Shown piece by piece: positions 1-64,000 of a DNA stretch of 64,000 nt (position 1 is its first letter; each line of letters starts with the position of its first letter). The notes below the pieces were generated by a model. It was given only the letters and a program-made list of their open reading frames with translations. It had not been told where the DNA came from and made no database searches. This DNA is from Streptomyces paludis (GTDB taxonomy: Bacteria > Actinomycetota > Actinomycetes > Streptomycetales > Streptomycetaceae). The position numbers and the translations under genes are program-made. The stretch is taken from positions 8,390,853 to 8,454,852 of the forward strand of contig NZ_CP031194.1 in the NCBI RefSeq assembly GCF_003344965.1, written 5' to 3'.

Positions 1-963
<963 letters not shown>

Positions 964-973
964 GACTCCAGTA

Positions 974-1006
974 TTGCACACTCTGCAAGTATTGCTTGAT
1001 GTGCAA
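974..1006. promoter_or_regulatory. Tandem operator for the TetR regulator
   Basis: Two 15-bp inverted repeats start 18 bp apart, immediately upstream of the TetR start codon. Site 1 (974-988) is TTGCACACTCTGCAA with perfect TTGCA/TGCAA arms; site 2 (992-1006) is TTGCTTGATGTGCAA with TTGC/GCAA arms. Position and symmetry fit autoregulation by a TetR dimer. Binding is inferred. Confidence 0.6.
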
Positions 1007-1412
1007 AGATTGCGTGGAGGGCAGGCGCTGGGGAGGGTGATCGCCCCGGGATGTGTCCGGACACCGCGATGTCCGCCGTACTCCTCGGTGTGGTGGCTGA
1101 GCCGGGAGGTCCGGTCCCTGTCGGTGTGTTCACGGTTGTTAGGGTGGCGCCAGGACTGTACGCCGTGACGTGGAAGGAGACCTCCGGTGCTGGACTGTCT
1201 CGCTTCTTCCGGTCCGTTCCGCACGGATGTGGTGATGGAGCCGTTGGAACACCGTCCGGCCGGTACGAACGGGTACGTCAGCACGTGGGGCGCGATCACG
1301 GGCATCTGCCCGCCGAAGGACAGCTGAGCCCACCGCCCATGGCGGAGGCTTCCCCGGCCCTGGGCCGGTGCTGCCCCATGCTCCCTGCGTACCGACCGGA
1401 GACCTCTTCCCC
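1007..1412 (+). other. Intergenic region with structured nhaA leader
   Basis: No convincing gene. The last 80 bases before nhaA contain two adjacent GC-rich hairpins: CCGCC-cat-GGCGG at 1333-1345 and CCGGCC-ctg-GGCCGG at 1354-1368. A GGAG ribosome-binding site is at 1398-1401. The hairpins could be a 5'-UTR control element, but I recognise no known riboswitch. Confidence 0.35.
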
Positions 1413-2621
1413 ATGTCTGCTCCTTCGCGGATCACCGCTGCCCTGCGCTCGGACGCGGTCAGCGGCCTGCTTCTCATCGGAGCCGCCGTCGCGGCTCTGA
1501 TCTGGGCGAATTCGCCCCTGGCCGACTCCTACGAGTCGCTGCGCTCCCTCACCGTCGGCCCCGCGGCCCTGCACCTGGACCTGTCCCTGGAGACGTGGGC
1601 TGCGGACGGGCTGCTGGCGGTGTTCTTCTTCATCGTCGGCAACGAGCTGAAGCGGGAACTCGTCCACGGCGAGCTGCGCGACCCGCGCCGCGCCGCCTTG
1701 CCGATCGCCGCCGCGCTCGGCGGTGTCGTGGTGCCGGCGCTGCTGTTCCTCGCGGTGAACGCCACCACACCGGGAGAGGCGATCGGCGGCTGGGGCATCC
1801 CGATGGCCACCGACATCGCTTTCGCGCTCGCGGTCCTGGCCGTGGCCGGCCGGCACCTGCCCGCTGCGCTGCGTACGTTTCTGCTGACCCTGGCCACCGT
1901 GGACGACATGTGCGCGGTGCTGGTCATCGCCATCGCCTACACCACCGGCCTCGACCTCGCCGCCCTGACGTTCGCCGTGGTGGGGCTGGCGGTGTTCGGC
2001 TTCCTCCAGAACGGCTCCGGCCGGTCCCTGGACCGGATCCGGGCGGTGGTGCCGGGATGGCTGCTGTTCGGGCCGTTGGCGCTGGTGATCTGGGCGCTGA
2101 CACACGCCTCCGGTGTGCACGCCACCATCGCCGGCGTCGCGATGGGTCTGCTGATGTGCACCCGTCCCCGTGCCGGCGGGGCGAGTTCGCCCTCGGACCG
2201 AGCGGAGGAGCTGCTGCGGCCGTTCGCCGCGGGGGTCGCACTGCCGGTCTTCGCGCTGCTGGCGGCCGGGGTGTCGCTGTCCGGCACGAGCGGCTTCTTC
2301 GCCTCCACCATCACCTGGGGCGTCCTCGCGGGCCTCCTGGCGGGCAAGTTCCTGGGCATTTTCGGCGTCTCCTGGCTGACCGCCCGCTTCACCGGCGCCC
2401 GCCTCAATCCCACGCTCGCCTGGCCCGACATCGCCGGTGTCGGAACCCTCGGGGCGATCGGTTTCACCGTTTCCCTGCTGATCGCCGAACTCTCCTACAC
2501 CGACACCGCGCACCTGACCGACGCCAAGGGCGCCATCCTGCTGGCCTCTGCCATCGCGGCGCTGCTCGCCGCCCTCATCCTGGGGCACCGCGGCCGCCAC
2601 TACCGCCGCCTCACACAGTGA
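1413..2621 (+). CDS. nhaA: Na+/H+ antiporter NhaA
   Basis: A 402-residue inner-membrane antiporter that exports sodium in exchange for protons. Hydrophobic segments run through the whole length. The essential acidic residues are present: Asp134 in ATDIAFALAVLAV and the pair Asp164-Asp165 in LATVDDMCAV, matching the ion-binding aspartates of Escherichia coli NhaA. The ATG at 1413 is preferred to one 15 codons earlier because it has a GGAG at suitable distance and the conserved sequence starts right after it. It stands alone on this strand between a TetR operon and a convergent two-component operon. Confidence 0.93.
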   Translation: MSAPSRITAALRSDAVSGLLLIGAAVAALIWANSPLADSYESLRSLTVGPAALHLDLSLETWAADGLLAVFFFIVGNELKRELVHGELRDPRRAALPIAAALGGVVVPALLFLAVNATTPGEAIGGWGIPMATDIAFALAVLAVAGRHLPAALRTFLLTLATVDDMCAVLVIAIAYTTGLDLAALTFAVVGLAVFGFLQNGSGRSLDRIRAVVPGWLLFGPLALVIWALTHASGVHATIAGVAMGLLMCTRPRAGGASSPSDRAEELLRPFAAGVALPVFALLAAGVSLSGTSGFFASTITWGVLAGLLAGKFLGIFGVSWLTARFTGARLNPTLAWPDIAGVGTLGAIGFTVSLLIAELSYTDTAHLTDAKGAILLASAIAALLAALILGHRGRHYRRLTQ

Positions 2622-2646
2622 ACGGCAGCCGTTGAGGTGTTCAGCG

Positions 2647-2665
2647 GACGGCGGGGCCCGCCGTC
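2647..2665. terminator. Hairpin between convergent nhaA and response regulator
   Basis: A 19-base perfect inverted repeat with 9-bp arms GACGGCGGG/CCCGCCGTC and a single central G. It lies between two converging stop codons, the usual place for a bidirectional terminator in Streptomyces. There is no U-tract. Confidence 0.55.
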
Positions 2666-2686
2666 GACGGAGAGGACGGTACCGGT

Positions 2687-3355
2687 CTACCGCTGGGCCG
2701 TGACCAGCCCGGTGTCGTACGCCGTGATCACTGCCTGGATACGGTCGCGGGCTCCGATCTTGGCGAGGATACGGCCGACGTGCTTCTTGACGGTGGACTC
2801 GGTCAGGACGAGGTCCTCGGCGATCTCGGCGTTGGTCCGGCCCTGGCCGATGGCGAGGAGGACTTCGCGTTCGCGGTCGCTGAGGGCCTTGAGCCGGGGG
2901 TCCTCGGCGGCGGGGGCGCCGGGCGGGGCGAGGACCCGGTGGGCGTACGCGTCCAGCAGGCGACGGGTCAGGCGGGGGGCGACGACGGCGTCGCCGGTGG
3001 CGACGGCCTGGATGCCGGCGACGAGTTCCTCGGGGCGCGCGTCCTTGAGGAGGAACCCGCTGGCGCCGGCGCGCAGCCCTTCGTAGGCGTACTCGTCGAG
3101 GTCGAAGGTCGTCACGATGAGGACGCGGGTACGGCTGCCGGTGGCGGTGATGCGGCGGGTGGCCTCGATGCCGTCCATGCCCGGCATACGGATGTCCATG
3201 AGGACGACATCGGGGCGGAGTTCGGCGGCCAGACGGACGGCCTCGGCGCCGTGTCCGGCTTCGCCGGCCGGTTCCAGGCCGGGGGTGCCCTCGATGAGCA
3301 TACGGATGCCCATGCGCTGGAGGGGCTGGTCGTCGGCGACGAGCACGGTGGTCAT
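2687..3355 (-). CDS. NarL/LuxR-type response regulator
   Basis: A 222-residue regulator. The receiver domain (residues 1-120) has the acidic pair after VLVADDQ, the phospho-acceptor in DVVLMDIRMPGMDG near residue 54, and the conserved Lys in FLLKDA. A LuxR-type HTH occupies about residues 155-215 (LSDREREVLLAIGQGRTNAE, then STVKKHVGRILAKI). It lies 41 bases after the histidine kinase and is the last gene of an ABC ATPase-permease-kinase-regulator operon. It probably controls that transporter operon in answer to a cell-surface signal, as in BceRS/LiaRS-like modules. Confidence 0.92.
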   Translation of the reverse strand: MTTVLVADDQPLQRMGIRMLIEGTPGLEPAGEAGHGAEAVRLAAELRPDVVLMDIRMPGMDGIEATRRITATGSRTRVLIVTTFDLDEYAYEGLRAGASGFLLKDARPEELVAGIQAVATGDAVVAPRLTRRLLDAYAHRVLAPPGAPAAEDPRLKALSDREREVLLAIGQGRTNAEIAEDLVLTESTVKKHVGRILAKIGARDRIQAVITAYDTGLVTAQR

Positions 3356-3396
3356 GGGCGGGGCTCCTGGCGAGGACGAGAGCGAGGCGGGTCAGG

Positions 3397-4794
3397 TCAG
3401 GTCGGCGGTGCGAGCGGTGAGGGCGACGCGGACTGGGCGGGCGGCGCGTCGAGTTCGACATCCACGATCCAGCCGGGCGGGGTGGTCCGGGGGCCGATGG
3501 CGACGGTGCCGTTGTACATCGCGGCCCGCTGGCGGATGCCGACCAGACCGTGTCCTGGCACCGCGCCGTCCCGGTCCGCGTCCGCCGGCGCGGAGCCGGC
3601 CGTCCCCGGCGGTCGCGCCTCGGTGTCGGCGACCCGTATCCGTACCCGGCCCCCGAGAGCCGTCACGGTGACCTCGGCGGCGGAACCGGACCCGGCGTGC
3701 TTGAGGGTGTTGGTCAGGGACTCCTGGACGATGCGGTACACGGTGAGCTGGACACCGCTGCCCAGGGCGTCGAGATCACCGGCGGTGCGGTACACGACGG
3801 CGAGCCCGGCCGCGCGGACCCCCGCCAGCAGGGCGTCCAGATCGCGGATCGCGGGCTGCGGGTTCAGCGGCCGCTCCTCCTCCTGCTCCTCGCGCAGGAC
3901 GCCGAGCACCCGGCGCAGTTCCCCCATGGCCTGGCGTCCGGTGTCGCCGAGGATGCGCAGGGCCGTCTCCGATTTCTCGCCGTTGTGGGCGGCGAGGACG
4001 GCGGCGCCGTCCGCGACGCTGACCATGACCGAGAGATTGTGGCCCACGATGTCGTGCATCTCGCGCGCGACCCGGGACCGCTCGGCGGCAGCGGTCAGCC
4101 GTACGCGCTGGTCACGCTCGGTCTCCAGGCGGGCAGCGCGGTCCGTGAGCGCCTCCAGATAGAGCCGGCGGATCCGCAGGGTCAGGCCCACGGCGACGGC
4201 GGCCGTCGCCGTGCCCAGAAGGAAGAAGAGGCCCAGCACCGGGTGCTCGACGGGCGCAAGGAGGCACACGGCCAGCGTCAGCTGGACGGCCGTCAGCGCG
4301 GCGGCCCAGCCCAGGACCCGCAGGGAACCGTGCAGGGCCAGGCTGTAGAGGGCGACGAGCGCGCTGATGCCGGTCTGCTGCCACATCCCCAGCGACCACT
4401 GGACGAGCGAGACCGCAGCGATCGCGAAGTACGTGGCGGCCGGCGCCCTGCGCCGCCACCACAACGGCACGACGAGCGCGACGGCGAAGACGAGCAGAAT
4501 GCCGGCCGGCGGGTGGCCGTCGGCGCCGGTCGCCCCGAAGGGGCCGTCCCGGTGGCTCGGGTGGAGCAGATCGGGCAGACCGATCAGAGCGACGCCGAGC
4601 ATGACCGCCGTGTCGAGCAGCCACGGATGCCGGCGGTCCATGCGCTGCCGGTGGCTCTGGCCGCGCAGCATACGGCCCAGCAGCGGGTGCGCCCAGGCCG
4701 CGTCCAGCCCGGGGGACGGCGGTCCGGCCGTCCCCCGGGGAGTGTCGTCGGCGGCTGCCGCGCGGTCCGGGCTCACGATTCCCATAGCCCCCAT
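3397..4794 (-). CDS. Sensor histidine kinase, HisKA_3 type
   Basis: A kinase of about 465 residues. Several hydrophobic helices fill residues 60-210, followed by the dimerisation/phospho-acceptor box REMHDIVGHNLS (His near 247). An HATPase_c domain follows with N-box QESLTNTLKHA and G-box GHGLVGIRQRAAM. This is the membrane kinase partner of the downstream NarL-type regulator. Two in-frame ATGs at 4794 and 4785 are both plausible; neither has a clear ribosome-binding site. The sensor part has almost no extracytoplasmic domain, which fits intramembrane-sensing kinases that work with an ABC transporter, as the preceding genes suggest. Confidence 0.92.
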   Translation of the reverse strand: MGAMGIVSPDRAAAADDTPRGTAGPPSPGLDAAWAHPLLGRMLRGQSHRQRMDRRHPWLLDTAVMLGVALIGLPDLLHPSHRDGPFGATGADGHPPAGILLVFAVALVVPLWWRRRAPAATYFAIAAVSLVQWSLGMWQQTGISALVALYSLALHGSLRVLGWAAALTAVQLTLAVCLLAPVEHPVLGLFFLLGTATAAVAVGLTLRIRRLYLEALTDRAARLETERDQRVRLTAAAERSRVAREMHDIVGHNLSVMVSVADGAAVLAAHNGEKSETALRILGDTGRQAMGELRRVLGVLREEQEEERPLNPQPAIRDLDALLAGVRAAGLAVVYRTAGDLDALGSGVQLTVYRIVQESLTNTLKHAGSGSAAEVTVTALGGRVRIRVADTEARPPGTAGSAPADADRDGAVPGHGLVGIRQRAAMYNGTVAIGPRTTPPGWIVDVELDAPPAQSASPSPLAPPT

Positions 4795-4850
4795 TGTCCC
4801 CAATTGTTCTTGAACGCCCTCGGACGCCCTCCAACGCTTCGAACGGGTGC

Positions 4851-5696
4851 TCAGGCGTCCGTCCTGACCAGCCGCAATGCCGCTCCGGCGAGCGCCAGGG
4901 CCACCCAGCCGGCGAAGACCGCGAGGCCCGCCCCGGGTGAGAGGGCGCCGGAGGACTGGTGCAGGGCGTAGACGGCCGAGCCCGCGTTGCCGGGGAAATA
5001 GGGATTGATCGTGTCGTACAGCGAGTCGGGCAGCAGCGACGCCAGCCCCGGAAGGATCAGCAGCACCCCGACCAGGACCGCGATGGCCCCCGCGGAGGAG
5101 CGCAGCAGCATGCCCAGGGCGACGCCGAGCACGGCCACCAGGGCGAGGTAGACACCCGCGCCGGCCAGGCTGCGCAGCACACCGCTGTCGCCCAGGGACA
5201 GGGCGATCTCCTCGCCGCGCAGGCCGAGCGTGCCCAGCGCGAACGCCGCGAGCGCTCCGGCGCTCGTCACGACCAGGATGACGGGACCGATCACAGCGGC
5301 CTTGGACCACAGGACCGGCAGCCGCCGCGGCACCGCGGCCAGGGTGGAGCGGATCATGCCGGTGCTGTACTCGCCCGCGGCCAGCAGCACTCCGAGGACC
5401 CCCGCGGCCAGCGAGGCGAACGTCACTCCGAGCAGCGCCAGGCTGACGGCGTCCTGCGTACCGGCGCCGGGACCGGGCGGGCCGCCGTTGCCGCCGTCGC
5501 CGGCGGCGCCCGGGCTGTAGGTGGCGGAGGCGATCGCGCCGAGGGCGACGAGGAGGACGACGGCGACCCCCAGGGTGATCCAACTGGAGCGCAGCGACCA
5601 GAACTTGGCCCACTCCGAGCGCAGCACCCGCACGCCGGTCACTTTGTAGGCGGCGGGCGCGGCCGTCCCGGGGACCGGGGAGAGCGTGGTGGTCAT
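4851..5696 (-). CDS. ABC-2 type transporter permease
   Basis: A 281-residue membrane protein with about six hydrophobic segments. An N-terminal cytoplasmic stretch (VLRSEWAKFWSLRSSWITL) is typical of actinobacterial ABC-2 permeases, and LLAAGEYSTGMIRSTLAAVP after the second helix is a recurring motif of this group. The start overlaps the stop of the ATPase gene by one base, so the two are translationally coupled. It forms the pore of an exporter whose substrate is unknown; peptide-antibiotic or lipid export is usual for this class. Confidence 0.88.
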   Translation of the reverse strand: MTTTLSPVPGTAAPAAYKVTGVRVLRSEWAKFWSLRSSWITLGVAVVLLVALGAIASATYSPGAAGDGGNGGPPGPGAGTQDAVSLALLGVTFASLAAGVLGVLLAAGEYSTGMIRSTLAAVPRRLPVLWSKAAVIGPVILVVTSAGALAAFALGTLGLRGEEIALSLGDSGVLRSLAGAGVYLALVAVLGVALGMLLRSSAGAIAVLVGVLLILPGLASLLPDSLYDTINPYFPGNAGSAVYALHQSSGALSPGAGLAVFAGWVALALAGAALRLVRTDA

Positions 5697-6631
5697 CAGG
5701 CGGCCTTCCGTTCGGCGGTGCTGGGGGAGGGGGCGCTCTGGTATTCGACGGCGTCGCGGGTGAGCCGCATGAACGCCTCCTCCAGGGAGACGGTCTGCGG
5801 GGTGAGTTCGTCCAGCGCCACCTGATGCCGGGCGGCGATCGCCCCGATCTCCCGGGCGGTCCGTCCGTTGACCAGCAGTTCCTCCGCGGAGGAGGAGCTG
5901 ATCGTGACGTCGGGCCCGGCCAGCAGCGAGCGCAGCCGGACGGCCTCGGCGGCGGCGACCCGGACACCTCCGCCCCCGGCCTCGCGTGTGAAGTCGTCGA
6001 CCGTGGTGTCGGCGAGCAGCCGCCCCCGGCCGATGATCACCAGATGGTCGGCGATCAGCGCGGTCTCGCTCATCAGGTGCGAGGAGAGCATCACGGCCCG
6101 GCCCTCGTCGGCCAGCTGCCGCAGCAGGTTACGTACCCACAGCACGCCCTCGGGGTCGAGGCCGTTGACCGGTTCGTCGAGCATCACGATGGCCGGGTCC
6201 CCGAGCAGGGCCGCGGCGATGCCGAGGCGCTGGCCCATGCCGAGCGAGAAGGCGCCCACCCGCTTGCCGGCCACACTGGTCAGCCCGGCCAGCTCGATGA
6301 CCTCGTCCACCCGACGGCGCGGAATGCCGTGGGTGTACGCGAGCGCCATCAGATGGCCGGCCGCGCTGCGTCCCGGGTGTACGGACCGGGCCTCCAGCAG
6401 GGTGCCGATCTCGCGCAGCGGGGCGGTGTGCCCGGCGTAGGCGCGGCCGTTGACGGTGACCGAACCCCCGGTGGGGGCGTCCAGGCCGACGATCATGCGC
6501 ATGGTCGTCGACTTGCCCGCGCCGTTCGGTCCGAGGAAGCCGGTGACCTCACCCGGCTTCACCGTGAAACTCAGGTGGTCGACGACCGTTTTGTCGCCGT
6601 ACCGCTTCGTCAGCTCGCGGGTTTCGATCAT
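5696..6631 (-). CDS. ABC transporter ATP-binding protein
   Basis: A 311-residue ATPase with all nucleotide-binding motifs: Walker A GPNGAGKSTTMRM near residue 37, signature FSLGMGQRLGIAAALL, Walker B AIVMLDEP and the switch His in MLSSHLMSE. The C-terminal 90 residues match the extra domain of daunorubicin-resistance-type (DrrA-like) ATPases. It is the first gene of the transporter/two-component operon. The 230 bases upstream hold two palindromes (6725-6781). Confidence 0.93.
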   Translation of the reverse strand: MIETRELTKRYGDKTVVDHLSFTVKPGEVTGFLGPNGAGKSTTMRMIVGLDAPTGGSVTVNGRAYAGHTAPLREIGTLLEARSVHPGRSAAGHLMALAYTHGIPRRRVDEVIELAGLTSVAGKRVGAFSLGMGQRLGIAAALLGDPAIVMLDEPVNGLDPEGVLWVRNLLRQLADEGRAVMLSSHLMSETALIADHLVIIGRGRLLADTTVDDFTREAGGGGVRVAAAEAVRLRSLLAGPDVTISSSSAEELLVNGRTAREIGAIAARHQVALDELTPQTVSLEEAFMRLTRDAVEYQSAPSPSTAERKAA

Positions 6632-6724
6632 GGATGGGGGCCTTCCTCGCCGTTCCTCGCCTCGGACCCCGCCGTACTTCTGCCGCGGGATCTGCGTTCG
6701 AATCTATGGGCGTGATCGCCCGCG

Positions 6725-6781
6725 CTCCCGGTACCACGGGAGACACTTCGGCGCCCCACTGGTACCGCGGTACCAGTGGGG
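6725..6781. promoter_or_regulatory. Stacked palindromes upstream of the ABC operon
   Basis: A perfect 28-bp palindrome at 6754-6781 (half-site CCCCACTGGTACCG) is preceded by a 6-bp-arm hairpin CTCCCG-gtacca-CGGGAG at 6725-6742. Both contain GGTACC or GTACCA. They lie 80 bases beyond the stop of the 2-hydroxyacid dehydrogenase gene and 95-150 bases before the ABC ATPase start on the same strand. They may be the dehydrogenase terminator, an operator for the ABC operon, or both. Confidence 0.5.
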
Positions 6782-6862
6782 CGACCGGCACCGCCCGCGG
6801 CGAGGGCGCGCAGCCATGGGCGCCATCTGACGGAGACCGGTGGCAGGAGGAACCGGTCCGGA

Positions 6863-7828
6863 TCAGCCCGCGTGCAGCAGCCGGACCGGGTGTCCGGCGA
6901 GGAAGGCGGCGATGTCCTCCACGGCCTCGCCGTAGAAGGTGCGGTAGTTGGCCTCGGTTACGTAGCCGAGATGCGGTGTGGCCAGTACGTTCGGGAGGGA
7001 GCGCAAGGCGTCGTCGGCGGGCAGTGGCTCGGTCTCGAAGACATCGAGTCCGGCCCCGGCGATCCAGCCCTCCCGCAGGGCCCGCAGCAACGCGGTGTGG
7101 TCGACGAGGCCGGCGCGGGAAGTGTTGACCAGGTAGGCGCTCGGCTTCATGGCGCACAGTTCCGCTTCGCCGAGCAGGTGGTGTGTGCGCTCGGACAGTA
7201 CGAGGTGGAGCGAGACCATGTCGGCGCGCCGCAGCAAGTCGTGCTTGCTGTCCGCCAGTTGTGCGCCCGCGGCCGCCGCGCGTGCGGCGGTGAGGTGCTG
7301 GCTCCAGGCCAGGACCTCCATGCCGAAGGCCGCGCCGACGCGTGCCATCCGGCTGCCGGTCCTCCCGAGGCCGAACAGCCCCAGCGTCCGGCCGTGCAGA
7401 TCCTGGCCCACCGTGGACTGCCACGGTCCGCCGTCCCGCAGCGCGCGGTTCTCGACCGTCAAGTGCCGTGCCAGGCCCAGGATCAGAGCCCAGGCCAGCT
7501 CAACGGGCGGCGCCGCGCCGCCGGCGGTGCCGCAGACGGTCACCCCGGCCGCGGCGGCAGCCGCGAGATCGATGGAGGCGTTGCGCATGCCCGTGGTCAC
7601 GAGGAGCCGCAAGCGTGGCAGGCGGCGCAGCAGGTCGGCGTCGAAGGGGGTCCGCTCCCGCATGACCACGACGATGTCGCGGTCCGCCAGCGCTTCGACC
7701 AGCGTCTCCCGGTCGGCGAGATGCTCGCGCAGAACCCGGACCTCCACCTCCTCGCCGAGGGAGGTCCAGTCCGCGTGGGTGAGGGCGGCCCCCTGATAGT
7801 CGTCGAGAACCGCGCAGCGCAGTGTCAT
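6863..7828 (-). CDS. D-isomer-specific 2-hydroxyacid dehydrogenase
   Basis: A 321-residue NAD(P)-dependent dehydrogenase that interconverts 2-hydroxy acids and 2-keto acids. The Rossmann motif is GLFGLGRTGSRMARVGAAFG. The catalytic triad is visible: Arg in VNTSRAGLVDH, Glu in FETEPLP and His in ATPHLGYV. It lies downstream of the MarR gene on the same strand after a 100-base spacer with a 12-bp tandem repeat, so it may share the MarR transcript. The substrate is not evident; the sequence resembles the phosphoglycerate dehydrogenase-like branch. Confidence 0.9.
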   Translation of the reverse strand: MTLRCAVLDDYQGAALTHADWTSLGEEVEVRVLREHLADRETLVEALADRDIVVVMRERTPFDADLLRRLPRLRLLVTTGMRNASIDLAAAAAAGVTVCGTAGGAAPPVELAWALILGLARHLTVENRALRDGGPWQSTVGQDLHGRTLGLFGLGRTGSRMARVGAAFGMEVLAWSQHLTAARAAAAGAQLADSKHDLLRRADMVSLHLVLSERTHHLLGEAELCAMKPSAYLVNTSRAGLVDHTALLRALREGWIAGAGLDVFETEPLPADDALRSLPNVLATPHLGYVTEANYRTFYGEAVEDIAAFLAGHPVRLLHAG

Positions 7829-7840
7829 GCCGGCGTGTCT

Positions 7841-7875
7841 CCCTCGCCGGATCCCTCGCCGGATCCCTCGCCGGA
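7841..7875. repeat. 12-bp tandem repeat, about three copies
   Basis: CCCTCGCCGGAT is repeated at 7841, 7853 and 7865, the last copy one base short. It lies in the spacer between the MarR and dehydrogenase genes and is not part of a credible protein. Copy-number change by slippage is likely; no function is evident. Confidence 0.7.
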
Positions 7876-7928
7876 CGTACCCGGCGCGTCGGGCGCCCGG
7901 TGGGCGTACGGGAAGCCGCGCACCGCGC

Positions 7929-8384
7929 TCACCGGTCCCTCTCGACGTGGCGCAGGAGGTGGCCGGTCAGGTCGGCCAGCTGGGTCACCTGCTGAGGGGA
8001 CAGCGCGTCGAAGACGAGTTCACGGACCGCTCTCACATGCCCCGGCGCCGCCTGCTCGATGACGGACCGGCCCGCGGGAGCGAGGCGGAAGGTGGCGCCC
8101 CGCCGGTCACTCTCGCACTCCTCCCGCTCGACCAGGCCCCGGCGCTGCATCCGGGTGAGCTGGTGGGACAGCCGGCTCTGCTCCCAGGCCAGGGTCGCGC
8201 CGAGATCGCGGGCGCGCAGTCCCGCGCCGGGGGCGTCGTGCAGACGGCCCAGCACCTCGTAGTCGGCGACGGAGATCCCGTGTTCGTCCTGGAGTTGCCG
8301 GCCCAGCGCGCTCTGCAACTGGGCTGTCAGATGCATCAGCCCGCGCCACGCCTGGAGTTCCTCGTCGGTCAGCCACTGGGTCAT
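7929..8384 (-). CDS. MarR-family transcriptional regulator
   Basis: A 151-residue winged-helix regulator. The DNA-recognition part is visible as LGATLAWEQSRLSHQLTRMQ, followed by the wing (RREECESDRRGATFRLAPAG-like segment) and flanking dimerisation helices. It is divergent from a quinone oxidoreductase gene, and the 92-bp space between them has two identical-arm operators (8407-8439). MarR repressors in this setting usually respond to phenolic or electrophilic compounds and release genes for their detoxification. Confidence 0.92.
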   Translation of the reverse strand: MTQWLTDEELQAWRGLMHLTAQLQSALGRQLQDEHGISVADYEVLGRLHDAPGAGLRARDLGATLAWEQSRLSHQLTRMQRRGLVEREECESDRRGATFRLAPAGRSVIEQAAPGHVRAVRELVFDALSPQQVTQLADLTGHLLRHVERDR

Positions 8385-8406
8385 GGGGACCAGTCTAGCG
8401 GAATGA

Positions 8407-8439
8407 ATGACGAGTCATGTATGTTCAATGACGTGTCAT
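8407..8439. promoter_or_regulatory. Paired MarR operators, 21 bp apart
   Basis: ATGACGAGTCAT (8407-8418) and ATGACGTGTCAT (8428-8439) share ATGAC/GTCAT arms and start exactly 21 bp apart, two helical turns. Both sit inside the longer direct repeat AATGACGNGTCATG. They lie between the divergent MarR and oxidoreductase genes, so one MarR protein could repress both directions. Confidence 0.7.
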
Positions 8440-8476
8440 GCAAACATGCTTTCCGGCACCGTCGAGGAGGTAGATC

Positions 8477-9400
8477 ATGAAGGCTGTCACTGTCACCGAA
8501 TTCGGTACGCCGCCCGAGCTGCGCGAGGTGCCGGAGCCGACCGTGGGACCGGGCCGGATCCTGGTACGTGTGGAGGCGTCGTCGGTGAACTGGCTGGACG
8601 CCGGCATAGCCCAGGGCGTGTTCCAGGACGTGGCCCCGCACGAGTCGCCCGTCACCCTCGGCCGCGACTTCGCCGGTGTAGTCGAGGCCGTCGGCCCCGG
8701 TGTCACCGGTGTGAAGGCCGGCGTCAGGGTCTTCGGGGAGGTCCCGCTGGGGGTGCCGATCGGCAACGGTGCGTGGGCGGAGCGCATCGTGATCGGCACG
8801 GACGCGTTCGTCCCCACCCCCGCGGGCGTCGACACCGTCACAGCGGGTGCGGCGGGCCTGGCGGCCGTCACCGCTGTGATGACGTTCGACGCTCTGGATC
8901 TGCGGCCCGGCCAGACCCTCGCGGTGGTCGGAGCGACCGGGGGAGTGGGAGGCATGGTGGCGCAGCTCGCCAGGGCGGCCGGTGCGGTCGTCGTGGCACC
9001 GGGGCTGTCCGAGGACGAGACGTATCTGCACGGCCTGGGCGTGACCGCGGTCCTGCCCCGCGGCGGCGATGTCGTGGCGGTGGTACGCGAGCGGTACCCC
9101 GAGGGGGTCGACGCACTCGTCGACGCCGTGACCTCCTACCGCCCCACGCCCTACGCGAGCGCCGTCGGGGACGGTGGCCGGATCGCCTCGCCGACCGGCG
9201 CCGCCGGTGAAGGCCGCGGCCGTACCAACATCGTGCACGCCCCGACCGCCGGGATCCTGCGGCGCGTTGCCCTGTATCTGGAGGACGGCACGATCACCGT
9301 CACCGTCGGCCGGACCTTCGCGCTGTCCGAGGCGCCCGAAGCACTGCGGGCCCTGACCGGGGGCCACACCCGCGGAAAGATCGCCCTCCGCGTCGCCTGA
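8477..9400 (+). CDS. NADPH:quinone oxidoreductase-like (zinc-free MDR family)
   Basis: A 307-residue medium-chain reductase. The N-terminal GroES-like domain (residues 1-120) contains RDFAGVVEAVGPGV; the cofactor-binding motif is VVGATGGVGGMVAQLA near residue 155. Catalytic and structural zinc cysteines of alcohol dehydrogenases are absent, which places it with quinone reductase/crotonyl reductase-like enzymes. A strong GAGGAGGT lies before the ATG. It is the first gene of a rightward set with a DoxX-like protein and a pirin, probably controlled by the divergent MarR. Confidence 0.9.
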   Translation: MKAVTVTEFGTPPELREVPEPTVGPGRILVRVEASSVNWLDAGIAQGVFQDVAPHESPVTLGRDFAGVVEAVGPGVTGVKAGVRVFGEVPLGVPIGNGAWAERIVIGTDAFVPTPAGVDTVTAGAAGLAAVTAVMTFDALDLRPGQTLAVVGATGGVGGMVAQLARAAGAVVVAPGLSEDETYLHGLGVTAVLPRGGDVVAVVRERYPEGVDALVDAVTSYRPTPYASAVGDGGRIASPTGAAGEGRGRTNIVHAPTAGILRRVALYLEDGTITVTVGRTFALSEAPEALRALTGGHTRGKIALRVA

Positions 9401-9457
9401 ACCCGCCCCTCCCGACGGGCCGAGGCCCGCCGCCGAAATCACTGAACGGAAACGAAC

Positions 9458-9829
9458 ATGTACGTCACCGCCATCGTCCTGAGCGCACTGCTGGCCCTCG
9501 CCGCGGCCGGCGCGGGCGTTCCGAAGCTGCTGGACAAGGGCACCGTCCCGGGAGTGCTGCGTGACCATCTGAAGGTGGGCGCCGCTCTGGTGCGCCTCAT
9601 CGGTCTGGCCGAGGTGGCCGCCGCCGTCGGCCTGGTCGGCGGCATCTTCTGGCAGCCGCTCGGCATCGCCGCCGCGGCCGGGCTGGCCGGCCTCTTCGCC
9701 GGCGCGGTGATCTACCACCGGCGTGCCGGGGACTACGCGGACGCCGAGGCCCGCGGTGGCGCGATGGGGCCGGTTGTCCTGGGGCTCGTGTCGGTGGCCG
9801 TGGGTGTCACACTCGCCCTGTCCCTGTGA
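9458..9829 (+). CDS. DoxX-like small membrane protein
   Basis: A 123-residue protein with four hydrophobic helices and the DoxX-family pattern (VPKLLDKG after helix 1, VRLIGLAEVAAAVGLV in helix 2). Such proteins often accompany redox enzymes and are linked to quinone or thiol stress, but their biochemical role is poorly defined. It follows the oxidoreductase by 57 bases and precedes a pirin gene, so all three probably belong to one MarR-controlled unit. Confidence 0.85.
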   Translation: MYVTAIVLSALLALAAAGAGVPKLLDKGTVPGVLRDHLKVGAALVRLIGLAEVAAAVGLVGGIFWQPLGIAAAAGLAGLFAGAVIYHRRAGDYADAEARGGAMGPVVLGLVSVAVGVTLALSL

Positions 9830-9938
9830 TGTGCGCGCCCTGACGCCGGCGGCGCCGCGACCGCGGCGGGACCGCCACCCCGAACCGCCCGATTCCCCTT
9901 CCCCTTGAGCTTCCCCTTCCCCTTTCCGGAGCGGCATC

Positions 9939-10823
9939 ATGACCACACCGTTCGCGGGTCAGCGGACCCTGACCCGCATCACCGACAAACAGCGACTGGG
10001 CCCCGACGCACAGGTCGACGACAAGGCGCTTGTCTTCGTGCCGACCGATCCGGCCCTGACCGATCCCTTCCTCGCCCTGGTGGAGGACCGGTTCTCCACG
10101 CCGGGCTTCGCATGGCACCCCCATCGGGGTCTGGAGACCGTCACCACGGTCATCGACGGCGTTCTCGAACACGGTGACAACCTGGGCCACACGGGAGCCC
10201 TGGAGGCCGGCGAAGTACAGTGGATGACCGCGGGGCGCGGCATCATCCACCGCGAACTCGCCTACCGTGACGAACGCGCGCATGTACTCCAGATGTGGCT
10301 CAACCTGCCTGCCCGGAAGAAGATGACACCGTCGCGGTACCAGGACCTCACCAAGGCGGCCATGCCGCGTGTGACAGCGCCCGGCGTACGTATCGATGTG
10401 CACGCCGGTACGGTCGACGGCGTCACCGGCGCCGCCGACACCCACCACCCGGTCCAGGGCATCGTCGCCACGCTCGACCCGGAAGCCTCCTACGACCTCC
10501 ATGTGCCCCCGGAACACCGCCTTTTCGCCCATGTGATGGACGGGCGCCTGCTTGTCGCCGGACGCGAACTGCGTGCCGGACAGACCGGCTGGTCCGACCC
10601 CGCCACCGGCCCGGCGCCCACCACGCTGCACCTCGGGGCCGTCGACCCCGGCGAGCCCGCCCGCGTCATGGTCTACAGCGGTACGCCGCTGCGCGAACCG
10701 GTCGCCGTCGGCGGCCCGTTCGTGATGAACACCAAGACCGAGATCACCCGGGCGTTCACCGACTTCCACTCCGGCGCCTTCGGCCCCGTACCCCGCACCG
10801 CCCGGCTCGCGTACGACCGGTGA
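9939..10823 (+). CDS. Pirin family protein
   Basis: A 294-residue bicupin. The metal-binding motifs of pirins are present: FAWHPHRGLETVT (two His) and GRGIIHRELAYRD (His and Glu). The C-terminal cupin contains PVAVGGPFVMNT, the conserved pirin end motif. Bacterial pirins include quercetin 2,3-dioxygenases and redox-linked regulators. Its place after a quinone reductase and DoxX protein suggests a role in flavonoid/quinone or oxidative stress, but the sequence does not settle which. Confidence 0.92.
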   Translation: MTTPFAGQRTLTRITDKQRLGPDAQVDDKALVFVPTDPALTDPFLALVEDRFSTPGFAWHPHRGLETVTTVIDGVLEHGDNLGHTGALEAGEVQWMTAGRGIIHRELAYRDERAHVLQMWLNLPARKKMTPSRYQDLTKAAMPRVTAPGVRIDVHAGTVDGVTGAADTHHPVQGIVATLDPEASYDLHVPPEHRLFAHVMDGRLLVAGRELRAGQTGWSDPATGPAPTTLHLGAVDPGEPARVMVYSGTPLREPVAVGGPFVMNTKTEITRAFTDFHSGAFGPVPRTARLAYDR

Positions 10824-11124
10824 CGGCCGCGCCCGGCACACTGGCCTCCGCGCCCTTGGCTCGGCCGGATCCACGGTGTTACCCGGCGTGGCTCTCGCAC
10901 CACTCGCCGATGGCGCGGCCGATACGGCCCGGCCGCGTGCTCGCCGGGCATCGACCACACCCGTTGTCCCTCAGGAGTGGCCCGGCGGTGAGCTGTCCTG
11001 CCGATCACTGATCACTGTCCGTCTATTGGACGGAACGACGGTCCCGTCGCACGGTGGAAGCAACTGGTCGGCTGCCGGAAGAGCACGAGCCCTCCCGGTT
11101 CGCCCAGGTGAAAGGGAGCGCTTC
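10824..11124 (+). other. Intergenic region upstream of DUF1275 gene
   Basis: No gene supported. A small hairpin TCCGTC-tattg-GACGGA lies at 11018-11034, about 90 bases before the next start, and could be an operator. AAAGGGAG at 11111-11118 is the ribosome-binding site of the next gene. Confidence 0.4.
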
Positions 11125-11862
11125 ATGGCGGGCGTGCTGCACGACGCGTGGACCACAGTCGTCCCCGACCCGACGGACCGGCACGGACCGCTCCCGCCGC
11201 TGATGCTCGCCCTGACTGTGGTGACCGGTCTCGTCGACGCCTTCAGCTATCTCGCCCTCGGCCATGTCTTCGTTGCCAATATGACCGGCAACGTCGTCTT
11301 CTCCGGCTTCGCGGTCGCCGGTACGCCCGGCTTCTCGCTCGCCGCCTCGCTCACGGCCCTCGCCGTGTTCGCCGTGGGTGCCCTGCTCGGCGGCCGTATC
11401 GCCCACCGTACGCAGGCCCACCGCGGACGGATGCTTCACCGGGCCCTTGTCCTGGAGACCGTGCTGGTCCTTGCCGCCTATGTCATCGCCCAGGCCGCCA
11501 CCGCCCCGTACACCGGCGCCGTCCTGTACGGGCTGATCACGCTGCTGGGACTCGCCATGGGCGTGCAGAACGCCGCCGCCCGCGAGCTTGCCGTACCCGA
11601 CCTGACCACGACCGTACTGACACTCACCCTCACCGGCGTCGCTTCGGACAGCCGCGCGGCCGGGGGAGCGGGAGGCGGCAGGGCCGGCCGGCGCCTGCTT
11701 TCCGCGGGGGCCATGTGCGCCGGAGCCATCGGCGGCGCTGTCGCGGTCCTGCACGGTGGTCCCGCCCTGCCGCTGCTGTTCGCGTCGCTGCTGCTGGCCG
11801 CCGCCACCGCCGCCACGTTCGCGCCCGCACGCTCCGACGCCCCCTGGACCAAACCCCTGTGA
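11125..11862 (+). CDS. DUF1275 (YoaK-like) membrane protein
   Basis: A 245-residue membrane protein with six hydrophobic segments and the family hallmark GLVDAFSYLALGHVFVANMT followed by GNVVF. A second conserved patch, GLAMGVQNAAARELAVPDLT, lies near residue 145. Function of the family is unknown; small-molecule transport is often assumed. The ATG at 11125 has a good AAAGGGAG site and the conserved sequence begins about 30 residues later. Its transcript probably ends at the strong hairpin at 11885-11915. Confidence 0.88.
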   Translation: MAGVLHDAWTTVVPDPTDRHGPLPPLMLALTVVTGLVDAFSYLALGHVFVANMTGNVVFSGFAVAGTPGFSLAASLTALAVFAVGALLGGRIAHRTQAHRGRMLHRALVLETVLVLAAYVIAQAATAPYTGAVLYGLITLLGLAMGVQNAAARELAVPDLTTTVLTLTLTGVASDSRAAGGAGGGRAGRRLLSAGAMCAGAIGGAVAVLHGGPALPLLFASLLLAAATAATFAPARSDAPWTKPL

Positions 11863-11884
11863 CCCGACCGGGCCATCACCGGGA

Positions 11885-11915
11885 CAGGGCGGCCGGTCCT
11901 CACCCGGCCGCCCTG
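11885..11915. terminator. Strong hairpin between DUF1275 and HxlR genes
   Basis: Perfect 12-bp arms CAGGGCGGCCGG/CCGGCCGCCCTG enclose a 7-base loop. It lies between convergent stop codons and is the likely bidirectional terminator. Confidence 0.75.
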
Positions 11916-11949
11916 CGCACTGCACGAGACAAGGAGGAGGTGACGCGAC

Positions 11950-12312
11950 TCAACGTCCGTCAGCGGTGATGCCCCAGCGGGATCCCCAGGGGACCAGGGG
12001 GATGAGCACCCGTACCAGTTCGCTACCGCTCTGACTCAGCGTGTATCTGATCTGTACGGGATGTGATGCGATGACTTCCCGGACCACCAGGGCATGGCCT
12101 TCGAGCAGCCGCAGGCGGGCGGCGAGCAGGCGCGCCGAGATGCCGTCGACCTCCGCCCGGATCTCGGTGAATCGCGTGGCGCCCCGGCCGAGCGCGAGCA
12201 GGATCGCACCGTTCCACTTCCCGCCCACCAGCTCGACCGCGTTCTGAAACATCGCGCACTCGGCCTCGGTGATCTGAAGCCGGCCGTGCTGCGTCTCGCT
12301 GGTGGCGTCCAT
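11950..12312 (-). CDS. HxlR-family transcriptional regulator
   Basis: A 120-residue winged-helix regulator. The family pattern is clear: an early Cys (ECAMFQNAVEL), then LVGGKWNGAILLALGRGATR, the recognition part GISARLLAARLRLLEGHALV and the wing with VQIRYTLSQSG. In HypR- and YodB-like relatives the N-terminal Cys senses electrophiles or disulfide stress. It is divergent from an FMN-dependent azoreductase gene, the same arrangement as YodB with AzoR1 in Bacillus, so it probably represses that gene. Confidence 0.9.
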   Translation of the reverse strand: MDATSETQHGRLQITEAECAMFQNAVELVGGKWNGAILLALGRGATRFTEIRAEVDGISARLLAARLRLLEGHALVVREVIASHPVQIRYTLSQSGSELVRVLIPLVPWGSRWGITADGR

Positions 12313-12336
12313 GGTTACGAATGGTAATCAGGTTAC
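12313..12336. promoter_or_regulatory. Probable HxlR operator
   Basis: Directly upstream of the HxlR start codon, GGTTAC occurs twice 18 bp apart (12313, 12331). The second copy forms the inverted repeat GTAA-tcagg-TTAC (12324-12336). HxlR/YodB operators are typically short GTAAC-like dyads. Control of both this gene and azoR is inferred. Confidence 0.5.
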
Positions 12337-12419
12337 TGGGCACATGCCAGTCCGGACGCTCGGCCGGAGGATGGGTGACGCCCCAGCGCACTTCATCCAC
12401 TGATCGTTGAGAGAAAAAC

Positions 12420-13049
12420 ATGTCCTACTTGCTTCACCTCGACTCCACCGCCTTCGACGCCGAATCGCTCTCGCGCCAGGTCGCACGATCGTTCCGGGAC
12501 ACCTGGCAGGGCGACGTCGTGTACCGCGACCTGGCCGTCACCCCGGCACCGCACATCACCGCCGCGGGCGTATCGGCCCGGCTCGCCGATCCGTCCAAGC
12601 ACACCCCCGAAGAGGCCGCGGCCCTCCTCGTCCAGGACGAACTGATCGAGGAGTTCCTCGGCGCGAGCGCGTACCTCTTCACCGTTCCCCTGTACAACTA
12701 CACGATGCCATCGACCTTCAAGGCATGGCTTGACCAGGTCGTGGTCGTGGGCCGGGCGATCGTCCTTCCGGACGGCCCGCCGGCGGCCGGACGCCCCGCC
12801 GTCGTGGTCTCCGCCCGGGGCGGATCGTACGAACCCGGAACCCCGAACCACGGCATGGATCATCTGCTGCCCACACTCGAAACCGCCATGGGCCCGGGGA
12901 CCCTCGGCCTTGAGATCCACGCGATCAAGCCCCAGTTGACGCTGGCGCCGGTGGTTCCCGAAATGGCCTCTCTCATCGACCTCCACAAGACATCGATGAC
13001 AGAGGCTCACGCCGAAGCCCGCCGCCTGGCCGAGAAGTTCGCACTCTGA
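12420..13049 (+). CDS. azoR: FMN-dependent NADH-azoreductase
   Basis: A 209-residue flavodoxin-fold enzyme that reduces quinones and azo compounds with NADH and FMN. The family motifs are visible: an N-terminal phosphate-binding region (LHLDSTAFDAESLSRQVA), FTVPLYNYTMPSTFKAWLDQ (FMN contact) and SARGGSY. It is divergently transcribed from an HxlR regulator, a common electrophile-stress arrangement, and ends before a clear hairpin at 13056-13088. Confidence 0.92.
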   Translation: MSYLLHLDSTAFDAESLSRQVARSFRDTWQGDVVYRDLAVTPAPHITAAGVSARLADPSKHTPEEAAALLVQDELIEEFLGASAYLFTVPLYNYTMPSTFKAWLDQVVVVGRAIVLPDGPPAAGRPAVVVSARGGSYEPGTPNHGMDHLLPTLETAMGPGTLGLEIHAIKPQLTLAPVVPEMASLIDLHKTSMTEAHAEARRLAEKFAL

Positions 13050-13055
13050 GACCTC

Positions 13056-13088
13056 GGAGGCGGTCCACTGCTGCGATGGACCGCCTCC
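13056..13088. terminator. azoR terminator hairpin
   Basis: Perfect 12-bp arms GGAGGCGGTCCA/TGGACCGCCTCC around a 9-base loop start seven bases after the azoR stop codon. Confidence 0.8.
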
Positions 13089-13282
13089 AAGGCGCGTGAC
13101 GTGCGAACGCCGCCTCCCCTGTCCCCGGCCTTCGCCGGGCGAGCGTCGCTCCCGGACCGGGACAACCCGTCACGCGGCCGGGCAGTGGCAGGCGGTTTCG
13201 TTCCCGACCCCCTTCGCCGGACCCTGGCCCGCAGGGCCACCGCGACAGCCGCCCTCCACCCCTCCTGCGGTATAAACGCACC

Positions 13283-13651
13283 ATGATCCATCACGTTGTG
13301 ACCGCCACTGACTGGAATGCCCTTCCCGAGGAACCGTACGGACCTGCTTCCCTCGCGCAGGAAGGCTTCGTCCACTGTTCCCCCGATGAAGCGACCACCC
13401 TGGCCGTCGTGAACGCCTTCTACCGCGACGCGCCCAAGCCGCTCCTGGTGCTGCTCCTCGACGAGGAGCGCCTCGCCTCCCGCGTGGAGTGGGAGCAGGC
13501 GGTCCCGGTACCACCGCCCGGGGTCGACGCGGATGTCGTGTTTCCGCATGTGTTCGGCCTGATCAACCGCGATGCTGTCGCGGCTGTCATGGAAATCCAG
13601 TGGGACGGCGAGGGGCGGGCAACAGGCATGCGAGAGCGGGAACGGGGATGA
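13283..13651 (+). CDS. DUF952 family protein
   Basis: A 122-residue protein with the DUF952 pattern: an early short helix after LPEEPYGPASLAQEGFVHCS, LVLLLDEERL in the middle and FPHVFGLINRDAVAAV near the end. The family has an ADP-ribosyl-transferase-like fold by prediction and no established function. It stands alone between terminators. Confidence 0.85.
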   Translation: MIHHVVTATDWNALPEEPYGPASLAQEGFVHCSPDEATTLAVVNAFYRDAPKPLLVLLLDEERLASRVEWEQAVPVPPPGVDADVVFPHVFGLINRDAVAAVMEIQWDGEGRATGMRERERG

Positions 13652-13746
13652 CCGCTTGCGCGCTCACCGGGTGGAGGGGCATGCCAGGGGACGGGTACCG
13701 GTCGCCGGGCTGAAGCCGAAGAGCAGTTCCGGGCGGTGTGCGCGTA

Positions 13747-13962
13747 TCAGCTGTCGTCGGAGAGCAGCGCTCCCGTCATGACCGCCAGTCCGGTGACGGC
13801 CAATGACCACAGGACGTAGGCGAGTTGGCGGCGGGACGCGCCTGTTCCATGGCCTCGAATGAGCTGATGGTGCGGGATGCGTGTTACAGGGAGCGATGGT
13901 TCGAAGCGGTGCGGGCCCGTCCTGGTGTCACGATCATGATCGTCCCGCACGGCTGTTGGCAT
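13747..13962 (-). CDS. Small single-helix membrane protein (uncertain)
   Basis: A possible 71-residue protein. Its C-terminal half (YVLWSLAVTGLAVMTGALL) is a convincing transmembrane helix after a basic stretch, with good third-position GC; the N-terminal half is unremarkable and the start is uncertain. I recognise no family. The surrounding 570 bases (13652-14226) contain no other supported gene. Confidence 0.35.
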   Translation of the reverse strand: MPTAVRDDHDRDTRTGPHRFEPSLPVTRIPHHQLIRGHGTGASRRQLAYVLWSLAVTGLAVMTGALLSDDS

Positions 13963-14226
13963 GCTCGGATCGGGGCGTCAGCTGTCGTGCACCACGGCGG
14001 AAGCAGTTCGGGAGGGGGAAACCAGCCGGGCGGAACGTTGCCAGTGGGGCGGGTTCGCCCCGGTATGCACGGCGCGCTGCGTGTGAACGTGAGCGCCCCA
14101 TGGTAACTCTGCGCGCTCTACCGGTTCCCTCGGGTGACAGAAATGATGAGCACACCTCACATGAACCAGGCGGTCCCCGCCCCTGTCCCTCGGCCAGGTG
14201 GGTATCGCGGTGGAAGGAGCTCAACG

Positions 14227-14982
14227 GTGTTGCTTCTCATTTCTCCGGACAGTGTCGAGGAAGCCCTCGATTGCGCGAAGGCGGCGGAGCACCTCGACAT
14301 CGTCGACGTCAAGAAGCCCGACGAGGGATCGCTCGGGGCCAACTTTCCCTGGGTCATCAGGGAGATTCGTGACGTGGTTCCGGCGGACAAGCCGGTGTCC
14401 GCCACGGTGGGTGATGTGCCGTACAAGCCTGGCACGGTGGCGCAGGCCGCACTGGGTGCGGTGGTGTCCGGTGCCACGTACATCAAGGTCGGGCTCTACG
14501 GGTGCACGACGCCCGATCAGGGCATTGAGGTCATGCGTGCTGTCGTCCGGGCGGTGAAGGACCACCGTCCCGACGCGCTCGTCGTCGCCTCCGGTTACGC
14601 CGATGCCCACCGCATCGGCTGCGTCAACCCGCTCGCCGTGCCCGATATCGCGGCTCGCTCCGGTGCCGACGCGGCCATGCTCGACACCGCCATCAAGGAC
14701 GGGACGCGGTTGTTCGACCATGTTCCTCCGGAGGTCTGTGCCGAGTTCGTACGGCTGGCCCACGGCTCCGGTCTGCTGGCGGCGCTGGCGGGCAGTGTCA
14801 CGCAGGCCGATCTCGGTCCGCTGACTCGTATGGGTACGGACATCGTGGGCGTGCGGGGAGCGGTCTGCGAGGGCGGCGACCGTAACGCGGGCCGGATTCG
14901 GCCGCGTCTGGTGGCCGCTTTCCGGGCGGAAATGGACCGGCAGGCCCGGGAGTACGCCGTCGGCGTCCCCGCCGTGAACTGA
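14227..14982 (+). CDS. MfnB-like (5-formyl-3-furyl)methyl phosphate synthase
   Basis: A 251-residue TIM-barrel enzyme of the MfnB/DUF556 family. In methanogens it condenses two glyceraldehyde-3-phosphate molecules to 4-(hydroxymethyl)-2-furancarboxaldehyde phosphate. Catalytic-type residues are present: Asp27 and Lys29 in [15 protein letters not shown], Lys in IKVGLYG and Lys in DTAIKDG. The GTG at 14227 is chosen because GGAAGGAG precedes it by seven bases and archaeal homologues start at this point (LLLISP); an upstream ATG at 14134 would add unrelated sequence. It heads a cluster with aldehyde and alcohol dehydrogenases, so it probably makes a furan building block. Confidence 0.88.
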
Positions 14983-14990
14983 CCGCCGGC

Positions 14991-16394
14991 ATGCCGACGC
15001 CTGAGGCCGGCAGCGTCCGCGGACGCCGGGCCGTACGTTTGTCCGTTGTCGACCCGGCCACCGGGGAGACCTTTGACGAGGTTCTCGATCAGCAGCCGGG
15101 CGAGCTGGACGATGTGGTCGCCCGCGCGGAGCGTGCCTGGCGGGGCTGGCGCGCCGACCCCGTTGCCCGCACCGCCGCGTTGCGCGGTGCGGCCGACGCC
15201 GTGGAGGGGGCCGCTGACGGCCTGGCCCGGTTGCTCACCCGGGAACAGGGCAAGCCCCTGGCCGAGTCGTACGCGGAGGTGGCCCGTACCGCGGCCCGCC
15301 TGCGCTACTTCGCCGGCCTGGCCCCCCGGACCCGCCGGATCGACGACGGCCGGCCCGTGCACAGCGAGATCCGCTGGCGCAGCCTCGGTCCCGTCGCCGC
15401 GATTGTGCCGTGGAATTTTCCGCTCCAGCTCGCGGCGGCGAAGTTCGCGCCCGCGCTCGCGGCGGGCAACACCGTGGTCCTCAAACCGTCGCCGTTCACT
15501 CCGCTCGCCACCCGGCTGCTCGGCTCCGTCCTCGCCTCCGCTCTGCCGGAGGATGTACTGACCGTTGTCACCGGCCGCGAACCGCTCGGTGCCCGGCTCG
15601 TGTCCCATTCGGGGATTCGGCATGTCACTTTCACTGGTTCGGTGTCCACCGGGCGGGCCGTCGCCGGAGCGGCGGGGGTCTCGCTGGCCCGGGTCACTCT
15701 GGAGCTGGGCGGCAACGACGCCGCCATTCTGCTGGATGACGTCGACGTGGACGGGATCGCGGACCGGTTGTTCTGGGGGGCGTTCCGTAACTGCGGGCAG
15801 GTCTGTATGGCGGTCAAACGTGTTTACGTTCCGGCCCGGCTCCACGCGGAGGTCGTCGAAGCCCTCGCCCAGCGTGCGAAGACCGTCGCTGTCGGGTCCG
15901 GTCTCGACCCGGAGAGCCGGCTGGGACCGGTCAACAACGCTCCGCAGCTGGCCCGGGTCGTACAGGTTACGGAGCGGGCTCTGGCGGACGGTGCCCGGGC
16001 GGCGTCCGGCGGTCACCGGCTGGACGGGCCGGGGTACTTTTTCGCTCCTACGATTCTCACCGACGTCCCGCCCGGCAGTCCTGTGGTGGCCGATGAGCAG
16101 TTCGGGCCGGTTCTGCCGGTTCTGCCGTACGGGAGCGTCGACGAGGCCGTTGACGCGGCGAACGGTACGGGCTTCGGACTGGGCGGTTCCGTATGGGGTA
16201 CCGATCTCGACCGGGCCGGGGCGGTCGCCGACCGGCTCGAATGCGGTACGGCCTGGATCAACCACCATGCGGAACTGTCTCTCGCTCAGCCTTTCGCAGG
16301 TGTCAAGGACAGTGGTGTCGGTGTGGCGGGCGGGCCGTGGGGGTTTTACGGCAATCTCCGGCCGTTTGTCGTCCACCGTCCGCGGGAGGCGTGA
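14991..16394 (+). CDS. NAD(P)-dependent aldehyde dehydrogenase
   Basis: A 467-residue aldehyde dehydrogenase. The conserved motifs are VPWNFPLQLAAAKFAPALAA, FTGSVSTGRAV, the general base in LELGGNDA and the catalytic Cys in FRNCGQVCMAVKRVYV. It starts eight bases after the MfnB-like gene and its stop overlaps the next start (TGATG), so it is part of one transcript. In this setting the likely substrate is a furfural-type aldehyde made from the MfnB product, which it would oxidise to the furoic acid. That assignment is inferred from context. Confidence 0.9.
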   Translation: MPTPEAGSVRGRRAVRLSVVDPATGETFDEVLDQQPGELDDVVARAERAWRGWRADPVARTAALRGAADAVEGAADGLARLLTREQGKPLAESYAEVARTAARLRYFAGLAPRTRRIDDGRPVHSEIRWRSLGPVAAIVPWNFPLQLAAAKFAPALAAGNTVVLKPSPFTPLATRLLGSVLASALPEDVLTVVTGREPLGARLVSHSGIRHVTFTGSVSTGRAVAGAAGVSLARVTLELGGNDAAILLDDVDVDGIADRLFWGAFRNCGQVCMAVKRVYVPARLHAEVVEALAQRAKTVAVGSGLDPESRLGPVNNAPQLARVVQVTERALADGARAASGGHRLDGPGYFFAPTILTDVPPGSPVVADEQFGPVLPVLPYGSVDEAVDAANGTGFGLGGSVWGTDLDRAGAVADRLECGTAWINHHAELSLAQPFAGVKDSGVGVAGGPWGFYGNLRPFVVHRPREA

Positions 16395-17503
16395 TGAGGA
16401 GGTTCCGGGCGGCTGTGCTGCGTTCGTACGACGGCCCGTTCACGGTCGAGGAGGTGGCCCTGCGGACGGAGCCCGCGGCCGGCGAGATCCTGGTCGAGAT
16501 CGCGGGTTCCGGGATGTGCCGGACGGATCTGGCGGTTCGCCGGTCCGCCGGTCGCAGTCCGCTGCCGGCCGTCCTCGGTCACGAGGGCGCCGGGGTCGTG
16601 GTGTGTACGGGCGGCGGCTCTGAGGCCGCGATCAGTGTGGGTGACCACGTTGTGCTGAGTTTCGACTCCTGCGGAGGCTGCCGGAACTGCCTCGGCGCGG
16701 CTCCCGCCTACTGCGATTCCTTCGCCTCCCTCAACCTTTTCGGAGGACGTGAGGAGGAACCGCCGCGGTTCACGGATGCGGCCGGGAAGGCGCTGGCTCC
16801 GCGTTGGTTCGGCCAGTCCTCGTTCGCGGAGTACGCGCTGGTCCCTGCCCGTAACGCGGTCCGGGTCGACCCCGGGCTGCCGCTCGAACTGCTCGGGCCC
16901 CTCGGCTGCGGCTTCCTGACCGGTGCCGGAGCGGTGCTGAACACCTTCGGTGCGGGCCCCGGCGACACACTGACGGTCCTCGGCGCCGGAGCCGTGGGTT
17001 TGGCCGCGGTGATGGCGGCCACCGCAGCCGGTGTTGTGACCGTGGCCGTCGACCGGTATCCCCAACGGCTCGCTCTGGCCGAGCGGTTCGGTGCGATCCC
17101 GCTGCCCGCCGGAACGGCCGGGCTGCCCGGACGAATCCGGCGGCTGACCGATGGCGGCGCGCAGTACGCCCTGGACACCACGGCCTCGGTCCCGCTCATC
17201 AACGACGCGCTCCAGGCGCTGCGTCCCACCGGCAGTCTCGGTCTGGTGGCGCGTCTGCCCGCCGCGCTGTCGCTCGAACCGGGCACGCTCGACCGTGGCC
17301 GTAGCATCCGTCACATCTGTGAAGGGGATGCTGTGCCCGGGCTGCTGATTCCCCGGCTGACCGGGCTGTGGCGGGCCGGCCGTTTCCCCTTTGACCAGCT
17401 GGTCCGCACCTACCCGCTGAGCGGCATCAACGAGGCCGAACGCGACTGTGACGCGGGCCGTGTGGTCAAACCCGTTCTGCTCCCGGAGGGATCAAACCGA
17501 TGA
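16394..17503 (+). CDS. Zinc-dependent aryl-alcohol dehydrogenase-like enzyme
   Basis: A 369-residue MDR dehydrogenase. Zinc ligands are in place: catalytic Cys in GMCRTD, His-Glu in LGHEGAGVV, Cys in LGCGFLTGAG, and four structural cysteines in CGGCRNCLGAAPAYC. FGQSSFAEYALV and the following residues resemble benzyl/aryl-alcohol dehydrogenases, and the cofactor motif is LGAGAVGLAAV. It is coupled to the aldehyde dehydrogenase (TGATG) and probably interconverts a furan or aromatic alcohol and its aldehyde. Its stop overlaps an ATG (ATGA) that begins a tiny frame. Confidence 0.9.
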   Translation: MRRFRAAVLRSYDGPFTVEEVALRTEPAAGEILVEIAGSGMCRTDLAVRRSAGRSPLPAVLGHEGAGVVVCTGGGSEAAISVGDHVVLSFDSCGGCRNCLGAAPAYCDSFASLNLFGGREEEPPRFTDAAGKALAPRWFGQSSFAEYALVPARNAVRVDPGLPLELLGPLGCGFLTGAGAVLNTFGAGPGDTLTVLGAGAVGLAAVMAATAAGVVTVAVDRYPQRLALAERFGAIPLPAGTAGLPGRIRRLTDGGAQYALDTTASVPLINDALQALRPTGSLGLVARLPAALSLEPGTLDRGRSIRHICEGDAVPGLLIPRLTGLWRAGRFPFDQLVRTYPLSGINEAERDCDAGRVVKPVLLPEGSNR

Positions 17504-17640
17504 GCGAGGCACGCGGCACCGCGGCCGCGGTCCCGTTCCGGCAGCAGACATTTCACACTTCCCACTCGACGGAGGAAACATGGCAGGCTTGGCGCCGCAG
17601 CGGACAGACGTGGATGGCGTGGAGGGAGGTGTGGGCCTGA
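17500..17640 (+). CDS. Possible 46-residue Trp-rich peptide
   Basis: An ATG at 17500 overlaps the dehydrogenase stop (ATGA) and is preceded by GGAGGG at 17484-17489. The frame gives 46 residues beginning MSEARGTAAAVPF and ending in a Trp/Arg-rich tail with five tryptophans (ETWQAWRRSGQTWMAWREVW). Its last 61 bases overlap the start of the methyltransferase in another frame. It could be a coupling leader for the methyltransferase, a real small peptide, or chance. No known family. Confidence 0.35.
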   Translation: MSEARGTAAAVPFRQQTFHTSHSTEETWQAWRRSGQTWMAWREVWA

Positions 17641-18485
17641 CCGCTCTCCTGGTCGCCGCGGCAAGGGCGGTGGAGACCCACCGCCACGACAGCCTGGCCC
17701 AGGACGCCTACGCGGAACACTTCGTGCGCGCCGCCCCGGCCTGCGCGGGCTGGCCCGTACGGATCGAACAGGTTCCGGACGGGGACGACAGTCCGCTGTG
17801 GGGGCGGTTCGCCCGTTACTTCGGCCTGCGGACCAGGGTCCTCGACGACTTCCTTCTCGGGTCGGTCCGTGCGGACGCCCGTCAAGTGGTCTTGCTGGGG
17901 GCGGGGTTGGACACTCGTGCCTTTCGTCTGGACTGGCCGTCCGACTTGGTGGTTTTCGAGGTGGACAGAGCGGGCGTGCTGGCCTTCAAGCAGCGGGTGC
18001 TCACGGATCTGTCGGCTTCCCCGAAGGTGAAGCGCGTCGCCGTACCGGTTGATCTGCGCGCGGGCTGGGTCACCGCGCTGACCCGCGCGGGCTTCGACGC
18101 GGCGGTGCCGAGTGTCTGGCTGGCCGAGGGACTCCTCTTCTACCTGCCGGGCCCCGCCGAGACCTACCTCATTGACACGGTGGACAGGCTGACCGCCGGC
18201 GGCAGTGCTCTGGCCTTCGAGGCGAAGCTGGAGAAGGACCTGCTGGCGTACCACGACAGCCCGATCTACACGGTGACGCGTGAAGAGATCGGCATTGACC
18301 TGCTCCGTCTTTTCGACAAGGGACCCCGACCCGACTCCGCGGGGGATCTGGCGGCCAAGGGCTGGTCCACCTCGATGCACACGCCTTTCGACTTCACCCG
18401 TCGGCTCCGGCGCGGCCCTCTTCCCGAGCCGAACGACGCGCTGGAGGGAAACCGGTGGGTGTTCGCGCACAAGCCCCGGCCATGA
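17580..18485 (+). CDS. SAM-dependent methyltransferase, TIGR00027/LCMT type
   Basis: A 301-residue methyltransferase of the leucine-carboxyl-methyltransferase-like family common in actinobacteria. Motifs: ALLVAAARAVETH near the N-terminus, the SAM-binding LLGAGLDTRAFRLDWP near residue 105, and VWLAEGLLFYLP. A GGAGG lies four bases before the ATG at 17580. Its position at the end of the MfnB/ALDH/ADH cluster suggests O-methylation of the pathway product, possibly a carboxylate ester, but the natural substrates of this family are mostly unknown. Confidence 0.88.
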   Translation: MAGLAPQRTDVDGVEGGVGLTALLVAAARAVETHRHDSLAQDAYAEHFVRAAPACAGWPVRIEQVPDGDDSPLWGRFARYFGLRTRVLDDFLLGSVRADARQVVLLGAGLDTRAFRLDWPSDLVVFEVDRAGVLAFKQRVLTDLSASPKVKRVAVPVDLRAGWVTALTRAGFDAAVPSVWLAEGLLFYLPGPAETYLIDTVDRLTAGGSALAFEAKLEKDLLAYHDSPIYTVTREEIGIDLLRLFDKGPRPDSAGDLAAKGWSTSMHTPFDFTRRLRRGPLPEPNDALEGNRWVFAHKPRP

Positions 18486-18716
18486 CGCCCGCACAGGGCC
18501 TGCCCCTGGCCCGGGGTTTCGCCGTGATCGTGAACGGCCGTCCGTCAGTACGGGAGTTGAGGGCGGGGCCGTGCCGCGGGCCCCGCGCGGTGGGAGGCGT
18601 CCCGGCGGAGGCGGTGGCCCGGTCGCGTTTTAGCGGTCGCCGCCTGCCCGGGACGGCGAGCGGCATTCCACGACCAACGAGGGCCAGTGTCCCGGGACAG
18701 CCGCTGACGGGCCGTG

Positions 18717-19247
18717 TCAGACCCGGGCGGCCACCAGATGGTCGCCCGGGATCCCGGCCATGTCCGGCGCGTAGTAGTCCTCGATGCCGGTGGCCCACGT
18801 AGCCACGGTGATGCGGTCCTCGGCGTCCGGGGCGAAGGCGTCGAAGAGCGCGTGGATGTTCGCCTCCTCGAAGCCGATCGCCGTCATCAGCGACACGAAG
18901 AGCGGGCGCTCGATCAGGCCGTCCCTGTCGGGGTCGCCGACTGTGGAGAGTGCCTCGGCGAACTCGGTGATCGTGGGACCGAAGCGCTCAGGGTCGAGCA
19001 CGAATGGACGGAACTCGTCGAGGGTGATCACACCGTCGCCGTTGGCGTCCAGTTCCGTGGCCAGCGTCGTCCAGTAGCGGCGGAACGCGGCCCGGACGGC
19101 GGCCCTGGCACCGTCGTCCGATGCGGCCGCCGCTTCCAGGACACGGCCCGTCATGAGGTCGAAGTCGTCGGAGTCGATGACTCCGTTGCCATTGGCGTCG
19201 AAGAGGGAGAAGACCAGCTCGACTCGCTTGGCGGCCTCGGTTCGCAT
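18717..19247 (-). CDS. EF-hand calcium-binding protein (calerythrin-like)
   Basis: A 176-residue, four-EF-hand protein. Loops 1-3 have canonical calcium ligands: DANGNGVIDSDD (about 17-28), DANGDGVITLDE (67-78) and DPDRDGLIERPL (105-116). The fourth (DAEDRITVAT) lacks key ligands. The length and spacing match calerythrin-like sarcoplasmic calcium-binding proteins of actinomycetes. The ATG at 19247 puts the first loop at the usual distance; the frame stays open upstream but without related sequence. Cytosolic calcium buffering or sensing is likely. It converges with the methyltransferase gene. Confidence 0.9.
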   Translation of the reverse strand: MRTEAAKRVELVFSLFDANGNGVIDSDDFDLMTGRVLEAAAASDDGARAAVRAAFRRYWTTLATELDANGDGVITLDEFRPFVLDPERFGPTITEFAEALSTVGDPDRDGLIERPLFVSLMTAIGFEEANIHALFDAFAPDAEDRITVATWATGIEDYYAPDMAGIPGDHLVAARV

Positions 19248-20159
19248 TTCCGTCACCTGTCTGCTGCGGCCCGTCGGTCCCGGGCCTGGCTCAATGAGTG
19301 CTTCTACGTAACCGTGTTGGGGGAAAGACGTGACGGTGATGCGGTCTTCGTTACCGGAAAGAGTGAGTGCGCCGACCATGAGCCCGGGCGGGCCGGACCG
19401 TCCACATCCGATCCGGGCGAGACCGCCCACCTCCACCCGGCGCTGTTCCGGCTCGGCAGTCCGACCGCCGGGCCGGAACGGCGGCAGCCCGACCGCGAAA
19501 ACCCTTCGGCGCAGAGGCGGATGTGCCTCCACGGCGCCGGCACGTGGGCAGGGAGGCAAGGCATCCGATGAGACCGGGTCGGTGAGCTGTGCCTGTGCCT
19601 GTTGTGCGGCTTGCCGGAGTCGGTCATAGCGATCCGTCCAGCTCGGGTACCTCTGTGTAGAGGACGGAGCGGGAGACGCCGAGAGGGGCTGACGGGCCGA
19701 CCTCGGTTTGCCGGTTGTCCCGTCTCTGGATACGCCGAGGACCGGCCCAGCAAGCGGATGCCAATCGGGCTGAGCGTCAGACCGCGGAGAGGCCAAGGGG
19801 GTGGCTTCGCGCGCGGTGGCTCCGGCCCGCGCGCACATCGGGTGCGGGCCGGAAGCGGGCGGACAAGCTCACCGGCGCGGACCGCAGGGCGCTGTCGCCG
19901 CTGTGCTGACCTATGCGAATCCGTACGGTTGTCTCGATCCGGACATGAACAGCCGCCTTGATCTGGGCTTGTCCCTCCGGGTGACGGAGCCCGGCCCGCG
20001 CACTGCGGAGGTAGCCGCAGCCCCCATGTGACAGCCGGACTCCGGTCGTGGCCGGAGCCGTGGTGAAAGTGGCGCTGCGCCTGCGTGATCCGGTTGCCTC
20101 CGGCTGAGATCAGCTGGGCGGGTTGTGGGTCTGTTGGGTCTGTTCCGGCGCGGTGGCGG
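19248..20159. other. No supported gene
   Basis: Nine hundred bases with open frames on both strands but no domain, convincing start or consistent codon bias. It leads into the IS5 remnant and is probably decayed mobile-element DNA. Confidence 0.5.
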
Positions 20160-20990
20160 AGGTGCTGGTCCAGCTGGCGAGTATGCCGAGTGCCGGGTGC
20201 GGGCCGGGGTCCAGTGGCGCGGCGGGATCTGCCTGAGAGATTCGTGCTGTGGGAGACCGTCTGTAGACGGTATCGCTGCTGGTCGGCGGATGGAGCATGG
20301 ATCATGCTGCTGTCCCGTATTCAGGCTGCCGAGGGTGCTGTGGGCCGGATCGGTTGGGACGTGTGGGTGGGCTCGGCCGCGATAGGGACGTATCCGCATG
20401 CCGCCGGTGCGAGGAAGGTGCCAGCGGTCGCGGGCCCTCAAAAAGGGGAGTGACTGGGGGACGTATCAGGTTGGTCCGGTGTTGCGAAGGCTGGCGGGGC
20501 GGTTGACCGGGGTGGTCGGATCGGTGAGTGTGTTTGGGGCGTTCCGGAGGGGGCTTGACCACCAAAATCCACCTTGCAGCCGAAGGCCGATGCCGGGCTT
20601 TCGTCTTTGTCCTGACGCCAGGTCACCACGGTGAGGGCCCTCGACTCGAGGGCGTGCCGGGGAAGGCCTGGGTGCCCCGCACCGGCGTCGGTTGGCCCCG
20701 TACTCGACCTGGTCACGTTCTGGCGGACAAGGCGTACACGTCCCGGAAGACCGCCGTGCCTGTGACGACGCGGCATCCAGCACGCCATCCAGCACACTGT
20801 CCCAGAGCGCCTTGACCAGTAATGACACCGCAAGGACCGGGGCTCCCGAGGCGGCCGGCCCCTCAGCTTCGACGGCGCGAGCGCTACAAGAATCGCAATA
20901 CCGTCGGACGGGCTGTCAACCGCCTCAAGGGCTTCCGGGCTGTCGCCACTCGCTCTGCGAGACACGTGCCTGCGTCTGCCTCGGCACGGT
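20160..20990 (+). pseudogene. IS5-family transposase remnant
   Basis: Pieces of one transposase occur in order but in different frames: PERFVLWETVCRRYRCWSAD and QHAAGARK-like text (20229-20450), GLTTKIHLAAEGRCRAFVFV and VLADKAYTSRK (20545-20760), then ERYKNRNTVGRAVNRLKGFR (from about 20880). These match the N-terminal domain, catalytic core and C-terminal motif of IS5/IS427-group transposases. At least two frameshifts break the gene near 20215, 20440 and 20800. Terminal inverted repeats were not found. It is a dead element. Confidence 0.8.
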
Positions 20991-21089
20991 CACACGCGCG
21001 GCCGCATCATCCGGTTCCGAGCATGATCCGAGGAAGAGTGCCTGGACTGTGTCGTCGTGCCCGGGCGACGTGGCGACGGGGTGGCACGA

Positions 21090-22262
21090 TCAGTGATGGT
21101 GGAGCAGGGCGACTGCTTCGGCGAAGTCGGCGTGTGCGGGTTCGAAGGATCGTGCCGCGACGAGGAACATCGACCGGTCGGTGAGGGCTCGGGCGAGGCG
21201 TGCGTGGTTGTCGGGGAGGCGGCGGGCGAGTGTCACGCCTTCGTCGAAGTACGGTGTGAACCGGTCCTTGAACAGGTAGGGGTGGTCGCCGTCGCGGACG
21301 GCCGCGCGGATGCTGATCCTGCGTTGGACGTCGACCAGTTCCGGCAGCCGATCGGCCTCGCGCAGTCTCGCCGCCTCTTCTTCGAGGCCCGGCAGCATGC
21401 CGAGGAAACCGTCCCTCACGCTGCGCGACCATCGCAGCTCCGTGCCGAACGGTGGCATCGGGGACTCGGGGCTCGCGGCGGGTTCGGCTGCCCGCCCCGA
21501 GAGGATGAAGAGCGTCCTCCACCATCCGAGGATGCAACTCCAGGTCTTCGGCTCGCCCGTGGTCGCGAGTTCCTTGAGGACACTCAGGGCCTCACGCCGG
21601 GAGGCCGTAGCACTCGCCTCGTCCCCGACGGCTTCCCGCATCCGTGAGAAGTGGACCAACTCCCAGGTGAGTATCGCCAGAGCGGTGCGCTGTTCGGCTG
21701 CCTTGCGCCGGGTCTCCTCAAGGAGTTCACGGAAGACGGCTGATGCGGCGTCGTGCAGCCCGGCGCCCTCCAGGTTCGCCGCCCACCGGACCATGCTCCA
21801 GAAGGAGCGCTCCGGGATTCCGTTCCGGGCAGCCTCTTCGTCGACCTTCGCGGCCTCCTTGAAGCAACCCTCCTCGGCCAGAACTCTCGCCAAGGGCTCG
21901 CTTCGGCCGGCCTCGGCCAGCTCCTCACAGATTGCGCGCCCTTCCCCTCTGCGCCCGAGGGCGAACAAGGAAGCCTGATAGGCGTCCAGGGCCCGGTGCA
22001 ACCGCTCCGTCCGGTTCGGTTCCCCGGCCTCGATCCTGCGGGCGGCCCGGGAAGCTTCGGCGGCAAGCGCGAGGTCCGCCTTCGGATCCCGGCTCTCGTA
22101 GTGCAGCGCAAGCAGGGCGTCGACCAACTTCGGCATGTACGCCTTTGGACTCACCTCGGCCAGAACCCGGTACGCGTCGGCCAGTGCGGCCCGGCTCGGC
22201 TGTCCGGACCCGAGCAGCAGCACGCGGGCCCGAAGCACCGCATCGTGATCGATTGTCACCAT
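21090..22262 (-). CDS. Helical repeat (TPR-like) protein of unknown function
   Basis: A protein of about 390 residues, rich in Ala, Glu, Leu and Arg, with repeated helix-turn-helix units (for example ADAYRVLAEVSPKAYMPKLV and FKEAAKVDEEAARNGIPERS). The pattern resembles the C-terminal tetratricopeptide regions of large actinobacterial signalling proteins, here without an enzymatic or DNA-binding domain. Start uncertain: ATG 22262 directly abuts a purine-rich AGGGGGA, and a GTG 24 bases upstream is also possible. Next to an IS remnant, so it may be a detached part of a larger gene. Confidence 0.65.
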   Translation of the reverse strand: MVTIDHDAVLRARVLLLGSGQPSRAALADAYRVLAEVSPKAYMPKLVDALLALHYESRDPKADLALAAEASRAARRIEAGEPNRTERLHRALDAYQASLFALGRRGEGRAICEELAEAGRSEPLARVLAEEGCFKEAAKVDEEAARNGIPERSFWSMVRWAANLEGAGLHDAASAVFRELLEETRRKAAEQRTALAILTWELVHFSRMREAVGDEASATASRREALSVLKELATTGEPKTWSCILGWWRTLFILSGRAAEPAASPESPMPPFGTELRWSRSVRDGFLGMLPGLEEEAARLREADRLPELVDVQRRISIRAAVRDGDHPYLFKDRFTPYFDEGVTLARRLPDNHARLARALTDRSMFLVAARSFEPAHADFAEAVALLHHH

Positions 22263-22984
22263 TCCCCCTGTCTGCGGATGACGCACGAAGGAGATTCTGA
22301 GTGGCGGGGCTCGGACCGGACAAGCCTTGCGAACTGTGCGTTCCGTCCTACGAAAACGGGCGCTGACCTGTCATGATGGACATGTATTCGTCCTGATTCC
22401 ACAAGCGGGGAGCCGCACCGGACGCCTTCCGCGCAGCGGGCGATGGCACGGCCTGCGTCTCGGGCTCGGGCGGGGAGTGTGCCGGCGTTGTACTGGGCTG
22501 GTGCCAGGACGGCGCCGGTTACGGGAGTGAGCGCGGTCAGTGTCGGCCGACGTGTTTGGCCCGGTTCGGCAAGGACTCCGATCAGCGCGGCGGTGAACAC
22601 GGCGACCAGGAGCCACATGGCAATCCACCCGTCAGATCCGGGGATACGCCTGCGGTCCGGGATGCCCGGGTGGCGGTGAGGCCCGACCCGCCCTCTCAGC
22701 CGGGGCACGGTTCCTCGCACCGGGCTCAGGTGCGAGCGCCGCGCCTGCGGCGTCCGGGCAACCGGGCGCGCGGTGTTCCGCTGCGAAAGGCCCGTCACGG
22801 TCGGCTCGCACGCGTGGCCCGGTGGCGTGCCACCAGGAAGGGTGCGGCGCGGTGGCCGCGTTGGCGGCCCGACCGAATGCCTCCAGTGGCCTCCAGGCAC
22901 GTGGTGTTCTCCACGGCGGTCAGAGTGCTGAGTAGCTGCTCGGCGGCGAGGGCGACGCGGTCGGGTCGAGCAGCGCATGAGCGG
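22263..22984. other. No supported gene
   Basis: No confident coding region. The minus strand at about 22480-22640 encodes one hydrophobic stretch (MWLLVAVFTAALIGVLA) with fair codon bias but without a clear start or end. This may be a relic of a small membrane protein. Confidence 0.4.
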
Positions 22985-23245
22985 GTGCTGACGATCAACG
23001 TGACGTTGCTGCTCGTCGTCATCGTGGTGCTGCGGCTGCGCCGTCGGACCGAGGCGAGGAGCCGGCTGGACGAGAAGTGCACGGTCGTCATCGTGCTGGC
23101 CTTGGGTGTGTTGCTCGCTCCGACACCGGTCGGTCAGGGAATCCCGGCGTTTGCGGGCCGGCTCATCGAGAGTCTCTCGCAGTCCAGTTTTGAGCCCTGC
23201 CGTAGCCCAGGAAGCGGTCCACGAAGAGGAGGGGGAAGGCTGTGA
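22985..23245 (+). CDS. Small two-helix membrane protein, transfer-region type
   Basis: A protein of about 86 residues with two hydrophobic helices (LTINVTLLLVVIVVLRLRRR and CTVVIVLALGVLLAPTPVGQ). The second segment, ending LAPTPVGQ, is typical of small membrane proteins beside conjugative and integrative elements of Streptomyces. The GTG at 22985 is the nearest start and has no good ribosome-binding site, so the gene may be truncated. A role in plasmid spread is inferred only from resemblance. Confidence 0.45.
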   Translation: MLTINVTLLLVVIVVLRLRRRTEARSRLDEKCTVVIVLALGVLLAPTPVGQGIPAFAGRLIESLSQSSFEPCRSPGSGPRRGGGRL

Positions 23246-23540
23246 GCGGCCTGCCCGGAGACTCCGCTGTCCCATTCGCCCCTCTCATCGCCCCACCCGT
23301 GATGGCCGCCGGTTCAAGTGGCATCCGGTCGTGTCCTGCCCCGACCGGTGCGCCGGGGTCGGCCGGCCCTGTGTCGCTCGTTGGGGCCGGGTGTCTGCGG
23401 ACTCTTCCCGCCCGTCCCGTGGGCCTTGATGTACTGGAGTGTCGGAGCAGGGCGAAGCAGGGGAGCGGGACGTTGGCCGGGACAGCCTCTGACGCGACAA
23501 GAGCAGAGCTTCTTCCCAGGAATGCAACACTCAACGTGTG

Positions 23541-23852
23541 ATGACGCCCGAAGAGCCGTGCGAGCCATGCCCGCCCCGTGGCGGTCCGTATGCCTGTCCT
23601 TGCTGCAAGCTCTTGACCCTGGAAGCCCGGGGACACTTCCAGGTCTGTGACGAGTGCAGTTGGGAAGATGACGGCCAGGACGACCCGAACGCCGACGAGG
23701 TCTGGGGCGGCCCCAACGGGGCGGAGAGCCTGACCGACGCACGTCATCGCTACGCGCAGTACGTCTCAACAACAAGGGCAACTGATCCGAGATCAGCAGT
23801 GAACGGCGGGCCAGGCAGGTGGCGTTCACGCCCAAGTCGTCGTCGTAGCTGA
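23541..23852 (+). CDS. CPCC-family cysteine-rich protein
   Basis: A protein of 103 residues with the CPCC-family core: YACPCCKLLTLEARGHFQVC, then ECSWEDDGQDDPNADEVWGG and PNGAESLTDARHRYAQY. The four cysteines (CPCC and CDEC) probably bind zinc. Function is unknown. A GTG three bases upstream of the ATG is an alternative start. The tail after YAQY is Arg/Ser-rich and may be an altered end. Confidence 0.82.
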   Translation: MTPEEPCEPCPPRGGPYACPCCKLLTLEARGHFQVCDECSWEDDGQDDPNADEVWGGPNGAESLTDARHRYAQYVSTTRATDPRSAVNGGPGRWRSRPSRRRS

Positions 23853-23900
23853 GTACGCATCTCGGTACTCACCGGGGATCTCCCTGAACCCTTTCCGACG

Positions 23901-23978
23901 CCGCGACTATGCAGACCAGAGCAGCCCTCGCGAGAGTTGTGGCCTCGTGCGCAGCCAGCCTGCTCGGCATAGTCGCGG
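23901..23978. repeat. 12-bp inverted repeat beside IS21 remnant
   Basis: CCGCGACTATGC (23901-23912) and its exact complement GCATAGTCGCGG (23967-23978) are 54 bases apart. A second inverted pair, TCGATCTA/TAGATCGA, lies at 23991-24020. They sit between the CPCC gene and an IstB fragment and could be relics of element ends or a structured RNA. Confidence 0.5.
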
Positions 23979-24015
23979 TCTCATTATGGGTCGATCTATG
24001 CGGATATCGGTGTAG

Positions 24016-24272
24016 ATCGATGAACTCGGCTACGTGGAACTCGACTGCACGGAGCCGAACTCCTCTTCCAAGTCCTGACCGAATGCGAGGAGAAGAAGAG
24101 CGTCGCCATCGCCTCCAACGAGTTCTTCGGCGGCTGGACCAAGACCTTCACCGATCCACGCCTCTGCGCGGCCATCGTCGACCGCCTCGCCTTCAACGGC
24201 ACGATCATCGAGACCGGCACCGACTCCTACCGCCTTGCCAGCACCCGAGCCCGAGCCGAAGAACCCGCTTGA
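24016..24272 (+). pseudogene. IstB (IS21-family ATPase) 3' remnant
   Basis: The last 80 or so codons of an IstB helper ATPase. The Walker B-like [10 protein letters not shown] is in one frame; a frameshift near 24050 leads to [20 protein letters not shown], then [20 protein letters not shown] and [20 protein letters not shown], ending in a stop at 24270. The N-terminal part with the P-loop and the partner istA are absent. A dead fragment. Confidence 0.8.
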
Positions 24273-24346
24273 TGGTTGCGAAGCCGCTCTTCCATAGTTA
24301 CGGCCTGCAACCAGGCAGGACGCTACCTACAGGAGGGCACGCACTC

Positions 24347-24988
24347 ATGCGCACTCTTTACGTCGTCACCCATCCGGAGGCGGCGCATCACGTCGAGGGA
24401 GTCGTCGGCGGATGGCATGACTCGCAGCTGACGTCCGCCGGCGTCCGTGCGGCGGTCTCCATCGCCCAGGCGCTGCGGTCCCAGATTCCGGACGGCGCCG
24501 AGGTGGGGCTGTTCTCCTCGGATCTGCAGCGCACCCTGCGCACGGCGGATGAGGTGGCCGAAGCATTCCGCGTGAAGCCGGTCCTGGATCGCAGGCTGCG
24601 GGAGAAGTCCTACGGCGAGGCGGAGGGAAGGCCGCAGGAGTGGCTCGACCGGCGCTTTATCCCGCCGCCGGCTGCCGGGGAACGGATGGACCACGACGAG
24701 GGCGTGCAGGGTGCGGAGACCAAGGCGTCGTGGGCGCGGCGCATCTACGCAGCCATGGACGAGATCCTGCGCACCCCTTGCGAACACCAGATCAGTGTGA
24801 CCCACGGCGGCTCTCTGACGTGCGTCGTGGCGTCCTGGATCAAGATGCCGATCGAGTCAGCCGGCTATGCCAGTTTCCGGGCGCCCTCCGGCAGCATCAC
24901 CACACTGCGCGAAGACGACTTCTTCCGCAACCGCCAAGTCGTCAGCCTCGGTGACACCCGCCATCTCGACTCCGCCCAGACTGGCTGA
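24347..24988 (+). CDS. Histidine phosphatase superfamily protein
   Basis: A 213-residue phosphatase/mutase-fold protein. The N-terminal box is [10 protein letters not shown] in place of the usual RHGxT, keeping the nucleophile-type His; [18 protein letters not shown] and [14 protein letters not shown] supply the other conserved elements. The ATG at 24347 follows AGGAGGG by nine bases. The altered first motif (Thr for the usual Arg before His) defines a subgroup frequent in Streptomyces with unknown substrate. It stands between mobile-element remnants. Confidence 0.85.
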
Positions 24989-25328
24989 CCTCAACCTGAC
25001 CCGCTTCGACGGCCCGACGCCCTTCCGGGCAGCGGGCCGTCCCATGGTCCCGCGCAGTCCATGCTGAGCGCGGCGAGGGCGGTGAGCTGTTCGGTGGTGA
25101 GCCTGTCGTGCTTCGATTTGGTGTTCGAAATCCGTGCGCTCAGGTTCACGATCACCGGCTCCGTCTCGCCGCCGACCGCGATCTCCTCGCTGTGGCTGCT
25201 CCGGCTGTCCATCCGGATCGGGCGGCTGCGCCGACAAGCCGGTGCTTCCGGCTGGGCCGGGAGGCCACAGGAACCGGCGCCCGGCCCTGAGGCCATGGGG
25301 CGGCCTGGGCCGGGCGGTGGCGGTCGTC
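24989..25328. other. No supported gene
   Basis: About 340 bases without a credible frame or motif. Confidence 0.5.
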
Positions 25329-25625
25329 ATGGATGAGCTGGAACAGGCGGCGCAGTGGCGGGCGGAGGACGATGAGCCGCCTGGGGTGTGGTTGTGGCGG
25401 GCGGGGAAGGGCCCGGCTCTGCATGTGCGGATCGATGGCCGGTGGCTGCCGTCCTCGGTGCTCGCCCGGCTGGCGTACGGGGACGGCCGGGTCGCGTACC
25501 AGGTGGTCGTGACGCCGCCGCCCAGCGGCGGGTACGAACGCACGTACCGTTGGCCGCAGAAAGGGAAGCTGCGGCCAACGTCGAGAACCGACACACCGGC
25601 GGCCCGCGTGATCGGGCCCGCGTGA
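25329..25625 (+). CDS. Small hypothetical protein
   Basis: A 98-residue, acidic-then-basic protein beginning MDELEQAAQWRAEDDEPPG, with WLWRAGKGPALHVRIDGRWL and VAYQVVVTPPPSGG. Codon bias is good. Similar short proteins are common in Streptomyces accessory and integrative-element regions, but I know no function. The ATG at 25329 has no strong ribosome-binding site. Confidence 0.6.
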   Translation: MDELEQAAQWRAEDDEPPGVWLWRAGKGPALHVRIDGRWLPSSVLARLAYGDGRVAYQVVVTPPPSGGYERTYRWPQKGKLRPTSRTDTPAARVIGPA

Positions 25626-25786
25626 TCACGGCGTCATCGGGGGAGGCTGCCGTACCGCAGGTGAACAACCCCGAGAGACGCCCGGAGACCTCACCGGCCC
25701 GAACCCGCCTCGGAGGCCCCGGTGCTCCCCATTGAACGCACGCATTTCGTCACCCCGGCGGTCGTGTCTGCCGTTGAGGGCACCGG

Positions 25787-26760
25787 ATGAGCCTTCATTG
25801 GCTGGAAGGGACGGTGGGCCGGGCGTGGCGGGCGTGGGTCAGTCGGGACCGGCCGACGATTTCCGCGCTGTTCCTGCTCAGCGGCGTCGCAGCTGGCAGT
25901 CTGGCTTCCCGGCTGTCGGCGATGGCTGACGGGCTGCGGTTGGCCTCTGGTCAGTTGGGCTTCGCGTTGATGGCGCGGGCCTGCGGCGGGATCGTGATCC
26001 TGCCGCAGGCCGGCTGCCTGGTGTTCCTCTTTCTTGGGGTGAGCGTGGGCTTGGTCGGCGTAGCGATCAGCTTCGCTGGTCGTGGTGTTTGAGGCCGGGT
26101 TGGGCGAGTTGATTTTGCCTGGCCTGCGCGGGCTGTGGGCGGCGGCGCGTTCATCGGGTCCGGCATCGGCGCGTTGGCGGCCGTGTGCGGAATCGGCTGC
26201 CGGGCTAATCTGCGGGCCGCTGCGGGTCTGTTGCTGCTGTTCAACCTGACTGCTCCGTCGGCGCTGCCGGGCGCCCGGCAGCGCCGACGGAGCAGGCGGA
26301 CGCCACCGCGGCCGTCGGTGCGCGCACGCCGACGCCGCAGCCGCAGTCGTTCGGGGCCCCGTGCCGCTCCGGTTCAGTATTCCGGCCGGCAGGGTCTTGC
26401 TGATTGGCCTGGTTGGGTTCTGTGTCTGTTTCGCTGAGGGCTTCACATCCAGTTGGATTGCCGGTCCACCTCAACCGCGTGGTGTGTACGAGTCAGGGTT
26501 CGGCCGTGATCGGCTGCACCGTCTTCGGGTGCACCGTGGTGGCGGTCCGGCTCGGCAGCGATTACTTTGTCGGCCGGGCCGGTCCGGTCACTACGGTGCG
26601 CACCAGCGGGATCGCCGCTCTCGCCGGGGGTATGACGGTCGTTGTGGTGCACGGCTTCACCGTCGTCATGGTCGGGTTCTGCTCGGCGGCGGTGTGGCGC
26701 TGGTCGGCCGCTCTTCCGTACAGGTGCGCGAGACAATCACGCTACTGGGCAGCCGAGTTG
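25787..26760 (+). pseudogene. Decayed MFS transporter gene
   Basis: The N-terminal third of an MFS transporter is clear at 25787-26092 (TISALFLLSGVAAGSLASRL, SGQLGFALMARACGGIVILP). Later helices appear in shifted frames: GGGAFIGSGIGALAAVCGIG near 26135 and VFGCTVVAVRLGSDYFVGRA, then GPVTTVRTSGIAALAGG near 26510-26640, which matches motif A of the second half. At least two frameshifts and a missing middle make it non-functional. It resembles YbjJ-like transporters. Confidence 0.65.
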
Positions 26761-27241
26761 GACTCCGGCCCCGGGAACGGGCAGGACGGTGAGCGGCCGG
26801 GAAGTTTGCCGTGTGGGACTCCACAGGTGTCATCGTGGAGGACAGCCTTGCCCCGGGGGCCGCCGGACCGGTCCCGGTACGCACCTGCCGGCCCATGGGT
26901 GAGCCCACCCCGAGGCGCATGTGGTGTGCGGTGAACTGGCGCGTTGTGTAGCTGTGTTCGTAGTCTCGGTGGATTGCCGGCCGGCAGGTGACGGCGTCAG
27001 GTACTCCGTACCGATTGGCGATGTCTACGCCGCATGGTCTGCGCTGTGCGAGTGTGGCCTTTCGGTCTGCCCCGGGAGTTTGCCGATTGTTGTGGGCAGG
27101 GCCGGCGTGGGAGCCGTACTGGCCGTCGCAGCCGTGTTGCGCGCCCGCCCTGTGGAGCCCGGACGTTCCGGGGAAGCGCCCGGGGGCTCCACAGGCGGCC
27201 GTCAGCACGGCTCGTTTGCCGTGCTTCCTATGCCGTGTTTT
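26761..27241. other. No supported gene
   Basis: Probably the tail of the decayed MFS region. Short hydrophobic stretches occur in several frames, but no intact gene is visible. Confidence 0.45.
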
Positions 27242-29569
27242 CTACGGTGCCGGCCGGGAAGAGCGTCGGTGGACGAGCCAGCCGGAGGCGATGAGGAGGG
27301 CGGCCAGGGCGGTGAGGGCGAGGGCTGTCACGCCGGTGGAGGCGAGGCTGCCGCCGCCGTTCACTACCGTGCCGGTCCCGGTCGTGCCCGAGGTGCCTGT
27401 CGTGGCTGTTTCCCCTGTTGTGCCTGTGGTTCCCCCGGTATCGGTTCCGCCCGTTCCGCTTGTTTCACCTGCTCCGCCTGCGGCTTCGGAGCCTCCTGCG
27501 GTGGCCGTTCCGCCGTCGGTTCCACCGCTGTCGGTTCCCCCGGCGTCGGTTCCGCCTCCGTTGGTCTCCCCGTCGTCCGGCCCCGGGTCCTGGCCGCCCG
27601 CGTCCCCGCCGGTGGCACCACCGCCCGCGTCGCCGCCGCCTGTCGTCGTGCCACCGTCCGTCGCGCCGCCGCCTGTCGTCGTGCCGCCGCTTGAGGTGTC
27701 CTTCTCCGTGACCGTGAGGGTCACGGGGACGGTACGGGTGGTTCCCGCCGCGTTGGTGAATTCGGCGCGGTACTGGTAGCCGTCCTGTGTCGTACGGGCG
27801 GTGAAGGTGTACGTGGTGGCGGTGGCGTTGTCGATGGTGTTCCAGGTCTGGGCGCCGTCGGGGCTGACCTGCCACCGTACGGACGGCTCGGGCTCGCCCT
27901 CGGCGACGGCGGTGAAGGCGACCGTGTCACCGGGCTCGGCCGACCGGTCCACCGGTGGTTCGGTGACCCTCGGCGACATCCGGCGGTCGAACTTGGTGAT
28001 TTTGCTTTCGGCCGGGCTGGTCACGTAGGCCGTTGCCCCGCCCGGCGCGACGGCCACCGATGCCTGGCCCGACTGGCCGTGGTTGCCCGGCAGTACGGTC
28101 GGCTCGGCGGTCTCCTCGAACGTCGTTGTGTCGTAGACCGTCAGGGCGCCGTTGTTGTCGTCGCCGCCGCCGGTGTGTCCGTTGTCCTGCCAGACCTGGA
28201 ACGCCCGTCCGGTGGCGGTGTCGAAGGCGACGGCCACCGCGCGGTCCTCCCCTTCGATGACGGTCAGGGGGTTCGCGTCCTTGTCGTAGATGTGGACGGC
28301 GTTCCCGATGCCCGCCCAGACGTTGCCGCCGGCCGGATCGGTCTTGATGAACCAGAGGTTTCCGGAGGGGAGTTGGGCGGTGGCGGTCACTTCGAGGGTT
28401 TCGGTGTCGATACGGCTCAGCTGCCCGTTCGCGTAACCCGACCAGGCGGCACCGCGCGCGGTGTCCACGCCGAGTCTGGTGCCTCCGCCGAGGGTGAGGG
28501 TCTTTGTGGGCGTGCCGGTGGCGGTCTCGATCTCGGAGAGGAGGGCGCCCTGCTGGACCAGGACCGTGCCGGGACCGTGGCCGGGCCCCGTGGCGGTGAC
28601 GGTGGCGCCGCTGAGCCAGACGCCCCGCGCGCTCTCGTCGCCGTCCTGGGCGGTGCCGATGCCGCGCAGCGGGTAGTGGAAGACGACACCGTCTCCGGCG
28701 AGCGGCGCGGCGATCTGGGTGACCCGGCGGGCCGCCATCGCGCCGCCCGCGCCCGGTGCCTGGCTGATGTGGCTGCGGACCGTGCCGTCCGCCGGGTCGA
28801 GTGCGTACAGCCCCTGTTCGTTCGCCGTGGTGTCGGGGACGGTGTCCGCGCCGACGTACAGCTTCCCGGAGTCGGGGTGCAGCAGCAGGTCCAGTGGCTT
28901 GCCCGCGCTGGTGAACTCGGCCGACTGCCGGTAGTCGACGGTGCCCGGTGGTACGCCCTCGCCGATGCCGCCGTCGCCGCCGCCGGTGCCCTGCCCGGCG
29001 AAGGCCAGGGGGATGCGTACGTCCTGGGAGCGGTCGCCGCTCGCGCGGTGGTCGACGCGGGTGACGACCGAGCAGGTGACCTGGGTGCAGTCGAGGCCGT
29101 CCCCCTTGAGCGCGACACCGATACTGATGTCGAAGGTCCCGCCGTCCCCGTACGCGGTGGCCATCTCCCCTTCGTACGTATCGCCCTTGGGGACGATCCA
29201 CTTCGAGGAGCCGGTGCCGCTCGTCATGTCGGCGCCGCCCAGGCAGGGGCTGGGGATGCGGCCGTCGCCGTTGTCCTTGCAGAAGGCGACGTAGATGCCC
29301 TTGGTGGTGTCGTACCCCTCGCCGGTGACCCGGATCGTCTCCCCGGCCGGATCGAGGCCGGTGGAGGCGGAGACGGTGAGTTTCTGGCCGTCCTCGCCGA
29401 GCCCGGTCCTGGGCGAGCCGGCGGCCTGTGCGACCGAGCCGGCGGTCACCGAGGCGAGGACCAGGGCGCCCGCCGTGAGCAACGAGGCGGAGCGGCGCCG
29501 TCCGTGCGGGACGCCAGGTCTGAAAAGTCCGCTTCCCGGGCGGATCCGGGAAGTCGTGTTGTGTCTCAT
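27242..29569 (-). CDS. LAxTG-anchored surface protein with beta-propeller and Ig-like domain
   Basis: A 775-residue exported protein. A long signal peptide (HGRRRSASLLTAGALVLASV, cleavage after AQA) precedes an immunoglobulin-like domain with two Cys pairs, a YncE-like propeller of repeated blades (about 210-560), an Ig-like domain (about 570-655), a Gly/Thr-rich wall-spanning linker and the C-terminal sorting signal LASTG, hydrophobic helix and HRRSSR. It is therefore a class E sortase substrate bound to peptidoglycan. An iron box lies upstream, suggesting expression under iron limitation and a role in iron or haem acquisition. The ligand is unknown. Confidence 0.88.
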   Translation of the reverse strand: MRHNTTSRIRPGSGLFRPGVPHGRRRSASLLTAGALVLASVTAGSVAQAAGSPRTGLGEDGQKLTVSASTGLDPAGETIRVTGEGYDTTKGIYVAFCKDNGDGRIPSPCLGGADMTSGTGSSKWIVPKGDTYEGEMATAYGDGGTFDISIGVALKGDGLDCTQVTCSVVTRVDHRASGDRSQDVRIPLAFAGQGTGGGDGGIGEGVPPGTVDYRQSAEFTSAGKPLDLLLHPDSGKLYVGADTVPDTTANEQGLYALDPADGTVRSHISQAPGAGGAMAARRVTQIAAPLAGDGVVFHYPLRGIGTAQDGDESARGVWLSGATVTATGPGHGPGTVLVQQGALLSEIETATGTPTKTLTLGGGTRLGVDTARGAAWSGYANGQLSRIDTETLEVTATAQLPSGNLWFIKTDPAGGNVWAGIGNAVHIYDKDANPLTVIEGEDRAVAVAFDTATGRAFQVWQDNGHTGGGDDNNGALTVYDTTTFEETAEPTVLPGNHGQSGQASVAVAPGGATAYVTSPAESKITKFDRRMSPRVTEPPVDRSAEPGDTVAFTAVAEGEPEPSVRWQVSPDGAQTWNTIDNATATTYTFTARTTQDGYQYRAEFTNAAGTTRTVPVTLTVTEKDTSSGGTTTGGGATDGGTTTGGGDAGGGATGGDAGGQDPGPDDGETNGGGTDAGGTDSGGTDGGTATAGGSEAAGGAGETSGTGGTDTGGTTGTTGETATTGTSGTTGTGTVVNGGGSLASTGVTALALTALAALLIASGWLVHRRSSRPAP

Positions 29570-29588
29570 GCGGTTCTCCCACCCCAAC

Positions 29589-29607
29589 TTTGGTAAGGCA
29601 AACCTAA
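29589..29607 (-). promoter_or_regulatory. Iron box (DmdR/IdeR-type operator)
   Basis: On the minus strand TTAGGTTTGCCTTACCAAA lies about 20-40 bases before the start codon of the LAxTG protein. It resembles the DmdR1/IdeR consensus TTAGGTTAGGCTCACCTAA, with a well-kept left half. Iron-dependent repression is inferred. Confidence 0.6.
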
Positions 29608-30039
29608 GTGTCTCTCCCTTTCCGTTGTCAACAGAAGGCAAAGAAAATCCCGCCAACCGGGCAACGGCGGACGAGAAGGGCAGCCGTACGGTCGGCGGGA
29701 AGGCCCAGCTGTCGTCGGGGTTCCGACGCCCAGCAACCGCCTTGACCGAACGCCACGTACGTTGCGCCCGATAGGGCTTCGCGAGGTCGCGCGCCCGACC
29801 GGCCAGAGAGCGCACGGGACTGCGCCGCCTCGACGCTGGTACCGGTCCGCGCACCGCCGTCGCGGTCGTTGAGACGGACCAGGCCTCGCCTCTGGTATGT
29901 CTCATGAGACAGGCGGCGTGGCCCTCGAAGTGGGTGGTCTCAGGGAAGCGCCTGCGTTCACGCGTTCACGGAAGAGGAAGAGAGCCGGGGTGACCTGGTC
30001 AGTCCACCCCGGCCCGCGGAGAAGACGTCTGCACAGGGG
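29608..30039. other. No supported gene
   Basis: It contains the promoter side of the LAxTG gene and then 400 bases without a credible reading frame. Confidence 0.5.
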
Positions 30040-30300
30040 AAATGGCCGGTGCTGTTGGCTCGCACCAGGCTGACGCGCGTATCGGCTGGTTCGAGTACGG
30101 CATCACGATCGGTGCAGCGTCGTCGCAAGGGGTACGCGGCAGAAGCCGCGGTCTTGCTGCTTCGTTTCATCTTCCATGAGCATCGAAACCACAAGTGCCA
30201 AGTGCGGATCTTCGCGCACAACGAAGCATCACTGGCTCTCTCCGCCGTCAGCTCGGCTTTGTAGTGGAGGGCCGACTGCGTGAGCTACCCGTCCGGGTGG
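30040..30300 (+). pseudogene. GNAT acetyltransferase remnant
   Basis: Pieces of a GNAT domain in three successive frames: ARIGWFEYGITIG (30080-30110), RRKGYAAEAAVLLLRFIF and HNEASLAL (30120-30240), then RRQLGFVVEGRLRE (30245-30290). Together they spell the acetyl-CoA-binding loop (R-x-x-G-x-A) and following helix, so two frameshifts have inactivated the gene. Confidence 0.7.
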
Positions 30301-30485
30301 TATCCCGGCCCGCCGATGGACGCTTCCGCAGGTCTCGGCGGCCACATGACTTCGATGCTCCCGGCGTTCACCTCGCCGGACTCCTGGAGGCGGTTCACCT
30401 CGGCTGCGTCGGCACCATACAGAAGCCGTGCGACAGCCTCGACCATCGGATCACCAGGCGGCAGGAAGCCGGACTCTGTGGACAT
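30285..30485 (-). CDS. Small hypothetical protein
   Basis: A 66-residue frame beginning MSTESGFLPPGDPMVEAVAR with a GGGAGAG ribosome-binding site nine bases upstream. It reads as a soluble, slightly acidic protein (LYGADAAEVNRLQESGEVNA). No family recognised. It overlaps the end of the decayed GNAT gene on the other strand. Confidence 0.45.
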   Translation of the reverse strand: MSTESGFLPPGDPMVEAVARLLYGADAAEVNRLQESGEVNAGSIEVMWPPRPAEASIGGPGYHPDG

Positions 30486-30808
30486 GATCGGGAACTCTCC
30501 CATCTCTCAGTTCGGGCTCGATGAGAGGCGCGCGGACATGCACTGACGTTGGCTCAGGATGCGAGGGCTTGGAGCAGACAGCCGCCGATCCGAGGGGCCG
30601 AGACGAACTCGCGGGCCGCTCCGTTGGCTAACCGACACAATCTGCTGACCTGCGGCTATGAGCGTTTCTGCTGGGACGGCTTCCCATCTGGATCAAGATC
30701 GTTTCCCTTTTGCCTGGTCACCGAGGTTGCCCCTCCCGGAGTACGGTCCGCGGCCGACCTCAGAACCGTACGGAGAACCCCGTGCGCGGTGTCCCCGGCG
30801 AGTTCTGG
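30486..30808. other. No supported gene
   Basis: Open frames here are short and lack domain or codon support. Confidence 0.5.
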
Positions 30809-31678
30809 CTATTCTTCCGGGCGAGTCCAGGTCTGGGCGAGTTCCGCGACCCAGGTGGCCGCCGCGTCGGGAGCGGGCGGGGGAGTGCCGACGACAACGA
30901 GTTCGGTGATGCCCGCTGCGTCGAGCGCGGGAAGGTGGTCCGGGGTGCCGTCGCTCAGCGCTACGGCGACGGTGAGCTCGTCGAAAGCGCGACCACGGTG
31001 GGAGCATTCGTCGGCGAGGGCGGCGATACGCGCCGGAACGTCGGCCGCCGGGATGTCGAAGCCGTACCAGCCGTCGGCGAGCGTGACCGCCCGGTGCAAG
31101 GCCGCGTCGCTGTTGCCGCCGACCACGACCGGGAGACGGCCGCCGTGCAGCGGCTTCGGGTTGACCCGGATCGCGTCGAAGCGGGTGAACTCCCCTGTGT
31201 AGGAGGCCGGGTCCTCGGCCCAGAGGGTGCGCATCGCCGCGATGTAATCGTCGGTGCGCCGCCCGCGCCCGGCGAAGGGGACTCCGAGCGCTGCGAATTC
31301 CTCGGCCGACCAGCCGGCCCCGACCCCGAGGCTGAACCGCCCGGCGGAAAGCACGTCGAGTGTGGCGGCCTGTTTGGCGACCACCACCGGGTTGTGCTCA
31401 GGCAGCAGGAGCACGCCGGTGGCGAGTTCGATCCTGCTGGTGACCGCCGCCGCGAAGGTCAGGGCAAGCAGCGGGTCCAGCCAGTCCGCATCCGCGGGCA
31501 CGGCGATCCGGCCGTCCGCGGAGTAGGGATAGCGAGACGCGGGCGCGTCCACGAGCACCACGTGCTCGCCGCACCAGAGCCTCGCGAAACCGTGTGTCTC
31601 CGCGGCTGTGGCCACCGCACGGATCACCTCGGGCCGGGCACCGCCACCGATACCGAGCGCGTGCAGTCCCACTCGCAT
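30809..31678 (-). CDS. LLM-class F420-dependent oxidoreductase
   Basis: A 289-residue luciferase-like TIM-barrel enzyme. Diagnostic segments are LWCGEHVVLVD (residues 34-44), TSRIELATGVLLLPEHNPVV and LDVLSAGRFSLGVGAGWSAE, then LPVVVGGNSDAALHRAV. These match the TIGR03619 group that uses coenzyme F420 in actinobacteria. The substrate is not evident. It stands alone; a 13-bp-arm hairpin lies on its upstream side at 31860-31893. Confidence 0.9.
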   Translation of the reverse strand: MRVGLHALGIGGGARPEVIRAVATAAETHGFARLWCGEHVVLVDAPASRYPYSADGRIAVPADADWLDPLLALTFAAAVTSRIELATGVLLLPEHNPVVVAKQAATLDVLSAGRFSLGVGAGWSAEEFAALGVPFAGRGRRTDDYIAAMRTLWAEDPASYTGEFTRFDAIRVNPKPLHGGRLPVVVGGNSDAALHRAVTLADGWYGFDIPAADVPARIAALADECSHRGRAFDELTVAVALSDGTPDHLPALDAAGITELVVVGTPPPAPDAAATWVAELAQTWTRPEE

Positions 31679-32375
31679 CCTCCACCTCCGAGCGTCACCC
31701 TAAGCGCGAAGCACGGATGGCTCGGGAGACGTGGCCCGCCGCGCGCGGGCATACCGTCCGAACGAGCGAAACCACCCGCCCCGGGCCGCGCAGCGAGCGC
31801 CTCTGGAGCCGATGCCGACTCTCCTCAAGGCCGACGATGACTGGTCCCGGCCACCGCCTCGGGCGCGCCGTCGAACAGGTGACGGCGCGCCCGGCACGAT
31901 GCCTTCATCTCGGCGTGCGGCGATTCGCTTCCGCTCCTCGCCGGGGACGAGAGCGTTGGAGTGGGTCCACCACCCGCTCGACGGTGCCGACGCGGTGGTC
32001 AAGACCTCCATCGAACGCTCACCAGGCACTCTCGGCCGTCCGCCGGTCCGGCCCCCTCCGAGGGGGTACCCCGCCCCTGGAAGCGCCCGGACGTCGCCTT
32101 CTGTGACTGCCAGATGGCGGGGTACTGGTCACGGACCGGGCTGAGCGACGCGATGTGCAGGATCGTCGATTCGGCGTGCCAACGCGCCCCGATCGAGTGA
32201 GTCACGAACCGCAACCAACATGACAGACCGTCAGCTCACTAGACTCAAAAACAGGCCGCTGACCAGGGGAAATGAAGAACCGCAACTGCAGTACTAGGCG
32301 GGCACCCAAGATGCTGGTCCTGAAGCAGCACCCCTCCGAACTAACCATCACCGGAACGTGATACGTAGCTCGCCG
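31679..32375. other. Gene-poor stretch with a strong hairpin
   Basis: No supported gene. At 31860-31893 13-bp perfect arms (CGGGCGCGCCGTC and its complement) flank an 8-base loop, a terminator-grade structure without an obvious owner. The rest resembles decayed DNA leading into the element remnants. Confidence 0.45.
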
Positions 32376-32566
32376 ACCACTTCCAGGGCGATGAGCTGGA
32401 TGCCGGGCAGCGGGGACTCGCGAAGGCGTTTGCCTGCTCCGCCCGCCTCGTCGTGAGGGCATTGGCCCCGCCGGCGAGGGCAAGACCACCGCCCTCCAAC
32501 TCGTCCGCGACGCGGTGGCGGCCGGTGGCGGCCGACTCATACCTCTTGCCCCTCCTCACGCGCGAT
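32376..32566 (+). pseudogene. MobF/TraA-type relaxase-helicase fragment
   Basis: DHFQGDELDAGQRGLAKAFA in one frame continues, after a frameshift near 32459, as GIGPAGEGKTTALQLVRDAV and AAGGGRLIPLAP before a stop. This is the RecD-like helicase P-loop region of TraA-type conjugative relaxases. Everything before and after is missing, and an integrase fragment begins at once downstream. Confidence 0.7.
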
Positions 32567-32569
32567 GAA

Positions 32570-33860
32570 AGTCCTCGAAAACGAGCGACAGCGACACCGA
32601 CCACAGTAAGAACCGCGCCCGCCGCAAAGCCGCCATGGACCAGCGCACCCGCACCCTCCTGCCCGCGCTCCCCGCCCTGGTCAAAGCCGTCGAGCGCCAG
32701 CTCAAAGACGCCCAGACGTGTCTCGCTACCGGACGGGAGACCCCGGCCGGAGCCCCCTTCACCACCCCGGCCGGCGAGACCCTTCTCCGCCGGGCCGGGG
32801 TGTCGTCCCGGGTTTACGCCGACGACCCCGCCACCGGCCGGCGCAGAGACCTGACCGTCGAGGAAGAACGCGCGTTCTGGGCCTGGGCCATCGTCGAGGT
32901 CCTCCGCCACACCGGCATGCGCATCGAGGAAGCGCTGGAGCTTACCCACCACAGCTTCGTCGCCTATCGGCTGCCCACCACCGGCGAGATCGTGCCCATG
33001 CTGCAAGTCGCCCCGTCCAAGCTCGACCAGGATCGGCTGCTGCTGGTCTCGCCAGAACTCGGCGAGGTGCTGACAGCGATCATCCACCGCGTCCGGCGCG
33101 GGCAGCAGGCCATGCCCCTGGTCGCCGCCTACGACAGTCCGGAACGGCTCTGGAGTGCGCCGATGCCGTTCCTCTTCCAACGCCGCTGCGGCCCGGAGGA
33201 CCGAGCGATCCCGCGCAACTACATCTACACCTGCCTCAACGACGCCCTCGCCGCGAGCGGGCTCACCGGACCCGCCAACGAGCAACTTCGGTACACGCCG
33301 CACGACTTCCGAAGAATCTTCGTGACGGACGCCCTCCGCTCCGGGCTGCCCCCGCACATCGCCGCCCGCATCTGCGGCCACCGGACGGTCGACACGACAC
33401 TCGGATATGCCGCGATCTACCCCGAGGACGTCATCAACCACCACCGGTCCTTTATCGCCCGCCGCCGAACGCTGCGGCCCAGCGAGGAGTACCGCGAGCC
33501 ACCGCGCAGGAGTGGCAGGACTTCCTGGCCCACTTCGAGCTGCGCAAGGTGGCGCTGGGCGTCTGCGCTCGCGACTTCGGCACCCCCTGCGTCCATGAGC
33601 ACGCTTGCATCAGATGCCCCGTCCTACGGCCCGATCCCGAGCAGATGCCCCGCCTGAAGGAGATCCACGCGAACCCGCTCAACCGGCTCCAGGAGGCCAA
33701 GGAACAGGGCTGGCTCGGCGAGGTCGCCGCGATCGAGGCCAGCCTCGCCGCCGCCGAGCAGAAGCTCGCCGCCATGCGCGACCTCGCTGCCCGGCACGCC
33801 ACTGTCCACCTGGGCATAACCGACTTCCGCACCAGCGCGGGGCTCCTCAGCGCGGAGTAA
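32570..33860 (+). pseudogene. Tyrosine recombinase, truncated and frameshifted
   Basis: The C-terminal catalytic part of a large tyrosine recombinase. Catalytic residues: Arg in RHTGMRIEEALELT, the H-x-x-R pair in YTPHDFRRIFVTDAL, and GHRTVDTTLGYAAIYPEDV with the Tyr nucleophile region. A frameshift near 33490-33500 moves the rest (QDFLAHFELRKVALGVCARD, then CVHEHACIRCPVLRP) into another frame. The N-terminus is replaced by the relaxase fragment. It resembles the Streptomyces integrases with a Cys-rich C-terminal tail. Confidence 0.8.
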
Positions 33861-34632
33861 CCGGGGACTGAGAGTTCTGTTCATTGACGTGCCTCACAAG
33901 CCGTTCGAGGCACACCGACACGTGCTCCCAGCGCTTCTCCAACCAGGGGCGTGCACCCTCGGCGGCCCGATGCCGCACGTTTTTACGCAGATCCTTCAAG
34001 TCCTCCAGAAGCTCGGTCGTGGACGGTTCGCTGTCGTGGGCTCCGTGAAAGAGGCCAGCTTCGGCGGCCGCGGCGATGAGCTGGGCGAAGCTAAGCTTCT
34101 TAGCCCGCTTGTTCACGAGCTCCTCCAGGACAAGCTCGCAAGCTGTGTGGAGTTCTTCAAGGAGCACTTCGGGAGCGATCTCGCCGAAGTTCCAGGCCAC
34201 GATTAGATCCTCTGTGACGGAGAGCCTGGCGTGGAGTTGCGGGGCAGACGGACAGTCATAGTCATACGGCGGGTAGTAGTAGCTGGTCTCTCTGACGCCT
34301 CTCAGGACCATGGGGCCGTCCTGCTCGACGTGCCGACCCCTCAGCATCATCTCAGCCAATCCGCGGCCTATTCGAGCACGCTGTGCTGGAGAGAGACCTT
34401 CGACCGGGCAGCCCTCGGCAACGAGGGGAAGGTCCCGCTCAAGGCGGTAGCCCAGGAGATCAATCGTGCGAGAGTGGCCATCGACGCGGACGATACAGCG
34501 GCGTGACTGGGGATGTCGCCACCGCCATGAGAGGCCGAGCTTGTGAGCCCTGGCCCGTCCGGCCGACAGGCATACGCGGACGATCGCTTCCTGCGCTGCC
34601 GTATACGTGAATTCAAAGTCGAAACCAGCCAT
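33847..34632 (-). CDS. Hypothetical protein
   Basis: A 261-residue protein starting MAGFDFEFTYTAAQEAIVRV, with a basic middle (RWRHPQSRRCIVRVDGHSR), a Tyr-rich YYYPPYDYDCP and a helical, charged C-terminal half. No known domain. The frame is open further upstream, but the text there has no protein-like character, so the ATG at 34632 is preferred although its ribosome-binding site is weak. Its end overlaps the integrase remnant by 14 bases. Probably cargo of a mobile element. Confidence 0.6.
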   Translation of the reverse strand: MAGFDFEFTYTAAQEAIVRVCLSAGRARAHKLGLSWRWRHPQSRRCIVRVDGHSRTIDLLGYRLERDLPLVAEGCPVEGLSPAQRARIGRGLAEMMLRGRHVEQDGPMVLRGVRETSYYYPPYDYDCPSAPQLHARLSVTEDLIVAWNFGEIAPEVLLEELHTACELVLEELVNKRAKKLSFAQLIAAAAEAGLFHGAHDSEPSTTELLEDLKDLRKNVRHRAAEGARPWLEKRWEHVSVCLERLVRHVNEQNSQSPVTPR

Positions 34633-34782
34633 ACCACTTGTTCTATCGCAGAGCGGCATGGCTGAGGGGGCTTGCACACCGAACTCGCGCCCCCACGGCA
34701 CACCCATGCAACCGTTACTTTGGGTGGCCGAGGGTGCGAGTGTTTGCCAGCCTGAAGCCAACCTGCTCAGTTCGGATAAGAC

Positions 34783-35058
34783 CAACTTGGCTCGCTCGGC
34801 CTGGTCCTCAACGCCATCGTGCTCTGGACGACCCGCTACATTGACGCCGCCGTCGCCCAGCTCCGTGCCGAGGGCCACGAGATCCGGAACGAGGACATCG
34901 CCCGGCTGTCCCCGCTCAAGCACCGCAACCTCAACGTGCTCGGCCGCTACAGCTTCACCGCCTCCACCCCGGCCGCCGGCGCACTGCGGCCCCTGCGGGA
35001 CCCGGAGGCACCGGAACTCGACGACGACGAGGACGGCTCGGGGCTCACCCGTGTGTAG
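34783..35058 (+). pseudogene. Tn3-family transposase 3' remnant
   Basis: The last 91 codons of a TnpA: QLGSLGLVLNAIVLWTTRYI, DAAVAQLRAEGHEIRNEDIA and RLSPLKHRNLNVLGRYSF. This is the conserved C-terminal block of Tn3-group (Tn4556-like) transposases. The other roughly 900 codons are missing. With the serine recombinase at 36.5 kb it probably marks an old Tn3-type transposon. Confidence 0.85.
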
Positions 35059-35082
35059 CCCCGGCAGGAGTCGCAGGAGCGA

Positions 35083-35120
35083 GGTGTGGGGCTCGGTTGT
35101 CACACCCCGAGTCCCACACC
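35083..35120. terminator. Long hairpin between tnpA remnant and GNAT gene
   Basis: Fourteen-base arms GGTGTGGGGCTCGG and CCGAGTCCCACACC pair with one G-U, around a 10-base loop. The hairpin lies 17 bases before the stop of the GNAT gene on the other strand, so it is a likely terminator for it. Confidence 0.65.
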
Positions 35121-35136
35121 GATTCCTGTCTCTGGG

Positions 35137-36039
35137 TTAGATCAGATCGATGCGTTCCTGGGCGATGGGGTAGCCGACCCTCGCGAAGTGGGCAGCCATC
35201 GGAACGTTGGTCTGGTCAGTCCCGGCCACGATGCGGTCCACACCCTCGTCAGCGAGCTTATGAGTGGCCTCGACGAGCAGGTCATAGGCGTATCCGTGGC
35301 CGCGGTGCTCGGGCACGACGCCGATGTAGCCGATGAGAGGGTCTCCGTAGTTGCGGGCGGGGACGCTCAGGCCGACGAGTTCCCCGGCAGGGTTGTAGGC
35401 AAGGCGCCACCACTCGCGCGGGCTTGGCAACCAGTGCAGATGGTCCAGTTCTTCCCGGGCGGCCACCTCCAGCCCTGATGCGGCGACGGTGCGGCGTACA
35501 TGGGCGTCGAGACTGCCCTGGTGAATACGACGGAAGACGTCAAGGATCGCCGCGTCGTCGGGCTCGGGACGGAATTCGAGGCGGCCCGGGCGCGCGGGCA
35601 CACCGCAGTCCGGCGTCCAGCGGTAGCGGAACCGCTCGACCAGAGGCGACATTCCTGCGGCGATGGCCGCATCGATCCGGGCCTGAGCCTGCTCCCGGAG
35701 TGCGGGGACGTCGCGCCAGCCGGGCGGCAGCTTGAGTGAGTACTCGGCCTGCAGCGGCGAGACGTGGAGCAGTTGTACGGCTGCACTGGCGTCCGTGAAA
35801 TCAAACCAGTCCAGAGCGACCGGCTTGTTGTCTTTTGGCCCGGCCCACCAAGCTGCCCGCGCAACGACGACGCCGTCACGCAAGGCCACCCAGGTCCACT
35901 CAGGGCGGTACTTACCGGCGGCGGCCATCCCGCTGTAGGTGTCGCCGAAGGCGGCGAAGCCGACCAGGCCAGGATCGGGCAGGGATTCGAAAAGTGCTTC
36001 CTCGCCTGTGGCGAGGGGGCGGATGACCAGATCGGTCAC
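35137..36039 (-). CDS. GNAT-family N-acetyltransferase
   Basis: A 300-residue acetyltransferase with two GNAT-like halves. The acetyl-CoA loop is in the C-terminal half: IGYIGVVPEHRGHGYAYDLL, followed by GTDQTNVPMAAHFARVGYP. The GTG at 36039 has GGAAGGA at eight bases. An 18-codon leader frame with its own strong ribosome-binding site lies 35 bases upstream (36074-36130). It lies between a Tn3 transposase remnant and a serine recombinase, so it may be transposon cargo, perhaps for drug or toxin modification. Confidence 0.88.
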   Translation of the reverse strand: MTDLVIRPLATGEEALFESLPDPGLVGFAAFGDTYSGMAAAGKYRPEWTWVALRDGVVVARAAWWAGPKDNKPVALDWFDFTDASAAVQLLHVSPLQAEYSLKLPPGWRDVPALREQAQARIDAAIAAGMSPLVERFRYRWTPDCGVPARPGRLEFRPEPDDAAILDVFRRIHQGSLDAHVRRTVAASGLEVAAREELDHLHWLPSPREWWRLAYNPAGELVGLSVPARNYGDPLIGYIGVVPEHRGHGYAYDLLVEATHKLADEGVDRIVAGTDQTNVPMAAHFARVGYPIAQERIDLI

Positions 36040-36073
36040 GTGAGAGGTCCTTCCGGGTAGCGACGCGCTCCCT

Positions 36074-36130
36074 TCAGATCCTCGGCGTCCTCGGAACAGG
36101 GTGGGAGCGCATGAGAGTCAGCTGGCTCAC
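36074..36130 (-). CDS. Leader peptide upstream of GNAT gene
   Basis: A GTG-started frame of 18 residues, MSQLTLMRSHPVPRTPRI, with an excellent GGAGGTG ribosome-binding site eight bases upstream. It ends 34 bases before the GNAT start. Such a strong initiation site before a tiny frame suggests translational attenuation or a coupling leader. The peptide is rich in Arg and Pro, which can slow ribosomes. Confidence 0.5.
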   Translation of the reverse strand: MSQLTLMRSHPVPRTPRI

Positions 36131-36149
36131 GGTTCCCACCTCCTTTTTT

Positions 36150-36452
36150 GCGGTCGAGGACGCGAGCGGAGCGTAACAGCGTGATCGAATGACCGACAAC
36201 AGTATTTGACCTGCCGCACGCACCACATCTCGACCCGCTCGCCCAAACAGGGCCTGCCGTCCATCGGAACGCAATCCGGCGCCACCGACGACCTCAGAGC
36301 GACGAGTGTCATGCACGGCCATTCTCATAAATGGTCATCTGTGAGAGTTCTGCGAGAGCCCCCCGCAGTGATCACGTTTCCGCAGGTCACCGCTCGCAAA
36401 AGTCCTCTCGAAACCGGCGCGTTGTGCGAGGCGCTTCTGAGAGACTTCCCGG
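36150..36452. other. No supported gene
   Basis: About 300 bases, presumably holding the promoter for the leader/GNAT transcript. No consensus site is clear. Confidence 0.4.
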
Positions 36453-37163
36453 ATGGACCTCACGCCCGATTGGGCCGCATTGGCGGTATAGCGTCACGAC
36501 TGCCCGAACTGTGACGCGCCCGCCGGCTCAGCCTGCCGCACCCATGGCGGGAAGACCGCCGCGAAGTACCACACCCCGCGCTTCGTCCTCGTGCCCGCGC
36601 TCCGCGAGGAACTCGAAGTCCTCGTCCCCGCCGACCGCCACCCCGGCAGCATGTGGAAGCAGGGCCCGGCGCTCGCGATTGTGCCCGCGCCCCGTACCGA
36701 GCGCCCGGTCCGAATCGGGTACGCGAGGACGTCGACCGCCCGTCAGGAGCTCGCGAGCCGGCTCGAAGCCCTCTACTGGGCGGAGTGCCACAAGATCTTC
36801 AAGGAGCAGATCAGCACCCGGGTGAAGATCCGGCCCGAGCTGGAGAAGGCGCTCGCCCTGGCCCACCAGTTCAAGGAGGCCGCCCCCGAGACGCCCGTCA
36901 TCCTCACGGTGCACGAACTCAAGCGCCTCGCCAGAAACGCGGCCGAGCTGATGACGCTGTCCGCCGAGCTCCAAGCCGGCGGCATCCAGCTCGAACTCCT
37001 TACCGGCCCGCTCACTGGAATCTACGACCCCAACGGCATGGGCGCCATGTTCTTCGCCGTCCTGGCCGTCGCCGGGCAGATCGAGCGCAACTACATCCGG
37101 GAGAAGCCCCTCGAAGGCCAGGTCATCGCCGCGTCCAAGGGCAACTGTCGGGGTACGACCTAA
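36453..37163 (+). pseudogene. Serine recombinase (resolvase) with amber codon and lost C-terminus
   Basis: ATG at 36453 starts MDLTPDWAALAV, then an in-frame TAG (36489-36491), then HDCPNCDAPAGSACRTHGGK (zinc-finger-like) and a resolvase catalytic domain: IGYARTSTARQEL with the nucleophilic Ser, LTVHELKRLARNAAELMTLS and GMGAMFFAVLAVAGQIERNY. Homology stops after AASKGN near 37145, 21 bases before an IS element; the C-terminal HTH is missing. The family commonly accompanies Tn3-type transposons. The amber codon suggests mutation rather than recoding. A shorter product from 36591 could still be made but would lack DNA binding. Confidence 0.8.
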
Positions 37164-37166
37164 GGT

Positions 37167-37225
37167 GGCTCTGGCAAGATTTTCGTAGCCGGAGATCGTC
37201 CCGGGGCGAGGGTCGGCCGGTCCGC
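37167..37225 (+). repeat. Left terminal inverted repeat of ISL3 element
   Basis: 59 bases matching the right end in inverted orientation with a single difference (G against A at position 32). Confidence 0.9.
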
Positions 37226-37242
37226 AGCGGGGCAGCCTGTGA

Positions 37243-38875
37243 TTGTGCTCTATTGAACTGGCAATTCTGTTACCTCAGTTGATCAATGTGCTGGTGGTCT
37301 CGGCAGACGTCTCCGATGCCGTCGTGACGGTCCGCGCCCGCACGAAGTCCGGTACCCCGGGTGGGATGTACGGGATGCGGTCAGCTCAGCGCGTGGTGTC
37401 ACAGCCGATATGTTCGGCGCCTCGCCGACGTCACTCTCGGAGGCCGGCCCCTGCGCATTGAGCTGTCCGTACGCCGTCTGTACTGCGAGAGCCTGACCTG
37501 CCCGAAGGGGACCTTCGCCGAGCAAGTGCCGGGGCTGACCGTGCGCTACCAGCGGCGTACCCCAGAGTTGCAGGGCCTGGTGGAGGCCGTCGGCGTGGTA
37601 CTGGCCGGCCGCGGGGGTGCCCGAATGCTGCGGATCCTGAACGTCGCGCTCTCGCGGTGCACGGTCCTGTCCCAGCTGATGCGGGTGCCACTTCCACTAC
37701 TGGAGACACCCCGGGTGCTGGGTGTGGACGACTTCGCGCTCTACGACGGCACCTACGGCACCCTCCTGGTCGACGCCACCACCCGGCTCCCCCTCACTCT
37801 CTGGAAGGGACGCGACGCGGAACAGCTCAGCCACTGGCTCCGTGAGCACCCGGGTGTCGAAGTCGTCTGCCGCGACGGATCCCTCACCTACCGGCAGGGC
37901 ATCACCAGCGGTGCCCCCGACGCCGTGCAGGTCAGCGACCGCTTTCACCTCTGGCAGGGCCTCTCCCGCCGCGTTCAGGACATCGCCTCCGCCCACCGCG
38001 GCTGCCTGACAGCAGCGCTGCCACCGGACAGGGAGACCGATCCCGCACCGGTCGAGGAGACCGCCGGGAACACCACGGCGGACACCCGGGCCGGGCGCCA
38101 CGCCCGAAGGCTGTTCGAGGCCGTGCATGATCTGAACAGCGCCGACCGGAGCCACAGCTCCGTGGCCCGGGAGCTCGGCCTGGACCGCCGCACCGTGCGC
38201 AAGTACGCCCGGGCCCGCACCTGGCAGGAAGTGATGCGCCGCCCGCCCCGTAAATCCTCCACCCTGGACCCCTACCTCGACTACCTGCAACAACGCTGGA
38301 ACGAGGGACAGCACAGCGCGAAGATTCTGCACGAGGAACTCCAAACCAAGGGCTACCTTGGCCACTACCAGCGCGTGAAGATGGCCGTCGCACCCCTCCG
38401 GCGGGGACTGCCGCTGGACGAGCCACGCGAGCGGCCGCCCTCCCCACGCGAAGCCGCCCGCTGGATCACCACTCATCCGGGCCGACGCGGCCCGCACATC
38501 AACGACTGCCTGCCCCGGCTTCTCGATCACTGCCCCGAACTCAGGCACACCCACGATCTGGTCCGCCGGTTCGCCAGCATGCTCGACAACCGGGACGCCA
38601 CACCCATGCCAGCCTGGTTGGACGACCTCGCGAACAGCGGACTGGCCCCTCTCGCCGGCCTCGCCGGAGCTCTGCGCGAGGACCGCCATGCCGTCGCCCA
38701 GGGCATTACCACCCCTTACAACTCCGGGGTCAACGAAGGTCGCATCACCGACGTCAAGCTGCAGAAACGCCTCATGGCCGGACGCGCCGGCGTCCCACTC
38801 CTCCGCCACCGCGTCATACTGATCGCCCACCTCCGCCGCCGCTACGCGGACCGGCCGACCCTCGCCCCGGGATGA
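37243..38875 (+). pseudogene. ISL3-family transposase, N-terminal frameshift
   Basis: The N-terminal segment (LLPQLINVLVVSADVSDAVV, then TVRARTKSGTP) reads from about 37243. At 37355-37361 one extra G in a GGG run shifts into the main frame, which begins VGCTGCGQLSAWCHSRYVRR. The 504-residue main frame holds the CxxC zinc finger, HTH, and the DDE domain with VLGVDDFALYDGTYGT, RDGSLTYRQG and NEGRITDVKLQKRLMAGRAG. Apart from the shift it is full length. It may be inactive, use frameshifting, or carry a sequencing error at the G run. Confidence 0.8.
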
Positions 38876-38904
38876 TCTCCGGCTACGAAAATCTTGCCAG
38901 AGCC
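38846..38904 (-). repeat. Right terminal inverted repeat of ISL3 element
   Basis: The complement of the left end with one mismatch; it includes the transposase stop codon. Confidence 0.9.
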
Positions 38905-39100
38905 CCTCAACCCCGTCGAAGGCATCTGGTCAGTACTCCGTCGGACCACCCAGGCCAACACCGCCTTCACCGACCCCGACCACCTCATCCGCCAGCTACG
39001 GCACAGCCTCCGCCAGATCCAATACCGCAGCGACATCATCGACGGATGCCTCACCGGGACCGGCCTCACACTGACGACACCACGCCTACAACCTCAGTAA
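38905..39100 (+). pseudogene. IS630-family transposase 3' remnant
   Basis: EPLNPVEGIWSVLRRTTQAN followed by TAFTDPDHLIRQLRHSLRQI and IIDGCLTGTGL is the C-terminal end of IS630-group transposases, including the final catalytic Glu in NPVEGIW. The gene is cut off exactly at the right end of the ISL3 element. Confidence 0.8.
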
Positions 39101-39104
39101 CTGG

Positions 39105-39426
39105 GGCTTCATGCCTCCACCGCTCCGGCCGTCCAGCGCGCCGACCGCTTCGCCGTCCATATCCTCGGCGCGGAGCACGTCCCCCTTGCCCGGCGCTTCG
39201 CGCGCAGCGGCACGGACCGCTTCGTGGACACCGAATGGACCCTGCTGTCCACGGGCTGCCGCTGCTGTCCGGCGTCCCGGCATGGCTTACCGCACGGATG
39301 GTGCTGCGGCAGCAGGTCGGTGACCACCTGCATGTTGTCGGTCAGATCGAGGCTGGTGGCGGCCATGCCCAGGGGCGGGCCCTGGTCCATCACGACGGGG
39401 CCTTCGCCACGGCGACGGAACTGTGA
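39105..39426 (+). pseudogene. Flavin reductase-like domain remnant
   Basis: ASTAPAVQRADRFAVHILGA, EHVPLARRFARSGTDRF and, after a frameshift near 39255, PLLSGVPAWLTARMVLRQQV and GDHLHVVGQIEAGGGH match the FMN-binding domain of DIM6/NTAB-type flavin reductases. The N-terminus is missing. It probably derives from a two-component monooxygenase system. Confidence 0.65.
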
Positions 39427-39589
39427 CACGCACGGCCACTGCAGGTCGGCACCCTCGGTGAGGCGGTTGATGACGGTACAGGCGGTGTCGAAGACGAACT
39501 CCACCATGGGGTGGCGGCCGAGGGCGGAACCCTGCGCGCACTGGCGAGGCAGCGTGGAGGAAGGCCGTGGCCTCTCTGCTGTCAACTCT
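39427..39589. other. Short gene-free stretch
   Basis: Nothing recognisable between the flavin reductase remnant and the long palindrome. Confidence 0.4.
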
Positions 39590-39626
39590 GTTGAATTCTC
39601 CCCTCCCAGGGAGGGGAGAATTCAAC
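39590..39626. terminator. 37-base near-perfect palindrome
   Basis: Eighteen-base arms (GTTGAATTCTCCCCTCCC and its exact complement) surround one A. It lies 83 bases past the stop of the GH3 gene, so terminator is the simplest role. The stem has no U-tract, is unusually long, and ends ...GAATTCAAC, which recalls hairpins at IS200/IS605-type element ends; an element relic is the alternative. Confidence 0.55.
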
Positions 39627-39708
39627 GCGAGAAACGCCCTGGCCAACTTTTCCGGTGTGGTCGCCATCGCCACCGGATCGGACGGCATCGCGTTACAGAC
39701 CGGGGCTG

Positions 39709-41508
39709 TCACATGGTCAGTCCGTGCCCGAACGGGAAGACCGGGTACGTACTCTCCTGCGGGACGTCGGGGCGGCCCAGGCGGACCTCCTCCATGGACC
39801 GGGGAAGCTGGAACGGAAGCCTGCCCTCGGCACGGGCACGGCCGAAGAGGACGTCCAGCAGCGCACGGTCGCTGGTGCCGTAGACGGCGACCAGTGCGCC
39901 GGCCCGCTCCGCGATCTCCGGAATCACCGCCGGGCGCTCCAAGTGGATGGCCACGACCGTGGGCAGGGCGTCCAGCAGTGCCAGGATCTCCTTGAGCCGC
40001 TCCGGCTCGAAGTCCAGCCGGCCCGCGTGGAAGAACGCCTCGAACCCTCCCGGCCGGGGCTCGAACGGTGTGCCGAGGCGCAGCACGGCCAGGTCGGCGT
40101 CGGCCGGGTCGGCGACGACCTCCCCGTAGGCGGCGGCCGTCCCGGGGTCGACGCCCTCCAGGTAGAGCTTCGGTCGTCCGGCGAGCGGAAGCAGTCCGCT
40201 GTCGGTGAGTACGGTGACGGCGCGCTGCTGCGCGGCGTGGCCGGCGGCGCGGAAATCGGCGTGGCCCACCGTCCGCTCCGCGACGTCCGGGTCCACGTAG
40301 CGCCGCTCGTCGAACAGGCCGAGACGGAACTTCTCCGTGAGCAGCCGTCGCGCGGAGACGTCGACGCGCTCCTCGGAGACTTCGCCGCCGCGGACAAGTT
40401 CCACGATCAGCCCGGGGATGTGCTCGCCTCCGAACTGGTCGGTGCCGGCGTCAAGGATCTTGCGGGCGCGCTGGGCCGGAGTCAGGTCCTCGGCTCCCCA
40501 GGCGCGCGCCGGGAGCAGCTGGCCGAATGCCTCCCCGTCGCTGACCAGGCCCCAGTCCGTCACGACGATGCCCTGGAAGCCCAGCTGTTCGCGGAGCAGG
40601 CCGGTGACGATGTCCTTGTTGAATCCGAAGCCGACCTCTTCGTACGGGGTACCGACCGGCATGCCGTAGTAGGGCATCATCTGCGTGGCCCCGGCGGCGA
40701 TCGCGGCACGGAAGGGGCGCAGGTGGTAGTCGAACCGGCCGCCGGGGTATACCTGCTCGCGGCCGTACTCGAAGTGCGGGTCCTCGCCGTCAAGCTGCGG
40801 GCCGCCGCCGGGGAAGTGCTTGACCATGGCGGAGACGCTGTCGTGACCGAGGGCCGCGTCGGTGCCGGGGCCGCGCAGGCCCTCTATATAGGCGGCGACC
40901 AGGCGGGAGGTCAGGTCGGCGTCCTCGCCGAAGGTGCCGTTGATACGGGACCAGCGCGGCTCGGTCGCGAGGTCGATCTGCGGGTGGAGCGCGAGGCGGA
41001 TGCCTACCGACAGATACTCGCGGCGCACGGTGTCGGCGTAGTCCCGGACCAGTTCAGGATCGGCGACGGCTGCGAGGCCCAGGCTCTCCGGCCACTGGGA
41101 GAAAGGGCCGGAGAGCATCGCGGTGCCCGGGTTGTCGGTGAAGGAGTGGCGCGGGTCGCTCGACAGTGTGACCGGGATGCCCAGTCGGGACTGCTCGGCG
41201 AGTTCCTGGAGCCGGTTGTGCCACTCGGCAATCCGCCGGGCGTCGCCGGATCCGAGCAAGTTGAAGTGGGTCATGTGCAGGTCGCCGACCATGTGCCGGG
41301 CGGTGGGTGCGGGTGTCCGCGCGGGGTCCTCGGACAGGGTGCCGTCCGGCTCCATGGTGAGAATGGTCTGGAAAAGCAGGCCGGCCTTCTCCTCCAGGGT
41401 CATCCGGGCCAGCAGGTCCTCGACGCGTACGCCGACGGGCTGGGCAGGATCGCGGTAGAGGGCGCCCCGCAGAGGGGATTCAGGATTGACGAAACCGGTG
41501 TTGCTCAT
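39709..41508 (-). CDS. Glycoside hydrolase family 3 (beta-glucosidase-like)
   Basis: A 599-residue cytoplasmic glycosidase with no signal peptide. The N-terminal barrel contains MTLEEKAGLLFQT, VKHFPGGGPQLDGEDPHFEY and the catalytic nucleophile Asp in GIVVTDWGLVSD. The C-terminal alpha/beta sandwich is shorter than in larger GH3 enzymes and contains VVAIHLERPAVIPEI and the end motif FPFGHGL. It probably hydrolyses beta-linked glucosides or xylosides taken up by a transporter; a truncated MFS gene lies just upstream on the same strand. Confidence 0.9.
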   Translation of the reverse strand: MSNTGFVNPESPLRGALYRDPAQPVGVRVEDLLARMTLEEKAGLLFQTILTMEPDGTLSEDPARTPAPTARHMVGDLHMTHFNLLGSGDARRIAEWHNRLQELAEQSRLGIPVTLSSDPRHSFTDNPGTAMLSGPFSQWPESLGLAAVADPELVRDYADTVRREYLSVGIRLALHPQIDLATEPRWSRINGTFGEDADLTSRLVAAYIEGLRGPGTDAALGHDSVSAMVKHFPGGGPQLDGEDPHFEYGREQVYPGGRFDYHLRPFRAAIAAGATQMMPYYGMPVGTPYEEVGFGFNKDIVTGLLREQLGFQGIVVTDWGLVSDGEAFGQLLPARAWGAEDLTPAQRARKILDAGTDQFGGEHIPGLIVELVRGGEVSEERVDVSARRLLTEKFRLGLFDERRYVDPDVAERTVGHADFRAAGHAAQQRAVTVLTDSGLLPLAGRPKLYLEGVDPGTAAAYGEVVADPADADLAVLRLGTPFEPRPGGFEAFFHAGRLDFEPERLKEILALLDALPTVVAIHLERPAVIPEIAERAGALVAVYGTSDRALLDVLFGRARAEGRLPFQLPRSMEEVRLGRPDVPQESTYPVFPFGHGLTM

Positions 41509-41555
41509 GAGGGTGGCGTCCCAGCGGTAGGGAGAGGGCGGTGGGGGGTGTCCGG

Positions 41556-41708
41556 TCAGGCGACGGAGCGGACGAAGCGGATGGCCGTGGCCCCGAGGAG
41601 GGCGGCGACCGCGCCGAAGATGTAGAGCGCCGTGTAGTTGGTGTGTGTGGCGCTGCCGATGGCGAGGAAGAACGGCGCGACGACGGGTGTGAGGTTCGGC
41701 TGTGATGT
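41556..41708 (-). pseudogene. MFS sugar transporter 3' remnant
   Basis: The last 50 codons of an MFS-type transporter: PNLTPVVAPFFLAIGS, then NYTALYIFGAVAALLGATAI and RFVRSV before the stop. Homology ends near 41705, where sequence with repeated TGTCACT begins. The gene probably once formed an operon with the GH3 gene 48 bases downstream and was cut when the transposition module arrived. Confidence 0.6.
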
Positions 41709-42177
41709 CACTGGGATGTTTGGCGTTGTATGTCACTAACGTGTAGGTATATTCGCGCTGTTCAGGGCCAGTTGGATCGGCCGATCATGGTGACAGCTCT
41801 CCGAATATTGCAGTGACGTGGAGCCGCATCGGCCAGCGTCGTGTTCGACGTATCTCCTTTGTCTCTCTGGTTCTGACGGAGCCGTCTGGGCGTGCGGAGT
41901 GCGTCCGGCGGTTCTTGGCAGGTACTGCGGGGGAGTGCGACGCCGGTGCCGGCGTCGCGGAGCCTGGCTGGTCCAGATTCCCGCAGCGGTCCCGAGGGTC
42001 CTTTAGCACGTGCGTCCATCGAACTGACGGGAACGTTCTGCTGCCACTCGTCTGAGTGAGCGGCTGGGCGGGAAGCCCATGTGTGGCTCATAGCCTCGCA
42101 TCAGACGCATTCGTCACACACATACGTCTGGCTGAACTGACCTGTATGCAACCGCTGTTCGTTGTTGGAGGCTGTAC
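41701..42177 (+). other. Left end and leader region of transposition module
   Basis: No gene. TGTCACT occurs at 41706 and 41731 (25 bp apart), with related inverted copies GGTGACA near 41789 and CAGTGACG near 41811, the multiple-site pattern seen at ends of Mu/Tn7-like elements. TGTCACTAACGTGTAGG at 41731 resembles the complement of 51372-51390. A GGAGG at 42165-42169 serves the leader frame. Confidence 0.45.
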
Positions 42178-42231
42178 GTGATCACCGTGCCGTTGTCCGC
42201 CCTCCCGTTTCGCGGGTGCCGGCACCGGTGA
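42178..42231 (+). CDS. Leader peptide coupled to transposase
   Basis: A GTG with GGAGG eight bases upstream opens a 17-residue frame, MITVPLSALPFRGCRHR. Its stop overlaps the GTG at 42228 (GTGA), the best start of the transposase. It probably couples transposase translation to a better initiation site and keeps its level low. Confidence 0.45.
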   Translation: MITVPLSALPFRGCRHR

Positions 42232-44615
42232 CGAGACTGGATGGTGCCTTGGAGACTGCGGAGACGGGCTTGGGGCGGCATCGGGACGAGTTGCGGCCCG
42301 CTGCTGTGGCCCGGCTGCTGCGGTTGCGTGGGGCGGGGGAGTTGACCACCGCGCATGTGCGGTTGGTCGCCGAGTCAGTGGACGTCAGCGTGCGGCAGGT
42401 GTGGCGCTGGCTGGCGCAGGCCGAGGAGACCGGCAGCACGGAGAAGCCCGAACGCAGGCGGTTCCGCATCACCGACGAGATCATCGAAGTCCTCGCTGAC
42501 CACCAGGGCAACGTCAAACGCGCTCACGAGCACCTGGTGCGTGCCGCCAAGGCGGCGGGGGAGGAGCCGATCGGTCTGACCACGCTGCACGACGCCATCG
42601 CCCGTGACCTCGACCCCGGTTTCATGGCGGGCCTGCGGGAGGGCATTCCGGCTGCTCGCGGCTTCGACCCCGCCTTCCAACGGCCGGCGGTAGCCCGGAA
42701 CCATGTGTGGGAGGGGGACCACAAGCAGGCCCCGCTCGTCGTGATGATGCCCGACAAGAAGCTGTCGAAGGTGTGGGTAACGTGGTTCGAGGACCGCGGT
42801 ACGGGCTATGTGATGGGTTGGGCGGTCACCGCCGGCTCCGCGCACCGTGGCTCGGTTCTGGCGGCCGTGAGGGCGTCCGTGTTGCGGGAGGATCCCTATG
42901 GGCCGACCGGGGGACTGCCTCAACTCGTACGGGTCGACGGCGGCGCCGACTTCCTGTCCAAGACCGTCCGGCGAGCTTTCGGCCTACTCGGCGTCCCGGT
43001 GCACCGGGTGCGCAGCGCCCGCCACAAGGGCGGGATCGAGCGGCTGAACCGCACCAGCATGACCCGCTTCTTCGCCGACCTGCCCCGCTACACCAAGGCG
43101 CCTCGGCTTGATCACCGCCGACGCCTCGGCGACCAGGACCCGCCGTTGACCTTCGAGGCATTCGTGGAGCGCCTGGGGGAGTGGGTGCACGAGCACAACA
43201 CCAAGCACGTGGTGAAGCGCACCGGGGTGACGCCGCTTGAGGCGTGGCTGGCCGACCCTACAGAGATCCGGCCCGAGCCCACTCCGGCCGAGCTGCGCGC
43301 GTTCATGCTGGAGAGCGATCACCGGCCCCGGAAGATCACCAGCCACGGGGTGGAGTTCGCGGGCCGCTGCTACATGCCCGAGAACGGTGTCGGCCGGATC
43401 GGGGTCGAGGTGCGGGTGAGGTGGATGCCGCACCACAGCCACGAGATCGACCTGTACACCTTCCGCGGCGACCGTTACCTGGGCCGGGCGTTCCTCAGCG
43501 ACGAGGCCACCGAGGAACAGCGCGCCAAGGTCCTTGACGACCGCCAGGAGCACAGCGCTGCCCTGCGCCGGGCACTGCAGCGCTCCGGTGAGCGCAGACG
43601 CGACCGGTATCTGCCTGCTACCGAACCCCAACTGCCCGTCCAGGCAACCCGCATGACCAAAGAAGAGGCGCTCGCCGAACTCGCGGGCACCAGCCATAGA
43701 GCGCCTGCTGCTCCCCGCCGACGCGCGGAGCCGTATCAGCCCCTGACCCCCATCCCGGCCGGCTGGACACGCCCCGGCCAGGCCACCGCACTCCCGGATT
43801 CCGTCTTCGGAGGACGCATGACCACCACTACTGCCGCGCCGCAGCAGCCGCCCGAGCCGGGGGCGCCGCGCCGTCCGGATCTGCGCCCGCAGTTCTTCCT
43901 CGGCCTCGAGGACTCCTCGTTGGTCGCCACCGACACGCTGCTGCAGATCAAGGACACCGTCGTCGACACCGTCGAGTCGAAGGCGATGTCGGTGATCTAC
44001 GGCGATGCGGGGCTCGGTAAGAGTTTCGGCACCCGGGCAACGATCCAGGAGATGAATCCGGATCTGATCCTCCCGCTGGACTTCGCCCGCTCCCGCCCGG
44101 GGCCGAAGGATCTGCGCGAGGAGTTGTTCCATCAGATGAACCTCTCCTGCAAGATGCCGGGGACGCCGACCGCGTTCGACAAGCTGCTGCGCGAGAGCCT
44201 GCCCCGGCGCCCGTATGTGATCGTGTGCGACGAGGCCCAGCAGTACCGGCGGGAGAACTTCGAGTTCCTGCGCAAGCTGTGGGACAACTGCGACCCCAAG
44301 CCCGCCATCCTCTTCGTCGGCGGCCGGGAGGCGTACGAGACGCTGCAGAGTGACCCGGCGCTGGCTTCGCGGATCTACATCCGCCTGGAGATCCTGGCGA
44401 TGATCGAGGAGGAGATCCTCAAGACTGTGCCCGACTCCCATCCGGTGTGGAAGGGCGCGGACGAGGCGCTGCTGAAGCGCATCGACACCCAGTACGCGCT
44501 CGGCTCCTTCCGGGAGTGGGCGAAGGTCACCAAACATGTGATCAAGGGGATGGAGCACTTGGGGGCCGACAAGGTCGACGACGCAGTCGTGGACTGGGCC
44601 CTGAAGCGGTGCTGA
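42228..44615 (+). CDS. DDE transposase fused to AAA+ ATPase (TnsB/TniA-TnsC/TniB type)
   Basis: One uninterrupted frame of 795 codons. Residues 1-530 are a Mu/TnsB-like transposase: N-terminal HTH (VRLVAESVDVSVRQVWRWLA), catalytic Asp in WEGDHKQAPLV, Asp in LVRVDGGADFLS and Glu in RHKGGIERLNR, then the beta-barrel and charged tail. Residues 531-795 are a TnsC/TniB-like ATPase with Walker A YGDAGLGKSF, Walker B YVIVCDEAQQ and the following FEFLRKLWDNC. An internal ATG at 43818 with its own ribosome-binding site could yield the ATPase alone. Normally these are two genes. Confidence 0.85.
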   Translation: MTRLDGALETAETGLGRHRDELRPAAVARLLRLRGAGELTTAHVRLVAESVDVSVRQVWRWLAQAEETGSTEKPERRRFRITDEIIEVLADHQGNVKRAHEHLVRAAKAAGEEPIGLTTLHDAIARDLDPGFMAGLREGIPAARGFDPAFQRPAVARNHVWEGDHKQAPLVVMMPDKKLSKVWVTWFEDRGTGYVMGWAVTAGSAHRGSVLAAVRASVLREDPYGPTGGLPQLVRVDGGADFLSKTVRRAFGLLGVPVHRVRSARHKGGIERLNRTSMTRFFADLPRYTKAPRLDHRRRLGDQDPPLTFEAFVERLGEWVHEHNTKHVVKRTGVTPLEAWLADPTEIRPEPTPAELRAFMLESDHRPRKITSHGVEFAGRCYMPENGVGRIGVEVRVRWMPHHSHEIDLYTFRGDRYLGRAFLSDEATEEQRAKVLDDRQEHSAALRRALQRSGERRRDRYLPATEPQLPVQATRMTKEEALAELAGTSHRAPAAPRRRAEPYQPLTPIPAGWTRPGQATALPDSVFGGRMTTTTAAPQQPPEPGAPRRPDLRPQFFLGLEDSSLVATDTLLQIKDTVVDTVESKAMSVIYGDAGLGKSFGTRATIQEMNPDLILPLDFARSRPGPKDLREELFHQMNLSCKMPGTPTAFDKLLRESLPRRPYVIVCDEAQQYRRENFEFLRKLWDNCDPKPAILFVGGREAYETLQSDPALASRIYIRLEILAMIEEEILKTVPDSHPVWKGADEALLKRIDTQYALGSFREWAKVTKHVIKGMEHLGADKVDDAVVDWALKRC
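43809..43820 (+). promoter_or_regulatory. Internal ribosome-binding site and ATG for separate ATPase
   Basis: GGAGGA at 43809-43814 precedes an in-frame ATG at 43818 by three bases, exactly at the transposase/ATPase junction. Initiation here would give a 265-residue ATPase of normal TniB length beside the fusion. Confidence 0.55.
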
Positions 44616-45442
44616 CCACCCCGCCCCCGCGCTCGGCGTCGGCCGGTCCGGGCCCGGCCGGCGCTGCCGAACCTTTCACCGTCGTGCAAGATGCCGTCCC
44701 ATCCGGCCTGCACTTCCTCGCCGTCCCCGGGGTACGCGCTCTGCTCACCCCGGGCATGCTCGCCGTCGGTGATGCGCTCGCCGATGCCTGTGCCCAGCGG
44801 CGGTTCCTCTGCGTGCTGGGTGATGCCGGGGTCGGCAAGACCTTCGCCGTCCGCAGCGTGGCACACCGCCTCGGCGGCCACCTTCCGCTGGATTTCCGGG
44901 CTCAGCCGGTGCCGGCGGACCTGCGTGCCTGCCTCCATCGTGAGCTTGGTCTGCGCGGTGAACCACCTGCCGACCCGGGGGCCGCCGACGCCTGGATCCG
45001 CCGTGCCCTGGCCCAGGGGCCGAGGATCGTTGTGGTCGAGGACGCCGACCGGCCGTCGGCGTCCTGCTTCGAGTACCTGCGCTTCCTGCACGACGACACT
45101 CCCGGCGGGCTGTGCGTGGTGCTCATCGCCGCGAGGCGTGGCGAACGCTCCTTGCGCGCCCAGCGGATGCTCGCCACCCGTAGCGCCGGCTGGCTTCACA
45201 TCTCTGCGCTCACCCGTGACCAGATACCCCAGGCGGTTCCCGTTCTGCATCCGCTGTGGCAGAGCGTCGCGGCCGGCGACCTGCAGGCGTTGGACGCCCG
45301 CCTCGCAGGCGGCGCTCTGCGCCGCTGGGCCGTGCTCACCCATCACACCCAGCGGGCCCTGGCAACCACCGGAGCGCAGACGCCGGACCAGCACCTGCTC
45401 AAGGCCGTGGCCGACCGGATCGAGGGCGGACCGCGTCCATGA
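44609..45442 (+). CDS. Second AAA+ ATPase (TnsC/TniB-like)
   Basis: A 277-residue ATPase starting at GTG 44609 inside the end of the fusion gene (7-base overlap). Walker A is LGDAGVGKTFAVRSVAHRL and Walker B is RIVVVEDADRPSASCFEYLR, aligning with the ATPase half of the fusion (YVIVCDEAQQYRRENFEFLR). It has a shorter sensor region and its own C-terminal helical part. Its stop overlaps the next start (ATGA). Two ATPase paralogues in one transposition operon suggest a mixed regulator ring or a division of labour in target choice. Confidence 0.78.
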   Translation: MLTTPPPRSASAGPGPAGAAEPFTVVQDAVPSGLHFLAVPGVRALLTPGMLAVGDALADACAQRRFLCVLGDAGVGKTFAVRSVAHRLGGHLPLDFRAQPVPADLRACLHRELGLRGEPPADPGAADAWIRRALAQGPRIVVVEDADRPSASCFEYLRFLHDDTPGGLCVVLIAARRGERSLRAQRMLATRSAGWLHISALTRDQIPQAVPVLHPLWQSVAAGDLQALDARLAGGALRRWAVLTHHTQRALATTGAQTPDQHLLKAVADRIEGGPRP

Positions 45443-46893
45443 CCACACCCACGCTCTCTCCCGCCACCGCTCCGCAGGCCGCCGCGCCGCCGTCGGCGGC
45501 TGCGGCCGCGCGGCCGGTGAGGCTGCTGCTGGACGGCGATGACGACCACGCGGTGCACCGGGCCGCCTACCAGTGGGCCGATCCCGCCCGCGGCCGGATC
45601 ACCGTCGATCCCACCCCGCACACCACCAGCCCGGCCTACCTCGCGCTGGATGTGCTGCGCGCCATGGGCCGCGACGGGTTCTCCCGCCCGGAAGCCGAGC
45701 GGATGTCCACCGACCCGGCCTGGCGGGCGGTGACCTGCTGGACCCTGGTCACCGACGTGCACGAGGCGATCGTCCTGCGCGCTCACCGCCTCACGGTGGA
45801 GCGGCTGCGCCGCCTGGCCGCGTGGCGTGCGGACACCGGCATCCGCCTCACGCTCCTTGCCCACATCCCGGAGCCGGCTGACGAGCAGCGCCTGCGTGAA
45901 CACCTCACAGCCGCCGGACTGGTGGACGTGGTGACCGTAGGCGGCACGGCCGCCGTCCTCGGCGCGATCGGCCCGGCCGCCGTCGGCCGCCGCACCGGCC
46001 CGCCCCCGCGCGATCAGGTCTACCCGCTGCCGACGGTGCCCCGTAGCGGGGTGGCCGCGTTCCGCGCGGACTGCTGGCGCCGCCAGAACGCCACGGACTT
46101 CGCCCACACCGACGGCCAGTACCGCGCCGGTTACGCCGCCGCCCGCACCTGGCTGGCCCGCACCCGGCCGCCCCGACCCGAGGTCACCGTTCCCGCCGAA
46201 GGCCCTGCCGCACCCACCCCCTGGAATCTGCAGGAGACGGAGGCGTTGCGGCTGTTCCTGGCACGGTTGACCGTCTCAAGTCCCAGCCCGCAGCACACCG
46301 TGGCGCGCGTGCGCGGCGCCCAGGCCGGCTTCCTGGCCCGCTCGGTGCTGCTCAACGTGCCGGACGACCTCACCAGTTGCGCGGGACCGGGCTTCACCAC
46401 CGTGCCCCTCACTGCGCGCGTTGTGCACACGATCACCGTGCGCCTGCCCAACCCGCTGCGCGCCGCCGCGGTGGCGGCCCTGCTGTTCACCGGCACCGCC
46501 ACGTCGCTGCTGTCGATGACCCAGATCGGATGCGTCGACGAGGGCGGCACCACCGTGGCCATCGACCGCGACTCGCGGATCCACATCGGTGAACCTCCCG
46601 GACCCCGGCACATGTACGCGATCCCGCCCCGCGCCCGCCCCCTGCTGCGCGCGGCCGTGGAATTCCGCCGCCGCACCCCGCGCACCGCCAACCATCACGG
46701 CTTGTTCGCGAACTGCTTCGGCACCACGCCACGCCTCGATGCCCTCATCGCCGACGCCGGGCTCGCGATCCCCGCCCTGGCCCACCCCCACGTGGGAGAC
46801 AACTGGCACACCGCCGCCCGCTGCTGGCACCTGCACACCCCCGCGCCACCCGCCCCTGATGCGATGCCGCGCCTTGGGGAGTTACGCCCGTGA
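45439..46893 (+). CDS. Unrecognised protein; P-loop-less AAA+-like N-terminus
   Basis: A 484-residue protein with no family that I can name. Residues 25-190 can be aligned with the second ATPase: LLLDGDDDHAVHRAAYQW sits where the P-loop would be but lacks GxxxxGK, and AIVLRAHRLTVERLRRLAAW followed by IRLTLLAHIPEP sits at Walker B without the acidic pair. The C-terminal 220 residues (LPNPLRAAAVAALLFTGTAT, then IPPRARPLLRAAVEF) faintly resemble a tyrosine-recombinase core without its catalytic residues. It is coupled by ATGA to the gene before and GTGA to the one after. Confidence 0.7.
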   Translation: MTTPTLSPATAPQAAAPPSAAAAARPVRLLLDGDDDHAVHRAAYQWADPARGRITVDPTPHTTSPAYLALDVLRAMGRDGFSRPEAERMSTDPAWRAVTCWTLVTDVHEAIVLRAHRLTVERLRRLAAWRADTGIRLTLLAHIPEPADEQRLREHLTAAGLVDVVTVGGTAAVLGAIGPAAVGRRTGPPPRDQVYPLPTVPRSGVAAFRADCWRRQNATDFAHTDGQYRAGYAAARTWLARTRPPRPEVTVPAEGPAAPTPWNLQETEALRLFLARLTVSSPSPQHTVARVRGAQAGFLARSVLLNVPDDLTSCAGPGFTTVPLTARVVHTITVRLPNPLRAAAVAALLFTGTATSLLSMTQIGCVDEGGTTVAIDRDSRIHIGEPPGPRHMYAIPPRARPLLRAAVEFRRRTPRTANHHGLFANCFGTTPRLDALIADAGLAIPALAHPHVGDNWHTAARCWHLHTPAPPAPDAMPRLGELRP

Positions 46894-47675
46894 CCGACCA
46901 ACTCGCGCCGTCCGGCGGCACGTCCGCGGTCGTGTTCGACCTGATGCTCCTGCGGACACGCGCCATGGAGTGCCGGCTCACCGACGAGGACCTGACCGCG
47001 CTGACCGGCATACCCACCGCCGACTTCGGCACCCACCTCACCCCGCACACCCTCCCCGCCGCGACCCTGTTCACCCTCGCCCGCGCCCTGAACACCTCCG
47101 CGGAATCCCTCCTGCGCCAGTCCGGACCGACCCGCCGTCCCGCCCCGGAGGCGGCCGGCCACGCCACCGTGCTGCACGCCGCCCTGCTCGAGGCCGACCG
47201 CATCCACCCCGACGACCTGGCCTCCGCTCTGGAATGGACCCCGCACCGCCTGAAGCGCGCCGCCACCACCCTGGCCGCCCACCTCGATCAGCCCAGCAGC
47301 CCCCACCGGCTCCTCCACACCGACACCGTCATCCACCTGACCACCATCCCCGGCCTGCTGGGCCCCAAACAGCGGCAGAACCTGCACAACTCAGGCCACA
47401 CCGCCGCCTCCCTCGCCCCCGGCGAGGCCGCCGCCGTCACCCGCCTGCTGCACCACACCGTCACCGGCCTTCCTGCCGACATGTCACCCGAGCAGATCCC
47501 CCGCCTCGCCAACCGGCGCCTGCTTGCCCCCTCCGGCGAGCAGCCGGCTCCCCATCCGGACGTGTTGTTCGCCCTCGGCCTGGCCGCCCATCCCCTCACC
47601 CGGACAGAGGCCGCCGCAGACGGCCCCGCGTCGGCGCCCGCCGCTGCCACACCGCCACCACCCGGAGCGCGATGA
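46890..47675 (+). CDS. Accessory protein with possible HTH
   Basis: A 261-residue protein starting at a GTG that overlaps the previous stop. Residues 25-70 (LTDEDLTALTGIPTADFG, then TLPAATLFTLARALNTSAES) look like a divergent Cro/CI-type helix-turn-helix. The rest is helical, Ala/Pro/His-rich, with LTTIPGLLGPKQRQNLHNSG. No known family. Its place in the coupled operon suggests DNA or target recognition for the transposase. Confidence 0.65.
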   Translation: MTDQLAPSGGTSAVVFDLMLLRTRAMECRLTDEDLTALTGIPTADFGTHLTPHTLPAATLFTLARALNTSAESLLRQSGPTRRPAPEAAGHATVLHAALLEADRIHPDDLASALEWTPHRLKRAATTLAAHLDQPSSPHRLLHTDTVIHLTTIPGLLGPKQRQNLHNSGHTAASLAPGEAAAVTRLLHHTVTGLPADMSPEQIPRLANRRLLAPSGEQPAPHPDVLFALGLAAHPLTRTEAAADGPASAPAAATPPPPGAR

Positions 47676-49168
47676 TGCCGTTGCCCCGTACGGCCACCGT
47701 GCCCGACACCACCATCACCGGCTCGTGGAAGCCCACATGGTCACCCGGCCGCGCCGGCCCCGGCCTGCCCCCGCTCACCGTGGTGCACGACCCGCACGAC
47801 GATTACGCCTTCATGGCCGCCGCGCTGGCCTCCCACACTCCGGCGCTGGGCCGTGTCACAGTCCACCCCACCGCCGTGGCGAGCGCTCCCGCCTCCCTGG
47901 CCCACGACCTGCTGCGCAGCATGGGCAAACACCTCCCGCCAACCGGCAGCGAGGACGGCACGTACTGGACCGGCAACACCGAGACCGCCTGGCGTGCGGT
48001 CGCCGCCTGGGTCTTCTCGCTGCGCATCGGACATGTCATCGTCACCCGGGCACATCGCATCAGCTCCCGGCACTTCGAGTACCTCTTCGCCCTGCGGGAG
48101 CTGACCGAAATCCGGCTGACCCTGCTGTGCAACGGCCCGCTCCCACCGGTCCTGGCCGCCGCCCTCGCCGTGCTCCCGCATGAAGCGGTGCACGGCCTGG
48201 CCGCGCACCGCCGAGCCGTGGGTGCTCCCGCGCCGGCTCCGCTGCTGCCCGTCGGCCGTTTCGCGTGGTGGGAGGCGGACGGGCAGTTCCCGCCTGATGA
48301 GGGAGAGCCGTGCTTCCTGCTGCCGGTGCGGCGTGCACCCGGCCGCGGTGAAATCGAGGCAGCGGCCCGCCGACTGGGCCGCGCGGTGCTCCCGCTGCCT
48401 GCTGCCGGCCGCTTCCCGCCCGAGCCCGATGAGCACACCGCGCTCCTCGCGTACAGGCTTCACGCGCGTATCGCTCATCCCGTCCACGCCGCGGCGCTGG
48501 CGGTGCGCATCTTCACCGGCTGCCCGGACGGGCAGCTGCAGCTGCCCGCCGCGCACAAGGCTCCGCCGACCCGGCCGGAGCGTGACCGGGAACGTCGGAC
48601 ACCGTCCTGGGCAGGGGACTTGATCGAGGCAGCCCACCGCTTCGGGCACCTCGAAGGGCGAGAGTGCAGAGCCCGCCCGCTGCGGCTGAGCCCCTGGGAC
48701 CAAGCAGGCGTGACCGAAGCGGCCCACACCTGCGGCATGGTCGAGCACCAGGCGCCCCGCCCGAGCCGGCACCCGGCCGCGAGCCCCCCCGGGTTCCCCA
48801 CGGCCGCCTGCCGCACACCGGAGCGCGGGCAGCGCACCGGAACCGAACCGGGCAGCATGAGGCGGGTACGCGCCCAACGGCCCGCAGACAACCAGGGAGC
48901 AGACGATGGCCGAGCCAGGGACAGAACTCTTCGAGGCGATCCGCCGCGACCACCGCGCGGGCGACAGACTCCCCAGCTCCCTGGCCGCCCGGCACGGCGT
49001 GGACCGCCAGACGGCCAAGGAGGCGATCTCGACCGTGCTACCCCTGCCGCAATCCCTCCCGGCCGACGAAGAGGGCCTGGACGAGGCCCGTCAGTTCCTG
49101 GATGCGCTGCTGGAAGAAGACCAGGCCAAAGCGCCCGACAAGCGCCGCTCGGCCTTCGGGTTGTATGA
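47672..49168 (+). CDS. Paralogue of the P-loop-less protein; 3' end unclear
   Basis: Starts at ATG 47672 (a second ATG follows at once), overlapping the previous stop. Residues 30-190 are clearly related to the protein at 45439: HDPHDDYAFMAAALASHTPA, GRVTVHP, LAHDLLRSMG, then HVIVTRAHRISSRHFEYLFA and IRLTLLCNGP. Like it, it lacks a P-loop. A shorter counterpart of the C-terminal part appears (HARIAHPVHAAALAVRIFTG). The frame stays open to 49168, but the next gene begins at 48906 with better coding character, so the true end was probably near 48.88 kb and an indel removed the stop. Confidence 0.6.
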   Translation: MMPLPRTATVPDTTITGSWKPTWSPGRAGPGLPPLTVVHDPHDDYAFMAAALASHTPALGRVTVHPTAVASAPASLAHDLLRSMGKHLPPTGSEDGTYWTGNTETAWRAVAAWVFSLRIGHVIVTRAHRISSRHFEYLFALRELTEIRLTLLCNGPLPPVLAAALAVLPHEAVHGLAAHRRAVGAPAPAPLLPVGRFAWWEADGQFPPDEGEPCFLLPVRRAPGRGEIEAAARRLGRAVLPLPAAGRFPPEPDEHTALLAYRLHARIAHPVHAAALAVRIFTGCPDGQLQLPAAHKAPPTRPERDRERRTPSWAGDLIEAAHRFGHLEGRECRARPLRLSPWDQAGVTEAAHTCGMVEHQAPRPSRHPAASPPGFPTAACRTPERGQRTGTEPGSMRRVRAQRPADNQGADDGRARDRTLRGDPPRPPRGRQTPQLPGRPARRGPPDGQGGDLDRATPAAIPPGRRRGPGRGPSVPGCAAGRRPGQSARQAPLGLRVV

Positions 49169-49583
49169 GCAGTTGAACCTTCGTACCGACGGACTTCCGC
49201 TCTCCTACCGGTGGGTGTGGCAGTACGTCACCGATCGCCGCGCCCAGCACGCCGACATCAGCCCACCGCAACCACAGACGCGGACCTGGGCGGCAGACGT
49301 CCCCTCCGACATGCCGGAGTTCGTCACCGACCTGATCACCAGCGCGGTGCGCCACCTGGCCGAGCTGAAGATCGAGGGCACTGCGCCGGCCGCGACCGGT
49401 GTCGAACTCGGCATGGTCTCCCTCGGCACCGCCAGGGCCCGGATCGACCAGGCCCTGTGGGAACTCGCGCTGGCCGGACGCCGCGCCGGGCTGACCTACG
49501 ACCAGATGAGCGCCTTCACCGGCATCCCCGAAGACGACCTGGCCCGGCAGACCGAGGACTACCACCGCCTCATGACGACCTGA
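48906..49583 (+). CDS. IstA-like DNA-binding protein without catalytic domain
   Basis: A 225-residue protein with GGGAG eight bases before the ATG. Residues 1-110 match the N-terminal DNA-binding part of IS21 transposase IstA: LFEAIRRDHRAGDRLPSSLA, RHGVDRQTAKEAISTVLPLP, then RRSAFGLYEQLN and LSYRWVWQYVTDRRA. The DDE core that should follow is absent. Instead there is a 100-residue helical domain ending in a short HTH-like LTYDQMSAFTGIPEDDLARQ. It is the last gene of the operon and may recognise element ends or targets. Confidence 0.7.
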   Translation: MAEPGTELFEAIRRDHRAGDRLPSSLAARHGVDRQTAKEAISTVLPLPQSLPADEEGLDEARQFLDALLEEDQAKAPDKRRSAFGLYEQLNLRTDGLPLSYRWVWQYVTDRRAQHADISPPQPQTRTWAADVPSDMPEFVTDLITSAVRHLAELKIEGTAPAATGVELGMVSLGTARARIDQALWELALAGRRAGLTYDQMSAFTGIPEDDLARQTEDYHRLMTT

Positions 49584-49997
49584 GCAACGCCGCGGCCGGA
49601 TCTCTCCTGGCCGTTGTCCAACCGAGGTCCCGTTCGTCGAAATGGCCGGCGAAGACGATCACCACGTGGATGAGTTCCCCCTCCTCGGCCCCCTGCAGGA
49701 CGCGCTCGGTGGGCTGTCCGCGCAACTGTCCCCCAGCGGTGTCGGCTTCGGTGAGCCAGCCGGCCGCGACCGCAGTTCGGCGTGCTCGGCGACACAAACA
49801 CCGGGATAGTGCCCGGACTTGTGCGGGACGTCGGGCGGTTGCCCGGAGATCTCTGAGACTGCCCGGACTTCGCCGAGTGTCCTGTCCCAGATAACTGTGG
49901 GCATGGTGGGCCTCTGACCTGCGGTGCCTACGATTGAGAGGGACAGGAGGAGCCCGCTCGTCCCACTCAACGGTAGGCAGCTGCCTCGGGGGGTGTG
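49584..49997. other. Non-coding right flank of operon
   Basis: No supported gene. It contains the first repeat array (49789-49870) and 130 bases without features before the stop of the hydrolase gene. Confidence 0.5.
49789..49870 (+). repeat. First repeat array (candidate transposase sites)
   Basis: GCCCGGACTT at 49811, GCCCGGAGAT at 49841 and GCCCGGACTT at 49861 start 30 and 20 bp apart in the same direction. An upstream degenerate unit (CGACACAAACACCGG) begins at 49790. The spacing matches the second array at 51289-51390. Confidence 0.5.
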
Positions 49998-50852
49998 TCA
50001 GCGGGCTGCGAGGTTTGCGAGCAGCTCGGCGGCGGGCTTCGGGTGGACGAGCCAGCGCAGGTGGCTCCCCTCGAGTGTCCGGACGTCGAAGAGGTTGTCG
50101 GGTGTGAGCGCGTCGGCTTCGCGAATCATGCGGTCCTGCACGGCGAGTGGAAGGCTGGCATCGTTGGCCAGGCGCACATAGGTCTTGGGAATCCGGCCCC
50201 AGGTCGTGGCCTGTGCCCGGTCGGTAGACGTACCGACATCTAGGTTCTCATCGGGCTGGAAGGTGTTCAGGAAGGTCCGGAACTCGTCATCGGTGAGGTC
50301 GGCGGCGAACGCTCGCTTGAACGCGGCGAGCGCTGCCGGGTCGGCGGTGCGGAAGTTGGTCCGGAGCAGACCGAGTTCGGCCGGGTTCCCGACGAGTGTG
50401 GCAGCGAAGGCTCCCGCGTCGACGTCCGCCATCTCCGGCTGGGCGTAGTAGTCGCTCACGTCCAGGTCGATGGGGCACCAGGCGGAGACGTAAGCGATCC
50501 GGTCGATCAGCTCGGGCCGGGCGTTGGCGACGGCGGTGGTCGTGATGCCGCCCCTGCTGTGGGCGACGAGGATGGTGGGCCCGTTCCGCTTGGCCCGTTC
50601 GAGGGCTTCGATCACGCGGGCGGCGTTGTCGGCGAGCGTGATTCCCTTGATGCTCCCCGGTTCTGCGGCGAGTGCGTCGAGATCCTGAGGAGCCTGGTAG
50701 GTCGCGGGGAAGGTCGCCTCGAATCCGTGCCCCGGAAGGTCGACCGCGACCGAGCGGTGCCCGAGTAAGGCGAGCTCGGCTTGTAGCGGCGCGAACGAGA
50801 ACGAATTCGCGAAGGCCCCATGAACGAAAACGAATGTCGGCAGATTCTGCAT
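49998..50852 (-). CDS. Alpha/beta-hydrolase fold protein
   Basis: A 284-residue serine hydrolase. The oxyanion region is FVFVHGAFANS, the nucleophile elbow ILVAHSRGGITTTAV contains Ser in HSRGG, and the catalytic His is in EGSHLRWLVHP at the end. No signal peptide. This subgroup (salicylate-esterase-like, EstC) is common in soil bacteria, with unknown substrates. Lying between two similar repeat arrays and in reverse orientation to the transposition genes, it looks like element cargo. Confidence 0.88.
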   Translation of the reverse strand: MQNLPTFVFVHGAFANSFSFAPLQAELALLGHRSVAVDLPGHGFEATFPATYQAPQDLDALAAEPGSIKGITLADNAARVIEALERAKRNGPTILVAHSRGGITTTAVANARPELIDRIAYVSAWCPIDLDVSDYYAQPEMADVDAGAFAATLVGNPAELGLLRTNFRTADPAALAAFKRAFAADLTDDEFRTFLNTFQPDENLDVGTSTDRAQATTWGRIPKTYVRLANDASLPLAVQDRMIREADALTPDNLFDVRTLEGSHLRWLVHPKPAAELLANLAAR

Positions 50853-50888
50853 GCCTCAGCCTCCAACAGAACGATCTTCGGAGCAAGA

Positions 50889-51224
50889 TCAGGGGTTCAG
50901 GAGGGCTTCGATCTGTCTGGCTGTGGCCTCGATGGTGGTGCTGAGCCAGGTGCGGCTGGTGCCTCGCAGGGGTGCCTGCAGCGGGAAGCGGCGGTGGAAT
51001 TCGGCAATGGCTCGGGTGACGACGAGAAGGTCGTGGCTGAGGACCGATCGCCTCCAATGACCTGATGCGAACAGGCTGATCAGCGTGATGTGTTCGGGGT
51101 ATCCAGCGGCTTCCAGCCATGGGGCCTTTTCGTCCGGTTCGACGGTGGGTGCCTTGACCACGACCAGGTCGTGGAGGAGTTCGGCGCGGTGGGTGAGCCG
51201 GTAGCGCCGACACCTCGCGCACAT
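50889..51224 (-). CDS. Hypothetical protein, possible fragment
   Basis: A 111-residue frame beginning MCARCRRYRLTHRAELLHDL, with VVVKAPTVEPDEKAPWLEAA and a C-terminal helix TWLSTTIEATARQIEALL. The Cys-x-x-Cys with following His-Arg recalls the zinc-binding part of TniQ-type proteins, and the frame stays open a little upstream, so it may be the C-terminal part of a lost target-selection gene. It precedes the hydrolase gene on the same strand by 36 bases. Function not established. Confidence 0.45.
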   Translation of the reverse strand: MCARCRRYRLTHRAELLHDLVVVKAPTVEPDEKAPWLEAAGYPEHITLISLFASGHWRRSVLSHDLLVVTRAIAEFHRRFPLQAPLRGTSRTWLSTTIEATARQIEALLNP

Positions 51225-51288
51225 CCACCCGGGCCTCCGGTACGACGCCGACCAGCCATTACGACCGTAGAAGCGCCGTGACCGCCGT

Positions 51289-51390
51289 ACCTACACAAGA
51301 CCGGAAACCTCCGGAACTTGCCTGCACATGACCGGGACCCAACCGCACATGCCTACAGAAGAGCGGGACTGCCTACACATCGCGGAGACA
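51289..51390 (+). repeat. Second repeat array (candidate right end)
   Basis: Units ACCTACACAA (51289), GCCTGCACAT (51320), GCCTACAGAA (51351) and GCCTACACAT (51371) are spaced 31, 31 and 20 bp, each followed by a G/C-rich CCGG- or GCGG-type block. The arrangement matches the array at 49789-49870. The last unit ends GGAGACA at 51390, the candidate element end. Confidence 0.55.
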
Positions 51391-51445
51391 GGACAACCGT
51401 GCTCGCCGACCGGCGCAGAACCGTGGCCGCATTCTGTACGCGTTT

Positions 51446-51462
51446 CGTACGCCAAGCGTACG
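51446..51462. promoter_or_regulatory. Candidate operator upstream of tap
   Basis: CGTACGC-caa-GCGTACG is a perfect inverted repeat with 7-bp arms, and further GTACG copies lie within 20 bases on either side. It lies about 50 bases before the tap start. Tap has an N-terminal HTH, so self-regulation is possible. Confidence 0.45.
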
Positions 51463-51508
51463 CGAATGGTGCGTTTCGTGGGGTAGGGTTTTCTCAGGAG
51501 GTGTTTTC

Positions 51509-53737
51509 ATGTCGGAGTTGTTCGATGCGGTGGACGCGTTGCTCGCGTCCCGTGCCGCGCTGCCGGTGCCGGCGGAGCGCAAGCGGCTGCGGGCCCTGCA
51601 CGGGCTGACGATTGACGAGGTGGCGACCGCGCTGAAGGTGCGGCGGGCCACGGTCAGCGCGTGGGAGTCGGGCAGGACCGAGCCCCGGCCGCCGGAGCGG
51701 GACGCGTACGCCCGGCTGCTGGACAGGCTCGCGGAGCTCTACCCCGCCGACCCGGCCGCCGCTCAGGACGCTGCGGCGCGGGCCGCGCTCTCCGGCGCGA
51801 CCGCCCCGGAGGAAGCGCCGACCCTGTCCACGGGTCCGGCTTCCGGGGCTGCGGCCACCGCGGCCGTGAACACCCAGGCCCCTGCCCCTGTTGCCCCTGC
51901 TGTGGCAGCCGCGCCGCGTCCGGCGCGCGCCAACGGGACGTCGTCGACGTCGCGGCGGCCGGGGGCGAAGAAGGCCGCCCCGGCCGGAACATCGGCGGGC
52001 GGCGCCGACCCGCGCTTCGGGAACGGGCCGCTCGCGGTCGTCGACGTCGATCCCGACGGAAAGGTGCTGGCGTACTGCGTCGGCGGCCTGGTCCTGGACA
52101 CACCCGCCAAGTCCCTGCCGTCCCTGGTGGACTGGACGCTGCGCGAGGCGAAGCTCGGGCAGCCGAAACTGTCCGGGCCGGGAAGGCCGGCCGACCCGCT
52201 GCTCGTGCTCACCGAGGCCGCACTGGAGCGCTACGGTCTGCCGGTCGCCCTGAGCGATGAGGAGCGGTTGGCCGGGCGGCTCCCGGAGAGCCACAAGATC
52301 ATCAAGCAGCTGACCCGTGCGGAGTGGAAGCTGACGAAGCGCGGGTTCGGGCCGTGGGCGCGGATCTACCGCCCTGCCACCGGCTCGGAGCGGGCCTGCG
52401 TGCAGTTGTGTATCCCGTCCTGGAACGCGCTGGACATCCGCCACTGGGGCGATGCCGGGCAGCTGCCTCCGGCGGAACTCGCCCGGCTGCTGGGTGGGTA
52501 CGCGTCGCGGGTGATGACGCCGCGCGGATCGACCGCGGTGACCGGCCTGGAGCTGATGACCGCGCTGCACCCGCCGACCCGCGCCTCCGAGCCGGACGCC
52601 GACGGCAAGCGGCACTCCGAGCACAACCCCGGCTCGCTGGGGAAGGACCCGGTCGACTGCGCGCCGTGCGAGGCCCCGGACGGGCACCCGCTCCTCAAGG
52701 ATCTGCCGCGCTTCCACGTCCGCGGCCCGGCGGAAAAGCTGTTCGAGGAGGCGTACGACTGGGCCCGGCCGCTCACCGACGCCGAATGCCTGCGCCGCGA
52801 ACTCGTCGGTCTGGACGTGAACATGGCGTTCGCCGCCGGCGCGAACGGCCTGACTGTCGGCCTGGGAGCACCGGCGTATGTGAAGGACCCGGTGTTCGAT
52901 CCGAAGCTCCCGGGGAGCTGGCTGGTGGACCTGTCGCATGTCGACCTGTCCCGGGTGAAGGCCGGCAAGGAGTGGGTGGAGCTGGACGGCGCGCTGCTGC
53001 CCAGCCCGTTCACACCGAAGGGGGAGCGCCCGGAAGGGCCGGCCTGGTACGCGACACCGACCGTGGCCTACGCGGTGGAGCTGGGCTACGACGTCGCGCC
53101 GACCGAGGCGTACGTCCGGTACGAGAACGGCCGCTACCTGGACGGCTGGTACCAGCGGCTGCGCGACGCCTACCTCGCCACGATGGCCGACCTCGGTGTC
53201 GCCGCGGACCTGCCGCCGCAGGACTTCCTGACGGCGATGGACGGCTACAGGAGCCGCGATCCGGAGCTGGCGATCGTCGTCTCGGCGGTCAAGGCGACGG
53301 TGAAGGGCGGGCTGGGCAAGCTGCGCGAGCGGCCCCGGGGCGAGGGCTGGCGGCCGGGCGAGCCGTGGCGGGCGCTGGCGCGGCCGACGTGGCGGCCCGA
53401 CATCCGCGCGGCGGTCATCTCCCGTACGCGGATCAACCTCCACCGCAAAATCGTCAAGCACGCGGCGTTCACCGGGCAGTACCCGGTGGCGATTCTCTCC
53501 GACTGTGTCGTGTACGCGGCCGAGGGCCCGTCGCCGCTCGATTTCCTGCCGTACCGGGAGGGCAAGGCACTGCCGGGCGGCTTCAGGCTCGGGGTCAACC
53601 CGGGCCTGGTGAAGCACGAGGGCACGCAGAGCGTGCTGTGGGGCGAGGGCGTCCGCGAACAGTTCGACGCCCCGGAACTCAACCTCGCCCGCTACATCAA
53701 GGACGGCACCGTCACCGACAACGACACCGGGGAGTAG
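51509..53737 (+). CDS. tap: Telomere-associated protein Tap
   Basis: A 742-residue protein, the expected length of Streptomyces Tap. An N-terminal XRE-type HTH (LTIDEVATALKVRRATVSAW, residues 32-51) is followed by an Ala/Pro-rich linker and a large conserved body with VNMAFAAGANGLTVGLGAPA and RINLHRKIVKHAAFTGQYPV. Tap binds the 3' single-strand overhang of linear replicon ends and recruits the terminal protein for end patching. A strong CAGGAGGTG precedes the ATG, and tpg follows after six bases. Confidence 0.93.
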   Translation: MSELFDAVDALLASRAALPVPAERKRLRALHGLTIDEVATALKVRRATVSAWESGRTEPRPPERDAYARLLDRLAELYPADPAAAQDAAARAALSGATAPEEAPTLSTGPASGAAATAAVNTQAPAPVAPAVAAAPRPARANGTSSTSRRPGAKKAAPAGTSAGGADPRFGNGPLAVVDVDPDGKVLAYCVGGLVLDTPAKSLPSLVDWTLREAKLGQPKLSGPGRPADPLLVLTEAALERYGLPVALSDEERLAGRLPESHKIIKQLTRAEWKLTKRGFGPWARIYRPATGSERACVQLCIPSWNALDIRHWGDAGQLPPAELARLLGGYASRVMTPRGSTAVTGLELMTALHPPTRASEPDADGKRHSEHNPGSLGKDPVDCAPCEAPDGHPLLKDLPRFHVRGPAEKLFEEAYDWARPLTDAECLRRELVGLDVNMAFAAGANGLTVGLGAPAYVKDPVFDPKLPGSWLVDLSHVDLSRVKAGKEWVELDGALLPSPFTPKGERPEGPAWYATPTVAYAVELGYDVAPTEAYVRYENGRYLDGWYQRLRDAYLATMADLGVAADLPPQDFLTAMDGYRSRDPELAIVVSAVKATVKGGLGKLRERPRGEGWRPGEPWRALARPTWRPDIRAAVISRTRINLHRKIVKHAAFTGQYPVAILSDCVVYAAEGPSPLDFLPYREGKALPGGFRLGVNPGLVKHEGTQSVLWGEGVREQFDAPELNLARYIKDGTVTDNDTGE

Positions 53738-53743
53738 CAGGCC

Positions 53744-54301
53744 ATGAGCACGTTCGGGGACGGCCTCGACAGAGCGGTGCAGAAGGCGTTCACCCGCCCG
53801 GTCCCCAAATCGGCCGGCGCGCAGATGCGTTACCTGGTCAGACAGCACAAGGGCACCAGGGCGGTCGCCCAGATGCTGCGGGTCTCCCAGCGCACCGTCG
53901 AGCGGTACGTGAAGGACCAGATCAAGAAACCCCGCCCGGACCTCGCCGCCCGCCTGGAGGCCGAGGTCAAGCGGCGCTGGCAGCCACAGATCCGCGCCAG
54001 GGCCCGCCGCGACGCGGCCACCACCGGCGGCATCGTCATCGACACCCGCGCCCGCCTCGGCTACACCGCACCAATCGGCTCGACCGACGAGGACCGCGTA
54101 CGGCACCTCACCCTCGCCCTTCCACCCCGCCACGCCGCCCGCCTCTTCGCGGCACAGGAACAGGGCGCCGACGACGAACGCCTCCGCGAAATCACCGCCG
54201 AAGCACTCAAGGAAACCTACTTCCAGGACGGCGGACGCCGCGCCGGCTCCCTGGAAGAGGTGCGCTTCACCGACATCGAACACCTGGAATTCGACCTCTA
54301 A
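53744..54301 (+). CDS. tpg: Telomere terminal protein Tpg
   Basis: A 185-residue protein, the expected length. It has an N-terminal conserved block, an HTH-like segment (GTRAVAQMLRVSQRTVERYV, residues 37-56) and a C-terminal half with reverse-transcriptase-like similarity reported for the family. Tpg is joined covalently to the 5' ends of linear Streptomyces DNA and primes end patching. Thr114, which I recall as the linked residue, is present in IGSTDEDRV. It is translationally close to tap. The pair shows that the replicon is linear and probably uses classical telomeres. Confidence 0.95.
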   Translation: MSTFGDGLDRAVQKAFTRPVPKSAGAQMRYLVRQHKGTRAVAQMLRVSQRTVERYVKDQIKKPRPDLAARLEAEVKRRWQPQIRARARRDAATTGGIVIDTRARLGYTAPIGSTDEDRVRHLTLALPPRHAARLFAAQEQGADDERLREITAEALKETYFQDGGRRAGSLEEVRFTDIEHLEFDL

Positions 54302-54334
54302 CACGGACGCTCAACGTGGGCCGAGCTCAACATC

Positions 54335-54356
54335 TGTGGTCGGGTAGCCGACCACA
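54335..54356. terminator. Terminator between tpg and convergent gene
   Basis: Nine-base arms TGTGGTCGG/CCGACCACA enclose GTAG, 34 bases after the tpg stop. The hairpin is flanked by direct copies of ACATCTGTG at 54330 and 54357. Confidence 0.7.
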
Positions 54357-54393
54357 ACATCTGTGACCAGCCCCGCACCCAGGCGTTTCCGGC

Positions 54394-56244
54394 TCACGCA
54401 AGGTCCTCCCACGTCCACGGCGCGGCAGCGTCCCCCTCGGGCTCACGCCCGAACCGGAACCGCTCCCGATGGTCATCGATCTCGATGAACGCGGTGAAGT
54501 TCCCCGTGGCGGGAAGCCGTGTGACCAGGATGGTCGCCTGTTTGTCCGCCTCGCTCTTGCGCAGGCTGTCCAGCAGCATCGCCGCGGCGTGCGGGTCGTC
54601 GAGGGGTGTGTGGGTGGCGGCCCATTGGGTGGGGCGGTGGTCGGTTGGGTGGAGAGCGTGGAGATGGTTGACGAGGGCGGCCGCAGCTTGGGGGTTGCCG
54701 TGGGTGGTGGCGTTTTTGTGGAGTTGGGCGGCGTCCCGGTACAGGCCTCGGTTGTGGGCGGCGTCGCCGAGGGCTGCCTGGTCGGTGGGGTGGGCGTGGG
54801 TGGCGGCTGAGGTCCAGAAGTCGATCGGGGGGATTGTGTCGGCGCGGTCGTGGCGGCCGTACTGGTCGAGGTAGTCGGCCAGCTGGTACTGCGGCCCCTG
54901 TACGGGCCGGCCGGCTGCGGGGCCGGTGGTGGTGGGTGCTGGGCGTTGGTTGCGGGTGGTGGTGGTTTTGACGGGGTTGAGGATGCCGGGGATGCCCCGG
55001 CATTCCTGGGTGACGTAGCCGAGGGCTTCGGGCAGCCAGTCGTCACTGGTGGCGTTCGACTCGGTGTCGTTGAGGTAGCCGGGGGCGGCGGCATGCAGCC
55101 AGGCCAGGGGGATGTGGGGGCCGGCGCCGAGGCGGCGGGCGTCCATCGCGGCATGGATCAGTGCCAGGGTGATACCCCGGGCCGACCTGTAGCGGTCCAT
55201 CAGGACCGGGACTCCGGCCAGGTACTGGGTGACCTGGGCGTCCTGGGCGCGTTCGGCGGCTTCCACGAGCCGGGGATCGCCACCGTCCGTACCCTTCAGT
55301 ACGGCCAGTTCGGCGGGGGTGAACGCGTCGGGAACATTGATTCTGTGTCCGTACAGCAACTCCTGTGCCTGGATATGCCGGTCCGGGGTCGTACGGGTGG
55401 TCAGGGTGTCCCAGTGTTCCGGCCACAGGGTGGCCAGGACGAGTACCGGGCCCCGTGCCGGGTCGCGTAGCAGCTCGCGCAGTCCCGCGGCGACCTGTTC
55501 CCCGAGTGGGTCGGTTTCCAGGTAGTGCTGGGTCTCGTTGAGCCACACCACGGTCCTGGGGGCGACGTCGGCCAGTCCGGCCAGGACGGCGTCGGGGCGG
55601 GTGGGGGCGAGGGGATGCCACAGCCGCCAGCCGTCCGGTAGTTTCCGGGTCGCCTCCCACAGTGCGCGGGTCTTGCCGGTGGAGGAGGTGCCGACCAGGA
55701 CCGCGATGCCGCTCTGCCCTGCCTCGGCCGCGGCGATGACCGTGTCCAGCCGCGTGTCGCACTCCCGCGGGACATGGGGAGGCAGCACCGCGAGCCGGTC
55801 GCGGGCGGTGGCGGTGTCGAGGGCGTGGTGGACCCCCAGGTCGGTCACGGCGAGGCGCTCGTCGAATTCGGCGAGCGGCCGCCCCACACCCGTGGCCATC
55901 CGGGCCGCGGTCCACAGATCCCGTACCCGGGCCGCCAGATCCTGCTTGTCCCACCTGGCCTGTTGAGCCAGGGCCATGGCAACCGAGACCACATCGGCCT
56001 GGCTGAGCAGTGCCGGGTTGATGATGCAACGGCGGACGGTGTCGCGCTGCGGCGACCCCGGCATGTTGTTGTCCACGTTCATCGCGATCGTTTCGACGAT
56101 CGTGTCCAGGCTCGGGGTGTCCGCCTCCACATACACCTCGTACAGCAGGTCGCTCAGCTCCCGCAACGCGGGCGGCCACCCCACCCGGGCCCGCTCCACC
56201 GGCCGCGCCCGCCTGACCGGACGTCCCTCTTTGTCGCTACTCAT
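54394..56244 (-). CDS. P-loop protein with helical repeats, STAND-like
   Basis: A 616-residue protein. An N-terminal helical domain (LRELSDLLYEVYVEADTPSL, then MNVDNNMPGSPQRDTVRRCI) of a type often found at the front of actinobacterial signalling ATPases precedes a P-loop VLVGTSSTGKTRALWEATRK and a Walker B-like PRTVVWLNETQHYLE. The C-terminal half is made of short helical (TPR/Sel1-like) units such as AAQLHKNATTHGNPQAAAAL. The architecture fits a signal-transduction ATPase; defence against phage or plasmids is one possibility. Start at ATG 56244 is uncertain by up to 16 codons. Confidence 0.7.
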   Translation of the reverse strand: MSSDKEGRPVRRARPVERARVGWPPALRELSDLLYEVYVEADTPSLDTIVETIAMNVDNNMPGSPQRDTVRRCIINPALLSQADVVSVAMALAQQARWDKQDLAARVRDLWTAARMATGVGRPLAEFDERLAVTDLGVHHALDTATARDRLAVLPPHVPRECDTRLDTVIAAAEAGQSGIAVLVGTSSTGKTRALWEATRKLPDGWRLWHPLAPTRPDAVLAGLADVAPRTVVWLNETQHYLETDPLGEQVAAGLRELLRDPARGPVLVLATLWPEHWDTLTTRTTPDRHIQAQELLYGHRINVPDAFTPAELAVLKGTDGGDPRLVEAAERAQDAQVTQYLAGVPVLMDRYRSARGITLALIHAAMDARRLGAGPHIPLAWLHAAAPGYLNDTESNATSDDWLPEALGYVTQECRGIPGILNPVKTTTTRNQRPAPTTTGPAAGRPVQGPQYQLADYLDQYGRHDRADTIPPIDFWTSAATHAHPTDQAALGDAAHNRGLYRDAAQLHKNATTHGNPQAAAALVNHLHALHPTDHRPTQWAATHTPLDDPHAAAMLLDSLRKSEADKQATILVTRLPATGNFTAFIEIDDHRERFRFGREPEGDAAAPWTWEDLA

Positions 56245-56576
56245 CGCACCATCATTCACCGCCCCGGTACCCGGCATGGCCTGAACAGGCATGACAGCAG
56301 TACCGGTTGGTGCCTCGTCGCAACTCGTGGATGCTCTCCGCGCGGGCCTGAAGGTGGTCACAGAGCCGGTCGGCTCCCCACCCGCCGACCACGATCCGTG
56401 GAGGTCCCATGCCCCGCCAGCGCCCGACCCGCCCCGAGCGCCCGACCCACCGCGCACCCGCCCCGCCCGCCCCGCCACAGAGCGAAGAACCGCTGCGAGA
56501 CGCCCACACCGCAGATACCCCCCGACCTCCGTACGCAACGAGCCCAGGGCGCGAAAACCATGAAGGACACGGGCCG

Positions 56577-57017
56577 ATGACCATGTCCGCCCACCAGCTG
56601 ACGAGGAACACCACGATGCGCCGCACGGGGGCCGGCGTGCTCGGCACAAGCGCCGTGGCCGCCGTCACCGGCGTCCTGAAAATGGTCGACGCCCCCTGGC
56701 CGGCCGTCGTCACCACGCTGCTCCTGGCGCTCGTGGTGGTCCTGGTGCTCGGCCTCGCCCACATCGTCATGCCGGACCAGTCCGAACACAAGCGCGACCT
56801 GCTGCACCTGTGGCTCCGGCAACGTGGGCACAGGGCCAGGGCCAGGGCCAGGGCCGAGGCCAGGGCTCTTGGTCCGGCCGGTGCGACGGTCGTACCGCAC
56901 CGCCACGCGCTGCCCGGCCCCTTGCCGGAGGCCACGGCGGGTGCACGGCCACCGGTGCGGCGTGGCCGCCGGCGGGGCGGTTGGCGGGGCGGCCGGTCTC
57001 CTTGTCCACCGGGGTGA
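56577..57017 (+). CDS. Small membrane protein with basic tail
   Basis: A 146-residue protein with two hydrophobic segments (GAGVLGTSAVAAVTGVL and AVVTTLLLALVVVLVLGLA), then HKRDLLHLWLRQRG and a long Arg/Gly/Pro-rich tail. AAGGA lies nine bases before the ATG at 56577. Similar proteins are frequent in Streptomyces, with no known role. The low-complexity tail may not all be coding. Confidence 0.6.
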   Translation: MTMSAHQLTRNTTMRRTGAGVLGTSAVAAVTGVLKMVDAPWPAVVTTLLLALVVVLVLGLAHIVMPDQSEHKRDLLHLWLRQRGHRARARARAEARALGPAGATVVPHRHALPGPLPEATAGARPPVRRGRRRGGWRGGRSPCPPG

Positions 57018-57234
57018 CGCCGGGGTGATGCCGGGCAGGCGGCGGCGCGAGCGGGCGGCCGGGCCGAGCGGCCCGGCCGCCCCGGCGGTTGCGGTGGCGG
57101 TGGGGGAGCGGCGGGTTGTTCGAATGAACGCCACGGAGTCCGTGAACACCACGGAGTCACGGAGCCGTGAACGGGGGCGTATCTTTGCCCGTTTACCTCT
57201 CTTCACCTGCGCATGTTGTGGATGATGCTGGGTC

Positions 57235-58308
57235 ATGGGGCGGCAGCCGGTGGGTATGGACGAGTGGGTGGAGTACGGGACGGTGCTCGATGACGAGCGG
57301 GAGCCGGTGGCGGGAAATCGGGGTGCGGTGTACTGGGGCTTCATGTTCCTGCTTCAGCACGGCACCCGCTTCGGCCGTGTCCCCCGGGGGTGTTCCGGCT
57401 TTCCGGGCGGGGTGACCGGCTTCGTCGCCCGGCAGACAACAGCGCCGGTGCCGGTGTCGGCATTGGGCTTCGGGCTGTACGGGGGGACCGGGCGGAGTGC
57501 GGAGTACCAGCGTTCGCGGATATGCGGTCACCTGGGTTTCCGGGTGTGCCCGGTGCATGACCCGGACAAGGTGACCACCTGGCCGGTGGTCCACACAGCC
57601 GGCGCGGAACGGGATGCGGGTCGGGTCCGTGAGGAACTGCTCAAGCGGTTCCGGGAGAAGCCCGTGGAGCCGCTGTCCCCGGGCAGGATCACCCGAGCGG
57701 TGTGCCCGGCCGAGCACACCGCGCAGGACGGTGCTGCCGGGGCAACCGACCTGCAGGAGGCGGAGGACGCCGACGGGGAACCGGCACCGGTGCTGGCACC
57801 GGCACCGGTGAAGGCGATGCCGGGGAACACGAGCCCCCGGCCCCCACGGCCAGGCGCGCCCGGACCCGGCCGCCGGGCCCTCGCCGCGCGGCCGCCCGGC
57901 CATCGCCGCCCCGGTACTGATCGGGGAAGGCCGGTGACCGGGTCACCTGTCCTTCCCACGGCCGCGCACGGCCCGGATCACCTCGGCGACCGCCCGCAGG
58001 ACCACGGCGCGGTCCCGCGATGCCGTGTCCTTCAGTGCCACCACGACGATCAGTACCGCCGCGCCGGCCACGACCAGCAGGCTCGCCACTGGAACCAGTA
58101 CCACCGCGATCACATCCATCGTTCTCCCCTGTCCTTCCGGCCGCCTGCAGCCGGGCGGCCGGGATCCACTCCAGCAGCGCCGCCCGCCAGGGCGAAGCCC
58201 TACCGGACTTGCCGGACGAGACCCGTGTTGTCCCAGGTCAGCGGCGTCGGTGACCTGTCCGGTACCGGATCCGCCGGACACCGAGCCGGCGACGGGAGCC
58301 TGCTGTGA
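57235..58308 (+). CDS. Hypothetical protein, C-terminal part doubtful
   Basis: The first 160 or so codons (MGRQPVGMDEWVEYGTVLDD, GNRGAVYWGFMFLLQHGTRF, CGHLGFRVCPVHDPDKVTTW) have good codon bias and look like a real protein of unknown function. Beyond about 57.8 kb the frame becomes Pro/Arg/His-rich and runs antisense to a convincing small gene at 57943-58119, so the true end may be earlier or lost. The open frame ends at 58308, overlapping the GTG of the next gene. Confidence 0.5.
   Translation: MGRQPVGMDEWVEYGTVLDDEREPVAGNRGAVYWGFMFLLQHGTRFGRVPRGCSGFPGGVTGFVARQTTAPVPVSALGFGLYGGTGRSAEYQRSRICGHLGFRVCPVHDPDKVTTWPVVHTAGAERDAGRVREELLKRFREKPVEPLSPGRITRAVCPAEHTAQDGAAGATDLQEAEDADGEPAPVLAPAPVKAMPGNTSPRPPRPGAPGPGRRALAARPPGHRRPGTDRGRPVTGSPVLPTAAHGPDHLGDRPQDHGAVPRCRVLQCHHDDQYRRAGHDQQARHWNQYHRDHIHRSPLSFRPPAAGRPGSTPAAPPARAKPYRTCRTRPVLSQVSGVGDLSGTGSAGHRAGDGSLL
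57943..58119 (-). CDS. Small single-pass membrane protein
   Basis: A 58-residue protein: a membrane helix (VIAVVLVPVASLLVVAGAAV and following LIVVVAL) then a charged, helical tail KDTASRDRAVVLRAVAEVIR. GGGGAGAA lies five bases before the ATG. The composition and layout are typical of small Streptomyces membrane proteins of unknown role. Confidence 0.6.
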   Translation of the reverse strand: MDVIAVVLVPVASLLVVAGAAVLIVVVALKDTASRDRAVVLRAVAEVIRAVRGRGKDR

Positions 58309-60293
58309 CCGCGTCCGGGGGCCTCAGCGCCGGCCGCCGGGCACTGAGCGATGCACTGAAAGGACTGCTCAAGCAGGCCCTGCGGGGGCGTTCGCGCACC
58401 CAGGCGATCGCCAAGGCCAACATCCACCTCGCCGAACAGAATCTGCCCGTGCTGACGGACAAGCGGGTCAGCGACTGGGTCAACCTGGGTACGCCGACCG
58501 ATGACTTCACCCGCCTGTGGGCCCTGGTCCAGGTCCTGCTGGACTGGACACCGCCGGCCCCGGGCGCCGCGGGTGCTGCGGGTGCCGACCGGGCCGGGGC
58601 AGCGCAACGCGCCGCCCGCAAGGCGTACTGGAAAACGCTGTGGACCCAGGCCAAGGACAGCCCCGCCCCCGCCCCCGTGCCGGCCCCTGCCGTCACGGCA
58701 CCGGCGGAACCCCGCTACCCCCACCACGCCGCAGCCCGGGTCCCGGTGTCCTTCCCGCACCAGATCGGCGTCCTGCCATTACGGGCCGCCCGCTTCCAGG
58801 ACCGCCTCGTGCTCAGACAGGCACTGGAAGACAGCACGGTGGCGGTACTGGGCGGGATGGGCGGCGTCGGCAAGACCCAGCTCGCAGCAGACCACGCCCG
58901 CCACATCTGGCAGCACGGCCGGCTGGACCTGCTCCTCTGGGTCACCGCCGCCACCCGCCAAGCCGTCATCGACGCCTACGCCCAGGCCGGGACAGACCTC
59001 CTCAACGCGGACCCGGCCCACCCGGAACAAGCCGCAGCCGCGTTCCTGGCCTGGCTGGAGCCCAAACCGGGCCCGGCACCGCGCCGCTGGCTGATCGTCC
59101 TCGACGACGTCGCCGAGGCCGCGGACCTGCACGGTCTGTGGCCCCCGGCCAGCACACACGGCCGCACCCTGGTCACCACCCGACGCCGCGACGCCGCCCT
59201 CAACGCGCACGGGCTCCCGGTCCAGGTCGACCTCTTCACCACGGCCGAGGCCACCACCTACCTCACCGCCGCCGGCCGCCACGAACCCGACGACCAACTC
59301 GCCGCCCTCGCCGAAGACCTGGGCCACCTGCCACTGGCCCTGTCCCAGGCCGCCGCCTACCTCACCGACACCGCCCTGGACTGCACCACCTACCGCACAC
59401 GGCTGGCCGACCGGGCCCGACGCCTGCACGACCTCCTGCCCGAACCCGGCTCCCTGCCCGACCAACAGCCCGCCACCGTAGCCGCGGCCTGGTCCCTGTC
59501 CCTCGAACACGCCAACCAACTACGCCCAGCCGGCCTGGCCCGCCCCATGCTGCACCTGACCGCCATGCTCGACCCCAACGGCATCCCCGACACCGTCCTT
59601 ACCAGCACACCCGCCCTCAACCACCTCACCGAACACCGCACCACCAGCGCCGCCGCTCCCGAACACGGCCCGGACCGGACCACGCCGGTCACCACCGAGC
59701 AGGCCTACCAGGCGCTGCGGGCCCTGCACCGCCTGAACCTGATCGACCACACCCCCGCCACACCGCACCAGGCCGTACGCGTCCACCAGCTCATCCAACG
59801 CGCCGTCCTCGACCCCCTCACCCCCCACGACACGGCCACGCTCGCGAGAACCGCCGCCGACACCCTGACCGCCGCCTGGCCCGAGATCGAACGCGACACC
59901 GCCATGGCCCAGGCCCTACGCGCCAACACCGACGCCCTCACCCACCACGCGCCAGACGCACTGTGGCAACCCGACGCTCACGCCGTACTCTTCCGAACCG
60001 GCCGAAGCATCGGCGAAAACGGCCAGGTCACCGCCGCGATCAACCACTTCCAGCACCTGGCCCACACAGCCGACCAACGCCTGGGCCCGGATCACCCCGA
60101 CACCCTGACCGCCCGCGGCAACCTTGCCTCCTTGCGGGGGGTGGCGGGGGATGCGGCTGGTGCGGCTGCGGCCTTCCAGGAGTTGCTGGCTGACTGTGTG
60201 CGGGTGCTGGGTGCGGATCACCCCGACACCCTGACCGCCCGGAACAACCTCGCTCACTGGCGGAGACAGGGTGGTCACCCGGGTGACCCTTGA
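58305..60293 (+). CDS. NB-ARC/TPR STAND signalling protein
   Basis: A 662-residue STAND ATPase started by GTG. The N-terminal domain (ALSDALKGLLKQALRGRSRT) is a helical effector/adaptor type; the NB-ARC domain has P-loop LGGMGGVGKTQLAADHA, Walker B RWLIVLDDVAEA, RNBS-B-like TLVTTRRRDA and GLPL-like GHLPLALSQAAAYL. A winged-helix and helical section follows, then TPR units with GPDHPDTLTARGNLA and GADHPDTLTARNNLAHWRRQ. Only two TPR units remain, and codon style changes sharply at about 60125. Related proteins act in antiphage defence or regulation of secondary metabolism. Confidence 0.88.
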   Translation: MTASGGLSAGRRALSDALKGLLKQALRGRSRTQAIAKANIHLAEQNLPVLTDKRVSDWVNLGTPTDDFTRLWALVQVLLDWTPPAPGAAGAAGADRAGAAQRAARKAYWKTLWTQAKDSPAPAPVPAPAVTAPAEPRYPHHAAARVPVSFPHQIGVLPLRAARFQDRLVLRQALEDSTVAVLGGMGGVGKTQLAADHARHIWQHGRLDLLLWVTAATRQAVIDAYAQAGTDLLNADPAHPEQAAAAFLAWLEPKPGPAPRRWLIVLDDVAEAADLHGLWPPASTHGRTLVTTRRRDAALNAHGLPVQVDLFTTAEATTYLTAAGRHEPDDQLAALAEDLGHLPLALSQAAAYLTDTALDCTTYRTRLADRARRLHDLLPEPGSLPDQQPATVAAAWSLSLEHANQLRPAGLARPMLHLTAMLDPNGIPDTVLTSTPALNHLTEHRTTSAAAPEHGPDRTTPVTTEQAYQALRALHRLNLIDHTPATPHQAVRVHQLIQRAVLDPLTPHDTATLARTAADTLTAAWPEIERDTAMAQALRANTDALTHHAPDALWQPDAHAVLFRTGRSIGENGQVTAAINHFQHLAHTADQRLGPDHPDTLTARGNLASLRGVAGDAAGAAAAFQELLADCVRVLGADHPDTLTARNNLAHWRRQGGHPGDP

Positions 60294-60477
60294 GCTGATT
60301 GAGCTGGCCGGGACCGAGGTCTGGCACTGCTTGCCTACGATGCCCCCGCGCGCCGGTCCGCGGTGTCGTGCCGTACGGCTGGACCCGGACGAGGCGTCTA
60401 CCCGTCCCTGAACGTGCGATACCTCTCGCACTGCGCCGTGGGTGCGCGGGATATCGCGTAACAGATGGCGTTGATGT

Positions 60478-60960
60478 TCAGGCCGGGGTCCGGACGATCG
60501 CCAGGTGCATGTTCAGCGGCGCTGTGACCCGCATCGTGTAGCCCTGCCCGCGGTGGATCGTGGGTTCGCTTCGGGCGGCGGTTCGGACTGCTGTGTCCGG
60601 GTTGCCGCGCAGTTGCTCGGTGACCATGCGGGGCACGACGACGGTCACTGTGGGGTCCGGCACCGGCTCTGGCACCGGCACTTGGCCCTTGATGCCTGCC
60701 GTGTAGGCGAGGAGCTGCGCGAGGTCGTCGGGCACGGTACGGGCTCCGGCGGAGTCGAGCGCCCAGCACGGATTGCTTTGGGGTCGACGTCGTATTGCCG
60801 GAGGAGGGCTTTCGCCGTGACGCCGTCGTTGTAGGCGGTGACGGTGCCGGTTGTCTGCTTGGCAGTGAGCCGCGCGGGCGTCCGACGGGTTTTCCTCTCT
60901 GCGCGTGCGGCTGTGGCTCCCTTGCCTTCGGCCGTGAGTGCTCCGTGGGCTTCTGCTCAG
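60478..60960 (-). pseudogene. Decayed protein fragment
   Basis: Two frames on this strand spell one protein-like text: TVTAYNDGVTAKALLRQYDV (60790-60860), then, shifted near 60775, VPDDLAQLLAYTAGIKGQVP and MVTEQLRGNPDTAVRTAARS to a stop at 60478. I do not recognise the family. It directly follows the next gene on the same strand and may once have been co-transcribed with it. Confidence 0.35.
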
Positions 60961-61817
60961 TTTTCGCGCCGGTTTTTCCAGTGTTTGCCCGTCGATATGA
61001 CGGCGTGGTACCTGGAGGCCAGCGTGACGCGTGCGGGGTGTCGGAGTTCGAGGAGCCGGACGCGGTCGTGGTCCGGTGCGATGCCGTAGGGGAGCACGCT
61101 CTCCAGGTCGATTGTGGAGCCGATGATGAGTACGGAGTTGATCCGGGCCTGACGCCGGTAGCCGGCCAGCTCCGTGGGACCCCACGTGTCTTCGGTGCAG
61201 CCGATCGGCGGGTGCGCCGGGGAGCCCGCGTCGCTCACTCCCACCGCCCAGTGCAGGTAGCCGCCGGGGTTTCCGAAGTAGTGCTGCTCGGCGTAGCTGA
61301 AGCGGCGGGCCCCCAGCCCGTGCCACGGCCCGGCGTCGTCCTGGCCCGGGGCGGGGAGGGAGGACAGCGGGGTTCTGCCGAGCGTGATCCGGTACGGGCC
61401 GACCGATATCCGCGGTCGGAAGAGCCGGCTGCGGGTGGTGAGGGAGTACATCAGTACCTCGTCGTGCTCGTTGCACCAGGTGACCAGGTAACCGAGCAGT
61501 CCCAGCGGCCACGTCCGCACCGTCAGCTCGACATCGCGGAGCACAACATCGAGTTCATCTTCATCCGCGCCCGCATCTGCTCCGTACGTCCGCACCGTCT
61601 GTCTGTGTTCCCAGGCGGGCTCGCCGAACAGTTCGGTGACGTAGTCGTGGCGCACGTACGGGGCCATCCGCCGGTACGCCCGGATCAGGCGGCGGCGCTT
61701 GCCGAGGGAGGCGTGCCACCACCCGCGGAGGATGCCGCAGAGACCGTAGAGGGCGGTGAGGACGGCGGCCAGTGTCCAGACGTTCAGCTTGGTGTCGATC
61801 GCGGGGAGGGAGAGCAC
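60957..61817 (-). CDS. Membrane-anchored protein of unknown function
   Basis: A 286-residue protein started by GTG. One N-terminal helix (VWTLAAVLTALYGLCGILRG) anchors a soluble domain with RLIRAYRRMAPYVRHDYVTE, a Trp/Tyr-rich middle (FSYAEQHYFGNPGGYLHWAV) and RINSVLIIGSTIDLESVLPY. It resembles proteins sometimes annotated with an ETEC_3214 domain, recalled with low certainty. Function unknown. The GT-rich tract lies just upstream. Confidence 0.7.
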   Translation of the reverse strand: MLSLPAIDTKLNVWTLAAVLTALYGLCGILRGWWHASLGKRRRLIRAYRRMAPYVRHDYVTELFGEPAWEHRQTVRTYGADAGADEDELDVVLRDVELTVRTWPLGLLGYLVTWCNEHDEVLMYSLTTRSRLFRPRISVGPYRITLGRTPLSSLPAPGQDDAGPWHGLGARRFSYAEQHYFGNPGGYLHWAVGVSDAGSPAHPPIGCTEDTWGPTELAGYRRQARINSVLIIGSTIDLESVLPYGIAPDHDRVRLLELRHPARVTLASRYHAVISTGKHWKNRREN

Positions 61818-61916
61818 GCGCGCATCCTGCCGTACCGCTCACGGTTCCCGCTCCTGATCGCCGGTTTCCATCGCTTGGCCGCCTGACTCGGGTTCACCCG
61901 GCGGTGGTCGTCGCTT

Positions 61917-62076
61917 CGTTGTGTGGGGTGTGGGTGTGGGGGTGGGTGTGCGGGCGTGCGTGTGTGTGGGTGGGGTGTGGGGGTGGTGTGGGAGTGGTGT
62001 GGTGGCGCGTGCGGGTGGGGTGTGGGGTGCGCGTGCGGGTGCGCGTGCGGGTGGGGTGTGGGGGTGGGGTCGATTT
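61917..62076 (+). repeat. Strand-biased GT-rich low-complexity tract
   Basis: About 160 bases made almost only of G and T on this strand, with irregular repeats of GTGGGG, GTGTGG and GCGTGCGGGTG. Many G-runs could form quadruplexes or an R-loop. It lies between the divergent gene at 60957-61817 and the mob genes. No credible protein reads through it on either strand. Confidence 0.75.
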
Positions 62077-62149
62077 TTGTGTGGTGGGTGGGCCGTTGCG
62101 CGGGGGTGGTTTCCCGGGTGCCACGGGCCGGCCACCGTGTCCGATCGCC

Positions 62150-62276
62150 GGTCCGTGGCAGGAATTTTTTGGGACATCAGAAAGGGGGAGCCAGTTAGTG
62201 CGTAATGGGTGCAGTAAGCGCCTTCCGGGATATTTCCGGAAAGCGGCCATGAGAGCGGGAAGCGAGGAGGTATTCG
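62150..62276 (+). promoter_or_regulatory. Candidate oriT/promoter region of mob genes
   Basis: A short A/T-richer island (GGAATTTTTTGGGACATC near 62160) is followed by an imperfect inverted repeat CTTCCGG/CCGGAAAG and the palindrome TTTCCGGAAA near 62233. Position directly before a mobC-relaxase pair is where oriT normally lies. GAGGAGG at 62264-62270 serves mobC. Confidence 0.4.
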
Positions 62277-62885
62277 GTGACGCTCGACACGCCCGACACG
62301 GTCGATATGGCCGGAAGTTCGGGGGGTAACCGGCGTCGTGAGCGCCGGGCGGGCGGGCGTCGTGAGCGCCGGTTCTATGTTGCGTTCGACGATGCCGAGC
62401 TGACGGTGGTCCGGGCCGCGGCGCGACGCGAGGAGATGGCGCCGGCGGCGTGGGCGGGCCGTCAGCTGATGGCGGTCGCCCAGGAGGTCCTCGTCCCGGT
62501 CTCCCGGGACGCGGGCGATGTCCTGCGTGAGCTGGTCGAGGCCCGGGTCCGGCTACGGGAAACGGTCACGGCTCTCCGCACGCTGACCACCCCCACCCCC
62601 ACCTCCGCTCCCACCCTCGCCCCCGTTCCCGCCCCCGTTCCCGCCCTCGCCTCCGACTCCGCTCCCGCCCCCGACTCCACCCTCGCCCCCGCCCCCACCG
62701 ACTCCATTCCCGCTCCCGGCGCCGTGTCGGACACTGTCCTCACCCCTATGTCCTCCCCTGCGTCGGACACCGTCCCGCCAGCGGCCCCCGTGGTCCGGGC
62801 GGTGCTGGAGGAGGCACTGCGGGCGGTCGCGCGGGTGGATGAGGCGACGGTCCGGGTGATGCGGGAGAGGCGCTCACGGACGTGA
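62277..62885 (+). CDS. MobC-like mobilisation accessory protein
   Basis: A 202-residue protein started by GTG with GAGGAGG upstream. Residues 25-75 (RERRFYVAFDDAELTVVRAA, then EMAPAAWAGRQLMAVAQ) match the ribbon-helix-helix domain of MobC proteins, which help the relaxase open oriT. A long Pro/Ala/Thr/Ser linker follows, then a helical end (VVRAVLEEALRAVARVDEAT). Its stop overlaps the relaxase start (TGATG). Confidence 0.78.
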   Translation: MTLDTPDTVDMAGSSGGNRRRERRAGGRRERRFYVAFDDAELTVVRAAARREEMAPAAWAGRQLMAVAQEVLVPVSRDAGDVLRELVEARVRLRETVTALRTLTTPTPTSAPTLAPVPAPVPALASDSAPAPDSTLAPAPTDSIPAPGAVSDTVLTPMSSPASDTVPPAAPVVRAVLEEALRAVARVDEATVRVMRERRSRT

Positions 62886-64000
62886 TGCCGAAGAAGGCCA
62901 GGGGAGGGGACACCACCGCGGATCTCCTGGCCTACCTGTTCGGTCCGGGTGACCACGACGAACACCTCGATCCCCACCTCGTCGCCGCCTGGGATCCCGA
63001 CCTTCCGTGTCCCGTCCGGCAGCCCGCCCGGATCACGCTTGCCGCTCTCGCGCTCCTCCTCGACGCCCCCGTCGAGGCTCTGCGCGGACCCCGCCCCACG
63101 GAGCATGTGTGGCACGTCTCCGTCCGTAACGCCCCCGGCGACCGCACCTTGTCGGATACCGAGTGGGCCGAGGTCGCCGCCGCGATGGTTGATGCCGCGG
63201 GTGTCGCGCCCCGCGGCGACGAGTACGGGTGCCGGTGGGTGGCGGTGCGTCACGCACCCGACCACATCCACCTCGTGGCGACCCTCGCCCGCCAGGACGG
63301 CCGCCAGCCCCGTCTGCGCGGCGACATCCCCGCGATGCACACCGCCGCCCGCGCTTTCGAAGCCGTCTGGGGGCTGGAGGCGATGTCGCCGCTGGACCGG
63401 ACCGCGCGCCGGGCGCCGGCCACCGGCGAGGCGGAGAAAGCCGCCCGCCGCGGCCTCCGGGAACCGGCCCGTGTCTCGCTCCAGCGCACCGTGCGCGAGG
63501 CCGCCGCGCTCGCCACCGGCGACACCGACTTCTTCGACCGGCTCCGCGACGCCGGACTGCGCGTACGCGAACGCCGCCACGACGACGGGAGACTGGCGGG
63601 GTACGCGGTCGCGCTGCCCGGCGACCGCGCCGACGCCGGTACCCGTCCGGTCTGGTTCTCCGGATCGACCCTCGCCTACGACCTGTCCCTGCCCCGCGTC
63701 CGCGAACGCTTCGAACCAGTGGTCACCCCGGAGGACTGGCGGCGCGCGCACGAGCGGATCCACCAAGCAGCCACCCTCCTGTCCCGCGCCGGACAAGCGC
63801 AGGGCGCGGGCGACGTAGCCGCTCTGGGTGACCTCCTGACCGCCTGCGCCGCACACTCCCCGGCCGCCGTACGGCAGGGGGTGCGGGCGGCGGCCGACGC
63901 GTTCGAGCAGGCCTCCCGCGCCCCCGGCGACCGCTCCCTGGAGGGCGCCGCCCGCGCCGGCTTCAAGGCCTGCGCCCGATCCCTGGAACACGCGCCGCGC
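62885..64000 (+). CDS. Relaxase/mobilisation nuclease (3' end outside window)
   Basis: The frame runs from ATG 62885 to the window edge, 372 codons so far. It begins MPKKARGGDTTADLLAYLFG, typical of actinobacterial MobA-like relaxases, then HVWHVSVRNAPGDRTLSDTE and the histidine motif VAVRHAPDHIHLVATLARQD, which supplies metal ligands of a HUH-type nuclease. The N-terminal Tyr is not obvious: position about 18 (LLAYLFG) is a candidate. With mobC it forms a mobilisation pair, which points to plasmid ancestry for this arm. Confidence 0.82.
   Translation, partial: MPKKARGGDTTADLLAYLFGPGDHDEHLDPHLVAAWDPDLPCPVRQPARITLAALALLLDAPVEALRGPRPTEHVWHVSVRNAPGDRTLSDTEWAEVAAAMVDAAGVAPRGDEYGCRWVAVRHAPDHIHLVATLARQDGRQPRLRGDIPAMHTAARAFEAVWGLEAMSPLDRTARRAPATGEAEKAARRGLREPARVSLQRTVREAAALATGDTDFFDRLRDAGLRVRERRHDDGRLAGYAVALPGDRADAGTRPVWFSGSTLAYDLSLPRVRERFEPVVTPEDWRRAHERIHQAATLLSRAGQAQGAGDVAALGDLLTACAAHSPAAVRQGVRAAADAFEQASRAPGDRSLEGAARAGFKACARSLEHAPR

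Follow-up and report, generated by a model that had tools for sequence, protein, structure and literature searches.

The closest described relatives of the locus considered here are the transposons of the Tn7-like and Tn5053 families, which share with it a DDE transposase with a Mu C-terminal domain, a TnsC-like ATPase, and ends that start with TGTGA and contain internal repeats. Tn5053 lacks TnsA, none having been found in the Streptomyces element either, and the accessible part of PMC11406308 describes Tn5053 elements as targeting resolution sites. Another precedent is TnsF of Tn6022 and Tsy, a tyrosine-recombinase-derived protein without a catalytic site that is involved in target selection; according to the accessible text of PMC10293859, TnsF has N-terminal zinc fingers, is a partner of TniQ, and targets comM. 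As for the ends of Streptomyces replicons, a homogenisation resembling break-induced replication, and the replacement of a telomere from a plasmid, have been proposed (PMC7205883, in the part available). The locus described here differs from the Tn7-like and Tn5053 families in having no TniQ match, its candidate selector being a protein that combines an ATP-less TnsC fold with a recombinase-like fold, and in that its Streptomyces copies have one transposon end and run on to the end of the replicon. In the open-access literature, which covers little of what is published by subscription, no paper on such a fusion or on chromosome arms bounded by a transposon end was found, and the available text on Kitasatospora KVP1 makes no mention of elements of this type.

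The operon in the terminal 64 kb of a Streptomyces paludis contig

The window (the whole 64-kb stretch of DNA analysed) forms the end of a contig of the linear type that is 8.45 Mb long. Seven genes (42162-49583), all on the + strand and arranged head to tail, form an operon in the order DDE transposase, ATPase 1, ATPase 2, PA, HTH-like protein, PB, and second HTH-like protein. The features are as follows:

41688..41870, + strand: left end of the transposon (LE), TGTGAGGTTCGG..., ~180 bp long and containing repeats of the TGTCAC type
42162..43817, + strand: DDE transposase of the TnsB/TniA/MuA kind; Mu-transpos_C 26.5 bits (cut-off 21.7); start codon uncertain
43818..44615, + strand: ATPase 1, TnsC/TniB-like; AAA_22 54.4 bits (cut-off 27); Walker A and B intact
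44609..45442, + strand: ATPase 2; AAA_22 42.7 bits (cut-off 27); Walker A intact
45439..46893, + strand: PA; predicted ATP-less TnsC-fold domain (residues ~24-171) and tyrosine-recombinase-like C-terminal domain (~325-458)
46890..47675, + strand: small HTH-like protein; HTH by sequence reading, no Pfam match at E <= 1
47672..48860, + strand: PB, a protein paralogous to PA, with a frameshift close to the C-terminus
48906..49583, + strand: second HTH-like protein, the last conserved gene of the operon; GntR only 15 bits, under its cut-off
51509..53737, + strand: what we take to be a Tap-like telomere-associated protein, downstream of the operon
53744..54301, + strand: presumably a Tpg-like terminal protein (185 aa), directly after the Tap-like gene

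The successive open reading frames from 44609 overlap (44609-45442, 45439-46893, 46890-47675, and 47672 onward). At the LE, similarity begins abruptly at TGTGAGG in 8/8 aligned loci, the flanks being unrelated, and a pattern search revealed the same end in additional loci. The rve match of the transposase (13.9 bits) is under its Pfam cut-off, as is that of the TniB model to ATPase 1 (16.2 bits, cut-off 22.4). In ATPase 1, K68 and D138 are conserved in 19/19 sequences and E139 in 18/19. TniQ is absent from the Pfam matches at E <= 1 of six operon products, and no TnsA was found in the Streptomyces element.

The transposase and ATPase 1 (42162-44615) lie in a single open frame of 817 aa with no stop between them, an ATG preceded by GGAGG being present at 43818; since the two are in separate frames in the related loci compared, a fusion or a local indel may be peculiar to the window. 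Comparison of PB with its homologue P0091 (395 aa) shows a change of frame near 48.79 kb and the end of the homologue at about 48.86 kb, so that the open frame, which continues to 49168, overruns the gene. A previous sequence-only reading had given PB two ends, of which 48900 is the nearer and 49168 lies too far. Intact copies of PB occur among the homologues. The right end of the window and the opening 40 kb of its contig were found to have no sequence in common, which suggests that the assembly may lack terminal repeats or that the two chromosome ends may be unlike.

PA and PB beside the two ATPases

The sequence-only reading had proposed that the proteins at 45439 and 47672 resemble each other and that both have lost the P-loop and the acidic Walker B residues, with RAH in place of DE. 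Indeed, the N-terminal domains of PA and PB are homologous (BLASTP, 40% identity over 125 residues, E 7e-19), and their C-terminal halves share a short further match (E 0.004). The loss also extends to the whole family: where Walker A and Walker B would be expected, both proteins have near-invariant D-x-x-D and R-A-H motifs. In PA homologues, D32 and D35 are found in 45/45 rows, R114 and A115 in 45/45, and H116 in 44/45; the PB equivalents are D40 (45/47) and D43, R126, and H128 (47/47 each), these counts coming from 45 of the 87 PA-search matches and from 47 rows of the 108 PB matches, selected for spread. In ten distant relatives, D4, D7, R86, and A87 are each present in 10/10 and H88 in 9/10.

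The same reading had aligned PA and PB with the two ATPases of the operon. No BLASTP similarity is detectable between either protein and ATPase 2; however, the best PDB matches of the predicted models of both PA and PB are TnsC and MuB, with an AAA+ core fold, so that the kinship is supported by modelled structure. The idea of P-loop-less AAA+-like paralogues within a transposition operon is likewise borne out by these matches, which are the opposite of what the reading had named as refuting it (models lacking AAA+ topology, or top matches in unrelated families). PA and PB differ from the AAA+ regulators TnsC and MuB in having neither a P-loop nor an acidic Walker B, and their models have no obvious AAA+ lid. 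Among the 45 PA homologues, Pfam gave AAA_22 weakly in 8 (best 0.02) and an integrase in none; a viral fold library gave no match at E <= 0.001.

The second half of PA, joined to the TnsC-like half, apparently resembles a dead tyrosine recombinase. With the boxes placed by eye, a TGT box (351-353) is followed by A, D, S, or T rather than by arginine, and W456 (45/45) occupies the position expected of the HxxR box; past residue 320, tyrosine occurs in at least 20 of the 45 rows at column 393 only. Judged from the alignment, the catalytic arginine, the His-x-x-Arg motif, and the nucleophilic tyrosine of tyrosine recombinases appear to be absent. The recombinase-like fold is claimed for PA only, the fold-search rows for PB being without its C-terminal half. 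The nearest precedent for the P proteins is TnsF, which is also a recombinase-derived protein without a catalytic site, as is proposed here for P. In contrast to TnsF, PA has a TnsC fold and no zinc fingers in its N-terminal domain, TniQ was not found, and the targets are telomere-proximal or recombinase-site DNA instead of comM. PA, with its paralogue PB in Streptomyces, would constitute a new type of fusion in a system of the Tn7/Tn5053/Mu kind.

As to whether both ATPases are active, as had been suggested, Walker A is intact in each, and in ATPase 2 the residues G71, G74, G76, K77, and T78 are all kept (13/13). Its Walker B pair, however, is mostly E-D and not D-E (at position 144, E in 9 and D in 4 of the 13 sequences; at position 145, D in 11 and E in 2), which makes the activity of ATPase 2 uncertain. 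From its sequence, ATPase 2 could represent a stage between an active enzyme such as ATPase 1 and the P proteins with their lost ATP motifs.

Location in Streptomyces and Rhodococcus

Searches in which about 8000 best candidates were scored yielded at least 87 proteins for PA, whose named hosts are nearly all Streptomyces, Kitasatospora, or Actinacidiphila, and at least 108 for PB. The gene order is kept in 18 loci of named genomes. All 18 contain ATPase 2 and PA; the transposase and ATPase 1 are each found in 17, the HTH-like proteins in 16 (first) and 11 (second), and PB in 15, some contigs stopping within the operon and a few copies being broken. A second subtype combines a P gene with two pairs of transposase and ATPase genes (e.g., in G231, G382, G140, G233, G347, G007, G165, and G092); in 9/10 of its loci, P has a convergent tpg-like gene as its neighbour, a count that includes G293, which has no transposase match, G096 being the one without the tpg-like gene.

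Of the 28 full-length PA matches, 19 were measured: 18 of them are no farther than 100 kb from a contig end and read outward without exception, and the remaining copy adjoins a stretch of N. The other P-family matches are near an end in 32 of the 37 measured, 25 of these 32 reading outward. These location counts include both copies of terminal inverted repeats; counted per genome, they are 9/9, and 28/32 overall. In the Streptomyces copies, the single LE lies inward of the operon. In 11 of the 19 genomes compared, the sequence common to two replicon ends starts at the transposon end (to within 8 bp), and in 4 of the 28 inner flanks a telomere-proximal gene is cut at the LE. The transposon end marks the start of ends common to chromosomes and plasmids. 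Tn4811, located at the ends of SLP2 and the chromosome, is similar in that chromosome and plasmid have replicon ends in common. So are the telomere replacement and arm homogenisation proposed in the available part of PMC7205883, although here the common segment starts at a TnsB-type transposon end and the operon lies inside it.

In Streptomyces, no right end was found above the control level by searching for the inverted left end (up to 8 mismatches in 25), for its first 14 bp inverted (up to 3 mismatches), for GAACCTCACA with 1 mismatch, or for GAACCTCA together with TGTCAC clusters. The one genome with such clusters, G193, was discarded since, on reading, they are unlike the left end. These failed searches do not constitute proof of absence.

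The relatives in Rhodococcus are carried by plasmids, several recorded as circular, and comprise a transposase, an ATPase, and one P protein. Perfect 11-bp inverted ends are found about 4.1 kb apart in 3/5 of the loci compared, and the inferred right end lies 76, 88, 82, 90, and 84 bp from a conserved site (5/5), the right end of two of the five having been placed by alignment only. This site was found in 31 Rhodococcus plasmid records; it lies upstream of a tyrosine-recombinase or integrase gene in all seven cases inspected, four of which are seemingly empty and three of which have a right-end-like remnant. The position beside a recombination-associated site recalls that of Tn5053 at resolution sites (PMC11406308, from its accessible part). 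Insertion at a fixed offset is the typical product of Tn7-like target selectors, which argues for P as a selector rather than merely a ring subunit. In some plasmids, Tn7-like genes of the TnsA/TnsB/TnsC/TniQ type adjoin the recombinase-associated site (L147, L149, and L173), which may therefore be a hot spot used by transposons of several families.

A proposed selector, a telomere, and the alternatives

On balance, we lean towards a TnsB/TnsC transposition system in which an ATP-less TnsC-recombinase fusion acts as the selector and which, in Streptomyces, gives rise to arms extending from a transposon end to the telomere. PA and PB would then be the target selectors: the recombinase-like half would bind the target DNA, and the TnsC-like half would dock on or cap the ATPase oligomer and so bring in the transposase. 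In Rhodococcus, the outcome would be compact transposons at a fixed distance from the recombinase-associated site. In Streptomyces, one transposon end would be kept, and the other boundary would in effect be the telomere. A single end would be strand-transferred into telomere-proximal DNA, and outward copying would replace the old replicon end with the arm of the element, which comprises the operon, cargo, in some cases tap-tpg, and the telomere. In the accessible part of PMC11406308, it is given as a principle that, without TnsA, only the 3' end is joined and that the 3' end of the target could prime copying; such priming would yield a full new arm if a telomere lay at the distal side. A version in which both arms are formed at once was abandoned: the matching 5-bp duplications that it predicts in the left and right flanks are unsupported in the flanks read by eye.

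The element could even be a selfish telomere, with a transposon end inside and a telomere outside, that employs its TnsB/TnsC machinery and the ATP-less TnsC-recombinase adaptors to seize every linear replicon end in the cell, transposing by one end and then being copied, with some arms carrying their own terminal-protein genes; this we put forward tentatively, as a little short of probable. Such an element may spread chromosome ends. If this reading of the arms is right, it provides a specific and testable enzyme-based cause for the rapid turnover and sharing of Streptomyces ends, which are usually ascribed to recombination. If PA and PB act as proposed, they offer a TniQ-independent way of aiming a transposase at its target, and the fusion would matter for how TnsC-based targeting has evolved and might be engineered.

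The main rival supposes a normal two-ended insertion near the telomeres, after which break-induced replication between copies would recopy everything outward and leave the replicon ends identical all the way from the transposon end to the telomere. The clear cases among the Rhodococcus relatives (3/5 loci) are indeed two-ended, and a process of this kind has been proposed for Streptomyces ends (PMC7205883, in the part available); we regard it as a serious but rather unlikely alternative. The fold predicted for PA and PB, along with the presence of four AAA-like products in one operon, could also mean that they are structural subunits, placed at fixed positions in a mixed TnsC ring next to one active ATPase or two and with no part in target choice; a heteromeric ring had been one idea of the sequence-only reading. 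The large second domain of PA fits poorly with this, and the distance between insertion and site is fixed even in distant relatives with a single P and a single ATPase; a purely structural role therefore seems improbable, although a mixed ring is compatible with the selector reading that we prefer. The explanations concerning the ring and the arms are not mutually exclusive, so that the likelihoods given do not add up to one.

Two further explanations deny that the element still moves or that its arms are real. That tap or tpg adjoins the operon in several genomes, and that the second subtype so often has its convergent tpg-like gene, would suit a locus for telomere maintenance that derives from a domesticated transposon and has ceased to move. 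The distribution is nevertheless patchy (a P-family match in 83/392 genomes of the genus), and transposon ends with differing inner flanks within one genome suggest recent movement, so that domestication is very unlikely. The comparisons of arms rest on assembled sequences, and identical arms might have been pasted onto several replicon ends during assembly; several contig ends look truncated, and the second copy in G340 borders a run of N. The LE junction recurs, however, in unrelated genomes, and in the draft assembly of G202 it appears as a graph-like break, which leaves an artefact scarcely credible.

Two internal copies resemble misplaced replicon ends. The one near 1.83 Mb in G340:C1 was considered as a 6.2-kb two-ended transposon and rejected, its right limit being the run of N, and could result from scaffolding. 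The one near 5.28 Mb in G007:C1, a mid-contig match set aside as a candidate, adjoins tap-tpg and perhaps reflects a rotated assembly.
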